From Ralstonia sp. TCR112 (lineage in GTDB: Bacteria > Pseudomonadota > Gammaproteobacteria > Burkholderiales > Burkholderiaceae), in the NCBI RefSeq assembly GCF_007997035.1, contig NZ_VOSS01000094.1, positions 1-56,159 of the forward strand: 56,159 nt of DNA, in the 5' to 3' direction. The position numbers and the translations under genes were made by a program. The notes under the pieces were generated by a model that was not told the DNA's origin, ran no database searches, and saw only the letters and a program-made list of their open reading frames with translations. How positions within the stretch are numbered: position 1 is the first letter of the stretch; every line of letters starts with the position of its first letter. This document shows positions 1-56,159 of this stretch, one piece after another.

Positions 1-575
1 CCACCAACAACCTCGAGCGCCAGAAGCAGGTCGCGTTCTCGAACAACATCTTCATCTACGGCATGTTGATGCTGGTGAAGAAGGATTCGGGCATCAAGGA
101 CTTCCCCGACCTGAAGGGCAAGACCGTGGTGACCACCGCCGGCACGACGGAAGACCGCATCCTGCAGAAGATGAATGGCGAGGCCAAGGACGCCGACAAG
201 ATGAACCTGATCCTCGCGAAGGATCACGGCCAGGCATTCCTGACGCTGGAATCGGGCCGCGCTGTGGCATTCGTGATGGATGAGCCGCTGTTGTACGGCG
301 AGCGCACCAAGGCCAAGAACCAGGCCGACTGGGTGGTCACGGGCACCCCGCTGCAGACCGAAACCTACGCCTGCATGATGCGCAAGGACGATCCGGCGTT
401 CAAGAAAGTGGCCGACGACGTGATTGCCGACCTGATGAAGTCGGGCAAGGCGAATGACCTGTACAAGAAGTGGTTCCTGTCGCCGATTCCGCCGAAGGGC
501 CTGAACCTGAACTACCCGATGACGGCCGGCATGAAGGAGTTGTACGCGCGTCCGAACGACAAGGCGATCCAATAA
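1..575 (+). CDS. Amino-acid ABC transporter substrate-binding protein (3' part)
   Basis: The reading frame is open from base 3, so the gene begins upstream of the window and about 190 C-terminal residues are visible. They look like the second lobe of a periplasmic family-3 solute-binding protein for polar amino acids: a KDFPDLKGKTVVTTAGTT segment, which contacts ligand in this family, then a DLYKKWF motif near the C-terminus. The protein should capture glutamate/aspartate-like amino acids in the periplasm and pass them to a membrane permease. No permease follows on this strand; the gene ends at a terminator and faces gltL. It is a paralogue of the gltI product at 2849-3694, not a fragment of it, since the C-termini differ. 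The substrate is inferred from family and context only. Confidence 0.88.
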   Translation, partial: TNNLERQKQVAFSNNIFIYGMLMLVKKDSGIKDFPDLKGKTVVTTAGTTEDRILQKMNGEAKDADKMNLILAKDHGQAFLTLESGRAVAFVMDEPLLYGERTKAKNQADWVVTGTPLQTETYACMMRKDDPAFKKVADDVIADLMKSGKANDLYKKWFLSPIPPKGLNLNYPMTAGMKELYARPNDKAIQ

Positions 576-600
576 GCCGCGTTGCCGTGCATCCAAAGAA

Positions 601-627
601 AACGGGGAACAGTGTTCCCCGTTTTTT
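601..627 (+). terminator. Rho-independent terminator of the first binding-protein gene
   Basis: A perfect 10-bp stem (AACGGGGAAC / GTTCCCCGTT) with a 3-nt AGT loop is followed by a run of six T. It starts 25 nt after the stop codon of the binding-protein gene and lies between two convergent genes, so it closes the plus-strand transcript. Confidence 0.93.
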
Positions 628-652
628 ATTTGGCCGCCCGCTGCGTGAAGGT

Positions 653-1398
<746 letters not shown>

Positions 1399-1402
<4 letters not shown>

Positions 1403-2091
1403 GGTTTGGACGGGGCGCTAGCTGCAAGGCGGCGCTCCAGATAAAACGCCACGCGCGTCAGGCTGAAGCACATGATGAAGTAGCTGATGCCGAGCAGGCC
1501 GTACACCTCGGCGGACTTGACCATCACGGCGGTGCTGATCTGCCCGGCCACGAACGACACCTCGGGCAGGCTGATGATGTAACCGAGCGAGGTCTCCTTG
1601 ATGGTCGACACGAGCTGATTGACCAGCGACGGCAGCATGTTGCGCAGCGCCTGCGGCAGGATCACGCGGCGCATCGCCTGCATATACGACAGGCCGAGCG
1701 AGCGGGCGCTTTCCATCTGCCCGCGCGGCAACGCCTGGATGCCTGCACGCACGATCTCCGCCAGATATGCGCCGTCGAAGATCACCAGCGCGGTCAGCAT
1801 GGTGCTGAACTGGTCCGTGCGCTGGCCGGTAACGGACGGGAGCAGGAAATACGCCCAGAAGATCACCATCAGCAGCGGCGTGCCGCGCACGACATAGACG
1901 AGCGCGGTGGCCGGCCAGCGCAGCGCGGCAATCGGGCTGACGCGGCACAGGCCCAGCAGGATGCCCACCGGCAGCGCGAGCACGAGGCCCGCGGATGCCA
2001 GCAGGAACGTCAGCGCCAACCCGCCCAGCGGCCCATTCGGGTACTGACCGATCAGGTAGTAGATACCGTAGGTTTGAATGAGATCGAGCAT
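1399..2091 (-). CDS. gltK: Polar amino-acid ABC transporter permease (GltK-like)
   Basis: A 230-residue inner-membrane permease of the HisM/GltK family. The first hydrophobic span is around residues 20-50 ([20 protein letters not shown]), and several more follow. The cytoplasmic EAA loop that docks on the ATPase is visible as [20 protein letters not shown]. The stop overlaps the gltL start by 4 nt, and the start lies 2 nt after the gltJ stop, so expression is coupled. With GltJ it forms the heterodimeric channel of the importer. Confidence 0.92.
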
Positions 2092-2093
2092 GG

Positions 2094-2789
2094 CTACAGC
2101 GTCCGGACGGGGTAGCGATGCTGATACCAGGCGGAGAACACCGTGATCGCGATCGAGATGGTCAGATAGGCCGCGGTGGCAAACGCAAACGCCTCAAAGC
2201 CGCGGAACGTGGCGGACTCCACCTGCTGCGCCTGGTACATCAATTCGGCCACGCCGATCACCATGGCAATGCTGGAGTTCTTCCACAGGTTCAACGTCTG
2301 GCTGACCAGCGGCGGAACCGTCACGCGCAGCGATTGCGGCAGCACCACCAGCCGCATGGCCTGCAGGAACGAGAGCCCGAGCGCGCGGCTGGCCTCAAGC
2401 TGTTCCTTCGGGATCGAGCGGATGCCGCTGCGGATGTCTTCCGCCATGTAGGCAGCCGTGTAGAGCACGAGCGCAATGACGGCGCTCGCGGCCTCGTAGT
2501 TCATGCTGTAGAGCCAGTCCCGGATGAACTCCGGCAGGATCTGCGGCGCACCGAAATACCAGAACAGCATGTGGGCGAGCAGCGGCACGTTGCGGATGGC
2601 TTCGACATAGGTCTGGCCGATGCCGCGCAATGGTGCAGCCGGCGACAGACGCAGCAGCGCCACCACGATGGCAAGCGGCAGCGCCAGCACGAAAGCCAGC
2701 ACGGAAAGCTTGATCGACAGGAAGAAACCGCTGACGAGCCACTGGTGATACTGCCCCGAGAGCAGCATCGACAAATCAAAATGGGGCAT
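2094..2789 (-). CDS. gltJ: Polar amino-acid ABC transporter permease (GltJ-like)
   Basis: A 231-residue inner-membrane permease, partner of GltK. The N-terminus reads into the membrane at about residues 20-45, and the EAA-type loop is SRALGLSFLQAMRLVVLPQS. The start ATG at 2789 has only a weak Shine-Dalgarno and follows an intergenic stem-loop at 2799-2833 that separates it from gltI, as is common where the binding protein must be made in excess over the permease. Channel role and position in the gltIJKL order are typical of glutamate/aspartate importers. Confidence 0.92.
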   Translation of the reverse strand: MPHFDLSMLLSGQYHQWLVSGFFLSIKLSVLAFVLALPLAIVVALLRLSPAAPLRGIGQTYVEAIRNVPLLAHMLFWYFGAPQILPEFIRDWLYSMNYEAASAVIALVLYTAAYMAEDIRSGIRSIPKEQLEASRALGLSFLQAMRLVVLPQSLRVTVPPLVSQTLNLWKNSSIAMVIGVAELMYQAQQVESATFRGFEAFAFATAAYLTISIAITVFSAWYQHRYPVRTL

Positions 2790-2798
2790 GGAGATTCA

Positions 2799-2833
2799 CC
2801 GCCCGGACGCAGTTCAGATACCGGTCCGGGCGG
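2799..2833 (-). promoter_or_regulatory. Intercistronic stem-loop between gltI and gltJ
   Basis: A perfect 10-bp inverted repeat (CCGCCCGGAC / GTCCGGGCGG) with a 15-nt loop occupies the gap between gltI and gltJ. No T-run follows in the direction of transcription, so it is not a simple terminator. By analogy with other ABC operons it probably protects the 3' end of the gltI message or partly attenuates gltJKL; that role is inferred. Confidence 0.7.
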
Positions 2834-2848
2834 CCCGACCTTTAGCGA

Positions 2849-3694
2849 TTAATCGATCTTGTCGGTAGAAATCTTGAAGGTGCGCTGCGGGAAGGCCATC
2901 TTCGTATTCGGGCCGAACCACTTGTCGAACAGCTTCTGCGCCTCGCCGCTCTTTTCCATGCCGAGCAGCACGTCGTCGACCTGCTTCTTGAAGGCGGGCT
3001 CGCCCTTGCGGATGCCCAGTGCCAGGTGTTCGGTCGACAGGTTTTGCGGCAGCAGCGCGTAATCCTTGGCCGCCGGGCCCATCTTGGCCATGTTGCCGAT
3101 CAGCGTGGTTTCGTCGTTCACGTAGGCGACGCCCTTGCCTTGCTGCAGCGCCAGCAGCGCCTGCGGGCTGTTGTCGAACGAGACAACGTCGGCGTTCTTG
3201 ATGGTCTTGGCAATGTTGGCTTCCATGGTGGAGCCCTTGACCGTCAGGAGCTTCTTGCCATCAAGCTGGGCGAGCGACGTGATGCCGCTGCTCTTCTTCA
3301 CCATGGCCTTCTGGCCGGTGATGAAGGTCGACACCGAGAAGTCGATCTGCGCCTCGCGCTCCTTGTTGTGCGTGAGCGAGGCGGCCAGCAGGTCCACGCG
3401 GCCTTGCTGCAGTTCGGGCAGGCGGGCGGCCACGGCCAGTTGCTTGAGCACGGGCTTGACGCCCAGGCTCTTGGCGATGGCGTCGCACATGTCGACGTCG
3501 TAGCCGACGATCTCGCGGCTCATCGGGTCCTTCAGGAAGCTGAACGGCTCGTCGGTGCCGAGCACGCCGCAGACAAGTTCGCCCTTCTTCTTGATGTCGG
3601 AAACTTGATCAGCATGCGCGGTGGTGGCGACCAGGGTTGCCGCGGCCAGGATGGCGGCACCCGCAAATTGCGTCAGACGTCGGTTTGTTTTCAT
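2849..3694 (-). CDS. gltI: Polar amino-acid ABC transporter substrate-binding protein (GltI-like)
   Basis: A 281-residue periplasmic family-3 solute-binding protein. Residues 1-28 form a Sec signal peptide (MKTNRR, a hydrophobic core, cleavage after TAHA). The mature part contains GYDVDMCDAIAKSLG and LDGKKLLTVKGSTME, typical ligand-binding lobes. The start at 3694 is chosen because GGAGGAAATCCG precedes it at ideal spacing and the signal peptide begins there; the frame remains open further upstream but without signal-like sequence. It is the first gene of gltIJKL and should bind glutamate/aspartate or a similar amino acid. Exact specificity cannot be read from the sequence. Confidence 0.93.
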   Translation of the reverse strand: MKTNRRLTQFAGAAILAAATLVATTAHADQVSDIKKKGELVCGVLGTDEPFSFLKDPMSREIVGYDVDMCDAIAKSLGVKPVLKQLAVAARLPELQQGRVDLLAASLTHNKEREAQIDFSVSTFITGQKAMVKKSSGITSLAQLDGKKLLTVKGSTMEANIAKTIKNADVVSFDNSPQALLALQQGKGVAYVNDETTLIGNMAKMGPAAKDYALLPQNLSTEHLALGIRKGEPAFKKQVDDVLLGMEKSGEAQKLFDKWFGPNTKMAFPQRTFKISTDKID

Positions 3695-4062
3695 CGGATT
3701 TCCTCCTTGACGACTTCGGTGGTGAACAGTGTGCGAATCGAGTTCGGATCGGGGATCGCCCGCGAGCATACCGGCATATGCGCGCTTTGCATGCGCGCAC
3801 TTCGGATAACCATATGACGGCGAGCGGAACGCCCAACTATAGTCCATGCCGATACGGCGCAGATGGCGGTTGGCAGGCAGGGCGGGGTGCAATGCACAGG
3901 CGGGATGTTTGGGTTGCCGGGGTTGGATGCGTGCAGCCCGGTAAGGCTGGCGCAGCAAGGCAGGGGCCCGGCAGACGTTGGATGAAATGGGACTTTGTCT
4001 GCCATTAATGACATGGCAGCCGACTGCACTCCATCAGGGGATTCCCGGGGCGGAACGTGGGC
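3695..4062. other. Intergenic region upstream of gltI
   Basis: This 368-nt non-coding stretch holds the gltI promoter region. It contains two CATATG hexamers near 3776-3816 bracketing two ATGCGCGC direct repeats, and a TATAGT hexamer readable on the minus strand near 3838-3843 that could be a -10 box, without a convincing -35. Short open frames here have no ribosome-binding site or family resemblance. The left end carries the gltI Shine-Dalgarno. Confidence 0.4.
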
Positions 4063-4641
4063 CTACAGCGCGCCGCAGATCGATTCGTTGATGGGCACGT
4101 CGCCCACGGTCTCGTGGTCGTTGCCGCGATAGCGGTAGACCAGGCTCAAGCCCAGGCGCGTGAGGATGCGCACGTCGCCGTTGTTGCAGATGTTCTTCTG
4201 CAGGATCGGCACGAAATTCAGCCGGAAGCCCTGCGATGCAGCCGAGTGCGCCGCGTAGTTGGTCAGCGTGATGACGAAGACGAGGTTCTTCTTCTGCGCC
4301 AGCGAGCATTGCGCCAAGGAGGTCTCGCGGTCGAGCGGGACAGGGGTGAAGCGGTTGATTTCGGCGCAGGCCTGGGCGAGGGCGCGGTCTGCATTGCGGG
4401 CGGGGCCCGTGAGGGCCGGCACGCCGGCGGCGGCCGTGCTGCGCCCCGTGGCGGCGCCTACCAGCATGCGGGCCAGTGGCGTCAGCTCCTGCATGGCGGT
4501 CGCCAGCGGCGTCGATTGTGCCCACACAGGGCTGGACAGCAAGGGCAGGGCAAGCGCCAGGATGCACGACGCATGCGCCCGGCGATGGCGGCCTTTCACA
4601 TCCAGACCGGTGTGAATGGCGGTGTGTTGAGTCACAGACAT
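4063..4641 (-). CDS. Hypothetical secreted protein
   Basis: I do not recognise this 192-residue protein. A basic N-terminus (KGRHRRAH) followed by a hydrophobic stretch ending SSPVWA-QS predicts a Sec signal peptide cleaved near residue 41. The mature part has three or four cysteines (QACAEI, AQCSLAQ, ICNNG, ESICGAL), which suggests disulphides in the periplasm, and a hydrophobic KKNLVFVITLTNYAAH segment. The ATG at 4641 sits directly behind AAAGAGG, which is too close to be ideal; a GTG eight codons upstream or an ATG at 4713 are alternatives. It stands alone between gltI and pcaR, both on the same strand but well separated. Confidence 0.6.
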   Translation of the reverse strand: MSVTQHTAIHTGLDVKGRHRRAHASCILALALPLLSSPVWAQSTPLATAMQELTPLARMLVGAATGRSTAAAGVPALTGPARNADRALAQACAEINRFTPVPLDRETSLAQCSLAQKKNLVFVITLTNYAAHSAASQGFRLNFVPILQKNICNNGDVRILTRLGLSLVYRYRGNDHETVGDVPINESICGAL

Positions 4642-4731
4642 CCTCTTTGCCCACGGAGCCACAATTTTATTGAAAAAACTGTCGGGATGCGAGGCGCGCA
4701 GCGCACCGGGCACTGCCGCTTTTAACTCAGA

Positions 4732-5523
4732 TCAGGTGCGTACCCGCACCATGGCCGAAATGCGCTCGGCCGCCTGCTGCAGCGGACCGAGAAACTGCTT
4801 CGTCATCTGTTTGCCTGAAGTCCGGTTGGCCTGCCCGCTGATGTTCATGGCGGCGATGATATCGCCTGCACGATTGCGGATCGGCGCCGATAGCGAAATC
4901 AGCCCTTCCTCAAGCTCCTGGTCGACCAGCGCCCAACCCTGTTGGCGCACGCCGGCTATGACTTCCTTCAGTGCGTCGACGTCTGTAATGGTGCGCTGCG
5001 TGCGTGGGCGGCGGTCCGACTCACGCAGTGCGATGTCCAACTGATCCTCGGGCAGGCCCGACAGCAGCACGCGGCCCATCGACGTACAGAACGCCGGCAG
5101 GCGGCTGCCGACCGACAGGTTCAGCGCGATGATCTTCTGCGTGGGCACGCGCAGAACGTAGACGATTTCCGTCCCATCCAATACCGAGGCAGAGCAACTT
5201 TCGTGCACCGTCTGCACGAGCTCTTCCATCACCGGCTCGGCGAGGTTCCAGAACGGCATCGAGGTGAGGTAGGCGAACCCAAGGTCGAGGATCTTGGGCG
5301 TGAGGCGGAAAAGGCGGCCTTCAAAGCTGACATAGCCGAGGCTGACCAGCGTGAGGAGGATGCGCCGGGCGCCGGCGCGGGTCAGGCCCGTGGCCTCGGC
5401 GACTTCGGAAAGCGTCTGCTCCGGGCGTTCGGCGTTGAACGCGCGGATGACCGACAGCCCTCGCGCAAAGGACTGGACGTAGGAATCGCTGGGTTTTTCG
5501 GTGGGCAGTTCGGCGGCAGACAT
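4732..5523 (-). CDS. pcaR: IclR-family regulator of protocatechuate catabolism (PcaR/PobR type)
   Basis: A 263-residue transcription factor. Residues about 14-75 form the IclR winged helix-turn-helix (SFARGLSVIRAFNAERPEQT, then EVAEATGLTRAGARRILLTL); the rest is the effector-binding IclR domain (GRVLLSGLPEDQL, ELEEGLISLSAPIRN). The subgroup is the PcaR/PcaU/PobR aromatic regulators, which are usually activators responding to beta-ketoadipate or protocatechuate. It is divergent from pcaIJFBDC, and the shared 320-bp gap has two 15-bp palindromes with the geometry known for this subgroup. The assignment to PcaR rather than PobR rests on position beside pcaI. Confidence 0.9.
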   Translation of the reverse strand: MSAAELPTEKPSDSYVQSFARGLSVIRAFNAERPEQTLSEVAEATGLTRAGARRILLTLVSLGYVSFEGRLFRLTPKILDLGFAYLTSMPFWNLAEPVMEELVQTVHESCSASVLDGTEIVYVLRVPTQKIIALNLSVGSRLPAFCTSMGRVLLSGLPEDQLDIALRESDRRPRTQRTITDVDALKEVIAGVRQQGWALVDQELEEGLISLSAPIRNRAGDIIAAMNISGQANRTSGKQMTKQFLGPLQQAAERISAMVRVRT

Positions 5524-5614
5524 GCAAAGACAGGCAAAAGCGGTGCACTGGCCTCAAGACTACTGGCATTGCCCCGGTTTCGCCACTCGAACACTCGATC
5601 GGGATGCGTACGCC

Positions 5615-5644
5615 TTGACACGCTCGGGAGGTGAGGCGTAGATT
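5615..5644 (+). promoter_or_regulatory. Predicted sigma-70 promoter of the pca operon
   Basis: TTGACA at 5615-5620 and TAGATT at 5639-5644 are separated by 18 bp, a near-consensus pair in the pcaR-pcaI gap. Transcription would start near 5651, inside the tandem operators and about 190 nt upstream of the pcaI ATG. The activator would then act at or over the start site, as described for related regulators; this placement is inferred. Confidence 0.55.
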
Positions 5645-5645
5645 C

Positions 5646-5679
5646 GTTCTTGGATCGAACGTTGGTTCTAACAGCGAAC
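5646..5679. promoter_or_regulatory. Tandem IclR-type operators before pcaI
   Basis: Two 15-bp sites of form GTTC-N7-GAAC lie at 5646-5660 and 5665-5679, separated by 4 bp, so the repeat is 19 bp. The 4-7-4 geometry equals that of the published PcaR/PcaU site GTTCGATAATCGCAC. They sit between the divergent pcaR and pcaI genes. The remaining parts of the 5524-5843 gap are non-coding: a possible degenerate site TTTC-N7-GAAC at 5578-5592 nearer pcaR, and a leader without obvious structure. Confidence 0.7.
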
Positions 5680-5843
5680 AAACGAGAGGCAAGGTAAGCC
5701 CGGGCCGGACAGCAAAGGCCTGTGTCGATCCGATCGTCAACAGGAGACTCGCAGGCCGCCCCGTTGCGGCTCGGCCATGTCCGGCCCCCGCGATGCTCCG
5801 CCCTGCGCCAGCCATCGAGAATGTGCGGCGCCCTTGCCGGAGA

Positions 5844-6539
5844 ATGCACGTGATCAACAAGCTTTGTCCGTCTGTGGAGGCCGCTCTGGCCGATATCCCG
5901 GACGGTGCCACCATCATGATCGGCGGGTTCGGTGCCGCCGGCATGCCATCGGAACTCATCGACGGGCTGATCGCGCACGGCGCGCGTGAGCTGACCATCA
6001 TCAACAACAACGCCGGCAACGGCGAGACGGGCCTGGCCGCGCTGCTCAAGGCGCGCCGCGTACGCAAGATCGTCTGCTCGTTCCCCCGCCAGGCCGATTC
6101 GTATGTATTCGATGCGCTCTACCGCGCCGGCGAGATCGAACTGGAGCTCGTGCCGCAAGGCAACCTGGCCGAGCGCATCCGCGCTGCAGGTGCCGGCATT
6201 GGTGGGTTTTTCTGCCCGACCGCCTACGGCACGCAATTGGCCGAAGGCAAGGAAACGCGCATCATCGACGGCAAGCCGTACGTGTTCGAGCTACCGCTGA
6301 CAGCCGACTACGCCCTCATCAAGGCCCTGCGCGCTGACCGCTGGGGCAATCTCGTCTATCGCAAGACCGCACGCAACTTCGGGCCGGTGATGGCCATGGC
6401 GGCCAAGTGCACCATCGCGCAGGTCAGCGAGACGGTGGAACTGGGCGAGCTGGACCCCGAGCACATCGTCACGCCCGGCATTTTTGTGAAGCGCGTCGTG
6501 AAGCTCGTCTCCGCGCAACCCGCCAAGGAGGCCGCATGA
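5844..6539 (+). CDS. pcaI: 3-oxoadipate CoA-transferase subunit A
   Basis: A 231-residue alpha subunit of succinyl-CoA:3-oxoadipate CoA-transferase, which activates beta-ketoadipate to its CoA ester in the last but one step of the pathway. The N-terminal GGFGAAGMPSELIDGL loop and the ADYALIKALRADRWGN segment are typical of family I CoA-transferase A subunits. The start is placed at 5844 because homology begins at VINKLCPS and GGAGA precedes it; the frame is open upstream to 5631 but that part is leader. Its TGA overlaps the pcaJ ATG, giving tight coupling of the two subunits. Confidence 0.95.
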   Translation: MHVINKLCPSVEAALADIPDGATIMIGGFGAAGMPSELIDGLIAHGARELTIINNNAGNGETGLAALLKARRVRKIVCSFPRQADSYVFDALYRAGEIELELVPQGNLAERIRAAGAGIGGFFCPTAYGTQLAEGKETRIIDGKPYVFELPLTADYALIKALRADRWGNLVYRKTARNFGPVMAMAAKCTIAQVSETVELGELDPEHIVTPGIFVKRVVKLVSAQPAKEAA

Positions 6540-7198
6540 GCGCCGAAACTACCGCCAAGATCCAGCGCTGGACGCGCGATCAGATCGCTGCCCGTGTGGC
6601 GCGTGATATTCCCGATGGGTCGATCGTCAACCTCGGCATCGGCCTGCCGACCCTGGTGGCGAACCAACTGCCGGCCGATCGCGAAATCATCCTGCACACC
6701 GAGAACGGCCTGCTCGGCATGGGCCCGGCGCCCGCTCCCGGGCAAGAAGACGAAGACCTCATCAACGCCGGCAAGCAGCCCGTCACCGTCAAGCCGGGTG
6801 CCTCGTTCTTCCATCACGCCGATTCGTTTGCCATGATGCGGGGCGGCCATCTCGACTATTGCGTGCTCGGTGCCTTCCAGGTGTCGGCCACGGGTGACTT
6901 GGCCAACTGGCACACCGGAGCACCGGATGCGATTCCCGCCGTGGGCGGCGCGATGGACCTGGCTATTGGTGCCAAGCGCGTCTTCGTCATGATGGAGCAC
7001 CAGACCAAGCAGGGCGAAAGCAAGATCGTGCCGTCGTGCACGTACCCGCTGACGGGCATCGGCTGTGTCGATACCATCTACACCGACCTTGCCGTGATCG
7101 ACATCACGCACGAGGGGCTGGTGGTGCGCGAGATGGCCGACGGCCTTGATTTCGATACGCTGCAGACGATGACGGCCGCGCCGTTGCGTCGTGCCTAG
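6536..7198 (+). CDS. pcaJ: 3-oxoadipate CoA-transferase subunit B
   Basis: A 220-residue beta subunit that carries the catalytic glutamate of the CoA-transferase, visible in HTENGLLGMGP around residue 60. Other family marks are NLGIGLPTLVAN and GGAMDLAIGAKRVFVMMEHQ. It starts within the pcaI stop codon (ATGA), preceded by AAGGAGG in the pcaI 3' end, a strong Shine-Dalgarno. Together with PcaI it transfers CoA from succinyl-CoA to 3-oxoadipate; PcaF, encoded 22 nt downstream, then cleaves the product. Confidence 0.96.
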   Translation: MSAETTAKIQRWTRDQIAARVARDIPDGSIVNLGIGLPTLVANQLPADREIILHTENGLLGMGPAPAPGQEDEDLINAGKQPVTVKPGASFFHHADSFAMMRGGHLDYCVLGAFQVSATGDLANWHTGAPDAIPAVGGAMDLAIGAKRVFVMMEHQTKQGESKIVPSCTYPLTGIGCVDTIYTDLAVIDITHEGLVVREMADGLDFDTLQTMTAAPLRRA

Positions 7199-7220
7199 AA
7201 CCATTGGAGACAGAACCATC

Positions 7221-8422
<1,202 letters not shown>

Positions 8423-8435
8423 GTTTGACACGGCC

Positions 8436-9797
8436 ATGACCAGCGGACTGCTCGATCGCGCCTTCTCCACACCGGCCATGCTGGCGGTGTGGTCCGATGC
8501 CGCCACGGTGCGCGCGATGCTCGATGTGGAGGCCGCGCTGGCGCAGGCCGAAGGCGCGGTTGGCGTGATTCCGGCCGAAGCCGTGGCGCCGATTCGCGCG
8601 GTGTGCGCCAAGGCGACATTGGATCTGGACGCGCTCGGCAATGCCGCTGCCAGCGCAGGCAACCTGGCGATCCCGCTGGTCAAGCAACTGACTGCCGCTG
8701 TTGCACAGCACGATGAAAACGCCGCGCGCTACGTGCACTGGGGCGCCACCAGTCAGGACATCATCGATACCGGCTTGATGCTGCAGTGGCGGCAATCGGC
8801 CGCATTGCTCGAAGCGGATTTGCAAAAGCTGGCCGACGCGCTGGCTGCACTGGCGCAACGTCATCGCAATACGCCGATGGTGGCGCGCACGTGGTTGCAG
8901 CAGGCCCTGCCGACGACGTTCGGGCGCAAGGTTGGGGGCTGGCTGGAAGCGGTGCATCGCGCGCAGGATCGTTTTGCCGCGCTGCGCGCGCATGTGCCCG
9001 TGCTTCAGTTTGGCGGGGCGGCAGGCACGCTTGCCAGCTTGGGCGAACATGCACGCGCAGTCGCTCAAACGCTGGCGCACGAACTTGATCTGCCGCTGCC
9101 AGCACTCTCTTGGCACGGCGAGCAGGATCGAATCGCCGACATCGGTACGACGCTCGCGTTGCTGACCGGCACACTGGGCCATTTCGCGCGCGATCTCTCG
9201 CTGATGATGCAAACAGAGGTTGGCGAAGTTGCGGAGCCGTCCGGTGCCGGCAAGGGCGGTTCTTCCACCATGCCGCATAAGCGCAACCCGGTTGGCTGCG
9301 CGACGGTGCTGGCTGCGGCCACGCGCATGCCGGGTTTGGCCAGCACGCTGCTGGCCGCGCTACCGCAGGAGCACGAGCGCGCGCTCGGCGGTTGGCAGGC
9401 GCAGTGGGCGACGTTGCGCGAGATGGCCTGTCTCGCGGCGGGCGCGCTCGATCGCATGTGCGAGATCGTCGGAGGTTTGCAAGTCGACGCTGCTCGCATG
9501 CACGCAAATCTAGACCTTACGCACGGCCTGATTCTCGGTGAAGCCGTGATGCTGGCGCTGGGGGCGGATCTTGGGCGCCTGCAGGCGCACCATGTGGTCG
9601 AAGCTGCCAGCCGCAAAGCGGTACAAGAGAACAAGACGCTGCATGACGTACTGGCGCAGGATGCCGACGTTCTTCGCATCTGGGGTGCGACCGCGCCGCA
9701 ACGGCTGAGCGCGCTGCTCGACCCCACTCATTACCTTGGCGATGCGGGCGCCGCTGTCGACCGCGTGCTCGCAGAGCATGCCCGCCGCCATTCCTGA
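8436..9797 (+). CDS. pcaB: 3-carboxy-cis,cis-muconate cycloisomerase
   Basis: A 453-residue enzyme of the fumarase/aspartase superfamily that lactonises beta-carboxymuconate to gamma-carboxymuconolactone. The superfamily signature SSTMPHKRNPVGC is intact near residue 280, and HWGATSQDIIDTG near residue 105 is a second active-site region. The ATG at 8436 follows the restored pcaF stop by 13 nt, consistent with one operon. PcaB substrate is made by protocatechuate 3,4-dioxygenase, whose genes are not in this window. Confidence 0.95.
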   Translation: MTSGLLDRAFSTPAMLAVWSDAATVRAMLDVEAALAQAEGAVGVIPAEAVAPIRAVCAKATLDLDALGNAAASAGNLAIPLVKQLTAAVAQHDENAARYVHWGATSQDIIDTGLMLQWRQSAALLEADLQKLADALAALAQRHRNTPMVARTWLQQALPTTFGRKVGGWLEAVHRAQDRFAALRAHVPVLQFGGAAGTLASLGEHARAVAQTLAHELDLPLPALSWHGEQDRIADIGTTLALLTGTLGHFARDLSLMMQTEVGEVAEPSGAGKGGSSTMPHKRNPVGCATVLAAATRMPGLASTLLAALPQEHERALGGWQAQWATLREMACLAAGALDRMCEIVGGLQVDAARMHANLDLTHGLILGEAVMLALGADLGRLQAHHVVEAASRKAVQENKTLHDVLAQDADVLRIWGATAPQRLSALLDPTHYLGDAGAAVDRVLAEHARRHS

Positions 9798-9819
9798 AAA
9801 CGCATTCCACGGAGACACC

Positions 9820-10632
9820 ATGCCCTGGCTTGAACACGACAACGTCCGCCTGTATCACGAATTCGACGATGGGCCCGCCACGGGTAAGCCGGTGCTGGTG
9901 CTGTCGAACTCTCTCGGCACCAACCTCGGCATGTGGGAGCCGCAGCTCGACGCGTTGCGCCAGCACTTCCGCCTGCTGCGCTACGACCAGCGCGGCCACG
10001 GGCAATCGAGCGTGCCGGACGCGCCATTTGGCGTCGCGCAACTCGGCGGTGATGTGCTTGCGCTGCTCGACCACTACAACATTGAGCTGGCGCTGTTCTG
10101 CGGCCTGTCGATGGGCGGGCTGACCGGCCTGTGGCTGGCCGCGCATCACGGCGAGCGTTTCCCGCGCATGGTCGTGACGAACACCGCCGCGCTGATCGGC
10201 ACGCAGCAAAGCTGGAATACGCGCATCGCGCAGGTCGAGCAGGGCGGGATGGCAAGCATTACGGAAACGGTGCTGGAGCGCTGGTTCACGCAGGGCTACC
10301 GCGATGCCAACGCCAGCCGCGTCGACATCGTCAAGGCGATGTTGCTGTCCACACCGGACGCCGGCTACAACGGCAACTGCGCGGCCATTCGCGATGCGGA
10401 TTTGCGCGCGCAACTGCAGAACATCCGCGTGCCGATGCTGGTGATCGGCGGCACGCACGATATCTCCACGCCGGCTGCACAGACCAAGCTCATTGCCGAC
10501 GGCGTGCCGGGCGCCCAGTACATCGAACTGTCTGCCGGCCACCTCGCCAACTGGGAGCAGGCTGACGGCTACACCGAAGCGCTGGTCAGCTTCTTGACGA
10601 CCGGCGTGGCACGCGAGGTCGCCCATGGATGA
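9820..10632 (+). CDS. pcaD: 3-oxoadipate enol-lactonase
   Basis: A 270-residue alpha/beta hydrolase that opens beta-ketoadipate enol-lactone to beta-ketoadipate. The nucleophile serine lies in CGLSMGGLTG, the oxyanion region in LSNSLGTNLGMWE, and the catalytic His near the C-terminus in LSAGHLANWEQ; the acidic residue is in GGTHDIST. GGAGA precedes the ATG. The 3' end overlaps pcaC by 8 nt. Enol-lactonase rather than a generic hydrolase is supported by position between pcaB and pcaC. Confidence 0.95.
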   Translation: MPWLEHDNVRLYHEFDDGPATGKPVLVLSNSLGTNLGMWEPQLDALRQHFRLLRYDQRGHGQSSVPDAPFGVAQLGGDVLALLDHYNIELALFCGLSMGGLTGLWLAAHHGERFPRMVVTNTAALIGTQQSWNTRIAQVEQGGMASITETVLERWFTQGYRDANASRVDIVKAMLLSTPDAGYNGNCAAIRDADLRAQLQNIRVPMLVIGGTHDISTPAAQTKLIADGVPGAQYIELSAGHLANWEQADGYTEALVSFLTTGVAREVAHG

Positions 10633-11023
10633 TCGCGAACGCTACGCTGCCGGCATGGAAGTGCGCCGCGCTGTGCTGGGCGATGCCCACGTCGACCGCG
10701 CCAACGCTGCCCAGACTGACCTCACCGCACCGTTTCAAGACCTCATCACACGGTACGCCTGGGGCGAAATCTGGACGCGCCCGGGCTTGCCGCGCCACAC
10801 CCGCAGCCTGCTGACGATCGCCATGATGGTCGCCCTCGGCCGCGACGGCGAGTTGCGTTTGCACCTGCGCGCTGCCGCCAACAACGGTGTTACGCGCGAC
10901 GAGATCCAGGAAACGCTCCTGCAGACCGCCATCTACTGCGGCGTGCCGGCTGCCAACCATGCCTTCCATCTCGCGCAGACGGTGTTTGCCGAGATGGATG
11001 CGGAGGGCGCTGCGAAGAAGTAA
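10625..11023 (+). CDS. pcaC: 4-carboxymuconolactone decarboxylase
   Basis: A 132-residue member of the CMD/AhpD-like family that decarboxylates gamma-carboxymuconolactone to beta-ketoadipate enol-lactone. The family core RHTRSLLTIAMMVALGRDGE and the following LHLRAAANNG helix hold the conserved His and Arg. It is separate from PcaD, whereas some actinobacteria fuse the two as PcaL. Overlap with pcaD (8 nt) shows coupling. It is the last catabolic gene; the transporter genes start 83 nt on. Confidence 0.95.
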   Translation: MDDRERYAAGMEVRRAVLGDAHVDRANAAQTDLTAPFQDLITRYAWGEIWTRPGLPRHTRSLLTIAMMVALGRDGELRLHLRAAANNGVTRDEIQETLLQTAIYCGVPAANHAFHLAQTVFAEMDAEGAAKK

Positions 11024-11106
11024 CACCGCCGTCTCCGGAGAGACGCCACGCAACACACCGGGCAAACCGGCCGCCGAGCTGGAAAAAAAGCCCAAGGAGG
11101 AGACCC

Positions 11107-11976
11107 ATGCTCAGCGCACTGGGTGTGTTGTTCGACGGGCTGGCCTACGGCAGCCTGCTATTCCTCATCAGCATCGGCCTGTCGGTCACGATGGGCTTGA
11201 TGAACTTCATCAACCTCGCCCACGGGGCGTTCGCCATGGCGGGCGGCTATGTGTGCGTGGTGCTGATGAACCGCCTCGGCGTGCCGTTTCTGGCGACGCT
11301 GCCCATCGTTTTCCTTGTCACCGCAGCTATCGGTTTTGTGCTGGAGCGCACGCTGTATCGGCGGCTCTATCGCGCGAGCCCGCTCGATCAGGTGCTGTTC
11401 TCCATCGCGCTCGTTTTCATGGCGATGGCGGGGGCGACTTACGTGTGGGGCCCGTCGCAGCAACCGGTTGAACTGCCCGAGATGCTGCGCGGGCAATGGC
11501 GGGTTTTCGATAGCGGATTGGAAGTCGGGCGCTATCGCGTGTTCCTGATTGGCGTCGTGATTGCGCTGACGGCGCTGCTCGCGTGGCTGGTCGAGCGCAC
11601 GCGCTTCGGCGCGCAGGTGAGGGCGTCCGTGGACAACCAGCAGGCATCTGCAGGGCTGGGCATCAACGTGAGCCTGGTGTTTTCCGTCACGTTCGCGCTG
11701 GGCTCGGGGTTGGCAGGGCTGGGCGGCGGATTGGGCATCGACGTGCTCGGGATCGACCCGGCCTTCCCGATCAAATACATGGTGTACTTCCTGCTCGTGG
11801 TGGCAGTCGGCGGCGCCGGTTCCATCAAGGGCACATTGCTGGCGGCGCTTGTGCTCGGCGTGTTCGACGTAGCCGGCAAGTACTACGTGCCCGATGTGGG
11901 CGCGTTCGTCATCTACGGGTTGATGGTCGTGCTGCTCGTGCTGTTCCCGAGCGGTTTGCTGGGGAGGCGCGCATGA
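11107..11976 (+). CDS. Branched-chain-type ABC transporter permease (LivH family)
   Basis: A 289-residue inner-membrane permease with about eight hydrophobic spans. The N-terminus LSVTMGLMNFINLAHGAFAM is the hallmark of LivH permeases. AAGGAGGAGA stands just upstream of the ATG, a strong ribosome-binding site. Because it follows pcaC on the same strand and the partner binding protein carries pca-type operators, its substrate is more likely an aromatic acid such as protocatechuate or 4-hydroxybenzoate than leucine; this is inference. It pairs with the LivM-type permease, overlapping it by 4 nt. Confidence 0.9.
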   Translation: MLSALGVLFDGLAYGSLLFLISIGLSVTMGLMNFINLAHGAFAMAGGYVCVVLMNRLGVPFLATLPIVFLVTAAIGFVLERTLYRRLYRASPLDQVLFSIALVFMAMAGATYVWGPSQQPVELPEMLRGQWRVFDSGLEVGRYRVFLIGVVIALTALLAWLVERTRFGAQVRASVDNQQASAGLGINVSLVFSVTFALGSGLAGLGGGLGIDVLGIDPAFPIKYMVYFLLVVAVGGAGSIKGTLLAALVLGVFDVAGKYYVPDVGAFVIYGLMVVLLVLFPSGLLGRRA

Positions 11977-13007
11977 GTGTGCTGCAGCAGTTGAGGCGGT
12001 CAGCCCGGCCTGTTGAGGGCTCCGCCGCACATGGGTTGCCGGAAGCACGGTGGTCACCGTTCGAGATCGCGTTCTGGTGCGTGCCGATTGCGGTGTTCTT
12101 TCTTCTTCCCGATTACCTTGTCTTCGGCAGCCAGGTGCTGATCGTCGGGCTGTTTGCGTTGTCGCTCGATCTGGTGCTCGGCTATGCGGGCATCGTGTCG
12201 TTGGGGCATGCAGGCTTCTTCGGGCTTGGCGCCTACACCGCCGGACTGCTCGCGGCGCATGGCTGGGGTGAACCGCTCAGCGGTCTGGCTGTTGGTGCTG
12301 TCGTGGCTGCGCTGGCCGGCTTCTGTGTGAGTTTTCTCGTCGTGCGCGGCCAGGATCTGACGCGGCTGATGGTCACGCTCGGCATCGGCCTGATGCTGTA
12401 TGAAGCGGCCAACAAGATGGCGTTTCTCACGGGCGGTGTTGATGGCCTTTCCGGTGTGACGATGCGCAACCTGCTCGGCACGTTCGAGTTCGACCTGGAG
12501 GGGCGCACGGCTTACGTCTACAGCCTGGCCGTGCTGTTTCTGGTGTTTGTAGGGTTGCGTCGCCTGGTGCGCTCGCCGTTCGGGTTGTCGCTGCGCGGCA
12601 TTCAGCAAGGGCCGAAGCGCATGCCGGCCATCGGCGCGAATGTTCGCATGCGGCTGGTGGCCGCGTTTACCGTGAGTGCGGCGATTGCCGGTGTTGCAGG
12701 CGCCTTGCTCGCGCAGACGACGCAATTTGTCGGATTGGATTCGCTGGGCTTCTCGCGTTCGGCAGAGTTGCTGATCATGCTCGTGCTGGGCGGTGCCGGG
12801 CGGTTGTACGGCGCGCTGATCGGCGCCGCGGTGTTCATGATTGCGCAGGACGTGTTGGCCGGCATCAATCCTGTCTATTGGCAGTTCTGGATCGGCCTGC
12901 TGCTGATGGTGATCGTGCTGTTTGCGCGCGGCGGCATTCTCGGCGGGTTGGAGGCTGCCGTATCCGCAGTCAAGGCGCTTGGTGCTCGCAAGGGAGGTGC
13001 GTCATGA
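11973..13007 (+). CDS. Branched-chain-type ABC transporter permease (LivM family)
   Basis: A 344-residue membrane protein, second half of the channel. LVLGYAGIVSLGHAGFFGLGA near residues 65-90 is typical of LivM. A 25-residue polar N-terminal extension (RRSARPVEGSAAHG) precedes the first span. ATGA overlaps link it to the preceding permease and to the ATPase that follows. The frame is open upstream to 11583, but that region overlaps the LivH-type gene and is not coding. Confidence 0.9.
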   Translation: MSVLQQLRRSARPVEGSAAHGLPEARWSPFEIAFWCVPIAVFFLLPDYLVFGSQVLIVGLFALSLDLVLGYAGIVSLGHAGFFGLGAYTAGLLAAHGWGEPLSGLAVGAVVAALAGFCVSFLVVRGQDLTRLMVTLGIGLMLYEAANKMAFLTGGVDGLSGVTMRNLLGTFEFDLEGRTAYVYSLAVLFLVFVGLRRLVRSPFGLSLRGIQQGPKRMPAIGANVRMRLVAAFTVSAAIAGVAGALLAQTTQFVGLDSLGFSRSAELLIMLVLGGAGRLYGALIGAAVFMIAQDVLAGINPVYWQFWIGLLLMVIVLFARGGILGGLEAAVSAVKALGARKGGAS

Positions 13008-13777
13008 CTGCGCCCACGATGCATCCTCCGCCCACATTGAGCACGCGCGGCCTGTCCCGGCGCTGGGGCGGCTTTCACGCCAATTCCGATATCTCGCTGT
13101 CTTTTGCGCCCGGCGCGCGCCACGCGTTGATCGGCCCGAACGGCGCGGGCAAGACGACCTTCATCAATCTGCTCACCGGCACGCTCGCACCCACGGCGGG
13201 CCAGGTGCTGCTGGACGATGAAGACATCACCCGGTTGCCCGCGCACCAGCGCGTCAAGCGCGGCATCACGCGCACATTCCAGATCAACACGTTGTTTCCG
13301 GGATTGACGGTGCTGGAATCGGTGATGCTCGCCATCTTCGAGCGCACGGGCGCGTCGTGGCATTGGCACCGTACCGTCGCATCTCACAAGGATGCCCGCG
13401 ACGAAGCGATGGCATTGCTGTGCCGCCTGCAACTCGGCGCCGACGCGCTGTCGCCCACGCATGCCTTGCCTTACGGCAAACAGCGTCTGGTGGAAATCGC
13501 CCTGGCGCTCGCGACGCATCCGCGCATCCTGCTCCTCGACGAGCCTGCCGCCGGCATCCCGAGCGGACAAAGTACCGAACTGTTCGAGGTCATCGCCAGC
13601 TTGCCACGCGACATCACGATCCTCTTCATCGAGCACGACATGAACCTCGTGTTCCGCTTTGCCGAGCGCATCAGCGTGTTGGTCGCCGGGCGCGTGCTGA
13701 CCGAAGGCACGCCGCAGGAGATCGCCGCCGACCCGCGGGTGCGTGAGGTCTACCTGGGGGAGGCTGAGCATGCGTGA
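13004..13777 (+). CDS. Branched-chain-type ABC transporter ATP-binding protein (LivG family)
   Basis: A 257-residue ATPase. Walker A is GPNGAGKTTF, Walker B LLLDEPAAGIPS, and the signature motif is the atypical LPYGKQRLVEIALAL (the usual LSYG becomes LPYG), followed by switch His in FIEHDMNLVF. The FIEHDMN motif and length place it in the LivG group. The start ATG lies in the stop of the LivM-type gene after AGGGAGG. It works with the LivF-type ATPase at 13770 as the energising pair of the transporter. Confidence 0.9.
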   Translation: MTAPTMHPPPTLSTRGLSRRWGGFHANSDISLSFAPGARHALIGPNGAGKTTFINLLTGTLAPTAGQVLLDDEDITRLPAHQRVKRGITRTFQINTLFPGLTVLESVMLAIFERTGASWHWHRTVASHKDARDEAMALLCRLQLGADALSPTHALPYGKQRLVEIALALATHPRILLLDEPAAGIPSGQSTELFEVIASLPRDITILFIEHDMNLVFRFAERISVLVAGRVLTEGTPQEIAADPRVREVYLGEAEHA

Positions 13778-14471
13778 ACTGTTGTCGTTCGAACATGTGA
13801 CCGCCGGCTACGGCAATGCAGTCGTGCTGGATGATGTGTCGTTCGCCTTGGAGACCGGCGGCAGCCTCGCGCTGCTGGGTCGCAACGGTGTCGGCAAGAC
13901 CACGCTGCTCGCCACGCTGATGGGCTTTACGCGCCTGCACGGTGGGCGTATCCGCTGGCAAGGCGCGGATATCGCCAAGGTGCCGCCGCACCGGCGTGCC
14001 CGTGCGGGGCTCGGCTGGGTGCCGCAGGAGCGATGGATGTTTCCGTCGCTGACGGTGGAAGAGCATCTGACCGCCGTGGCGCGACCCGGCGCCTGGGATG
14101 TGGCGCGCGTCTACAAGACGTTTCCGCGTTTGCAGGAGCGGCGCCGCAATCTCGGCAATCAGCTGTCGGGCGGGGAGCAGCAAATGGTCGCCATCGCCCG
14201 CGCGCTGATGACGAATCCCGCGCTGCTGCTATTGGATGAACCGATGGAAGGCCTCGCGCCGATCATCGTGCAGGAGCTTGGCCGCGCCATCCGCGCGCTC
14301 GTTGAGGAGGGCGGCATGGCCGTGATCGTGGTGGAGCAGCATGCGCGTCTGGCGCTGCAACTCACGCAGCGCGCGGTGGTGCTCGATCGAGGCCGGATCG
14401 TGCACGCATCCGCCAGCGCCGATCTGCTGGCCGATGCGCCGTTGCTGCAACGGCTCGTGGCGGTTGCGTAG
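13770..14471 (+). CDS. Branched-chain-type ABC transporter ATP-binding protein (LivF family)
   Basis: A 233-residue ATPase with Walker A GRNGVGKTTLL, signature LSGGEQQMVAIARAL, Walker B LLLDEPMEGLAP and switch His VVEQHARLAL. It overlaps the LivG-type gene by 8 nt, preceded by GGGGGAGG. It ends the plus-strand run that began at pcaI. The binding-protein gene lies convergent immediately after, with only 3 nt between stops, and I see no terminator hairpin between them. Confidence 0.9.
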   Translation: MRELLSFEHVTAGYGNAVVLDDVSFALETGGSLALLGRNGVGKTTLLATLMGFTRLHGGRIRWQGADIAKVPPHRRARAGLGWVPQERWMFPSLTVEEHLTAVARPGAWDVARVYKTFPRLQERRRNLGNQLSGGEQQMVAIARALMTNPALLLLDEPMEGLAPIIVQELGRAIRALVEEGGMAVIVVEQHARLALQLTQRAVVLDRGRIVHASASADLLADAPLLQRLVAVA

Positions 14472-14474
14472 TGC

Positions 14475-15643
14475 TTATTTGCCCGGGTCCTTCACGTCGG
14501 CAAACTTGTCGAACTCGACGTTGTACAGCTCGTTGCCGACTTTCTCCACCTTGCGGATGTAGACGGTCTGCACCACGTCGCGCGTGGCCGGGTCGATGGT
14601 GATCGGCCGCGCGGGCTGTCGATCTTCATGCCCTTGAAGGCGGACATGGCCTTCTCGCCGTCGATCTTGCCGCCGAGCTTGTTGATCACGTTGTAGATCG
14701 CGCCGATGCCGTCATACGCGGCCACCGCCATGAAGTTCGGGCGGCCGGCGCCCGGGTTCGCCTCGGCGAAGGCCTTCAGGAAGGCTTTGTTCTGCGGCGA
14801 GTCGTGCGCGGCCGAGTAGTGGAACGACGTGATGACGCCCAGCGTCGAGTCGCCCATCGCGGGCAGCACGTGGTCGTCGGTCAGATCGCCTGTCGCGATG
14901 ACCTTGATCCCGGCCTGCGCCAGCCCGCGCTCGCGGAAGCCTTTCATGAATGCCACACCTTGCTCGCCGGCCGGCAGGAAGACGAACACGGCTTGCGGCT
15001 TGGCATCTTTCACGCGCTGGATGAACGGCGCGAATTCAGGATTGCGCAGCGGCACGCGCACCGCTTCCATGATCTGGCCGCCGCCCGCCGTGAACGTCTG
15101 CTTGAATGCGTTCTCCGCATCGACGCCGGGCGCGTAATCGGCCACCACGGTGGCCACCTGCTTGATGCCGTTCTTCAGCGCCCACGAGGCGATCGGCGTG
15201 GAGACCTGCGGCAGCGTCATCGACACACGCGTCACATAGTCCGACTTGGTCGTGATCGACGACGACGCTGCATTGAAGATCACCATCGGCTTCTTGGCCT
15301 GCTGCGCGATGGGCGCCACAGCCAGCGCTTCGGGCGTCAGGCCGAAGCCCGCGAGGAAATCCGCCTTGTCGCGCACCACCAGTTCCTGTGCGAGCCGCTT
15401 GGCCACGTCCGGCACGGGGCCGGTCGTGTCCTTTACGATGATCTGCACCTGACGCCCACCGGCGGTCGTGCCGTGCAGCTTCTGATACGCCTTGATGCCG
15501 TCTTCCATCTGCTTGCCATAGTCGGCAAACGGGCCTGAGAAAGGCGCGATCAGGCCAATCTTGATCGGCTCTTCCGCAAAGGCGGGCAGGCCGATCGTGA
15601 GCGCACCGGCAACGGCGGTGAGCAGCAGCACACGACGTTTCAT
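14475..15643 (-). pseudogene. Branched-chain-type ABC substrate-binding protein, frameshifted near the 3' end
   Basis: A periplasmic type-I binding protein (Peripla_BP_6 family). Signal peptide residues 1-23 end in GLPAFA. The mature protein has IKIGLIAPFSGPFADYGKQ and GFGLTPEALAVAPIAQQAKK. As written the frame ends at 14492 with an aberrant tail after MKIDSPRG. Adding one C on the coding strand in the run at about 14605-14608 restores PITIDPATRDVVQT and ends DVKDPGK at 14475, giving 389 residues, the family norm. It should deliver its ligand to the adjacent permease/ATPase set. Tandem operators at 15733-15766 match those of pcaI, suggesting an aromatic ligand. Its separate orientation allows independent, higher expression. 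Confidence 0.88.
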
Positions 15644-15732
15644 GAAGGTCTCCAAAGGTTGATTGGCAAGCGTGAGCCGAGAGACACCGCAACGGCGTCG
15701 CCTGCGCGTGCCAGCGATCCTAAAGGCTCCGT

Positions 15733-15766
15733 GTTCGCAATGCAATCGAGTGTTCGGATTGTGAAC
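15733..15766. promoter_or_regulatory. PcaR-type tandem operator before the ABC binding-protein gene
   Basis: GTTC-GGATTGT-GAAC at 15752-15766 matches the 15-bp sites before pcaI. Exactly 19 bp away, at 15733-15747, is GTTC-GCAATGC-AATC, a half-degenerate second copy. Spacing and geometry equal those at 5646-5679. The site lies about 90 nt upstream of the binding-protein ATG at 15643, in the gap to the LysR gene. Confidence 0.6.
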
Positions 15767-15783
15767 GCCGACCGGTCGCGCGA

Positions 15784-16761
15784 TTACTTCGTGTTCTTGC
15801 GTTTGGCGGGTTGATGGCCGGGCTCGCGCCATTCATCCGCCTCGTCGTTGAATAGCGTCGACACCAGGGCGCGAAACCACTGGCTGCGCGCGTCGTTGTG
15901 AAACTTCCGATGCCAATGCTGCTTGAGATCGAAGCTCGGCAGCTCCAGCGGGGGCTCCATCACGCAGATGTTGGCGTGCGATTGCATGAACGACAGCCCC
16001 ACGGCGTGCGGCACCGTCGCAATCAAATCCGTGCGTGCGAGGATGAACGGGATGCTCATGAAATGCGGCGTGAGCAGCGCAGGGGTGCGGCGGATGCGCT
16101 TGCGTTCAAGGAAGCGCTCGTACAGTTCCTGGCTACGCCCCTCAGCGCGCACCACGGCGTGCCCGTATTCCAGAAACTGCGCCATCGACAACTTTTTGTT
16201 GCCGCCGCGCGTGACGGGGTGATCGGCCCGCACGATGCAGGTGAAGTAGTGCGTGAACAGCCGCTGCTGGAAGAAGTTGTTCTTCTTCAGGTCGGGGAAG
16301 TAACCCACCGCAAGGTCGAGCGAACCGGTCTCCAGCGCGCGTTCGAGCTGCGCTGGAGGCAACGATACGGATTGTATGGACGCGTGCGGCGCCTGCCGCG
16401 CCATCGCCTCGACAATGCGCGGCAGGAAGACCATTTCACCCACGTCCGACAGCGAGATCGAGAACGTGTGCGTGGTCGTGGCCGGATCGAACGCGCCGGT
16501 CTCCAGAATGCCTTCCCGCACACGGGCCAGGACGTCGCGCGCTGCAGGAATGAGCGCCAGCGCCCGCGGCGTCGGCTCCATGCCGCGCGAGGTGCGTACG
16601 AACAACGGGTCGTCGAACGCAGTGCGCAGCTTGCCCAACGCAGTGCTCACGCCCGGCTGGCTCATCCCGAGCTGCTGCGCCGCCATGCTCACACTGCGCG
16701 CGTCATGCAACGCCAGCAGGATCGGCAACAGGTTCAGATCAAAGTCGGGCAGCGTAGACAT
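15784..16761 (-). CDS. LysR-family transcriptional regulator, candidate pobA regulator
   Basis: A 325-residue LysR-type protein. The N-terminal helix-turn-helix is clear (LLALHDARSVSMAAQQLGM, SQPGVSTALGKLRTAFDDPL), and the C-terminal periplasmic-binding-protein-like effector domain has SLDLAVGYFPDLKKNNFFQQ. The subgroup resembles the NodD/NahR-like regulators that respond to aromatic compounds. It is divergent from pobA with a 117-bp gap containing a T-N11-A palindrome, so it probably controls pobA. That is unlike the AraC- or IclR-type PobR proteins known for pobA in other bacteria. The last 20 residues are basic (RKNTK). Confidence 0.88.
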   Translation of the reverse strand: MSTLPDFDLNLLPILLALHDARSVSMAAQQLGMSQPGVSTALGKLRTAFDDPLFVRTSRGMEPTPRALALIPAARDVLARVREGILETGAFDPATTTHTFSISLSDVGEMVFLPRIVEAMARQAPHASIQSVSLPPAQLERALETGSLDLAVGYFPDLKKNNFFQQRLFTHYFTCIVRADHPVTRGGNKKLSMAQFLEYGHAVVRAEGRSQELYERFLERKRIRRTPALLTPHFMSIPFILARTDLIATVPHAVGLSFMQSHANICVMEPPLELPSFDLKQHWHRKFHNDARSQWFRALVSTLFNDEADEWREPGHQPAKRKNTK

Positions 16762-16801
16762 GGCGATGGATTATCTGAATCAGCAATAGAGTTTATCGCC
16801 A

Positions 16802-16820
16802 ATATTGCATTGTGCGATAT
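16802..16820. promoter_or_regulatory. LysR-type palindrome between the LysR gene and pobA
   Basis: ATATTGC-ATTGT-GCGATAT is an imperfect 19-bp palindrome containing T-N11-A (T16805, A16817), the core of LysR boxes. It lies 58 nt upstream of the pobA ATG and 41 nt from the LysR gene start, where an activator and autorepressor site is expected. Confidence 0.5.
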
Positions 16821-16878
16821 CAAGGTGTGCGCCAACAATGGTTGCCAGAACGATTCCAATCCATCCGGAGACAACACC

Positions 16879-18105
16879 ATGCGCACCCAGGTCGCCATCA
16901 TCGGCGCGGGCCCGGCAGGCCTTCTGCTCGGGCAGCTTCTGCACCGCAACGGCATCGACGCCGTCATCCTCGAAACCAAGAGCCGCACGTACGTTGAAGA
17001 GCGCATCCGCGCCGGCGTGCTGGAGCAAGGCACGGTCGACGTGCTCAACGAAGCGGGCGTGGGCGAGCGCATGCGGCGCGAGGGGCTCGTGCATCACGGC
17101 ATCGACCTTCTGTTTGGCGGTAAGCGCCACCGTATCGACCTGACGGCGATGTCGGGCGGCCGCTCGATCACCGTGTATGGGCAGCACGAGGTGGTGAAAG
17201 ATCTGATTGCCGCACGCGTGGAGCAGGGCGCGCCGCTATTGTTCGATGTGAGCGATGTGTCGGTGCACGATATCGAGTCGGCCACGCCTTCGGTGCAGTT
17301 CGTTCACGACGGCGTGCCGCAGACATTGCATTGCGACTACATCGCCGGATGCGATGGCTTCCACGGCATCTGCCGGCAGGCGATTCCGGCACAGCGGCAA
17401 TCGGTGTTCGAGCGTGTGTATCCGTTTGCATGGCTCGGCATCCTGGCGGAAGCGGAGCCTGCGGCGGAAGAGCTGATCTACGCGAACCACGATCGGGGGT
17501 TTGCGCTGTTCAGCATGCGCTCACCCAAGATCACGCGGCTTTACCTGCAGTGCAAGCCGGATGAGGATCTGGCTGAATGGTCCGATGCGCGCATCTGGGA
17601 CGAGCTGCACACGCGCCTGGAAAACAACGACGGCTGGCGGTTGAAGGAAGGCCCGATCCTGCAGAAGAGCGTCACGCCGATGCGCAGCTTCGTCTGCGAG
17701 ACGATGCAGTATGGGCGCCTTTTCCTGGCGGGCGATGCTGCGCACATCGTGCCGCCGACCGGCGCGAAGGGCATGAACCTGGCCGTCGCGGACGTGCGCG
17801 TCCTGGCTCAGGGGCTTACGGCACGCTACAAGCAAGGCGACACCGCCCAGCTTGCAAGCTACGCCGACCGCTGTCTGCAACGCGTCTGGCGTGCCGAACA
17901 TTTCTCGTGGTGGATGACGTCGATGCTGCATCGCTTTGACGACCACACACCGTTCATGCAGAAGCTGCAGCGCGCCGAGCTGGACTACGTGACCAGCTCG
18001 GCTGCCGGCGCGCGCGTGCTGGCCGAAAACTACGTCGGCCTGCCGTTTGCCGATGCGCCCGCCGGGGCGTCGTTGAGCGTGGTCAGTAGTTCCAGGGCGG
18101 CGTAG
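16879..18105 (+). CDS. pobA: 4-hydroxybenzoate 3-monooxygenase
   Basis: A 408-residue flavoprotein that hydroxylates 4-hydroxybenzoate to protocatechuate using FAD and NADPH, feeding the pca pathway. The Rossmann motif GAGPAG is at residues 9-14, the DG motif in GCDGFHG, and the GD motif in LAGDAAHIVPPTGAKGMNLA. CGGAGA precedes the ATG. The C-terminus continues past the usual AENYVGLPF end by about 18 residues, making it longer than the 394-residue Pseudomonas enzyme; its last 23 bases overlap, antisense, the end of the next gene. The frame is open upstream to 15898, but that part opposes the LysR gene. Confidence 0.96.
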   Translation: MRTQVAIIGAGPAGLLLGQLLHRNGIDAVILETKSRTYVEERIRAGVLEQGTVDVLNEAGVGERMRREGLVHHGIDLLFGGKRHRIDLTAMSGGRSITVYGQHEVVKDLIAARVEQGAPLLFDVSDVSVHDIESATPSVQFVHDGVPQTLHCDYIAGCDGFHGICRQAIPAQRQSVFERVYPFAWLGILAEAEPAAEELIYANHDRGFALFSMRSPKITRLYLQCKPDEDLAEWSDARIWDELHTRLENNDGWRLKEGPILQKSVTPMRSFVCETMQYGRLFLAGDAAHIVPPTGAKGMNLAVADVRVLAQGLTARYKQGDTAQLASYADRCLQRVWRAEHFSWWMTSMLHRFDDHTPFMQKLQRAELDYVTSSAAGARVLAENYVGLPFADAPAGASLSVVSSSRAA

Positions 18106-19189
18106 TCGTCGGCTTGGACAGCGCAATGCGGGAGACCAGCGGGCGGAAGCCTTGCGCGCGCGAAGCCGTGTAGACCTTCTGCGCGTTGGCGGTCTTCAGC
18201 GCGTAGTCGATCGTGAAGACGGGCACGTTGCCGGCGCAGTATTTCTGCAACTGCTCAATCGTCGATTGCGTGTCGACGGCGCTTGCAGCCTTGTCCCCGC
18301 CGGAGGCGCTGCTCCATGCGGCCCCGGCGCTGCCGCCGAACCATGTGTCTTCCTGCGCGATGCCATCGATCGTTGCCAGCAGCGTTGATGCACCGCCGTC
18401 GTCAATCAACGAGGGTGCGTTCTGCTGGATCACTGCGAATTGCGGATTGATGGCGCGGCCGGCCGCGCGGATCTTTGCGATGAAATCGACCATGGCCCGC
18501 GCGGGGTCGATGCCTGCTCCCTGGGCGGCGTCTGCCACAGAAGGCTCGGCGTATGCCTCCACCCAATCCAGATAGGCGCCATCGAACCCTTCGCGCGCCA
18601 GTTGCGCAACGGCGCCGTTCGGACCAAGCCAAAGCGCTTGCCAGCGCGGGTCCCAGAACGCCACGGGGTAGTCGCCGGCCCAGCCATCGGGGTCGGCTTT
18701 GATAATGAAGTCGGGCGTGCCGGCGCCGTCGGCTGTGGGCGCCTTCCAGCTCGACGTCCAATAGGTGCGGAAGTCTTCGGCCTCGCCAATGTCGATGTAG
18801 GCGAGCACCTTGCGGGCGGAGCCGTCGGGCTTGGTGCGCAGGCGCGCCACCATGTCGACCGTGTTGAAGTTCTCCAGCCCTTTGATGGTGTTATTGGCCT
18901 CGATCACCAGCATGTCGTACGGCTGTGCGTCGAGCGCGTCGATTTGCGCGCTGGTGGTCATGCCCTGCAGCTGATACATCCACGTCTGCACGCCGGCCAG
19001 CGGCGAGATGCCGTTGATGCCGCAAACAGGCGTGGTGGTTGTGGCCGTTGCGGTCGCAGTTTTTGAGCCAATCGCGGCATTGGAAGTGGCGGCGGCTTGC
19101 GGGCTCGACGACGAATCGCCGTCACCACCACCGCAGGCAGACAGCATCAGCCCGGCACACGCCAGGGCAACCGGAGAGATCAGGCGCAT
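18083..19189 (-). CDS. GH114-like lipoprotein (putative endo-alpha-1,4-polygalactosaminidase family)
   Basis: A 368-residue lipoprotein: the lipobox LSAC puts the lipidated Cys at residue 19, followed by a Gly/Ser/Ala/Thr-rich linker to about residue 55. The rest resembles the GH114/TM1410 TIM-barrel family: YDMLVIEANN, LAYIDIGEAEDFRTYW, FWDPRWQALW, and GFDGAYLDWVEAYAEP with the acidic residues expected at the active site. It may hydrolyse galactosamine-containing polysaccharide at the cell surface, but the substrate is not shown. It stands alone, convergent with pobA and overlapping it by 23 nt. GAGAAACCACA precedes the ATG. Confidence 0.8.
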   Translation of the reverse strand: MRLISPVALACAGLMLSACGGGDGDSSSSPQAAATSNAAIGSKTATATATTTTPVCGINGISPLAGVQTWMYQLQGMTTSAQIDALDAQPYDMLVIEANNTIKGLENFNTVDMVARLRTKPDGSARKVLAYIDIGEAEDFRTYWTSSWKAPTADGAGTPDFIIKADPDGWAGDYPVAFWDPRWQALWLGPNGAVAQLAREGFDGAYLDWVEAYAEPSVADAAQGAGIDPARAMVDFIAKIRAAGRAINPQFAVIQQNAPSLIDDGGASTLLATIDGIAQEDTWFGGSAGAAWSSASGGDKAASAVDTQSTIEQLQKYCAGNVPVFTIDYALKTANAQKVYTASRAQGFRPLVSRIALSKPTTTPPWNY

Positions 19190-19495
19190 TGTGGTTTCTC
19201 GAAAAGTTCGGGGGGGTGTGCCTCACGCAAACCTGCACATCCGTTTGGATGCCACGGCAAGCACCAATCCAAGCTAGCACAATCGGATCGCGCCGCACCC
19301 TGCTGTGGAGGGGTGACGTGCTGAAACGTATTTAGACCGGCGTTGGTGTTTGCACCGAAGCCTTTGCTGTGGCTCATCAGCGTGCGCATGCCATGCCGTG
19401 CCCGCGGTCAAACGTTGCCGTCGCTTTCATCGCCATGCAAAACGCACGGGTGTATAGTCAGACAGCACTCGACGTTCAAGAAGGGGGCATTTCAG
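19190..19495. other. Intergenic region between the GH114-like gene and a small gene
   Basis: A 306-nt divergent promoter region. TATAGT at 19453-19458 is a likely -10 box for the plus-strand small gene, though no good -35 is seen. AAGGGGG at 19481-19487 is its Shine-Dalgarno. A run of eight G at 19210-19217 lies close to the lipoprotein start. Otherwise nothing recognisable. Confidence 0.45.
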
Positions 19496-19789
19496 ATGGA
19501 CACTTCGCCGGCGGGCCAATACAAAGGCTTCGACATTTATCCGTTGGCTTTCCAACATGAACGCACGGCACGCTGGCCCGAGGCCAGGGAAGACCGCAGC
19601 TACAACGCAGCCGTGATGATCTGTCGGGCGGGGGAGTCGCCCGAACCCGGACAGACCCAGGTCTTCCGCCTATCGGGGGACCGGCAATTCAGCAATGTAG
19701 GGGCTGCGCGCATTGCAGCACTGCGCTTCGCTGAGAGCATCATCGATGGCGACGTGCCTGAACTGTCGCTTCCTGCCGACGGCGCCTGA
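19496..19789 (+). CDS. Small conserved-looking hypothetical protein
   Basis: A 97-residue protein I do not recognise. It starts MDTSPAGQYKGFDIYPLAFQ behind AAGGGGG and a TATAGT -10 box. It has no signal peptide or membrane span and a single Cys (MICRAG). The pattern of short strands followed by a helix (VGAARIAALRFAESIIDG) suggests a compact alpha/beta fold. It precedes the infA leader on the same strand, with a 347-nt gap. A promoter, a ribosome-binding site and coding-like composition support it being real. Confidence 0.7.
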   Translation: MDTSPAGQYKGFDIYPLAFQHERTARWPEAREDRSYNAAVMICRAGESPEPGQTQVFRLSGDRQFSNVGAARIAALRFAESIIDGDVPELSLPADGA

Positions 19790-20136
19790 AACCGCGGAAA
19801 ACGCCCGTGGTAGAATAGCGGGCGAATCCGGCTCGCCGCCGGGCCTGTCAGGGCCGGTGGCAGCTGAGTCCAGCACCGGGGAATACCCCGCGCCGAGTCG
19901 GGCGGCGCGCATCTGCGACCGCCACCCATCCTCGCTCTCGCTTGTACGAAGCGGCGCACGCCATCGGCGGGCGCGATTTGTGTTTCGTACAACTCGGTAC
20001 CCCCCAAGCCCGCAGTCCGGGCAGATGATCGCGGCGTACCGCTGCATGCCGTTCCAGGCGTGTGGCGTGGTTCGGGTGGGTCATCACATCATTGCAACCA
20101 TCGGCGCAGCCGCGTGCTGCATACAAAGGAACGAGT
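19790..20136 (+). promoter_or_regulatory. Structured leader and promoter region of infA
   Basis: TAGAAT at 19811-19816 is a candidate -10 box, giving a leader of about 310 nt before infA. The leader holds several inverted repeats: CCGGTG/CACCGG near 19854-19880, GGGG-AATA-CCCC directly after it, and a 9-bp perfect pair TTGTACGAA (19942-19950) / TTCGTACAA (19984-19992) closing a 33-nt loop that is itself GC-rich. Short open frames here lack ribosome-binding sites. A cis-acting RNA element controlling infA translation is plausible but not identifiable. Confidence 0.45.
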
Positions 20137-20355
20137 TTGGCCAAGGAAGAACTGATTGAATTTGAAGGGGTGGTGTCTGAAGCACTGCCCGACAATCGTT
20201 TTCGCGTGCAGTTGGAAAACGGCGTGGAAATCTGGGCTTACGCATCGGGCAAGATGCAGAAGCACCGCATCCGCATTCTCGCGGGCGACCGCGTGAAGCT
20301 GGAAATGTCGCCGTACGACCTCACCAAGGGTCGCATCAACTACCGGCACAAGTAA
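20137..20355 (+). CDS. infA: Translation initiation factor IF-1
   Basis: A 72-residue S1/OB-fold protein that binds the ribosomal A site during initiation. The sequence ([20 protein letters not shown] at the start, [20 protein letters not shown] at the end) is the full IF-1 length. The start codon is TTG at 20137, seven nt after AAAGGA; an in-frame ATG further upstream at 20062 would add 25 unrelated residues. It is a stand-alone copy outside any ribosomal protein operon; many Burkholderiales have a second copy in the spc operon. A terminator follows. Confidence 0.96.
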
Positions 20356-20400
20356 AAACGGCTGTGCCGCCAAGACGTCCGTCCAGCGGGCGTTTCAAAG

Positions 20401-20433
20401 AAACCGCGTGTCCTGCAGACCCGCGGTTTTTTT
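20401..20433 (+). terminator. Rho-independent terminator of infA
   Basis: AAACCGCG (20401-20408) pairs with CGCGGTTT (20422-20429); an inner GTC/GAC pair extends the stem across one mismatch, with loop CTGCA. Seven T follow. Confidence 0.9.
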
Positions 20434-20464
20434 ATTATCGTTGCGTAAGCAGCGTTAAATTTCG

Positions 20465-20492
20465 TTGATCTCCCGGCAACATCCGGTATCAT
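20465..20492 (+). promoter_or_regulatory. Predicted promoter of the secreted GH-A-like gene
   Basis: TTGATC (20465-20470) and TATCAT (20487-20492) are 16 bp apart. Transcription from about 20499 would give a leader of about 327 nt before the ATG at 20826. Confidence 0.5.
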
Positions 20493-20498
20493 CCCGCT

Positions 20499-20825
20499 TG
20501 GCTGTCGACGGGGGGAACGCAGTTGGCAGCCAACTGAAGTGCAGGGCTTGTCATATTTTCAAGCCGCGAGCAGCCTCCGGGTATGACCGCGCCAGCTGTA
20601 CCAGTCCATCAATAAGCGCACGGCCGCTGATCGATCCATCGACTCAGCAGGACCTCTAATCGCGCGTCCATTCGCCGACCGGGGCGTCATCTGACGCTCG
20701 CACCCGTTCGGTGTTCAGTGTGTCACAGGAGTCACACCACATCGGGATACCGCACAGGTAGGACGGCGCTTGTCCATCGAAGTACTGGGCGTAACGTTTT
20801 GCGTCCGAGGGAATAGAAAACCACA
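20499..20825 (+). promoter_or_regulatory. Long structured leader of the secreted GH-A-like gene
   Basis: This non-coding stretch holds a perfect 7-bp hairpin AGTTGGC-A-GCCAACT (20521-20535), then GGCTTG (20545-20550) pairing with CAAGCC (20560-20565), then GCGAGCAGCCTCCGGG. The last part loosely resembles the core of a c-di-GMP-I (GEMM) riboswitch, but the third conserved block (GGTAGGTAGC-type) is not found, so I do not call it. The distal part to 20825 shows no clear structure; GAGGGA near 20807 is the Shine-Dalgarno region. Confidence 0.4.
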
Positions 20826-21821
20826 ATGTTGGAAACCAAAAAAGCAGCACAGAGGGCGGCGCGCATGAGCCTGCGCGCTTTGGTGGGTCTGACGGCGGCG
20901 GCAACGCTGACAGGCCTGGGAACACAAACCGCCTCGGCGCAGGCCACGCGTCCGAAGGCACCTATCTACGGCGTCACGCTTGATGACGTCAGCAGTATCA
21001 ACGCGATCGTGGCGTCGCTCACGCACTTGCCGTACAAGCCGACCGTGCGCGTGGTCTTTGACCCGGGTACATCGGCAGCCGACTACTACGCACCGCTGGT
21101 CAAGCTTCATCAAGTCGCCTACGTGATGGGCGAAGTGATGGATTCGTACTATTTCCCGGTCGACCCGACGACCTACAGTGCGCGCACCAACGAGTTGGTG
21201 AGCACGCTGAAGAATGTCGTGGACGTATGGGAAATCGCCAATGAGATCAACGGCGAATGGTTGCGTGCCAACCCGAGCGGTCCGACCGCGACGGCAACGT
21301 CGCAGGAACAGCAGATCGGTCAGATGGTCGGCAACGCCTACGACATCGTGAAGGGCGCGGGTGGCCTGGTGTCAGTGACGATGTACTACAACGACGACGG
21401 CAAGGGCACGAACTGCTACGAGCTGCCGATGGACTCGTGGCGTACGTGGGCGACGAACTTCCTGCCGTCCCGTGTGCGTCAGGGCACGGATTACGCATTG
21501 TTCAGCTACTACCCGTACCAGGACTGCCCGGGTCTGAATCCGTCGTGGGCAAACGATTTCAAGTTGCTTGAGAGCATCTTCCCGATCGCGAAGGTGGGCT
21601 TTGGTGAGATCGGTACGTCCAGTACGTCGGCGCCGCTGTCCGTGCAGCAGAATCTGATCAAGTCGTACTACCCGATGGGTACCACCACGATGGCAGCGGA
21701 TCCGCGCTTCATCGGCGGCTACTTCTGGTGGAACTACGTTGAGCAGATGCTGCCGTACAGCACCAGCTCGTACTGGAGCCTGCTGAACAACACCATCAAA
21801 CCGCTGACGGCACCGCAGTAA
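20826..21821 (+). CDS. Secreted GH-A-like TIM-barrel protein of unknown substrate
   Basis: A 331-residue exported protein. A twin-Arg-free Sec signal peptide (basic KKAAQRAARMSLR, then a hydrophobic core) ends at QTASAQA near residue 40. Two acidic residues stand where clan GH-A glycosidases carry theirs: Glu140 in VWEIANEINGEW (the Asn-Glu acid/base pattern) and Glu261 in VGFGEIGTSS (nucleophile position). Aromatic-rich segments FSYYPYQDCPG and GGYFWWNYVEQ could line a sugar-binding cleft. No family can be named with certainty. It is a single-gene unit between its own promoter and a terminator, not linked to a polysaccharide cluster; galU is convergent next door. Confidence 0.75.
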   Translation: MLETKKAAQRAARMSLRALVGLTAAATLTGLGTQTASAQATRPKAPIYGVTLDDVSSINAIVASLTHLPYKPTVRVVFDPGTSAADYYAPLVKLHQVAYVMGEVMDSYYFPVDPTTYSARTNELVSTLKNVVDVWEIANEINGEWLRANPSGPTATATSQEQQIGQMVGNAYDIVKGAGGLVSVTMYYNDDGKGTNCYELPMDSWRTWATNFLPSRVRQGTDYALFSYYPYQDCPGLNPSWANDFKLLESIFPIAKVGFGEIGTSSTSAPLSVQQNLIKSYYPMGTTTMAADPRFIGGYFWWNYVEQMLPYSTSSYWSLLNNTIKPLTAPQ

Positions 21822-21892
21822 GAAGAGGCTGCAGCCTCTCCTCGCAAAAGGGTGGGACTCCGCGCCGGACGGACGGGACACGATCCGGCAAC

Positions 21893-21929
21893 AAAAAACC
21901 CGCGCAGCGTGAGCTGACGCGGGTTTTTT
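21893..21929. terminator. Bidirectional Rho-independent terminator
   Basis: AAAAAACCCGCG-CAGC pairs with GCTG-CGCGGGTTTTTT around a GTGA tetraloop with one bulged A. A-run and T-run flank it symmetrically, so it serves both the GH-A-like gene and the convergent galU. Confidence 0.93.
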
Positions 21930-21952
21930 CTATGGCGACGTGCGCGTTCAGC

Positions 21953-22825
21953 TCAGCCGCGTGCCGCCAGATAGGCGCGGAATTCGTCAGCGACTTCCTT
22001 GTGCTTGAGTGCCAGTTCCACCGTGGCCTTCAGGTAGCCCAGCTTGCTGCCGCAGTCATAGCGCACGCCCTTGTAGCGATAGGCCAGCACCTGCTCAGCC
22101 GACAGCAGCGACTGGATGGCATCCGTCAGCTGCAGCTCGCCGCCCGCGCCCGGCTTGAGGTTGCGGATGTGATCGAAAATGCGCGGCGTGAGGATGTAGC
22201 GACCGACCACGCCGAGGTTGGACGGCGCATTTTCCGGCGCCGGCTTCTCGATGATGCCCGACATCTTGATCACGCTGCCGTCTTCTTCCCACGGGCGGCC
22301 ATCGACCACGCCATACGAGCGGCTCTGCTCCGGGTCGATCTCTTCCACCCCGATCACCGAGCAGTTGTAGTGATCGTACAGGTCCACCATCTGTTTCATG
22401 ACGGGCGGCTCGCCGTCCAGCAGGTCGTCGGCCAGGATCACGGCGAACGGCGCATCGCCGACGAGCTTTTCAGCGCATTGCACCGCGTGGCCCAGGCCAA
22501 GCGCTTCAGGCTGGCGCACGTAAAAGCAATCCACATGCGACGGCTTGATCGAGCGCACGACTTCCAGCAGCGCGGTCTTCTGCTTCGCTTCGAGTTCGGC
22601 TTCGAGTTCGTAGGCCTTGTCGAAGTGGTCTTCAATGGCGCGCTTGCTGCGGCCGGTCACGAAGATCATCTCGGTGATGCCGGCAGCCATGGCTTCTTCT
22701 ACGGCGTACTGGATCAGCGGCTTGTCCACGACCGGCAGCATTTCTTTCGGGCTGGCCTTGGTGGCCGGCAGAAAGCGGGTTCCGAGCCCCGCGACGGGGA
22801 AAACGGCTTTGGTGACGCGTTGCAT
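21953..22825 (-). CDS. galU: UTP-glucose-1-phosphate uridylyltransferase
   Basis: A 290-residue nucleotidyltransferase making UDP-glucose from UTP and glucose-1-phosphate, used for exopolysaccharide, LPS and trehalose synthesis. The nucleotide-binding N-terminus [20 protein letters not shown] and the [16 protein letters not shown] segment are canonical, as are [12 protein letters not shown] and [10 protein letters not shown]. Length is standard for bacterial GalU. It follows valS on the same strand after a 40-nt gap and may be cotranscribed. Confidence 0.97.
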
Positions 22826-22865
22826 CGTGGTTTCCTTGGTATCGATTAACGATTATTCAGGGCGC

Positions 22866-25742
22866 TCAGGCAGCCTGCACCGGCAGCCGTGCAATCTGGG
22901 CTTCCAGCTTGGCCAGCGTGGCTTTGAAGTCGGTCACGCGCTTTTGTTCCTGTTCGACCACGGCGGCCGGTGCGCGGGCGACGAACGATTCGTTGCCGAG
23001 CTTGGCTTCGCACTTGGTGATCTCACCGCGCAGGCGGTCGATTTCCTTCGACAGGCGCGCATGCTCGGCGGCCACGTCGATCTCGATCTTCAGCAGCAGC
23101 TTGTTCTCGCCGACGATCGCGACCGGTGCGCCGGCGCCGTCCTGTTCCATGGCAGCAGCGTCCGTGTAGACCTTCACCTCAGACAGCTTGCCCAGCGCTT
23201 GCACGTATGGCGCCACCACCTGCAGGAATTCGGCGTCGCCGTTGACGTACAGCGGCACGCGTTGGGCTGGGGAGATGTTCATCTCGCCGCGCAGGTTGCG
23301 GCAGGCGTCGACCAGCGCCTTCAACTGCTGGACCCACTGCTCGGCGTGTTCGTCGATCTTGGTGAGCACTGCGCGCGGATATTCCTGCAGCGCGAGGCTT
23401 TCGGTGCCGTCGCCCTTGGCGCGGCCGGCCATCGGCGCAACCTTTTGCCAGAGCTCTTCGGTAATGAACGGGATGATCGGATGCGCCAGGCGCAGCACCG
23501 TTTCCAGCACGCGCAGCAGCGTGCGCCGCGTGGCGCGCTGCTGGGCCGGCGTGCCGGTCTGGATCTGCACCTTGGCCAGTTCCAGGTACCAGTCGCAGTA
23601 TTCGTCCCAGACGAATTTGTAGATGGCGTTCGCGATGTTGTCGAAGCGGTAGTCGGCAAAGCCTTTTTCCACTTCGGTTTCTACGCGCTGCAGCAGCGAG
23701 ACGATCCAGCGGTCGGCCTGCGAGAAGTCCAGATGACCTTCGGGGCCGCAATCACCGACGCATTCCTGCATGCCGCAGTCCTGGCCTTCGGTGTTCATCA
23801 GCACGAAGCGCGTGGCGTTCCAGAGCTTGTTGCAGAAGTTGCGATAGCCTTCGCAGCGGCTGGGGTCAAAGTTGATGCTGCGGCCGAGCGTGGCGAGCGA
23901 TGCGAACGTGAAGCGCAGCGCGTCGGCGCCAAATGCGGGAATGCCTTCGGGGAATTCCTTGCGCGTGCGCTTCTCGACCTTCGGCGCGTCCTTCGGGCGG
24001 CGCAGGCCGGTCGTGCGCTTGGCCAGCAGCGGTTCCAGCGCGATACCGTCGATCAGGTCGACGGGGTCCAGCGTGTTGCCTTCGGACTTGCTCATCTTCT
24101 TGCCTTCCGAATCGCGCACCAGGCCGTGCACGTAGACGGTGTGGAAGGGCACCTCACCGGTGAAGTGCAGGGTCATCATGACCATGCGCGCCACCCAGAA
24201 GAAGATGATGTCGTAGCCCGTGACCAGCACGGTCGAGGGCAGGAAATGCTTCAGTTCCGGCGTATCGGCCGGCCAACCCAGCGACGAGAACGGCACCAGC
24301 GCCGACGAGAACCACGTATCCAGCACGTCGTCGTCACGCTTGAGGGCACCGGTGTAGCCCTTGGCGGCTGCTTGCGCTTTGGCTTCTTCTTCCGTGCGGC
24401 CGACGTACACATTGCCCGCGTCGTCGTACCACGCCGGAATCTGGTGGCCCCACCACAGTTGGCGCGAAATACACCAGTCCTGGATGTTGTTCAGCCACTG
24501 GTTGTACGTGTTGACCCACTGCTCCGGCACCAGCTTGATCTTGCCGCTCTGCACCGCGTCCAGCGCGACTTCAGCGATGGAGCGGCCTGGGAAGCGCGTG
24601 CCTTCCGGCGCCGGTTTGCTCATGGCGACGAACCACTGGTCGGTCAGCATCGGCTCGATCACGACGCCGGTGCGGTCGCCGCGCGGCACCATCAGCGTGT
24701 GCTTCTTCACCTCGGCCAGCAGGCCTTGCGCTTCGAGATCCTCGACGATCTTCTTGCGCGCGTCGAAGCGATCCAGGCCGGCATAGGCGGCGGGGGCATC
24801 GGCAACGATCTTCGCGTCGAGCGTCAGGATCGACAACTGCGGCAGCTTGTGGCGCTGGCCGACCGCGTAGTCGTTGAAATCGTGGCCCGGAGTCACCTTG
24901 ACCACGCCGGTGCCGAATTCGCGGTCGACGTACTCGTCGGCAATCACGGGAATCTTGCGATCGGTCAGCGGCAGGTGGACGAACTTGCCGATGAGGCGGG
25001 CGTAGCGTTCGTCCTCAGGGTGCACCATCACGGCCGTGTCGCCGAGCATCGTTTCCGGACGGGTCGTGGCGACCGTCAGGTGCGTGAGGCCATGCAAGGC
25101 ATCCGGCTCGGCGAGCGGATAGCGGATGTGCCACAGCGAGCCTTCTTCTTCCTCGCTCACCACCTCCAGGTCGGACACGGCGGTGCCAAGCACCGGGTCC
25201 CAGTTGACGAGCCGCTTGCCGCGGTAGATCAGGCCCTGCTCATACAGACGCACGAACACGTCGCTGACGGCGCGCGACATCTTCGGGTCCATCGTGAAGT
25301 ATTCGCGCTCCCAGTCGATCGAGGCGCCCATGCGGCGCACCTGGCGGGTAATGGTCGAGCCCGATTGCTCCTTCCATTCCCACACCTTTTCGACGAACTT
25401 CTCGCGGCCCATGTCGTGGCGCGATATGCCCTGGGCATCCAGCTGGCGTTCGACGACGATCTGCGTGGCGATGCCCGCGTGGTCGGTGCCCGGTACCCAC
25501 AGCGTGTTGGCGCCCGACATGCGCGCGTGGCGCGTCAGGCCGTCCATGATGGTCTGGTTGAACGCGTGGCCCATGTGCAGCGTGCCTGTCACGTTCGGCG
25601 GCGGAAGCTGGATACAGAAGTCGGGTTTGCCGGCTTCGAGCGTCGCGCGGGAGACGCCCATCGCTTCCCACGCCGCGCTCCACTTCTGCTCGATGGTGGC
25701 GGGTTCGAAGCTCTTGGCGAGGGACTGGTTTTGATCGGTCAT
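22866..25742 (-). CDS. valS: Valyl-tRNA synthetase
   Basis: A 958-residue class I aminoacyl-tRNA synthetase charging tRNA-Val. The HIGH motif is HMGH at residues 56-59 in [15 protein letters not shown], and the KMSKS motif is [10 protein letters not shown] in the catalytic C-half. The editing domain lies between, with [19 protein letters not shown]. The C-terminal coiled coil that contacts tRNA is visible in the last 65 residues ([20 protein letters not shown]). The start at 25742 ([10 protein letters not shown]) is preferred over the ATG eight codons upstream at 25766. The gene faces uvrD head to head. Confidence 0.97.
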
Positions 25743-25807
25743 GCTGACAGGGCGCAATGGGCGCAAAAAGACGTTTGGCCCAGGAAAATGGCGGGCGAAA
25801 GCTTGGA

Positions 25808-25864
25808 ATTATACGGCGTGTCGATGTCCGGCACGGGCGAAGCGGCTATTGCGGCCGGTATAAT
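25808..25864. promoter_or_regulatory. Divergent -10 boxes between valS and uvrD
   Basis: A perfect TATAAT on the plus strand at 25859-25864 lies 29 nt upstream of the uvrD ATG, and a perfect TATAAT on the minus strand at 25808-25813 lies 66 nt upstream of the valS ATG. Matching -35 boxes are weak on both sides. Confidence 0.55.
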
Positions 25865-25892
25865 TTCAGGATTCTGCCGAGGCTCCTCCCGC

Positions 25893-28253
25893 ATGTCCGA
25901 CCTGCTCGCCAATCTGAACCCCGAACAACGCGCTGCCATCACGCTTCCCGATGAATCGGCGCTGATCCTGGCGGGGGCGGGCAGCGGCAAGACGCGCGTG
26001 TTGACCACCCGCATCGCCTGGCTGATCCAGAGTGCGCGGGTGTCGCCCTCAGGTGTGCTGGCCGTCACGTTTACAAACAAGGCGGCCAAGGAAATGACGG
26101 CGCGCCTCCAGGCCATGCTGCCGATCAACACGCGCGCCATGTGGATCGGCACGTTCCACGGTCTGTGCAACCGGCTGCTGCGCGCGCATTTCCGCGATGC
26201 CGGTCTGCCGCAGACGTTCCAGATCCTCGATACGCAAGACCAGCTGTCCGCCGTCAAGCGCCTGCTCAAGTCGCTCAATATCGACGACGAGAAATTCCCG
26301 CCCAAGAACGTCCAGTACTTCATCAATGGGGCTAAGGAGCAGGGCTTGCGCGCGGGCGATCTGGAAATCGCCAACGAGTACGACCGCCGCATGGCCGATC
26401 TCTACGCCGCTTACGACGCGCAATGCCAGCGCGAAGGCGTGGTCGATTTTGCCGAGCTGCTGCTGCGCTGCTACGAACTGCTGCGCTACAACGACGCCAT
26501 CCGCGCGCACTACCAACGGCGTTTCAAGCACATCCTGGTCGACGAGTTCCAGGATACGAACAAGCTGCAATACGCCTGGCTGAAGATCCTGGCCGGGCTG
26601 GGCGAGCCTGGTGTCACGCCCAACGCCATCTTTGCCGTCGGCGACGATGATCAGAGCATCTACGCGTTTCGTGGCGCCAACGTGGGCAACATGGTCGACT
26701 TTGAGCGCGAATTCCGCGTCGAGCACCGCATCAAGCTGGAGCAGAACTACCGCTCGCACGGCCACATCCTCGATACCGCCAACCACCTGATCTCGCACAA
26801 CACGCGTCGGCTGGGCAAGAACCTGCGCACCGATGCCGGCCATGGCGAGCCGGTGCGGGTCTACCAGGCCGCGACGGATGGGCAGGAGGCCGGCTGGATT
26901 GTCGATGAGATCCGCGACCGGATTGCCACCGGCATGTCGCGCTCGGAAATTGCCATCCTGTATCGCAGCAATGCGCAGTCGCGGGTGATCGAGCACGCCC
27001 TGTTCTCGGCGGGTATCCCGTACAAGGTGTACGGCGGCCTGCGCTTTTTCGAGCGTGCGGAAATCAAGCACGCGCTTGCGTATCTTCAGCTTCTTGAGAA
27101 TCCCGACAATGACGCGGCGTTTGGTCGCGTGGTGAATTTCCCGGCGCGGGGCGTCGGGGCGCGCTCGCTGGAGCAGTTGCAGGATGCGGCGCGGCTCTAT
27201 GGCATTTCGCTTGCAGCGGCGGTGCCGTATCTGACGGGGGCCGCGGGCACCAAGTTGTCGGCGTTTGTGCGTCTGATCGAGCAGATGCGTGCGGACACAC
27301 GCCAGATGACGCTGCCCGAAATCGTCCAGCACGTCATTCACGCCAGCGGCCTGATCACGCATTACCAGGGCGAGAAGGAAGGCCAGGACCGCATCGAGAA
27401 CTTGCAGGAACTGGTGACCGCCGCCCAAGCCTTCGTTGCCGAAGAAGGCTACGGCGTGGATGCGATTGCCACCGCGCTGCCCGTGCGCCACGACGCCATG
27501 CTGCGCATCGAAGGCGGCGAGATCGATACCGCTTCTGAACTCGTCGCCGACGAAACGCCTGCAGAAATGACGCCGCTCGTTGCGTTTCTCACGCATGCCT
27601 CTCTGGAAGCTGGCGACAACCAGGCCCAGGCAGGCCAGGATGCCGTGCAGATGATGACCGTGCATGCGGCGAAGGGGCTGGAATTCCATGTCGTTTTCAT
27701 CACCGGGCTGGAAGAGGGTCTGTTCCCGCACGAAAACAGCCAGATGGAAAAGGACGGCCTGGAGGAAGAGCGCCGCCTGATGTACGTGGCGATTACCCGG
27801 GCCCGCGAGCGGCTGTACCTGTCGTTCGCGCAAAGCCGTGTGCTGCACGGCCAGATCCGCTACCACATCCGCTCACGCTTCTTCGACGAACTGCCCGAAG
27901 ACACGTTGAAGTGGCTGACGCCGCAGCATTCTGGCTATCAGGCCACGCGGCGAGTGCAAGGCGATTCCGCGTGGGGCAAGGATTGGTTCAAGCGCCCCGA
28001 GCGCGGCGATGACGACGCCTACACCGGCCGCCCGACCGGCGGCATGGACACCGGCAAGAACTACGCCGACGCCAAGCGCGCGGAGGCCACAGGCTTCCGC
28101 GTCGGCCAATCGGTGTTTCACAACAAGTTCGGGGAAGGCGTCATCACGACGTTGGAAGGCGAGGGCGCCGAGGCGCGCGCCCAGATCAAATTCAACCGCC
28201 ACGGGGTGAAGACGCTGGCGCTGGGCATCGCCAAGCTCGACCCGATCAACTGA
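25893..28253 (+). CDS. uvrD: ATP-dependent DNA helicase UvrD/PcrA
   Basis: A 786-residue superfamily 1A helicase for nucleotide-excision and mismatch repair. Motifs in order: Walker A GAGSGKT (residues 28-34), Ia TFTNKAAKEM, II DEFQDTN, III VGDDDQSIYAFRGA, IV QNYRSHGHIL, V TVHAAKGLEF, VI ITRARERLYL. The C-terminus has the VGQSVFHNKFGEGVI Tudor-like segment that binds RNA polymerase in UvrD/PcrA. The start at 25893 is set by homology (MSDLLANLNPEQRAAI) and a TATAAT box 29 nt upstream; the open frame further upstream opposes valS and galU. Confidence 0.95.
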   Translation: MSDLLANLNPEQRAAITLPDESALILAGAGSGKTRVLTTRIAWLIQSARVSPSGVLAVTFTNKAAKEMTARLQAMLPINTRAMWIGTFHGLCNRLLRAHFRDAGLPQTFQILDTQDQLSAVKRLLKSLNIDDEKFPPKNVQYFINGAKEQGLRAGDLEIANEYDRRMADLYAAYDAQCQREGVVDFAELLLRCYELLRYNDAIRAHYQRRFKHILVDEFQDTNKLQYAWLKILAGLGEPGVTPNAIFAVGDDDQSIYAFRGANVGNMVDFEREFRVEHRIKLEQNYRSHGHILDTANHLISHNTRRLGKNLRTDAGHGEPVRVYQAATDGQEAGWIVDEIRDRIATGMSRSEIAILYRSNAQSRVIEHALFSAGIPYKVYGGLRFFERAEIKHALAYLQLLENPDNDAAFGRVVNFPARGVGARSLEQLQDAARLYGISLAAAVPYLTGAAGTKLSAFVRLIEQMRADTRQMTLPEIVQHVIHASGLITHYQGEKEGQDRIENLQELVTAAQAFVAEEGYGVDAIATALPVRHDAMLRIEGGEIDTASELVADETPAEMTPLVAFLTHASLEAGDNQAQAGQDAVQMMTVHAAKGLEFHVVFITGLEEGLFPHENSQMEKDGLEEERRLMYVAITRARERLYLSFAQSRVLHGQIRYHIRSRFFDELPEDTLKWLTPQHSGYQATRRVQGDSAWGKDWFKRPERGDDDAYTGRPTGGMDTGKNYADAKRAEATGFRVGQSVFHNKFGEGVITTLEGEGAEARAQIKFNRHGVKTLALGIAKLDPIN

Positions 28254-28278
28254 GCGCTGATCGCGTCGTTGGGCCCGA

Positions 28279-29076
28279 TCAGGCCGTCGTGTCAGTCGTT
28301 TGGCCGGCCGCTTGCGTCACGTTGAAGCAGCCGCGGTAGGTGGCGTAGAACGAGCAGTACAGCACCGCCATCACCAGAATCCGGTACGGCGTGGCGATGA
28401 TGGGAGCGATATTGTTGGCACCGCTCGACGCGAACAACGCATCGATGAACAGCGGCACCGCGATCAGCAGGATTGCCACCAAGACGCCGTACGCGATGAA
28501 CGCGGCGCGGTTGCGCCATACGGCCATCCAGCTGAAGAACAGCGCCTTGCCCACGGGAATGCCGTGCCACGCTACCAGCAACGGCGCAAACCAGAACAGC
28601 ACCGCCACCGGGATGTACAGCACCGAGCCCATCACCATGGCGAGATAGAACTCGCGGATGGCGTCAGCGGTGAGCGGTTTGTCGCTGACGACGGTCATGA
28701 GCGTGTCGACGTCCACCATCGTCATCAGCACGCCGCTGACCACCAGCACCAGCACGCCATAGATGCCGCCGAGCTTGAGCAGGCTGCGCATCGCATCCTT
28801 GCCGTACGCACGAAAGCCGGCGATGAGCGACGCAGGCCCGACGCGCTTGCCTGCGACCGTATCGCGGCAGGCTGACATGAAGCCCACGAAGATGGCTGGA
28901 TTCACCAGCAGGATGGCAAACACACCAATCGGCGGCACCAGCAGCATCAGCAGGTTGACCGCAAACAGGTAGATGAACAGCAGCAGCAAGAACCCGATCG
29001 GGTTCTTGCGAAACAGCCACGCACCCTGGCGCAGCCAGACGTAGCCTTGCTTGGCCGGTACTTCAATCAGTTGCAT
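28279..29076 (-). CDS. BPSS1780-family inner-membrane protein
   Basis: A 265-residue integral membrane protein with about six hydrophobic spans, the first at residues 27-60 ([20 protein letters not shown]). The N-terminus [20 protein letters not shown] followed by LFRKNP is the pattern I associate with the BPSS1780 family of Burkholderiales. Function is unknown. It overlaps thrB by 10 nt and is translated from within its 3' end, so it is probably coexpressed with it. It is convergent with uvrD, with 25 nt between stops. Confidence 0.75.
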
Positions 29077-30071
29077 GGTTGGGGAAGATCCAGAGTCAGG
29101 CCGCCGGCGCCCACCCGTTCGCGCAGCACGCGCTCGAAGTGGGTGGGGTCATGCGGCTTGAGCAGTTCGGCATCGCGCGGGAGATAGAAATCCCACAGGC
29201 GCGAGACCCAGAAGCGGTATGCCGCGGCACGCAGCATGTCTTGCCAGTGCCGCGCTTCCGTGTCGGTAAACGGGCGCACAGCGTGATACGCGCCCAGCAT
29301 CGCACGTGCCCGCTCGGCGTCCAACACGCCGGTGGCCAGGTCGATGCACCAGTCATTGACGGTGACGGCCACGTCGAAGAGCCACTTGTCGACACCGGCA
29401 AAGTAAAAGTCGAAGAAGCCACCCAGGCGTTCCGGCTGGCCGTCCGCGGCCGGCTCGAACAGCACGTTGTCGCGGAAGAGGTCGCAGTGGCAGGGGCCTT
29501 CGGGCAGCGCAGCGTAGTCGGCGCTGGCGAAGAAGCGTTGCTGGTGCGCGAGTTCGCTTTCGAGCAGCACGCGCGTGTCGCCGTGCACGAACGGCACGAC
29601 ATCAGGCACGACTTCGTTCCACCACGGCAGGCTGCGCAGATTGGGCTGATGGCGCGGATAGTCGCGTCCGGCCAGATGCATGCGCGCGAGCATGTCGCCG
29701 ACGATGGCGCATTCCGACACCGTCGGCGCCAGGTTCGACCGGCCCGCCAGACGCGTCACGATGGTCGCGGGCTTGCCGTTGAGCGTGCGCAGGATCTCGC
29801 CGTCGCGGCCGGGAATCGGCGCCGGCACGCTGATGTCGTGCTGCGCCAGATGCTGCATCAGATAGAGGTAGAACGGCAGTTGCTCGAGCGTCAGCCGCTC
29901 AAACAGGGTGACGACGTATTCGTGCGTCTGCCCATCCTTTTCCGTGGTCAGGAAGAAATTGGAGTTTTCGATCCCGGAGGGGATGCCGCGAAATGCGCGC
30001 ACGGCGCCCACATCGTATTGATCCAGCCAGAGAGCGATCTCGGCGTCGGAGACCGGGGTGAAAACAGCCAT
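29067..30071 (-). CDS. thrB: Homoserine kinase (aminoglycoside-phosphotransferase-like type)
   Basis: A 334-residue kinase phosphorylating homoserine in threonine synthesis. It belongs to the APH-fold ThrB (HSK2) type used by pseudomonads and betaproteobacteria, not the GHMP type of enterics. The N-terminus [20 protein letters not shown] with the following [20 protein letters not shown] is characteristic. The catalytic loop is [12 protein letters not shown] (HxD...N) and the metal-binding segment [10 protein letters not shown]. No other thr gene is nearby; the neighbours are a membrane protein (10-nt overlap) and a DUF2782-like gene upstream. Confidence 0.93.
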
Positions 30072-30156
30072 GCTTCAGGAACGGGAAACGGGTGGAGGGA
30101 AATGCAGCCGGCCCACCGTGGAGCCTGCTTGCAGGCGCCGCGCTTGCGGCACGGGC

Positions 30157-30588
30157 TTAGAACTTCAGGACGTTGACCGAGGGCACGCGGTCGATATCGC
30201 CGCGCTCGCGAATGCGCGGCGAGCTGTCTTCGGGCTTGCTGAGGTTGTAGGACGTGCCCATGCCGGACTTGACATGGATGTCCGGTGCCTGGCCCTTCTG
30301 GAAGCGGTATTCCTCGACTTGCGTACCGTCGTTGTCGCGGTAATCGAAGCTCGGCTTGACGCGCTCGTTGTGGATGGCGCCGCGGGTCGGCTTGGAAATC
30401 GGCTGATTGTTGATCGCCTTGACGTCGGGCAGGTCCAGACCGGCGCTGTCGGAGTTCACCTCCGCGTGCGCCGGCAGGGCGAGGCAGAAAACGGCGCCTG
30501 CCAGCAACCCAGCGTGGCGCATCAGGCGCGCGGCGGTGGCAAAGCCGGAGTGGACAGGGGCGGACGGGTGAAGCAGCGAATCCATCAT
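30157..30588 (-). CDS. DUF2782-like periplasmic protein
   Basis: A 143-residue exported protein with an N-terminal extension, a hydrophobic segment ending LALPAHA (signal peptide cleavage near residue 42), and a short mature domain. That domain contains NNQPISKPTRGA, VEEYRFQKGQAPDIHVKSGM and SYNLSKPEDSSP, which I associate with DUF2782 proteins encoded next to thrB/polA in this group. The function is unknown. The start at 30588 follows CCGGAG; MDSLL one codon later, or MRHAGLL closer to the signal core, are alternatives. It lies between the LOG gene and thrB on the same strand. Confidence 0.75.
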   Translation of the reverse strand: MMDSLLHPSAPVHSGFATAARLMRHAGLLAGAVFCLALPAHAEVNSDSAGLDLPDVKAINNQPISKPTRGAIHNERVKPSFDYRDNDGTQVEEYRFQKGQAPDIHVKSGMGTSYNLSKPEDSSPRIRERGDIDRVPSVNVLKF

Positions 30589-30679
30589 GGACTCCGGCGG
30601 GTGATCTGGGACCCTACATTCTAGCAGTCCGGCCTCCCGCCATCGTCCGTTCATGTGGCGCCGAATGTCACACCCGAGG

Positions 30680-31633
30680 TTACAGATAGAACATCTCTTC
30701 CTTGGGCGGAATCGGCGAGGTGCCTTCGCGCTTTTCGTAGAACTCGTAGACAGCATCGAGCGCGTCCTTGGGCTCATCGACGATGCGCATGATGTCGAGG
30801 TCGTGCTCCGCAATCAGGCCCATCGGCAGCAGCGTAAAGCGGAACCAGTCCAGCAGGCCCTTCCAGAAATGGCTGCCGAACATGACCACCGGCACGCTGC
30901 GCGATTTGCCCGTCTGGACGAGCGTGAGCACTTCAGCCAGCTCATCGAGCGTGCCGAAACCGCCAGGCATGACGATGAACGCATCCGAATTCTTCACGAA
31001 GGTGACCTTGCGCGTGAAGAAATGGCGGAAGCGCATCGAGATGTCCTGGTACCGATTGCCTTGCTGCTCGTGCGGCAGTTCGATGTTCAGGCCGACGCTG
31101 GCCGACTTGCCGGCATGCGCGCCTTTGTTGGCCGCTTCCATGATGCCGGGGCCCCCGCCGGAGATGACAGCGAAGCCTGCATCCGAGAACAATCGGGCGA
31201 TTTCGATGGTGCGTTCGTAGTACGGCGAATCCTCGCGCAGGCGCGCGCTGCCGTAGATCGAGACGGCCGGACGGATCTCCGAGAGGTACTCCGTCGCCTC
31301 GATGAACTCTGCCATAATCGTGAACATCTGCCAGGAGGCGCGCGCTTTCTTTGCGGTGGCGCGTTCTTCGTCGGCGAGTGCCCGCAGGCTGGGAATCATC
31401 TTGCGATCGGTACGGCCTTGCGACACGTCAGCCTTGGGCTCGTGTTCGACGCCCACCGTCACGTTGACGTCCATGTCGGCCGTGGTGGCCTGGCGCGAGG
31501 GGCTCACTCCGGTCAGTTCAGCCGCCGACACCTCGGCCGAGGAAGCGCCAGCAGCCTGCTTTGCCACGCCGCCTTCTGCGGAAGCGCCATTATCGGAAAC
31601 GCCTTTTGGCGTTCCAGTCACATTAGAGTCCAT
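30680..31633 (-). CDS. LOG-family nucleotide phosphoribohydrolase-like protein
   Basis: A Rossmann-fold protein of the LOG/TIGR00730 family; characterised members cleave AMP or cytokinin riboside monophosphates. The family motif PGGFGTLDE is intact, along with the GSARL and SGGGPGIMEAANKGA loops. From ATG 31633 it has 317 residues, but the first 53 are a low-complexity Ala/Ser/Thr/Gly stretch and that ATG lies within 1 nt of the polA start. An in-frame ATG at 31474 (MDVNVTVGVE) would give 264 residues and leave room for a polA promoter; I consider it the likelier start. Its biological substrate here is unknown. Confidence 0.85.
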   Translation of the reverse strand: MDSNVTGTPKGVSDNGASAEGGVAKQAAGASSAEVSAAELTGVSPSRQATTADMDVNVTVGVEHEPKADVSQGRTDRKMIPSLRALADEERATAKKARASWQMFTIMAEFIEATEYLSEIRPAVSIYGSARLREDSPYYERTIEIARLFSDAGFAVISGGGPGIMEAANKGAHAGKSASVGLNIELPHEQQGNRYQDISMRFRHFFTRKVTFVKNSDAFIVMPGGFGTLDELAEVLTLVQTGKSRSVPVVMFGSHFWKGLLDWFRFTLLPMGLIAEHDLDIMRIVDEPKDALDAVYEFYEKREGTSPIPPKEEMFYL

Positions 31634-31637
31634 GGGA

Positions 31638-34451
31638 ATGTCGGAAAGTCAAGAAACGCTGTTGCTCGTCGATGGCTCGAGTTATCTGTACCGTGCCTAT
31701 CACGCACTGCCCGACTTGCGAAACGGAGAAGGGTTTCCTACGGGGGCCATCTACGGCATCGTGAACATGCTGCGCAAACTGCGCAACGACTATCCGGCCA
31801 AGTATAGCGCTTGCATTTTCGACGCCAAAGGCAAGACCTTTCGCGACGACCTCTATCCTGCCTACAAGGAGCATCGCGCGCCCATGCCCGACGACCTGCG
31901 CGCGCAGATCGAACCGATCCACGAAGCCGTGCGGGCATTGGGTTGGCCCATCCTGATGGTGGAAGGCGTCGAGGCCGACGATGTGATCGGCACCCTGGCT
32001 GAGCGGGCCGCTCGCGAAGGCGTTCGGACCATCGTCTCAACGGGTGATAAGGACCTCGCCCAACTGGTGAATGACCACGTCACGCTGGTCAACACCATGA
32101 CGAACGAAACGCTCGACCCGGCCGGCGTGCAAGCCAAATTCGGTGTGCCGCCGGAGCGCATCGTCGACTATCTCTCGCTGATTGGCGACACCGTGGACAA
32201 CGTGCCCGGTGTGCCGAAGGTGGGGCCGAAAACCGCGGTGAAATGGCTGACGGAGTTCGGCTCGCTCGACAACGTCATGGCACGCGCGGGCGAGATCAAG
32301 GGTGTGGTGGGCGACAACCTGCGCAACACGCTCGAGTGGCTGCCGAAGGGCCGCGAGCTGCTGACCGTGAAGCTCGACTGCGACCTCAGCAAGGAAGTGC
32401 CGACGTTCGACGCGCTGATCGACGGCGGCGAAGACAAATCCAAACTCGTCGATTTCTTCTCGCGTTACGGCTTCAAGACCTGGCTGCGCGAGGCTTCAGG
32501 CGAAGCGCTGCCCGACACGCGCAGCGTGGGTGCCGCGCGCAAGGCCGCGACGCCCGTGAAGAATTACGCCGGCGAGGCGGCACAACTGCAGGCCCAGGCC
32601 AACCTCTTCGATGTGGAGGCGCCACCCGATGAGATCAAATACGAGACGGTGACGACCGAAGCGCAGCTCGAATCGTGGATGCAGCGCCTGGACGAAGTGG
32701 ATCTCGTCTGCATCGATACCGAGACGACGTCCATCGACCCGATGCTTGCGCAATTGGTGGGCATTTCGCTGTCGGTGAAGCCGGGCGAGGCTTGCTACAT
32801 CCCCGTGGCGCATCGTGGCCCCGATGTGGCGGGGCTCGATGCAGCGGCGCAACTTTCGCGCGACACGGTGCTCGCGCGCATGAAGCTGTGGCTCGAAGAC
32901 GAATCGCGCAAGAAAGTCGGACAGCATCTGAAGTACGACGCGCATGTGTTTGCCAATCACGGCATCGCGCTGCGCGGCATCGAGCACGACACGATGCTCG
33001 AATCGTATGTGCTGGAATCCCACCGCAATCACGGCATGGATGCACTGGCCGAGCGCGTGCTGCACTTGAAGACGATCACCTACGAAGCGGTGTGCGGCAA
33101 GGGTGCATCGCAAATCGGCTTTGACGAGGTGCCGCTCGATCGCGCGACCGAATACGCGGCGGAGGACGCCGATATCACGCTGCGTCTGCATCGCACGCTG
33201 TTCCCCAAGGTGTCCGAAGACGACAAACTGCGCTACGTCTACGAGCAGATCGAAATGCCGACGTCCATCGTGTTGCAGAAGATGGAACGCAACGGCGTGC
33301 TGATCGACGCCGAGCGTCTGGCCAAACAGAGCAACGAGCTGGGCCTGCGCCTGATCGATCTGGAAGCCGAGGCCCACAAGCTTGCAGGGCAGCCGTTCAA
33401 TCTCGGCTCACCCAAGCAGATCGGCGACATCTTCTTCAACCAGATGAAGCTGCCGGTCATCAAGAAGACCGCCAGCGGTGCGCCGTCGACCGACGAAGAA
33501 GTGCTGCAGAAGCTGGCCGAAGACTACCCGCTGCCGAAGCTGCTGCTCGATTATCGGGGCCTGGCCAAGCTCAAGTCGACCTACACCGACAAGCTGCCGA
33601 AGATGGTCAACCCGCGCACTGGCCGCGTCCACACCACCTACGGTCAGGCGACGGCGGTGACGGGGCGTCTGGCCTCGACCGATCCGAACCTGCAGAACAT
33701 TCCGGTGCGCACGGAAGAAGGGCGGCGCATCCGCGAGGCGTTCATCGCGCCGGAAGGCAGCGTGATCGTGTCGGCCGACTATTCGCAGATTGAACTGCGC
33801 ATCATGGCGCATCTCTCGCAGGACGAAGGCCTGATGCGTGCATTCCGAGAAGGTCAGGACGTGCACCGCGCCACGGCCGCCGAAGTGTTCAACGTGACGC
33901 CGCTGGAGGTCACGCCCGACCAGCGTCGTGTGGCCAAGGTCATCAACTTCGGCCTGATCTACGGGATGAGCGCGTTCGGGCTGGCGAGCAACCTGGGCAT
34001 TGGGCGCGATGCGGCCAAGATCTATATCGACCGCTACTTCGCCCGCTACCCCGGCGCCGCGAGCTACATGGACGAAACCCGGCAGAGCGCGCGCGAGCGC
34101 GGCTACGTGGAGACGGTTTTTGGCCGTCGCCTGTGGCTGCCGGACATCAACGGCGGCAACGGCCCGCGCCGCCAGGCTGCCGAACGCGCCGCCATCAACG
34201 CGCCGATGCAAGGCACGGCGGCAGACCTCATCAAACTGTCGATGCTGGCAGTGCAAGGCTGGCTCGAAGCGGAAGCGATGCGCTCGCGCCTGGTCATGCA
34301 GGTACACGATGAACTGGTGCTCGAAGTTCCGCAGGCCGAGCTTGCCGTGGTGCGCGAGCGACTGCCCGAGTTGATGTGCAGCGTCGCAACGCTGCGCGTG
34401 CCGCTGGTGGCCGAAGTTGGCGTGGGCGCAAACTGGGAAGAAGCGCACTGA
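31638..34451 (+). CDS. polA: DNA polymerase I
   Basis: A 937-residue repair and Okazaki-fragment-maturation polymerase with three domains. The 5'-3' nuclease is at about 1-300 (LLVDGSSYLYRAYHAL, VEADDVIGTLA). The 3'-5' proofreading exonuclease is at about 340-530 with its Asp/Glu pair intact in CIDTETTSIDPML. The family A polymerase is at about 560-937, with motif A SADYSQIELRIMAHL, motif B around KVINFGLIYGMS and motif C QVHDELVLEV. The start is taken at 31638; ATG 31632 is two codons upstream and overlaps the divergent LOG gene. Both have weak Shine-Dalgarno sequences. Confidence 0.97.
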   Translation: MSESQETLLLVDGSSYLYRAYHALPDLRNGEGFPTGAIYGIVNMLRKLRNDYPAKYSACIFDAKGKTFRDDLYPAYKEHRAPMPDDLRAQIEPIHEAVRALGWPILMVEGVEADDVIGTLAERAAREGVRTIVSTGDKDLAQLVNDHVTLVNTMTNETLDPAGVQAKFGVPPERIVDYLSLIGDTVDNVPGVPKVGPKTAVKWLTEFGSLDNVMARAGEIKGVVGDNLRNTLEWLPKGRELLTVKLDCDLSKEVPTFDALIDGGEDKSKLVDFFSRYGFKTWLREASGEALPDTRSVGAARKAATPVKNYAGEAAQLQAQANLFDVEAPPDEIKYETVTTEAQLESWMQRLDEVDLVCIDTETTSIDPMLAQLVGISLSVKPGEACYIPVAHRGPDVAGLDAAAQLSRDTVLARMKLWLEDESRKKVGQHLKYDAHVFANHGIALRGIEHDTMLESYVLESHRNHGMDALAERVLHLKTITYEAVCGKGASQIGFDEVPLDRATEYAAEDADITLRLHRTLFPKVSEDDKLRYVYEQIEMPTSIVLQKMERNGVLIDAERLAKQSNELGLRLIDLEAEAHKLAGQPFNLGSPKQIGDIFFNQMKLPVIKKTASGAPSTDEEVLQKLAEDYPLPKLLLDYRGLAKLKSTYTDKLPKMVNPRTGRVHTTYGQATAVTGRLASTDPNLQNIPVRTEEGRRIREAFIAPEGSVIVSADYSQIELRIMAHLSQDEGLMRAFREGQDVHRATAAEVFNVTPLEVTPDQRRVAKVINFGLIYGMSAFGLASNLGIGRDAAKIYIDRYFARYPGAASYMDETRQSARERGYVETVFGRRLWLPDINGGNGPRRQAAERAAINAPMQGTAADLIKLSMLAVQGWLEAEAMRSRLVMQVHDELVLEVPQAELAVVRERLPELMCSVATLRVPLVAEVGVGANWEEAH

Positions 34452-34471
34452 CGCAATCGCTTGCCCCGCGA

Positions 34472-34522
34472 GCGCCGCGCCATAAACCAAGGCGTGGCGC
34501 CCGCTTGCCTGACAAGGCAGGC
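34472..34522 (+). other. Two adjacent hairpins downstream of polA
   Basis: GCGCCGCGCC (34472-34481) pairs with GGCGTGGCGC (34491-34500) with one G-U, loop 9 nt. Directly after it GCTTGCCT (34503-34510) pairs with AGGCAGGC (34515-34522), also with one G-U, loop GACA. No T-run follows, so they may mark the polA mRNA 3' end without being an intrinsic terminator. Confidence 0.5.
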
Positions 34523-34658
34523 TGCGGATCGCGTTGGCATGTGGTTGTCATGATTTGCCATATCCAAGCGTCCGGGGTTGCAGCGGGTTTTGCGTTGCAG
34601 CAGACTGCACCTGACAGATCGAGTGATCGAAAAGTTTCAATGGCTCCAGGAGAGGCAC

Positions 34659-35993
34659 ATGGCAGGGCAGACGGATGGCGCAGGCGGTACGAATGGGCCG
34701 CGCATTGTGGTGGTCGGCGGAGGGGCCGGGGGATTGGAGCTTGCGACGCGGCTGGGCGACAAGCTCGGCAAGCGCGGCGCGGCACAGATCATTCTCGTTG
34801 ATCGCAATCCCACACACATCTGGAAACCGCTGCTGCATGAAGTTGCTGCCGGCAGCATGGATCCGAACACGCATCAGCTCGAATACGCTGCGCAGGCGCG
34901 CTGGCATGGTTTCGAATTCCAGCAGGGCGAACTGAAGGGCCTCGACCGCGTCGCCAAATCCATCATCGTGTCGGGATGCGTTGACGCGGATGGCACCGAG
35001 GTCCTGCCCGAGCGCGCCATCTCGTACGACACGCTGGTGCTGTCCATCGGCAGCGTGACGCATTTCTTCGGCGTGCCGGGCACGGCCGAGCACGCCATTG
35101 CGCTCGACACCGCATGGCAGGCCGAGCGCTTTCGCCGCAGGCTCATCGCGGCATGCATGCGCGCACAGAACGGCGTCGGCGATGCGCGTCCGCAAGTGGA
35201 CATCGCCATCGTGGGGGCTGGAGCAACGGGCGTGGAGCTGTCGGCTGAGCTGCGCAACACCGCCCACGTGTTGGCCGCTTATGGCCTGCACAAGCTCGAC
35301 CCGCGCCACGACATTCGCATCCACCTGATCGAAGGCGGCCCGCGTATCTTGCCGGTGCTCAAGGAGCGTATTTCGGCTGCGACCACGGAGTTGCTGCACA
35401 AGCTCGACGTGGACGTCATCACCAGCGAACGGGTGACGGAAGTCACTGCCAGCGCCGTCAACACGGCCAGCGGCAAGTCCATTCCGGCAGACCTGACCGT
35501 GTGGGCTGCAGGCATCCGCGCACCGTCGGTGCTGGGGGAGCTGGGGCTGCCGGTGAACAAGCTGGGTCAGGTCGTCGTTTCGCGCACGCTGCAGGTGGAG
35601 GGTGACGATTCGATCTACGCCTTTGGCGATTGCGCGAGCTGCCCCTGGCCGGAGGCGTCGTCCAGCGTGCCGCCGCGTGCCCAGGCCGCGCATCAGCAAG
35701 CCACGTATCTCTTCGATGCGCTGCGCAAGCGCATGGAGGGCAAGCCGGTCCAACCTTTCGCGTTCAAGGATCTCGGCTCTCTGGTGTCGCTGGGCCATTT
35801 CAGCGCGGTGGGCAGCCTGATGGGCGGACTGATCGGCGGGTCGATGTTCATCGAAGGCCTGATGGCGCGGTTGATGTACACGTCGCTGTATCGCATGCAC
35901 GTGCTCGCGCTGCACGGTTGGGTGCGGATGTCGGTCGATACGGTGATGCACTGGCTGCGCAGCAAGACGAATCCGCGCGTCAAGCTGCACTAG
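34659..35993 (+). CDS. ndh: Type II NADH dehydrogenase
   Basis: A 444-residue FAD-dependent, non-proton-pumping NADH:quinone oxidoreductase. The FAD-binding Rossmann motif GGGAGG is at residues 20-25, and the second dinucleotide fold IVGAGATGVELSAEL is in the middle. The FAD-contacting YAFGDCASC segment is near residue 325. A C-terminal hydrophobic helix (SLMGGLIGGSMFIEGLMARL) would anchor it on the inner face of the membrane. AGGAGAGG precedes the ATG. It is monocistronic between polA and a dienelactone-hydrolase-like gene. A sulphide:quinone reductase is less likely, as no catalytic Cys pair is evident. Confidence 0.88.
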   Translation: MAGQTDGAGGTNGPRIVVVGGGAGGLELATRLGDKLGKRGAAQIILVDRNPTHIWKPLLHEVAAGSMDPNTHQLEYAAQARWHGFEFQQGELKGLDRVAKSIIVSGCVDADGTEVLPERAISYDTLVLSIGSVTHFFGVPGTAEHAIALDTAWQAERFRRRLIAACMRAQNGVGDARPQVDIAIVGAGATGVELSAELRNTAHVLAAYGLHKLDPRHDIRIHLIEGGPRILPVLKERISAATTELLHKLDVDVITSERVTEVTASAVNTASGKSIPADLTVWAAGIRAPSVLGELGLPVNKLGQVVVSRTLQVEGDDSIYAFGDCASCPWPEASSSVPPRAQAAHQQATYLFDALRKRMEGKPVQPFAFKDLGSLVSLGHFSAVGSLMGGLIGGSMFIEGLMARLMYTSLYRMHVLALHGWVRMSVDTVMHWLRSKTNPRVKLH

Positions 35994-36102
35994 GCCGGTC
36001 CTGGTACCTGGGCCGGATACCTGACTCGGCAGCAATGCATCTGCTTCGGTAGACTAGCCGCTTCGTTCACCGTAACCGCCCGCGGGGCGCGAGGAGAGTG
36101 CG

Positions 36103-36981
36103 ATGCAGCTTGATGCAGAAGTGGAGAGCCTGGTACCCGGCCGCAGCTTTGATCGTCGCGGCTTCATGAAGACGGCGCTGGGCTCGGCCTTTGCGGCGGC
36201 GGTGCTGCCGGTGTCGGCGCAGACCGTCCATACCGATTTCAATGGGCTGACGGCGGGCGAAGTGACCGTGCCCGTCGGTGATTTCAAGATGCCGGCCTAC
36301 CGCGCCCAGCCCGAAGGCAAGACGCAGCTGCCGGTGGTCATCGTCGTCAGTGAGATCTTCGGCGTGCACGAATACATCGCCGATATCTGCCGGCGTTTTG
36401 CCAAGCTCGGTTATCTGGCGATCGCGCCTGAGCTGTTTGTGCGACAGGGCGATCCCCAGTCAATCGGCACCATCGCTGAGCTGCAGGAGAAGATCATTTC
36501 CAAGGTCCCGGACGCGCAGGTCATGGGCGATCTGGACGCAACGGTGGCGTGGGCCAAGCAGAACGGCGGCGATGCGGCGCGCATCGGTATTACCGGGTTT
36601 TGTTGGGGTGGTCGCCAGACGTGGTTGTTTGCCGAGCACAGCCCGGATATCAAAGCCGCAGTGGTGTGGTATGGCCATGTAAAAGGCAATCCGACCGCGC
36701 TGCAGCCTGCTTTCCCGATCGATAAAGTGGACGATCTCAAGGCGCCGGTGCTGGGCATGTACGGTGCAAAGGACACTGGCATTACGCAGGATGCCGTCAA
36801 TGCAATGAAGCAAACCTTGGAAAAATCCAGGAACCCCAAGGCGCACGCATCGCGCATCATCGTGTACCCGAATTCCGGTCACGCATTTCATGCCGATTAC
36901 CGCCCCAGCTATGTGAAGGCCGACGCGGAAGATGGCTGGAAGAAATGCCTGGCCTGGTTCAAGGACCACGGCGTGGCGTAG
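36103..36981 (+). CDS. Dienelactone-hydrolase-family protein with Tat-like signal
   Basis: A 292-residue alpha/beta hydrolase. The N-terminus FDRRGFMKTALGSAFAAAVL has a twin-arginine motif followed by a hydrophobic stretch and VSAQ, predicting Tat export with cleavage near residue 40. The catalytic set of dienelactone hydrolases is visible: Cys167 in GFCWGG, Asp224 in GAKDTG, His260 in NSGHAFH, and Glu84 in VSEIFGVHE. The enzyme probably hydrolyses a lactone or ester in the periplasm; a role in chloroaromatic catabolism is not implied by context. TAGACT at 36050 is a possible -10 box. A terminator follows. Confidence 0.85.
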   Translation: MQLDAEVESLVPGRSFDRRGFMKTALGSAFAAAVLPVSAQTVHTDFNGLTAGEVTVPVGDFKMPAYRAQPEGKTQLPVVIVVSEIFGVHEYIADICRRFAKLGYLAIAPELFVRQGDPQSIGTIAELQEKIISKVPDAQVMGDLDATVAWAKQNGGDAARIGITGFCWGGRQTWLFAEHSPDIKAAVVWYGHVKGNPTALQPAFPIDKVDDLKAPVLGMYGAKDTGITQDAVNAMKQTLEKSRNPKAHASRIIVYPNSGHAFHADYRPSYVKADAEDGWKKCLAWFKDHGVA

Positions 36982-37001
36982 CACCTCAACGCGCCGAAAC
37001 G

Positions 37002-37035
37002 AAAGGCTCTGGGGAAAACGCCCCGGGGCCTTTTT
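37002..37035 (+). terminator. Rho-independent terminator of the dienelactone-hydrolase-like gene
   Basis: AAAGGC-TC-TGGGG pairs with CCCCG-GGGCCTTT around an AAAACG loop; T5-C-T4 follows. It starts 20 nt after the stop codon. Confidence 0.8.
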
Positions 37036-37131
37036 CTTTTGCCTGCACTGGCAAAGGTTGATAAAGCGGCATACAATTCGCCCTTCTTGCAACTCTGTTG
37101 CGTTTATTGGCTCCGGCTGCGTTACCTCCGC

Positions 37132-37938
37132 ATGACCTTCGATACCACCCTGTTAGGCATTCTTCTGGCCACCGCGCTGTCGGGCATCGGCAGCATGGCG
37201 GGCGCTGCCGTGCTGTCACTGACGGTGCTGTCGCGCATGGTCGAGCGGATGGTCAGCTTCTCGGTGGGCGTGCTGCTGGCCACGTCATTGCTGCATTCCC
37301 TGCCGGAGGCATTCGAAGCGCATCGCGGTATTGAGCCCAATACGCATGCGCTGTTTGCCACGCTGCTGGCCGGGCTGCTGGGATTTTTCCTGCTGGAAAA
37401 AATTTCTCTGATCCGCCACTCACATCACCACGAGGGCGACGGGCACGGCCATCACCACGGCCACGACCGGCAGGAAGCCGGGCGCAGCGGCCTGATGATC
37501 CTGGTGGGCGACGGACTGCATAACTTTTCGGACGGCATCGTGATTGCCGCGGCGTTCCTGGCCGACACCAAGGTCGGCATCGTCACCGCGCTGGCGATTG
37601 CTGCGCACGAGATTCCACAGGAGATCGGCGATTTCATGGTCCTGCTCAATGCCGGATTCTCCAAGACGCGCGCCTTCGTCTACAACCTGATCTGCAGCGT
37701 CTGCGCGCTGGTGGGTGCGGTGCTGGGTTACTACCTGCTGGACCGCTTGACGTCGTGGATTCCGTACGTGCTGGTGGTGGCGTCGAGCAGCTTCATCTAC
37801 ATCGCGGTGTGCGATCTGATGCCGCAAATGAAACGCCGGCCGCGCTGGCAGGAATCGGCGGTGCAGGTGGCATTGATTGCGGCGGGCATCGCGATGATCT
37901 TTCTGCTGACGGAAGGTCTGCACGGCCACGCGCACTGA
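37132..37938 (+). CDS. ZIP-family metal transporter
   Basis: A 268-residue inner-membrane protein with about eight spans. The His-rich cytoplasmic loop HSHHHEGDGHGHHHGHD is at residues 97-112. The metal path shows as HNFSDGIVIAAAF (span 4) and HEIPQEIGDF (span 5), the pattern of LIV-1/GufA-type ZIP proteins, which import zinc or other divalent metals. TACAAT at 37072-37077 is a candidate -10 box. It stands alone between two terminators. Zinc is the default substrate guess; manganese or iron cannot be excluded. Confidence 0.92.
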   Translation: MTFDTTLLGILLATALSGIGSMAGAAVLSLTVLSRMVERMVSFSVGVLLATSLLHSLPEAFEAHRGIEPNTHALFATLLAGLLGFFLLEKISLIRHSHHHEGDGHGHHHGHDRQEAGRSGLMILVGDGLHNFSDGIVIAAAFLADTKVGIVTALAIAAHEIPQEIGDFMVLLNAGFSKTRAFVYNLICSVCALVGAVLGYYLLDRLTSWIPYVLVVASSSFIYIAVCDLMPQMKRRPRWQESAVQVALIAAGIAMIFLLTEGLHGHAH

Positions 37939-37958
37939 GGCGCTGCATTCTGCTTAGA

Positions 37959-37986
37959 AAAAAGCCCGGTCGATGCCGGGCTTTTT
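37959..37986. terminator. Bidirectional Rho-independent terminator
   Basis: AAAAAGCCCGG / CCGGGCTTTTT, an 11-bp perfect stem with loop TCGATG. The A-run and T-run are symmetric, so it serves the ZIP gene and the convergent sseA. Confidence 0.95.
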
Positions 37987-38007
37987 GTTGCGCGCTGGTT
38001 TGGCAAA

Positions 38008-38895
38008 TTACGGGTTCGGCCCCGTCGCCACCGGTCGCGACGGATCGCTGCACCATTCGCTCCATGAGCCGGCGTAGAGCGCGGCGCCCGTGAGGCCCGC
38101 GATCTCCATGGCCAATGCGTTGTGGCAGGCAGTCACGCCCGAGCCGCATTGCAGCGTCGCGTCTTGCGGCTTGGCGCCGGCCAGCACGGCCGTAAAGTCG
38201 GCGCGCAATTGTTCTGCCGGCTTGAACCTGCCGTCGGCCTGCAGGTTGTCGCGGAAGAAACGGTTGCGCGCGCCAGGAATGTGGCCGCCGACGGGATCGA
38301 GCGTTTCGTTTTCACCGCGGTAGCGGTCGGGGGCGCGGGCGTCGACGACGGGCTTGTCGGCGTGGCCGAGGTATTTCTGCACGATATCTGCCGTGACCAT
38401 CTGCACGAGCGAGGGCTTGCGCGTGATGTTGCCGGGCGTGGCATTGAGCTGCGGTTCTTCGGGCACGATCTGGTCGACGGGAAAGTGCGCGGCTTCCCAG
38501 GCCTGCAGGCCGCCATCGAGCACGGCCACATCGGCATGGCCGACCCAGCGCAGCAGCCACCACAGGCGCGCCGCGTACATGCTGCCCTGGCGGTCATACG
38601 CGACGACTTGCGTGTCGTCGTTCACGCCGAGCGCCTGCAGGCGCGCGACGAGTGCCTCTGCGTCGGGCAGCGGGTGGCGGCCATTGGTACCGGTTTTGGG
38701 GCCCGACAGTTCGTTGTCGAGATGCATGTAGAACGCGCCGGGCACGTGGCTCGCGTGATACGCGTCCCGCCCCGCGGCGGGGTTGGCGAGGTCAAAGCTG
38801 CAATCGATAACGACCACCGCTTCGGGCGCGCTCTGCTGCAGTGCGGCCAGTTGCGGTGCGGTGATGAGGGTGGCGTAGTGAGCGCGTTCGCTCAT
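38008..38895 (-). CDS. sseA: 3-mercaptopyruvate sulfurtransferase
   Basis: A 295-residue two-domain rhodanese-type enzyme. The N-terminal inactive rhodanese domain contains VVVIDCSFDLANP and YDRQGSMYAARLWW; the C-terminal active domain has VVDARAPDRYRG and the active loop LQCGSGVTACHN. CGSGVTA is the mercaptopyruvate sulfurtransferase version of the loop (thiosulphate enzymes usually have CRxGxx). It moves sulphane sulphur from 3-mercaptopyruvate to acceptors such as cyanide or thiols. It starts 21 nt after the EamA gene stop and is probably cotranscribed with it. Confidence 0.93.
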   Translation of the reverse strand: MSERAHYATLITAPQLAALQQSAPEAVVVIDCSFDLANPAAGRDAYHASHVPGAFYMHLDNELSGPKTGTNGRHPLPDAEALVARLQALGVNDDTQVVAYDRQGSMYAARLWWLLRWVGHADVAVLDGGLQAWEAAHFPVDQIVPEEPQLNATPGNITRKPSLVQMVTADIVQKYLGHADKPVVDARAPDRYRGENETLDPVGGHIPGARNRFFRDNLQADGRFKPAEQLRADFTAVLAGAKPQDATLQCGSGVTACHNALAMEIAGLTGAALYAGSWSEWCSDPSRPVATGPNP

Positions 38896-38916
38896 GGCGG
38901 CAATCTCCTGGGTCGA

Positions 38917-39905
38917 TCAAACTTCCGGGTGAATCTCGGCTTCCGGGCCGGACACGGCTGTCTGCGGCGTCGGATGTTCGCTGCCAGACTGACGGGCGCG
39001 CATGACGGTGGTGACGATGCCGCTCCCGATGATGAGCGCCATGCCCGCCCACGACAGCGCATTCAGGTGGTCATTCCACAGCAACATACCCCACCCGCTC
39101 GCAAAGACGATGCCGGTGTATTGCAGATTAGCCGTCAGCAGCGTGTTGCCGCGCTTGTAGGCACGCGTCATGGCGGTCTGGCCCAGCGTCGCAAGAAGCC
39201 CGACAGCCAGCAGCAGGCCGGCGCTGTGCCACGTGTGCGGCTGCGCCCCGCCAATCAGCATCCACACGCCGCCGGCGATTGCGCTCACCAGTGAAAAGTA
39301 GAACACGATGCGTGCTTCGTTCTCGCCCAGGTCGCCCAGTTGGCGGACCTCCACATAGGCGAGGGCGGTGAACACGCCGGAGACCAGCCCGACCATGCCG
39401 CCGGCCAGCTGAGATGGCCCGCTTCCCACGCTGGGCTGCAGCAGGCACAGCACGCCGACAAACGACATCAGGATCGCGGCCACCATCTTCTTGTCGCGCC
39501 CGCGGCCTTGCCGGCCATTGCAGCGCCTGCGCCGATGATCAACGCAATCCATACCGGCGACATGTAGTTCAGCGTCATGGCCGTCGCCAGCGGCAGCAGG
39601 CTGATCGACGTAAACCACAGCAGCAGCGATGTCACCCCGAATACGCTGCGTTTGATATGCGCCACGAGATAGGGCGTGCGGATGCCCGCGCCTGTCTTGG
39701 CGAGGACGGCGCCCATCAGCGTCATGCCGATCACGCTGCGGTAGAAGACGATCTCGCCGGTGCTGTAATGCGCCGAGGCCAGTTTCACGCACACGCCCAT
39801 CGCCGAGAAGGCAAACGCGGCAAGGATCATCCACAGCGATTGGCGAGAGGAGCTTTCGGCCGTTTGGGTGGCAGTCTGGGCAGCGGTTGCAGTGTCGGCG
39901 GGCAT
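38917..39905 (-). pseudogene. EamA/DMT-family transporter, broken by a one-base frameshift
   Basis: An inner-membrane exporter of the drug/metabolite family with two EamA repeats. The N-half (LWMILAAFAFSAMGVCVKLA, WFTSISLLPLATAMTLNYM) is in frame from 39905 to about 39500, after which the frame reads ATRRWWPRS and stops. The C-half (KKMVAAILMSFVGVLCLLQP onward, ending AEIHPEV at 38917) is in another frame. Adding one base in the CCC run at 39499-39501 joins them into 329 residues with about ten spans, the normal size. The fault may be a sequencing error. The substrate is unknown. Confidence 0.87.
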
Positions 39906-39920
39906 GGCGAGGAGGGGGCG

Positions 39921-39956
39921 AAAAAAAACGGTGCGGCCTGTGAGGGCTGCACCGTT
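39921..39956 (-). terminator. Rho-independent terminator of the Rieske oxygenase gene
   Basis: On the minus strand AACGGTGC (39956-39949) pairs with GCACCGTT (39934-39927), closing a 14-nt loop region, followed by a run of eight T (39928-39921). It lies between the oxygenase stop and the EamA start. Confidence 0.88.
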
Positions 39957-40002
39957 CCTATTGTGACGCGGAAGGGGGCGGATGCCTACCTTCAGTCGTC
40001 GC

Positions 40003-41100
40003 TCAGTAGTTCATCGTGCGTCGATACCATTCGTGGAAGTGCTGCATGCCGTCTTCCATGGGCGACTGGTACGGGCCGACTTCGCTCGTACCACGCTTGA
40101 GCAACGCCAAGCGCCCGGCGTCCATGCGTTCGGCGATCTCGTCGTCTTCGAGGCACGTTTCCATGTAGGCGGCGCGCTCGGCTTCGACGAACTCACGCTC
40201 GAACAGCACGATTTCTTCCGGATAGTAGAACTCGACCACGTTACGCGTCTTGGTCGGGCTGAGCGGGTGCAGCGTCGACACCACCAGCACGTTCGGATAC
40301 CACTCGACCATCACGTTCGGGTAATACGTCAGCCACACTGCGCCGTACTTCGGCATCTCGCCGTTGTTGAAGCGAAGCACAGCGTCGTGCCACTTCTGGT
40401 AAGCCGGCGTGCCGGGTTTGCGCAAATTGGCATGGATGCCGACGGTCTGCACGCTGTGCCACTCGCCAAACTCCCATTCCAGGTCGTCACACGAGACGAA
40501 CTGGCCGAGGCCGGGGTGGAAGGGCACCACGTGGTAGTCCTCGAGGTACACCTCGATGAAGGTCTTCCAGTTGTAGTTGCAGTCGTGCACCTCGACGTGG
40601 TCCAGCATGTAGCCGGAAAAATCGAGATCGCGCGCCACGCCCAAGCGGGCGAGGTCTTCGCGCACATCGCGCTTGCCTTCGAACAGCAGGCCGTTCCAGT
40701 TCTGCAGCGGCGAGCGCGACAGATGCACGCACGGTTGCTTCTCGAAATGCGGCGCGCCCAGCAGGTCGCCCTGCAGGTCGTACGTCCAGCGATGCAGCGG
40801 GCAGACGATGTTCTGGGCATTGCCGCGCCCATTGAGCATGATGGCCTGCCGATGCCGGCACACATTGGAAAGCAGTTCGACGCCGTTCGGATTGCGCACC
40901 AGCACGCGGCCCTCGGCCTCGGCGGCAAGCGTGTGATAGTCGCCGACTTCCGGAACCATCAGCTCATGGCCGACGTAACCGGGGCCATGTTTGAACAGAC
41001 GTTCGATTTCAGTTTGATACAGCGCCTCGTCGAAGTAAGCAGAGACGGGCAACTGGGTTTCAGACGGCACCAGATTCAGTGCGGCGCTGAGATTGGACAT
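40003..41100 (-). CDS. Rieske non-haem iron oxygenase, alpha subunit
   Basis: A 365-residue ring-hydroxylating-type oxygenase. The [2Fe-2S] ligands are CRH and CPLH in a Rieske domain at about residues 30-130. The mononuclear iron site appears as NWKTFIEVYLEDYHVVPFHP, with the two His and nearby acidic residues. No ferredoxin, reductase or beta subunit is adjacent, so electron partners must be encoded elsewhere. The substrate is unknown; demethylase-type roles are as likely as ring dihydroxylation. The start at 41100 follows GTGGGGATA; the open frame continues upstream to 41142 but lacks a better site. Confidence 0.88.
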   Translation of the reverse strand: MSNLSAALNLVPSETQLPVSAYFDEALYQTEIERLFKHGPGYVGHELMVPEVGDYHTLAAEAEGRVLVRNPNGVELLSNVCRHRQAIMLNGRGNAQNIVCPLHRWTYDLQGDLLGAPHFEKQPCVHLSRSPLQNWNGLLFEGKRDVREDLARLGVARDLDFSGYMLDHVEVHDCNYNWKTFIEVYLEDYHVVPFHPGLGQFVSCDDLEWEFGEWHSVQTVGIHANLRKPGTPAYQKWHDAVLRFNNGEMPKYGAVWLTYYPNVMVEWYPNVLVVSTLHPLSPTKTRNVVEFYYPEEIVLFEREFVEAERAAYMETCLEDDEIAERMDAGRLALLKRGTSEVGPYQSPMEDGMQHFHEWYRRTMNY

Positions 41101-41144
41101 TATCCCCACTCCCAATAACGGTGAAAGCAGTGAACAACCCAACC

Positions 41145-41171
41145 ATCGAAAAATTCGATGAAAAATTCGAT
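41145..41171. promoter_or_regulatory. Operator-like repeats upstream of the Rieske gene
   Basis: ATCGAA-AAA-TTCGAT (41145-41159) is a perfect palindrome, and AAAAATTCGAT occurs twice in tandem (41149-41159 and 41161-41171). They lie 45-71 nt upstream of the oxygenase ATG, within or near its promoter, as expected for a regulator-binding site. No regulator gene is adjacent. Confidence 0.45.
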
Positions 41172-41202
41172 TTGGGAAAGGACGCCATCGGCAGGTGGCG
41201 TA

Positions 41203-41281
41203 GGGTCTGTTGAGGTAGGAAACGAGCGCTGCCGGCCCCCGCTTGGGCCAACGACCATACGTTCAATGGGCCAACAGACCC
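41203..41281. repeat. 79-bp element bounded by 10-bp inverted repeats
   Basis: GGGTCTGTTG at 41203-41212 and CAACAGACCC at 41272-41281 are perfect inverted repeats around 59 nt. The interior contains TGGGCCAAC twice. Ends starting GGGTCTGTTG resemble IS termini, so a miniature inverted-repeat element is possible. No clear target duplication flanks it. A long RNA hairpin is the alternative. Confidence 0.4.
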
Positions 41282-41525
41282 AGACCATCGTGCGGAGCGG
41301 CGTACGCCGGCCCGGCCTTTGGAGGAAAGGGGGGGATTGTACCCCAGGGAAATTGATAAGTCCCTGATTTTCGAACCCTTTCCGCCGCCGGCTATTCGAC
41401 CGTCAGATGGGTGATGCCTCGCGTCGCAGCCACGAATCGTCATCTCGCACCCTGTGGGATGTGCGCAGAACGCACGCGGAATTGCCGTAAAATGCCGGAT
41501 TGTCCTTTTCTGATTCGCAACCGGC

Positions 41526-41813
41526 ATGCCCCGTGCCTCAAACGACGCCTCCAGCAGCGCGTCCGCCACGCCCTCCGCTACGCCGGCTTCCTATGAAGCG
41601 GCGATGGCCGAACTCGAAACCCTCGTCGCGAGCATGGAATCCGGTGAATTGCCGCTGGAGGCCTCGCTTGCGGCGTATCGACGCGGGGCTGAGCTGGTCA
41701 AGTACTGCCAGCAGGTGCTGGAACGTGTCGAGCAGCAAGTGCGCGTGCTGGACGGCGATGCGCTGAAGCCGTTGGGAGACGACTCCAACGCGAACGAGCA
41801 GGGCGACGCATGA
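41526..41813 (+). CDS. xseB: Exodeoxyribonuclease VII small subunit
   Basis: A 95-residue protein. The core YEAAMAELETLVASMESGEL followed by PLEASLAAYRRGAELVKYCQ is diagnostic of XseB, a helical hairpin that assembles on XseA to form the single-strand exonuclease. About 20 N-terminal residues rich in Ala/Ser precede it. It overlaps ispA by 4 nt, the usual xseB-ispA-dxs order. xseA is not in the window. Confidence 0.95.
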   Translation: MPRASNDASSSASATPSATPASYEAAMAELETLVASMESGELPLEASLAAYRRGAELVKYCQQVLERVEQQVRVLDGDALKPLGDDSNANEQGDA

Positions 41814-42721
41814 GCGATTTCGCCCAATGGATGGCGTCCGTGGTCGCGCGGACGGAAAGCGCGCTCGAGCACACCTTGCCCGCCGAAACCGTCGCGCCGC
41901 AACGTCTGCATGCCGCCATGCGCTATGCCACGCTGGGTGCGGGAAAGCGCGTGCGTCCGCTGCTGGCACATGCTGCGGGTGCGCTGGGCGACGCATCGTC
42001 GGAGGCGCTTGACGGCGTGAGCTGTGCCGTGGAGATGATCCACGCCTATTCGCTCGTCCACGACGACATGCCCTGCATGGACGACGACGACCTGCGCCGC
42101 GGCCGCCCCACCGTGCATCGCGCCTATGATGAAGCGACGGCCCTGCTGGTCGGCGACGCCTTGCAGACGCAGGCGTTCATCGTGCTGGCCGAGCTGGGAG
42201 CGGTAAGCCCCGCAACGCGGGCGATGCTGGTCGGTGAATTGGCGCGTGCTTCCGGTTCGCTGGGGATGGCGGGTGGTCAGGCCATCGATCTGCAAAGCGT
42301 GGGTATCGCGCTGTCGCAAGACGAGCTGGAAGCGATGCACCGCATGAAGACCGGAGCGTTGCTGCGGGCGAGCCTGCGGATGGGCGCGCTGTGTGCTGGC
42401 GTGAATGCCGCTGCCTTGGAGCATGTCGATGCGTATGCGGGTGCTGTCGGCCTCGCGTTCCAGGTGGTCGACGACATCCTCGACGTGACGGCCGATACTG
42501 CAACGCTGGGCAAGACCGCCGGCAAGGACGAGGCCAACGACAAGCCGACTTACGTGTCCATCCTCGGGTTGGACAAGGCCCGGGCGCTGGCTGATGAGCT
42601 GCACGCCGCAGCGGGTGCGGCGGTCGCCCAACTGGCCCGCGAGATCGGCGGTGAAGCGAGCCAGGCCCGTACCCTCCGATTGGCCGAGATGGCCGACCTG
42701 ATTGTGCGGCGTGGCCACTGA
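41810..42721 (+). CDS. ispA: Farnesyl diphosphate synthase
   Basis: A 303-residue polyprenyl synthase joining isopentenyl diphosphate to dimethylallyl and geranyl diphosphate. The first Asp-rich motif is [14 protein letters not shown] and the second [12 protein letters not shown], both complete. [13 protein letters not shown] is the substrate-binding GKxxR. The bulky residues before the first Asp-rich motif and the two-residue insertion in it are typical of bacterial C15 synthases. It sits between xseB (4-nt overlap) and dxs (56-nt gap), which supplies its precursors. Confidence 0.95.
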
Positions 42722-42777
42722 ACAACATTGCATCGACGTTAGAAGTCTTTGCCAAAACGCCTGAGCGGCGGTCCCAC

Positions 42778-44686
42778 ATGACGTACGAACTTCTGAACAC
42801 CATCGACGATCCGGCCGACCTGCGCCGACTGGACCGCCGCCAGCTCGGGCCGCTGGCCGACGAGTTGCGCGCCTTTGTGCTCGATTCCGTCTCGCAGACG
42901 GGCGGCCACCTGTCGTCGAACCTGGGCACGGTCGAACTGACCATCGCCCTGCATTACGTCTTCAACACGCCGGAAGACCGCATCGTGTGGGACGTCGGCC
43001 ACCAGAGCTATCCGCACAAGATCCTGACTGGCCGCCGCGACCAGATGGGCTCGCTGCGCCAGCTGGACGGCATCTCCGGCTTCCCGCGCCGCAGCGAGAG
43101 CCCGTACGACACGTTCGGTACCGCGCACTCGTCCACGTCGATTTCCGCCGCGCTGGGCATGGCCCTGGGCGCCAAGACCAACGGTGAAGATCGCGTCGCC
43201 ATTGCGGTGATCGGCGACGGTGCGATGAGCGCCGGCATGGCGTTCGAGGCGATGAACAACGCGGGCGTCTATAAAGACCTGCCGCTGGTGGTCGTGCTCA
43301 ATGACAACGACATGTCGATTTCGCCGCCGGTGGGGGCGCTGAACCGCTATCTGGCGCGGCTGATGAGCGGCCAGTTCTACGCGGCCACCAAGAAGGGCGT
43401 GGAAAAGCTGCTGTCGGTGGCGCCGCCGGTGCTCGAGTTTGCCAAGCGCTTCGAGGAACACACCAAGGGCATGTTCGTGCCGGCCACGATGTTCGAGGAA
43501 TTCGGCTTCAACTACATCGGCCCGATCGACGGGCACGATCTTGAATCGCTGGTGCCGACGCTGCAGAACATCCGCCAGCGCGCGCGCGAAGGCGGCGGCC
43601 CGCAGTTCCTCCACGTCGTCACCAAGAAGGGCCAGGGTTACAAGCTGGCCGAGGCTGATCCGATCCTCTATCACGGCCCGGGCAAGTTCAACCCGCAGGA
43701 GGGCATCAAGCCTTCGGGGCGCCGCCAAGGTGACGTACACGCAGGTGTTCGGCCAGTGGCTGTGCGATATGGCGGCGGCCGACAAGCGCCTAGTGGGTAT
43801 CACGCCCGCCATGCGCGAAGGCTCGGGGATGGTGGAGTTCGAACAGCGCTTTCCCGACCGCTATTACGACGTCGGCATCGCCGAGCAGCACGCCGTCACC
43901 TTTGCCGGCGGCCTGGCATGCGAGGGGCTGAAGCCGGTCGTCGCCATCTATTCGACGTTCCTGCAGCGCGGCTATGACCAGCTGATTCATGACGTGGCGC
44001 TGCAGAATCTGCCGGTGGTGTTCGCGCTGGACCGCGCAGGCCTGGTCGGCGCGGACGGTGCCACGCACGCGGGTGCGTACGACATCGCCTACCTGCGCTG
44101 CATCCCCAACATGATGGTGATGACGCCTGCCGACGAGAACGAATGCCGCCAGCTGCTGAGCACCGCGTTCGCGCAGGATTGCCCGACAGCTGTGCGGTAT
44201 CCGCGTGGTGCCGGCACGGGCGTGGCGGTGCAGCCGACCCTGGAGCCGCTGCCTGTAGGCAAGGCCGAAGTGCGCCGCACGTCCACCGCGCCCGCCGGCC
44301 AGCGCGTTGCGATTCTGGCGTTCGGTTCGATGGTTGCGCCGGCGTCGGCAGCGGCCGAGCGTTTGGACGCCACCGTCGTCAACATGCGCTTCGTCAAGCC
44401 GCTCGACGTGGCCTGCGTGCTGGAAATGGCGCGCACGCACGATTACGTGGTCACGGTAGAAGAAGGCTGCGTGATGGGCGGGGCAGGTAGCGCCTGCCTG
44501 GAAGCGCTGGCTGCCGCTGGCGTCTCGACGCCGGTGCTGCAACTGGGCCTGCCCGATCGCTTTGTCGATCACGGCGATCATGCTGCGCTGCTGGCGCAAT
44601 GTGGGCTGGATGCCAACGGCATCCTCGCGTCCATCCGCGAGCGTTTTGCCGTACAGCCGCGCGCAGCGGCCCCGCGCGTCGCGTGA
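42778..44686 (+). pseudogene. dxs: 1-deoxy-D-xylulose-5-phosphate synthase, frameshifted as written
   Basis: The first enzyme of the non-mevalonate isoprenoid pathway, a thiamine-diphosphate enzyme condensing pyruvate and glyceraldehyde-3-phosphate. The N-half is in frame ([20 protein letters not shown]; cofactor motif [18 protein letters not shown]). At the GGGG run 43716-43719 the frame slips; reading GGG instead restores [20 protein letters not shown] and the C-half ([17 protein letters not shown]) to the stop at 44686, 635 residues, normal for Dxs. As written the protein would end at 43977. Dxs is normally essential, so an extra base in the consensus sequence is the likeliest cause. Confidence 0.94.
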
Positions 44687-44936
44687 TTCACCTTTGGCGC
44701 TGGCCTATAGGCAGAATCAATCACCCGTATTGCATCCACGGGTATGAGTAGTTGACTGCAGAGGTAGGAAATTTCTTTTACACTCCGCCAGTCTTATTTC
44801 TGAATTGTGTGCGCAGTCGCGGGATGGGCAGATTCGATCACTTGAGGGGTGGTCATCGTCAGCCAGGTTCCGCGGTTTCACACTCGTTGCGTACCGGCCG
44901 ACTGCGATGGCCGGGCGACCGTAAAGGAAACCGATC

Positions 44937-45743
44937 ATGAACGATATGAACCCGGCTTTCGCGATGCCGGACGTGCAGTCCAGCCACGATACTCGCCAGA
45001 TCCCAATTCAGCGCGTTGGCGTGCGCGGCGTGCGTTACCCGATGTCGCTGCAGACCCCCTCGGGCGTGCAGAACACCGTCGGTACCTACAACCTGGACGT
45101 GCATCTGCCCGCTGACCAGAAGGGCACGCACATGTCGCGCTTCGTCGCGCTGCTTGAAGAAGAGCGCGAGCCGCTGAATCTGGCGCAGTTCCAGTTGCTG
45201 CTGGAAAAGATGCTGGAGAAGCTGGAAGCCGACGCCGGCCGTATTGAGGTCCATTTCCCGTATTTCGTCAGCAAGACGGCCCCGGTGTCGGGCGTGCAGT
45301 CGCTGATGGACTATGAAGTGACGATGATTGGCGAAGTGCGCGACGGCCACACCAAGGTCCGCGTCAAGGCGCTGGTGCCGGTGACGAGCCTCTGCCCCTG
45401 CTCGAAGAAGATTTCGCAGTACGGCGCGCACAACCAGCGCTCGCACATCACGATCGACGCCGAGCTGGCGGCCGATACGCCGGTCGAAGCGCTGATCCGC
45501 ATGGCCGAAGAAGAGGCGTCTTGCGAACTGTGGGGCCTGCTCAAGCGTCCGGACGAAAAATTCGTGACGGAGCGTGCGTACGAAAACCCGAAGTTCGTGG
45601 AAGACCTGGTGCGCGATATCGCCATGCGCCTGAACCAGGACGACCGCATCGTCGCCTACACGCTGGAAGCGGAAAACTTCGAGTCGATTCACAACCACAG
45701 CGCCTATGCGCTGATCGAGCGCGACAAGCGCACCGACAAGTAA
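44937..45743 (+). CDS. folE2: GTP cyclohydrolase FolE2 (type IB)
   Basis: A 268-residue enzyme converting GTP to dihydroneopterin triphosphate for folate synthesis. It is the FolE2 type, unrelated in sequence to zinc-dependent FolE and able to use other metals. Family marks are [40 protein letters not shown] (with the metal-binding Cys) and [16 protein letters not shown]-type end [23 protein letters not shown] precedes the ATG. The 250-nt gap from dxs contains its own promoter region; I see no obvious Zur palindrome there. A terminator follows. Confidence 0.95.
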
Positions 45744-45761
45744 TCGACGCGCCGCCCCAAG

Positions 45762-45789
45762 AAAAAGCCGCTCAACCGAGCGGCTTTTT
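45762..45789. terminator. Bidirectional Rho-independent terminator
   Basis: AAAAAGCCGCTC / GAGCGGCTTTTT, a 12-bp perfect stem with loop AACC, between the convergent folE2 and tsaD genes. Its T-run directly abuts the tsaD stop codon at 45790-45792. Confidence 0.95.
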
Positions 45790-46833
45790 TCATGCCTGGT
45801 GGATGCGGATGTCTTCGAGGTCCCAGCGGGGCGTGACGCCGTAGCCGTAGCCGTCCTGCACCTGGGCGGGATCAGCCTGCAGCCGCATCGCGCCGGCAAA
45901 GGCGATCATCGCGCCGTTGTCGGTGCAGAACTGCAGGTCGGGGTAGTAGACGCGAAGCCCGCGCTTTTTGCCCTCGGCGTTCAGCCCGTCGCGCAACTGG
46001 CGGTTCGCGCCCACACCGCCGGCCACGACGATGCGCTTGAGGCCATGCTCGCGTGCGGCGCGCAGCGTCTTCTTGACGAGCACTTCGACGATGGCGGCGA
46101 CAAATGCACGGGCAAGATCCGCGCGTGGCTGGTAACAGGTTTCGCTGTCGGTCAGGTTGAGCTTGCGCACCTGCGTGAGCACCGCTGTCTTGAGGCCCGC
46201 GAACGAGAAATCGAAATTGCCCGAATGCAGCATTGGTCGGGGCAGGTCGAACACGCCCGGGTTGCCAAACTCGGCCAGCCGCGAAACGGCAGGGCCGCCC
46301 GGGTAGCCGAGGCCGAGCAGCTTGGCGGTCTTGTCGAAGGCTTCGCCCGCGGCATCGTCGAGCGTCTCGCCGAGCAGCGTGTACTGGCCGACGGCATCGA
46401 CGCGCATCAACTGCGTATGCCCGCCCGAGACGAGCAGCGCCAGAAACGGAAACTCCGGCCGGTCCGCCTCCAGCAGCGGCGAGAGCAGGTGCCCCTCCAG
46501 GTGATGCACGCCCACCAGCGGTTTGCCGAGCGCAAACGCCAACGCATTGGCCACCGAAGCGCCGACGAGCAGCGCGCCGGCCAGCCCCGGGCCTTTCGTG
46601 TAAGCGATCGCGTCGATGTCCCCGCGCGTCGCCCCCGCTTTGACCAGCACCTCTTCCAGCAGCGGAATCACGCGCCGGATGTGATCGCGCGAGGCCAGCT
46701 CGGGCACCACACCGCCGTATTCGCGGTGCATGGCGATCTGCGAATACAGCGCATGCGCGCGCAGGCCGGCATGGGTGTCGTACAGGGCGACGCCGGTTTC
46801 GTCACAGGAGGATTCGATGCCGAGGACCAGCAT
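45790..46833 (-). CDS. tsaD: tRNA threonylcarbamoyladenosine transferase TsaD
   Basis: A 347-residue ASKHA-fold protein that with TsaB, TsaC and TsaE installs t6A37 on tRNAs reading ANN codons. The N-terminal [16 protein letters not shown] is diagnostic. The iron-binding His111 and His115 lie in [11 protein letters not shown], the nucleotide loops in [10 protein letters not shown] and [12 protein letters not shown], and the final metal Asp in [13 protein letters not shown]. Start at 46833. A tRNA with CAU anticodon further on (53505) is a likely substrate of t6A modification. Confidence 0.96.
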
Positions 46834-46929
46834 GGCAAGCGGGGCGTGAGGAATTGCAATGGGAAGGCCGCCGAAGATAGCACAAGTTAAAATGCGCGGT
46901 TTCTTCAAGAATAGGGCGGCGCAGCGATC

Positions 46930-48153
46930 ATGATGCGGTGCGATGTAGCGGTGATCGGCGCAGGCGCGGCCGGGATGATGTGCGCGGCCGTGGCCGGGCA
47001 GCGCGGCGCGCGCGTGGTGCTGATCGACCACGCGACGAAGCTGGCCGAGAAGATTCGCATCTCCGGCGGCGGGCGCTGCAACTTCACCAACGTCAACGCG
47101 GGCCCCGCCAATTACCTGTCGAACAACCCGCACTTCAGCCGTTCGGCGCTGGCGCGATACACGGCTCAGGACTTCATCAGCCTCGTCTCCAGCTACCGCA
47201 TTCCGTATCACGAGAAACACAAGGGCCAGCTTTTCTGCGACGACAGCGCGGAAGACATCATCCGCATGCTCGAAACGGAATGCGGGCGCGGCAATGTGAT
47301 CTGGCGCACCGGCTGCTCGATCGCTGAAGTCGGCAAGGACGGCGAGGCTTACCGCCTATCGACCAGCGCGGGCGCGATCGTCGCCAACAAGGTGGTGATC
47401 GCCACGGGCGGCCTGTCCATCCCCAAGATCGGCGCGACGGATTTCGGGTATCGCATTGCGCGGCAGTTCGGATTGAAGATCGTTGAGACGCACCCAGCAC
47501 TGGTGCCGCTCACCTTCAACGCCGACCATTGGGCGCCGTTTTCGGCGTTGTCGGGCGTGTCGATGGAAGTGGACGTGACCGTTGCGCAGCGGCCGGGCAA
47601 GGGCGGCCGTAAGGGAAGCGCGACGACGTTCCGCGAAGACTTGCTGCTTACCCATCGCGGGCTGTCGGGTCCGGCCGTGCTGCAGATCTCCAGCTTCTGG
47701 AATGCCGGTCAGCCGCTGCTTATTGATCTGCTGCCGGACACCGACGCCGGGCAATGGCTCTGCGATGAGAAATCCGGCTCGCGCAAGCAACTCGGTACGG
47801 TGCTGGCGCAGCGGCTGCCCGAACGCGTCGCGCAGGCGTGGTGCGCCACGCACGGTGCCAACCCGCAGGCCCCGATTGCCGAGTTGCCCGACAAGGTGCT
47901 TCGCACCCTTGGCGCGGCGCTGAACCGCTGGGAACTGACTCCGTCGGGCAGCGAAGGGTATCGGAAGGCCGAAGTGACGCGCGGCGGGGTCGATACGCGC
48001 GCGCTGTCCTCCGCCACGATGGAGGCCCAATCGGCGCCCGGCCTGTACTTCATCGGCGAGGTAGTCGACGTGACGGGCTGGCTTGGCGGCTACAACTTCC
48101 AATGGGCGTGGGCTTCGGCCGTCGCGGCGGGAGAGGCTGCCTCCGCTCGCTGA
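46930..48153 (+). CDS. NAD(P)/FAD-dependent oxidoreductase (HI0933/BaiN-like)
   Basis: A 407-residue flavoprotein. [18 protein letters not shown] near the N-terminus is the FAD Rossmann motif; [14 protein letters not shown] is diagnostic of the HI0933/YhiN/BaiN family, and the C-terminal FAD-contact region is [20 protein letters not shown]. Some members reduce bile-acid intermediates or act on unknown substrates, so the reaction here is undefined. It is divergent from tsaD with a 96-nt gap, and the next gene (yqeY) is 122 nt downstream. Confidence 0.88.
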
Positions 48154-48224
48154 TCCCCCACGGATCGGTCCTGGAACTGTTCGGGTTCTGTGCTACGATC
48201 AGTGATCCATTTTTCCAAGTTTGC

Positions 48225-48255
48225 AACCCGCTGGACCACCGTCCAAGCGGGTTTT
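48225..48255 (+). terminator. Hairpin between the BaiN-like gene and yqeY
   Basis: AACCCGCT-GGAC pairs with GTCC-A-AGCGGGTT around a CACC loop, 12 bp with one bulged A, followed by four T. It either ends the upstream transcript or sits in the yqeY leader as an attenuator; the short T-run leaves this open. Confidence 0.6.
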
Positions 48256-48275
48256 GCCGTTTATCGGAGTTCGGA

Positions 48276-48734
48276 ATGTCGCAGTTGTCCCTCAAGGCCC
48301 AGATCACGGAAGACATGAAGGCGGCCATGCGCGCCAAGGAAATGGATCGTCTCGGCACGATCCGCCTGTTGCAGGCCGCCATCAAGCAGCGTGAGGTGGA
48401 TGAGCGCATCGAGTTGGATGACGCTGCCGTGCTGGCCGTGATCGACAAGATGCTCAAGCAGCGCAAGGATTCGATCACCGCGTTCGAGCAAGCCGGCCGT
48501 GACGACCTCGTTGCCAAGGAAGCGGCAGAAGTGGCTGTGCTGCAGGTCTATATGCCCGCGCAGCTGTCGGAAGCCGAAGTCGACGCTGCGGTGCGCGACG
48601 CCGTGGCCAAGGTCGGTGCCTCGGGCCCGCAGGACATGGGCAAGGTGATGGGCGTCCTCAAGCCGGCGCTGGCCGGCCGTGCCGACATGACGCAAGTCTC
48701 GGCACGCGTGAAGGCCGCCCTGACCGGCGCCTGA
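48276..48734 (+). CDS. GatB/YqeY-domain protein
   Basis: A 152-residue protein of the YqeY family: LKAQITEDMKAAMRAKEMDR, then LGTIRLLQAAIKQREVDER, and the helical tail found also at the C-terminus of GatB, which contacts tRNA. Its function alone is not established; it is often encoded between rpsU and dnaG. Here rpsU is absent and yqeY leads straight into dnaG (46-nt gap) and rpoD, a version of the macromolecular-synthesis operon. CGGAG precedes the ATG. Confidence 0.92.
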   Translation: MSQLSLKAQITEDMKAAMRAKEMDRLGTIRLLQAAIKQREVDERIELDDAAVLAVIDKMLKQRKDSITAFEQAGRDDLVAKEAAEVAVLQVYMPAQLSEAEVDAAVRDAVAKVGASGPQDMGKVMGVLKPALAGRADMTQVSARVKAALTGA

Positions 48735-48780
48735 ATCCGCTCCACGCTCGCCGCATCCACATCCAAGGGGCGCACCCCGC

Positions 48781-50592
48781 GTGATCCCGCAGCCGTTCAT
48801 TGACGACCTGCTCAACCGCGTCGATATCGTCGACGTGGTGGGCCGTTACGTGCAGTTGAAGAAGGGCGGCGCCAACTTCATGGGGCTGTGTCCGTTCCAT
48901 AACGAGAAGTCGCCGTCGTTCTCGGTGTCGCCCACGAAGCAGTTCTATCACTGCTTCGGATGCGGCGCGCATGGCTCGGCAATCGGCTTCCTGATGGAGT
49001 TTTCCGGGCAGTCGTACGTCGAGGCCATCAAGGACCTCGCGCAGTCCGTCGGCATGGTGGTGCCCGAAGAGCGCGGTGGCTTGCCGCCCGCCGCGCGGGC
49101 TGAGCAGCAAGCCAAGACCGTCGCGCTCGGCGACGTCATGGCCCGCGCCTGCGATCACTACCGCAAGCAGCTGCGCAGCGCCCCCAACGCGATCCAGTAC
49201 CTCAAAGGCCGCGGGCTGACCGGCGAGATCGCCGCGCACTTCGGTCTCGGCTATGCGCCGGACGACTGGCAATCGCTCGAAGCCGTGTTCGGTCCGTATC
49301 GCGAAGACGCCACTGCGGCACCGCTCATCGAGGCGGGCCTCGTCATCGAAAGCGAGAAGACGGGCGCCGATGGATCGCACCGCCGCTACGACCGCTTTCG
49401 CGATCGCATCATGTTCCCGATCCGCAATACCAAGGGCGTGGTGATCGGTTTCGGCGGCCGGGTGTTGGGGCAGGGCGAACCGAAATATCTCAACTCCCCC
49501 GAAACGCCGCTGTTCAGCAAGGGCACCGAGCTGTACGGCCTGTTCGAGGCGCGCAACGCCATCCGCGAGTTCGACTACGTGCTCGTCGTCGAAGGTTATA
49601 TGGATGTTGTCGCGCTGGCGCAGCTGGGGTTTGCCAATGCGGTGGCCACGCTGGGCACGGCCTGTACGCCCGTCCACGTGCAGAAGCTGCTGCGGCAGGT
49701 CGACACCGTCATCTTTTCGTTTGACGGCGACAGCGCGGGGCGCCGGGCCGCGCGCCGCGCCCTTGAAGCCTGCCTGCCGCACGCCACCGACAACAAGACA
49801 ATCAAGTTCCTCTTCTTGCCCTCGGAGCACGATCCAGACAGCTTCGTGCGTGAAGAGGGCACCGAGGCGTTCGCCCGCGAAGTGCACAACGCGATGCCGT
49901 TGTCGCGCTTCCTGCTTCAAGCGGTGACCGAAGACCTGGACCTGCGCCAGCCCGAGGGCCGCGCCCGCGCCCAATATGAGGCCAAGCCGCTGCTGAATGC
50001 CATGCCGGCCGGTGGGCTGCGCCTGCAGATCGTGCGCGGTCTGGCCGAGATGACCGGCACCACACCCGCCGATATCGAAGCGCTGTGCGGTTTGCGCAGC
50101 GACCCAGCCCAAGCGGGCCGCATGACGCAAAAGCGGCCTCGCGTGGCGCGCACCGCACCTACGGCGCTTGAACAGAAGGTGCTGCGCCTCCTGATGCGTT
50201 ATCCCGGGCTGGCCGCTCGGCTCGACGCCGATGCCCGGGCCCAGTTGACAGCGCCGCAATTGCCCCAAGGTGAGGTATTGGCGGCGCTGCTGGCTGAATG
50301 CGATGCTGCGGGGCCGGAAGTGCACTTCGGCGCCTTTGTTGAGCGCTTGGGCCAGACGCCCTACGCCGAAGCCTTCGCCGGGCTGCGTCCGGCCGTGCTC
50401 CAGGACGACATCGAACTGGAGCCGGCCATGTCCGAATTCGACACCGCCGTACAAAAGATGCTCGCCGAGCCGCTGAAGCGCGAGCTGGAGATGTTGCAGC
50501 GCAAGATGGAGGCCGGCCATGCCGGTGACGACGACAAGGAGCGCATGCGCTGGCTGGTGGGCGAAATTAGCCGCCGTCGACAGCTCGTGTAG
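48781..50592 (+). CDS. dnaG: DNA primase
   Basis: A 603-residue primase making RNA primers for replication. The CHC2 zinc ligands are Cys37, His40, Cys58 and Cys61 (LCPFH, HCFGCG). The TOPRIM catalytic core holds VVEGYMDVVALAQLG (catalytic Glu) and [14 protein letters not shown] (metal Asp pair). The C-terminal domain of about 150 residues binds DnaB helicase. The start codon is GTG at 48781, 10 nt after AAGGGG. It is followed by a 163-nt gap with a separate rpoD promoter. Confidence 0.96.
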   Translation: MIPQPFIDDLLNRVDIVDVVGRYVQLKKGGANFMGLCPFHNEKSPSFSVSPTKQFYHCFGCGAHGSAIGFLMEFSGQSYVEAIKDLAQSVGMVVPEERGGLPPAARAEQQAKTVALGDVMARACDHYRKQLRSAPNAIQYLKGRGLTGEIAAHFGLGYAPDDWQSLEAVFGPYREDATAAPLIEAGLVIESEKTGADGSHRRYDRFRDRIMFPIRNTKGVVIGFGGRVLGQGEPKYLNSPETPLFSKGTELYGLFEARNAIREFDYVLVVEGYMDVVALAQLGFANAVATLGTACTPVHVQKLLRQVDTVIFSFDGDSAGRRAARRALEACLPHATDNKTIKFLFLPSEHDPDSFVREEGTEAFAREVHNAMPLSRFLLQAVTEDLDLRQPEGRARAQYEAKPLLNAMPAGGLRLQIVRGLAEMTGTTPADIEALCGLRSDPAQAGRMTQKRPRVARTAPTALEQKVLRLLMRYPGLAARLDADARAQLTAPQLPQGEVLAALLAECDAAGPEVHFGAFVERLGQTPYAEAFAGLRPAVLQDDIELEPAMSEFDTAVQKMLAEPLKRELEMLQRKMEAGHAGDDDKERMRWLVGEISRRRQLV

Positions 50593-50677
50593 CGCACACG
50601 CCGCAGAGGCAAGCTCCAAGCGGGGCGGGCAATTGCGGGTAGCCCCTTGATTTTTCAGGCGAAAACCCGATTTTCGT

Positions 50678-50707
50678 TTAGACCGGCTGGGTCTGGCGTG
50701 CTAGAAT
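50678..50707 (+). promoter_or_regulatory. Predicted internal promoter before rpoD
   Basis: TAGAAT at 50702-50707 with TTAGAC at 50678-50683, 18-bp spacing, in the dnaG-rpoD gap. A short hairpin AGACC-GGCTG-GGTCT (50680-50694) overlaps the spacer. It would let rpoD be expressed apart from dnaG. Confidence 0.5.
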
Positions 50708-50755
50708 AGCCGGTTTGGATTGCAAGTCCTTTTTCCCATTTTTGGGGGAGTGAGC

Positions 50756-53398
50756 GTGCCCATGGTGAAGGTGAAGACCTCCGCGAAGGCCGGTTCCAAG
50801 GCCAGTCCTGCTTCTGATTCTGCCAAGCGATCCTCATCGGCGCGCGGCTCGGGGGGAGGAAAGACTTCAGCGGGAACGGCGAAAGTCGCGAATGGTCGGA
50901 CTCATGTGGGGCAGGCGGGATCGACAGGAGTGAAGGCCACTGCGCCGGCAAAGACGGGGAAAACCCAGCCGCGCCAGACCGCCGATATCGCCGTCGCCGC
51001 CAAGACTGTCAAACCGACAGCGCGCACAAAGGGCGCGATCCAATCTTCAACCTCAGGCAAGGTCTCGACGTCGATGAGCACGAGCGCCAGACCTGGCGGC
51101 ACAGCCGCTTCCGTCGCACTCAAGGGCAAGACAACCACCGTGGCGAAATCGAAAGTTACCGAAGTCGAGAGCAAGCAGACCACTGCCAGCGCAAGCGCAA
51201 CCAAGACGGGTACCGCTCGTACCAGCACCGCAGCCAAGCCAGCCAAGGCAACCGCGGAAGACACCAAGCGCACCGCCCAGGCAGGGGCCACCCCCACAAC
51301 TCCTCCCGCGCCCCGCGCCGAGGCCGCAGCCGAGCCCAAGAAGCGCGGCCGCAAGCCCAAGGCAGAGACGCAGGCAGACGATGACAGCAGCACGGACGTG
51401 ACTGAAGAATTTGACACCCCCGCCGCTCCGGCACCGAAAACCGAAAAGCTGAAGGCCCGTGACCGCAAGGCCAAGGAAAAAGCCCTGCTCAAGGAATTCG
51501 CTGCTTCGCAGCAAGGCGGTTCGGAAGAAGAGCTCGAGGCCCGCCGCCAGAAGCTCAAGGCGCTGATCAAGCTGGGCAAATCGCGCGGCTACCTGACCTA
51601 CGCTGAAATCAACGACCACCTCCCCGACGACATGGTCGACGTGGAGTCGATGGAAACGTTGGTTGCCACGCTCAACGACATCGGCGTTGCCGTGTACGAG
51701 CAGGCTCCGGACGCCGAAACGCTGCTCCTGAACGACAACGCGCCTTCCGTGACCACGGAAGAAGAGGCTGAAGAAGAAGCCGAAGCTGCGCTGTCGACGG
51801 TTGACTCCGAATTCGGCCGCACGACCGACCCGGTGCGCATGTACATGCGCGAAATGGGCACGGTCGAGCTGCTCACGCGCGAAGGCGAAATCGAAATCGC
51901 CAAGCGCATCGAGGCCGGCCTGAAAGACATGGTCATGGCCATCTCGGCCTGCCCGGTCACCATTTCGGAAATCCTCGCCATGGGCGAGCGCGTGGCCAAC
52001 GATGAATCCAAGATCGACGAATTCATCGACGGCCTGATCGACCCGAACGCTGAAGCCGAGGCCGCTGCTGCCGCCGAGGAAGAAGAGGAGTTCGAGGAAG
52101 AAGAAGCCGAAGAAGAAGGCGACGAAGAGGAAGACGAGGACGATGAAGGTGCCGGTGCTGCCGCAGCCTCGGCCCGTCAACTCGAAGAGCTCAAGCAGGC
52201 TGCGCTGGTCAAGTTTGGTGTGATCGGCGAGCAGTTCGACAAGATGCGCCGTGCCTTCGAGAAGGAAGGCTACAAGTCCAAGCCTTACGTGAAGGCGCAG
52301 GAAGCCATCCAGGCCGAGCTGATGACGATCCGCTTTACGGCACGCAACGTCGAGCGGCTGTGCGACACGCTGCGCGGCCAGGTGGACGAAGTGCGCAAGC
52401 TTGAGCGTGCCATCCTGAACATCGTGGTCGACAAGTGCGGCATGCCGCGCGGCGATTTCGTTGCGCGCTTCCCGGGCAACGAGACGAACCTGAAGTGGAT
52501 TGAAACCGTGGTGGCTGACGGCAAGCCGTACAGCACCATCGTCGAGCGTAACGTGCCGGCCGTGCACGAACTGCAGCAAAAGCTGATCGACCTGCAAGCG
52601 CGCGTGGTGCTGCCGCTGACCGAGCTGAAGGACGTCAACCGCAAGATGTCGGAAGGCGAGCGCCGCGCCCGTGAGGCCAAGCGCGAGATGACCGAGGCCA
52701 ACCTGCGTCTGGTGATCTCGATCGCCAAGAAGTACACGAACCGCGGTCTGCAGTTCCTCGACCTGATCCAGGAAGGCAACATCGGCCTGATGAAGGCGGT
52801 GGACAAGTTCGAATACCGTCGCGGCTACAAGTTCTCGACGTACGCCACGTGGTGGATCCGTCAGGCCATTACGCGTTCGATCGCCGACCAGGCGCGCACC
52901 ATCCGTATTCCGGTGCACATGATCGAGACGATCAACAAGATGAACCGCATCTCGCGTCAGATCCTGCAGGAAACCGGTAACGAACCGGATCCGGCAACGC
53001 TGGCCGAGAAGATGGAGATGCCGGAAGACAAGATCCGCAAGATCATGAAGATCGCGAAGGAGCCGATCTCCATGGAAACGCCGATCGGTGACGACGACGA
53101 TTCCCATCTGGGCGACTTCATCGAGGATACGAACACGCTGGCCCCGGCCGAAGCAGCGCTGCATGGCTCCATGCGCGGTGTGGTGAAGGACGTGCTCGAT
53201 TCGCTGACGCCGCGCGAAGCCAAGGTGCTGCGCATGCGCTTCGGTATCGAAATGAGCACTGACCACACGCTGGAAGAAGTCGGCAAGCAGTTCGACGTGA
53301 CCCGCGAGCGTATCCGTCAGATCGAGGCGAAGGCACTGCGCAAGCTGCGCCATCCGAGCCGCTCCGACAAGCTGAAGAGCTTCCTCGAGGGAAGCTGA
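50756..53398 (+). CDS. rpoD: RNA polymerase primary sigma factor (sigma-70)
   Basis: An 880-residue principal sigma factor. Residues about 1-215 are a low-complexity Lys/Ala/Ser/Thr extension ending in an AT-hook-like KKRGRKPK; region 1.1 follows ([20 protein letters not shown]). The non-conserved region has a run of about 30 mostly acidic residues. Regions 2-4 are intact: [40 protein letters not shown], and the -35-recognising helix [26 protein letters not shown] stands 5 nt before GTG 50756 and 11 nt before ATG 50762; I prefer the GTG. Two hairpins and a tRNA follow. Confidence 0.96.
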
Positions 53399-53423
53399 TT
53401 CTAGCGAGGCAGGCGATTTTCCG

Positions 53424-53493
53424 AGTGGGCTTGCGCCCACTTTCGGGTAAAATCCCGCACCAGGCCCGGCCTAAGCGCCGGGTCTCTTTTTTT
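53424..53493 (+). terminator. Hairpin pair between rpoD and the tRNA gene
   Basis: AGTGGGC-TTGC-GCCCACT (53424-53441, T-poor tail) is followed by TAAAAT at 53447-53452 and then a stronger hairpin: GGCCCGGC (53463-53470) with GCCGGGTC (53477-53484), loop CTAAGC, and TCTTTTTTT to 53493. The second is a good intrinsic terminator, ending only 11 nt before the tRNA. Confidence 0.8.
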
Positions 53494-53504
53494 CCTGTTT
53501 GACA

Positions 53505-53592
53505 GGGCCGGACGCCGTGCTGGTTGCAGGCAGCGGACTCATAATCCGCCTCCGAAAGGACACCGTGGGTTCGAATCCCACCCGGCCCACCA
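53505..53592 (+). tRNA. tRNA with anticodon CAU and long (class II) variable arm
   Basis: An 88-nt tRNA with encoded CCA. Acceptor GGGCCGG/CCGGCCC (53505-53511, 53582-53588); 3-bp D-stem GCC/GGC with GG in the loop; anticodon stem GCGGA/TCCGC with loop CTCATAA, anticodon CAT at 53540-53542; variable region 53550-53564 of 15 nt containing TCC-GAAA-GGA; T-arm GTGGG-TTCGAAT-CCCAC; discriminator A. G1-C72 excludes the initiator. CAU means elongator Met or, if C34 becomes lysidine, Ile2 reading AUA; the position beside rpoD recalls E. coli ileX. A long variable arm is usual for Leu, Ser and Tyr, not for these isotypes. Position 8 is A, not U. Confidence 0.93.
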
Positions 53593-53800
53593 TCTTTTGC
53601 TCCCCCGCCTTTTCCCTCGGTTCATCCGCGTTTGCGTGCCCATGGCACATGGCCGTCTTCTGTTCGTTAGCGCGCGTTATTGTTCGGGATCGTATTTTGC
53701 TACGCCTGCGGTTTTCGGCGAAATATATTCATTTCGACATATTTGAATAACGTCTCAGTGCGTAAGCTTTCCCCCAATTGGAGGGGGGAGTTTAAAACGC

Positions 53801-53833
53801 TTCAAACGAATCGGTTTCATTCTCTCGTTTGAA
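53801..53833. repeat. 9-bp inverted repeat TTCAAACGA / TCGTTTGAA
   Basis: Perfect arms at 53801-53809 and 53825-53833 around 15 nt, lying in the AT-richer gap. It could be a protein-binding operator for the promoter at 53886-53914 or an RNA hairpin; no T-run follows, so it is not a terminator. Confidence 0.5.
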
Positions 53834-53885
53834 AAGTCGCCGAACCGCGCCGTGCCTGCTTGTACGGGAGATTGCGGGAGTTGTT

Positions 53886-53914
53886 TTGAATGAAATCTCT
53901 ATTTACTTCATACT
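53886..53914 (+). promoter_or_regulatory. Possible promoter in the gap before the lipoprotein genes
   Basis: TTGAAT (53886-53891) and CATACT (53909-53914) are 17 bp apart. It would give a leader of about 410 nt to the lipoprotein gene at 54333, or drive the 36-codon frame at 53984. Confidence 0.35.
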
Positions 53915-54332
53915 CTGAGCGGACCATAGTTTCGGCCATAACGATAAGTAAATAGCCAGTAGCGTACCCTTCGGAGACACAGGATGTTACGCATTCAAAA
54001 CGGGCCCTTCCAGCATTCCGCTTCTGCGCGTGCCCACGCGCGTCATCGCCATCGTCGTCGCTGCAGCTGCGGTGGCGGGGCGGGTCCACGCTAGTAACGT
54101 TACCTCGATTGTTCTTGGGATCGGCGCCCGGCCGATCTGCGTGAGACCGGCTGGCCGTCGGTTAACGCGACCACAGCACGTCCGTCGTTTTTGTCGTTTG
54201 CAGGTCGATCTGCCGATGGGGCAGGTCGTGTGCTGTCGGCCGTCGTTTGCCGGCAGGCGGGGGTATTGACCGGCTGTTGCACACATTCGCCGGCCCAAAA
54301 CACAACAAGTTTCAAAACGTGAGGAGACAACC

Positions 54333-55928
54333 ATGGGTAGTCGACGTCATCTTTTTGTTGTCATGGCAACCAGTTGCATAGTGGCCATGCCGTTTATTGG
54401 CGGGTGCGGTGGGGCGGACGACCCCGGCTCGTCGGATGTTGCGCAGTGTTCGGGCAGCTCTTGCCCGCCCAGTGGAGCCGTCACCACGCCCAGCACGCCG
54501 ACCAGTCTGTGCCCGGCGGCGTTGGACTACACGACCACGTACACCGGCGGCTCCGGCAGCGGCGAGTACATCAAGGTCAAATTCGACACCAGCAAGAACA
54601 CGTACCAGATGCAGTTCCTCGAGTCGTCGGTGCCGACCTCGGCGGGGCAGGTCAATACGACGCGCAAGGGGTTGACCATTGATGGCACGTTCGTCCATCC
54701 GACCAACCTGCCGACGCCCGAGCAGAACCGCTGCGCTTTCGTGCTGCAGTCAGGCAAGACGGCGGACAACAGCTACGCGATCACGGTCAATCCGCAAGAC
54801 CCGCCGATGCTGTTTGTCGGCCAGGGCATCGTGGGTGGCGGCATTCCGGGGGCGACTATCCAGTTTGACGGCATCCAGCCGATTCCGGGGGTCGTGATTG
54901 GCGCGGTGCCGTCGCGGACGTTTGATTTCTACCCGTTCCTGGGCTTCTCCGAGACCGTGACCGATTTCTCGCAGGTCGCGGGGCGCTACAACCAAGTTGG
55001 CGTGCATGTCACGCCCACGGGTTCCGGCAATCAGACCTCCACACCGCAAGGCTGGCAACCCGATGCTGTCAACTGGACGCAAACGCTGAATGCCGACGGC
55101 ACCTGTACGGCGGAAGGGATCGATTATTCCTGCCACACGACCGGCACGCCGTGGACGCTGCGTCAGAACGCCGATGGCTCGCAGGATAACGTGTTCGTCA
55201 GCAACCCGACCAGCAGCAGCGTGCCGTATCCGTATGTAGGCCAGGTCTCGCCGCTGGTGCTGCTGGCGCCGAGCCAAGCCAAGGGCATTCTGATTGCCGG
55301 CAAGCTCAACGGGCAGGTGGTGCCGGTGGTGATCCGAGTGGGCTACTCGCATAGCGATGCCGCGAACTTGCTGGCTTCGGTGGCGGATGACCAGATCGGT
55401 ATCTCGATCCTCTCTCCTGCAACGGCAATCCCGGCCAACGCGCTCAAGGGCGGCTATGTTGGTGCGACCAGCGGCTCGGCTTGCGGTGTGGTCACCAACA
55501 ACGGGCCAAGTGGTGCGCCTGCCAGCGGCAACGGCTTGAACGCGACGGTCGATCACCCTGAACTGTCAGGCTCCTATAGCGGTGGCTTCTTCCACGCGAA
55601 CGCCGGTAACTGCAGCGATGGCACGGCCGTGTCGACGTTGGCCGCCAACTACACCTCCACGCTGTTCCAGAACGGCACCGCCGCCTTCATCAACCCGCTT
55701 ACGTCACGTGTGACGGCGCAGTTCGGGCTCGACTACACGCAAAGCTCGCCGGGCAAGTTGATCGTGACCGCGCAGAACGACTTCAACGCGCAGGGCGCCA
55801 GCGGCAACGTTGCGTTGTTCAAGGCCGGCGACACCGGCGTAGCGGTCAAGGTAGGCAACGTGTACGCAATGCTCATGAACAACAACAAGTACAACCCGTT
55901 CTTCACGGTCGGCGCATTCGTCCAGTGA
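54333..55928 (+). CDS. DUF2957-like lipoprotein
   Basis: A 531-residue exported protein. The signal MGSRRHLFVVMATSCIVAM ends in a lipobox FIGGC (Cys25), followed by a Gly/Ser/Pro linker to about residue 62. The rest is rich in Gly, Thr, Ser, Asn and beta-type sequence, with few charges and several Cys (LCPAALDY, NRCAFVLQ, GTCTAEGIDYSCH, SACGVV, GNCSDG) that could form disulphides. I associate this layout with DUF2957 proteins of Ralstonia and Burkholderia; the function is unknown. GAGGAGACAACC precedes the ATG. It is followed 92 nt later by a paralogue. Confidence 0.8.
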   Translation: MGSRRHLFVVMATSCIVAMPFIGGCGGADDPGSSDVAQCSGSSCPPSGAVTTPSTPTSLCPAALDYTTTYTGGSGSGEYIKVKFDTSKNTYQMQFLESSVPTSAGQVNTTRKGLTIDGTFVHPTNLPTPEQNRCAFVLQSGKTADNSYAITVNPQDPPMLFVGQGIVGGGIPGATIQFDGIQPIPGVVIGAVPSRTFDFYPFLGFSETVTDFSQVAGRYNQVGVHVTPTGSGNQTSTPQGWQPDAVNWTQTLNADGTCTAEGIDYSCHTTGTPWTLRQNADGSQDNVFVSNPTSSSVPYPYVGQVSPLVLLAPSQAKGILIAGKLNGQVVPVVIRVGYSHSDAANLLASVADDQIGISILSPATAIPANALKGGYVGATSGSACGVVTNNGPSGAPASGNGLNATVDHPELSGSYSGGFFHANAGNCSDGTAVSTLAANYTSTLFQNGTAAFINPLTSRVTAQFGLDYTQSSPGKLIVTAQNDFNAQGASGNVALFKAGDTGVAVKVGNVYAMLMNNNKYNPFFTVGAFVQ

Positions 55929-56020
55929 GGCGCCGCAACAACGAAACCAACATGCGCGGCGGTGCGTGACCTGTGCACGCTGCGCCGCCGCGACGGAACA
56001 ACAACACGGAGGAAACGCAA

Positions 56021-56159
56021 ATGCAATGGCGTAAATGGTTGGTCGTGCTCGCTTGCGCACCGATGGTGACAGCGTGCGGAGGCGGCGGTGATGATTCGCC
56101 CGCTCCGGTGATCCAGCGCCTGTGTCCGCAGGCCATCGACTACAACACCGTCTTCACTG
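56021..56159 (+). CDS. DUF2957-like lipoprotein, 5' part (tandem paralogue)
   Basis: The first 46 codons of a gene that runs off the window. MQWRKWLVVLACAPMVTAC is a lipoprotein signal with Cys19 in VTAC. After a short linker LCPQAIDYNTVFT matches LCPAALDYTTTYT of the preceding protein, so the two are paralogues in tandem. GGAGGAAACGCAA precedes the ATG, a stronger Shine-Dalgarno than average here. No terminator is seen between the two genes, so they may share a transcript. Confidence 0.82.
   Translation, partial: MQWRKWLVVLACAPMVTACGGGGDDSPAPVIQRLCPQAIDYNTVFT

Follow-up and report, generated by a model that had tools for sequence, protein, structure and literature searches.

The window analysed here (56,159 nt of DNA from Ralstonia sp. 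TCR112) contains, next to rpoD, a real and conserved class II tRNA gene that, judged from its sequence and surroundings, is very probably a tRNA-Ile2 and has, in several genera, taken the place behind rpoD that otherwise belongs to a class I tRNA-Ile2. In bacteria, a long variable arm is treated as a mark of leucine, serine, tyrosine and selenocysteine tRNAs; the description of tRNA classes taken from PMC7609411 lists Ser, Leu, Tyr and Sec tRNAs as class II, with a variable region of at least 10 nt. We consider it highly probable that the class II gene serves as the tRNA-Ile2 of its Ralstonia genome. It would be expressed, TilS would convert its C34 to lysidine, IleRS would charge it with isoleucine, and the charged tRNA would read AUA, a rare isoleucine codon, on a class II body with a 15-nt variable arm and an unusual D arm. 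At the rpoD locus the gene would have taken over from a normal class I tRNA-Ile2, having probably arrived by horizontal transfer on megaplasmids or islands.

An initial annotation had described a class II-shaped tRNA with a CAU anticodon beside rpoD, with a 3-bp D stem and a 15-nt variable region containing a 3-bp stem. All of these features were borne out by the analysis, and the elements of the locus are as follows.
53505–53592, + strand: class II tRNA with anticodon CAU, a probable tRNA-Ile2 with encoded CCA (ARAGORN, Rfam RF00005, fold, 31 distinct family sequences).
53514–53531, + strand: D arm with a 3-bp stem, 10-12/25-27 along the gene, and a possible extension, 14-16/22-24, across a bulged G13 (fold, pair counts).
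53540–53542, + strand: anticodon CAT (CAU) in the loop CTCATAA (sequence, ARAGORN).
53550–53564, + strand: 15-nt variable region, made up of C, a 3-bp stem (53551-53553/53558-53560) around a GAAA loop, and then CACC (fold, compensatory change).
53462–53494, + strand: terminator-like hairpin followed by a T run, between rpoD and the tRNA (terminator scan).
51442–53398, + strand: the portion of rpoD that aligns with other genera, with the tRNA downstream (blastn, protein search).

ARAGORN called the 88-nt gene at exactly 53505–53592 on the + strand and named it tRNA-Met (cat). Rfam RF00005 scored it at 46.7 bits (cut-off 29; E 7.1e-7) with the variable region left as an insertion, and no covariance model gave a 5-nt variable loop. 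The lowest-energy unconstrained RNA fold was the class II cloverleaf (−42.6 kcal/mol, z −3.23; none of 200 shuffles was as good), with stems of 7 bp (acceptor), 3 bp (D), 5 bp (anticodon), 3 bp (variable, UCC/GGA) and 5 bp (T). The stem-bearing variable region of 15 nt thus exceeds the 10 nt that define class II; the acceptor-T branch is 7/5, not the 8/4 or 9/3 of allo-tRNAs, and the class I body with a 5-nt variable loop that is usual for tRNA-Ile2, a feature that we judged non-defining, is absent. A swap of the U8-A14 pair had also been proposed. A8 and U14 themselves are invariant in the family described below, while their pairing with each other is one of two alternative readings, because the fold adds the pairs 14-16/22-24 (numbered along the gene) across the bulged G13. 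U14 may therefore pair with A24 along the gene (position 22 in tRNA numbering, by our own count) rather than with A8, which would extend the D stem; support for this extension is one-sided, since the only change is that one of its pairs is U-G instead of C-G in 14 of the 31 sequences. Upstream of the tRNA, the last 132 codons of rpoD found their best protein match at 100% in Ralstonia and at 93–98% in other genera. The interval 53300–53800 holds four terminator-like sites, against a mean of 0.9 in shuffles, and one of these hairpins lies directly upstream of the tRNA; this hairpin and the lack of a sigma-70-like promoter match in the same interval count against the proposed role as tRNA-Ile2.

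The family was represented by 31 distinct 88-nt sequences, including that of the window, drawn from 105 occurrences at partly overlapping loci, so that their number is not a count of genomes; the collecting pattern was of fixed length and required CTCATAA, and interrupted class II genes fall outside it. A8, U14, G15, C48 (the C before the T stem) and A73 are invariant in all 31 sequences, and positions 1–30 also show few changes. The variable stem pairs in 31/31 sequences and occurs as UCC/GGA (16 sequences), GGA/UCC (13), GGG/UCC (1) and UCA/UGA (1), with compensatory, two-sided change at all three of its pairs, although only a few events may lie behind the swap of the entire stem. Two-sided change was also found at one anticodon-stem pair and one T-stem pair. 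Over the whole structure, 99.8% of the cells are paired, 57 cells changed on both sides and the covariation score is 0.201, values none of which was reached by any of 500 shuffles; slid controls paired in 32–50%. Two of the five measures were ordinary, the count of pairs with two-sided change being reached by 223 of the 500 shuffles and that of further pair types by 342, and all these shuffle statistics ignore the relatedness of the sequences.

The initial annotation had tied its proposal to conservation in related genomes, which was found. Of 398 Burkholderiaceae genomes, an even draw from a larger group, 81 matched the gene at E<=1e-9, 80 of them near full length and one, G509, over positions 32–88 only. 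The matches fall in 4 of 25 genera: by our own count Ralstonia (10 genomes), Paraburkholderia (48), Trinickia (7) and Cupriavidus (16, including G509). The window is 95% identical over 6.8 kb to Ralstonia sp. UNC404CL21Col; the rpoD locus of G335 matches Trinickia dabaoshanensis at 91% and three Paraburkholderia at 87–88%, Trinickia being the less sure genus assignment. Blastn against 300 genomes of the order yielded many short T-arm matches and full-length, high-identity matches only in the genome itself and in G237, a member of the family. When a covariance model of the family was run against 369 genomes of the class, the window scored 117.6 bits and the other matches among those listed at most 64.1 bits; the 19 best of these others that we fetched were all tRNA-Leu. 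A contig scan returned at least 17 full class II family genes among the 80 listed of 119 stretches. Many of its Verrucomicrobia matches resemble tmRNA 3′ ends, and its archaeal matches resemble intron-holding tRNA-Met genes; both assignments are our own reading. No near-full copy was present among 76 records of a phage collection, the best being 84% covered at 78%. Class II-shaped CAT tRNAs of different sequence occur sporadically in other bacteria, outside the family (L225, L234, L243, L252, L253 and L258), and four of these six, scored with the family model, reached 35–52 bits compared with 117.6 bits for the window. Two other CAT tRNA-like sequences with long variable regions, L134 (genome G307) and L135 (genome G659, contig C5), are likewise distinct from the family.

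Comparison of the locus downstream of rpoD, which the initial annotation had proposed, revealed two kinds of occupant. The position following rpoD in Ralstonia, Paraburkholderia and Trinickia is taken either by the class II tRNA or by a class I tRNA-Ile2 that is intact or interrupted by a group-I-like intron. Among 21 rpoD loci, the class II gene was present in 10 and a class I tRNA-Ile2 in 9; ARAGORN detected no tRNA in the other 2. Nineteen further loci, 18 from genomes without class II matches and one from G304 again, comprised 6 with a 76-nt class I gene, 12 with a class I gene whose anticodon loop is split and 1 with none. The 16 Ralstonia genomes include 10 with the class II gene, 4 with a 79-nt class I gene at 100%, 1 with a 76-nt class I gene (G448) and G441, whose rpoD was not found in the search. 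Within this genus, the slot holds the class II gene in G000 and G317 and the class I gene in G377 and G434; G434 resembles G000 and G317 on both flanks of the tRNA, and G377 resembles them clearly on the upstream flank only. In all 11 sampled Paraburkholderia without the class II gene, the slot contained a class I tRNA-Ile2 whose anticodon loop is interrupted. The four sampled Trinickia that lack the class II gene had the 76-nt class I gene (3) or an interrupted one (1, G404). The interrupted loci are L440-L445, L447-L451 and L453, 11 from Paraburkholderia and 1 from Trinickia. Three of these 12, one of them from Trinickia, were compared with the group I intron family RF00028 and matched at 30.4–31.9 bits, below the cut-off of 50 (E 4e-5 to 1e-4); the insert appears to be a group-I-like intron that scores below the Rfam cut-off. 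The genome of the window gave no group I intron match at E<=1, a search in which an intron could be missed, given that even the interrupted genes of relatives reach no more than about 31 bits. Over the 86 genomes of the three genera (16 Ralstonia, 59 Paraburkholderia and 11 Trinickia), 65 have the class II gene and 20 a class I form, with G441 assigned to neither. Adjacency of the class II gene to rpoD was seen for part of these, namely 9 loci of the three genera and 15 named loci by blastn, and the class I genes of G403 and G427 are known by similarity only.

Service as either Ile2 or Met had been suggested initially, and Ile2 is favoured over Met because relatives carry class I tRNA-Ile2 in the same slot. 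We then consider which tRNAs could read AUA. The genome of the window has 41 tRNA matches, three of them with CAT: the class II gene, L015 (elongator Met) and L020 (initiator-like). The standard tRNA-Ile(CAU) whose presence elsewhere in the genome had been raised as a question is not among these 41, in an assembly that lacks some expected tRNAs. Neither was another tRNA-Ile2 found in the Ralstonia genomes G317, G357 and G419 (2–3 contigs each). A 79-nt class I query had no match at E<=1e-7 in the ten Ralstonia class II genomes (two candidates scored per genome); the same query detects the 76-nt class I gene of G448, a form that the CAT-tRNA search pattern misses, at 9.6e-12. A pattern search for tRNA-Ile(UAU) found none in 14 genomes (12 class II, 2 class I; 5 of the 10 Ralstonia class II genomes were covered), and Ile(GAT) was present in 14/14; a TTATAA match in G419 is not an Ile tRNA by our own reading. 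TilS scored above the cut-off in 30/30 genomes. As far as these searches reach, the class II gene is the only putative AUA reader found in the Ralstonia class II genomes, with tilS present, and by their labels these genomes seem to have no AUA reader, because ARAGORN labels the class II gene tRNA-Met. The function of the tRNA is, on gene content, strongly implied. Elsewhere the picture differs by genus. The class II genomes of Paraburkholderia and Trinickia gave weak class I matches (~1e-9 to 1e-12), and since known 76-nt class I genes score only 3e-9 to 1e-11, much like these, a further 76-nt class I tRNA-Ile2 may lie elsewhere in them; G537 and G668 gave a second, stronger class I match (6.6e-23 and 1.4e-25). 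Among the Cupriavidus genomes with a near-full class II gene, 14 of 15 also hold a class I gene (~1e-29 or better), so there the class II gene is usually an extra copy.

We also examined the residues that AUA codons face in related proteins, comparing the window and the class II genome G317 with G434, G264 and G288, and, as a control, the class I genome G434 with G317, G264 and G288; ORFs were filtered by overlap and GC3. The window, with 10 AUA codons in 42 genes, gave 13 comparisons (9 Ile, 2 Val, 1 Ser and 1 Thr). In G317 (400 kb around rpoD, L350-L369, 171 genes), 47 AUA codons gave 39 comparisons (21 Ile, 7 Met, 4 Val, 3 Thr, 2 Ser, 1 Pro and 1 Arg), and the control gave 42, with 23 Ile, 8 Val, 4 Leu and 1 Met among others. 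Ile thus accounts for 30 of the 52 pooled comparisons of the window and G317, and since it leads in both the class II and the class I comparison, AUA behaves as an isoleucine codon in both kinds of genome. Met was faced in 7/39 comparisons in G317 and in 1/42 in the control, an excess that weighs against the tRNA-Ile2 reading, though on small numbers.

The strongest rival explanation is that the gene encodes an extra elongator tRNA-Met: TilS would be inactive on the class II body, C34 would stay unmodified, MetRS would charge the tRNA and AUG would be read. The ARAGORN name agrees with this, and PMC12514573, in the part used here, describes unmodified tRNA-Ile2 being charged by MetRS in some species; the seven Met residues in the G317 comparisons might be counted on the same side, yet a tRNA with unmodified CAU would read AUG, not AUA. 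On the other hand, the same elongator-Met-like sequence as L015 is present in 20/20 genomes, the slot belongs to tRNA-Ile2 and not to tRNA-Met, and the ten Ralstonia genomes would be left without any AUA reader that we found (UAU having been looked for in five). Moreover, the same part of PMC12514573 reports that B. cenocepacia MetRS prefers tRNA-Met about 600-fold over tRNA-Ile2. We therefore regard service as a tRNA-Met as improbable.

We asked where the class II gene might have come from. Among the tRNAs of its own genome (L001-L040) and two class I tRNA-Ile2 genes, the best pairwise score was obtained with the class I tRNA-Ile2 of G116 (genus g3; L161), at 72%; this gene also lies at the rpoD locus, has acceptor stem and T arm identical to those of the window's tRNA and shares its A8, but is 77 nt long with a 5-nt variable loop and a 4-bp D stem. 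The class II gene thus resembles a modified tRNA-Ile2 more than a modified tRNA-Leu. A tRNA-Leu(CAA) ancestor with a new anticodon (67% identity, a score below that of the G116 gene) was considered and not preferred. The 10 Ralstonia class II genomes group together with support (99/96) in a 30-row TilS protein tree, well apart from the Paraburkholderia-Trinickia branch, although the tree has long branches; the simplest reading is therefore a single replacement event among the Ralstonia genomes sampled.

Several observations connect the gene with mobile DNA. Ten plasmid records matched it, 9 from Cupriavidus at full length (2 of them pHG1 of C. necator H16) and 1 from Paraburkholderia partially, and 7 of the 10 are typed as conjugative; Cupriavidus thus has class II copies on megaplasmids such as pHG1 as well. 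In G520 (L307-L309), the exception among the 15 Cupriavidus genomes with a near-full class II gene, rpoD is followed by the 5′ part of a class I tRNA-Ile2 up to CTCATAAT, then by about 190 nt and a class II gene with the same sequence as that of the window; the remaining 3′ part of the class I tRNA-Ile2 lies 47.6 kb beyond this class II gene. A 48-kb island thus splits the class I gene in its anticodon loop, the crossover being marked by 9 common bases, ACTCATAAT. No whole 79-nt class I gene was found in G520, where the best class I match was 4.4e-14, and another contig bears a second class II variant. Defence-like genes are present on the island, with matches to DISARM/BREX-type helicase and methylase, and an ORF near the island's far end looks like a recombinase but matched no Pfam family. 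Islander islands, as outlined in the portion of PMC4383910 consulted, likewise cross over in tRNA anticodon loops and use a fragment to make the split gene whole again. The G520 island, by contrast, does not mend the class I gene, and the full-length tRNA gene on it is a different one, of class II. It hints at one way in which an essential tRNA gene can come to be replaced.

The class II gene also serves as a target for other elements: several genomes have 3′ parts of it, close to full copies or away from them, and a 27.6-kb circular record of Paraburkholderia sp. SOS3 carries tRNA positions 31–88 at 100% (L305, 3314–3371) next to a tyrosine recombinase, an arrangement that fits an excised element targeting this tRNA gene. 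These same data, along with the lack of a sigma-70-like promoter match in 53300–53800, could be taken to mean that the gene is a non-functional relic, a tRNA-shaped integrase attachment site, with AUA decoded by something that we missed. Such a relic would not be expected to show compensatory change in three stems or to have so few changes at positions 1–30 too, and the gene is the sole AUA candidate found in the Ralstonia class II genomes; we think it very unlikely that the gene is a relic. Returning to the gene as a tRNA-Ile2, we offer one extension tentatively and would not be surprised to see it fail: plasmids and islands may carry the class II tRNA-Ile2 as a spare or replacement AUA tRNA, with at least one island breaking the anticodon loop of the host's tRNA-Ile2 and supplying the class II gene; hosts of Ralstonia, Paraburkholderia and Trinickia may have kept the element's tRNA in the rpoD slot; and the long arm and odd D arm may let the tRNA persist alongside group I introns and similar parasites of the class I gene, or survive them.

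The nucleotides expected to be read by TilS and IleRS were compared with published determinants. According to the passages of PMC12514573 on TilS, the E. coli enzyme uses C4:G69 and C5:G68, and for the B. cenocepacia enzyme G3:C70 and the D loop matter. In the class II family, G3:C70 and C4:G69 are present in 31/31 sequences and C5:G68 in 28/31 (U5:G68 in the other 3), and the D loop of the class II gene, TGCTGGTT, resembles that of class I, TGCTTGGTT. The CAU anticodon with A37 and A38 occurs in 31/31, as the collecting pattern required CTCATAA; A73 is the discriminator in 31/31, and G51:C63 is found in 21/31. The Ile elements named in the part of PMC9976931 used here include A73, C4-G69, 12-23 and 29-41. 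The class II gene keeps A73 and C4-G69 but not the other two: the pair 12:23 is C12:G23 in place of the U12:A23 of class I, and 29:41 is G:C and not the C:G of E. coli, as is also the case in the Ralstonia class I gene. PMC9976931 also lists A15-U48 and A20a as E. coli Leu elements, for which the family has G15-C48 and, in 30/31 sequences, U at 20a, together with the CAU anticodon; the body is predicted to repel LeuRS and SerRS, and the missing Leu elements would, we infer, keep LeuRS off. The family also departs from tRNA-Ser and tRNA-Sec, with A73 in place of G73, a 7/5 branch and CAU. Bacterial tRNA-Sec has an 8/5 acceptor-T branch and a UCA anticodon. The idea that the class II shape leads to charging with leucine or serine, with AUA reassigned or misread, can draw on that shape, on A73 as in tRNA-Leu and on the 19 tRNA-Leu loci fetched from the class-wide model search, but AUA sites face Leu in 0/52 and Ser in 3/52 comparisons, the E. 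coli Leu elements are replaced and A73 stands instead of the G73 of serine tRNAs, which makes it the least probable explanation of all.

The class II gene can be set beside known tRNAs. The tRNA-Ile2 of B. cenocepacia, studied in PMC10128029 and PMC12514573 to the extent that we drew on them, is of class I. Its class resembles the class II gene in the rpoD locus in relatives, the CAU anticodon and the loop CTCATAA, in G3:C70, C4:G69, C5:G68 (28/31), G51:C63 (21/31) and A73, and in a similar D-loop run, TGC(T)TGGTT. In Ralstonia, the class I gene has a 5-nt variable loop and a 4-bp D stem, whereas the class II gene has a 15-nt arm, a 3-bp D stem with its possible extension, A8 and U14. The B. 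cenocepacia determinants fit the class I gene of relatives, and it is with that gene, not the B. cenocepacia gene itself, that likeness was judged. Bacterial tRNA-Leu, -Ser, -Tyr and -Sec share the long variable arm, with tRNA-Leu nearest in score among the fetched matches of the class-wide search; they differ in the anticodon and at positions 8, 14, 15-48 and 20a, and the class II tRNA-Ile2 is without G73 and has the 7/5 branch. The available portion of PMC8450103 describes group I introns that interrupt tRNA-Ile2 genes in Acidovorax and Burkholderia, as well as some misclassification between Met and Ile2. These introns sit in class I genes and resemble the split genes found here in relatives (the same gene and the same loop, at 12 of 19 rpoD loci), and our class II collection, with its fixed-length pattern, would miss interrupted genes. 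No class II tRNA-Ile2 appears in that portion of PMC8450103, and our literature searches, mostly of open-access papers, turned up no account of a class II tRNA-Ile from bacteria.

If a class II tRNA does serve isoleucine, TilS, IleRS, EF-Tu and the ribosome would accept this shape, and LeuRS and SerRS would reject it for other reasons. The case therefore tests how far the shape of a tRNA limits the amino acid loaded onto it, and related strains with a class I or a class II gene at one locus amount to a natural swap experiment.

Three other tRNA genes of the same genome deserve mention. L020 (contig C232, 1498–1572) is a 75-nt CAT tRNA with the loop TTCATAC and a GGG/CCC anticodon stem; the ordinary fMet sequence of relatives was not found in this assembly by the CAT-tRNA pattern search. 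L040 (198–274) is a tRNA with an irregular anticodon loop to which ARAGORN gave no name, and L039 (201–276) is a further tRNA-Cys(GCA) with the end TCCA.
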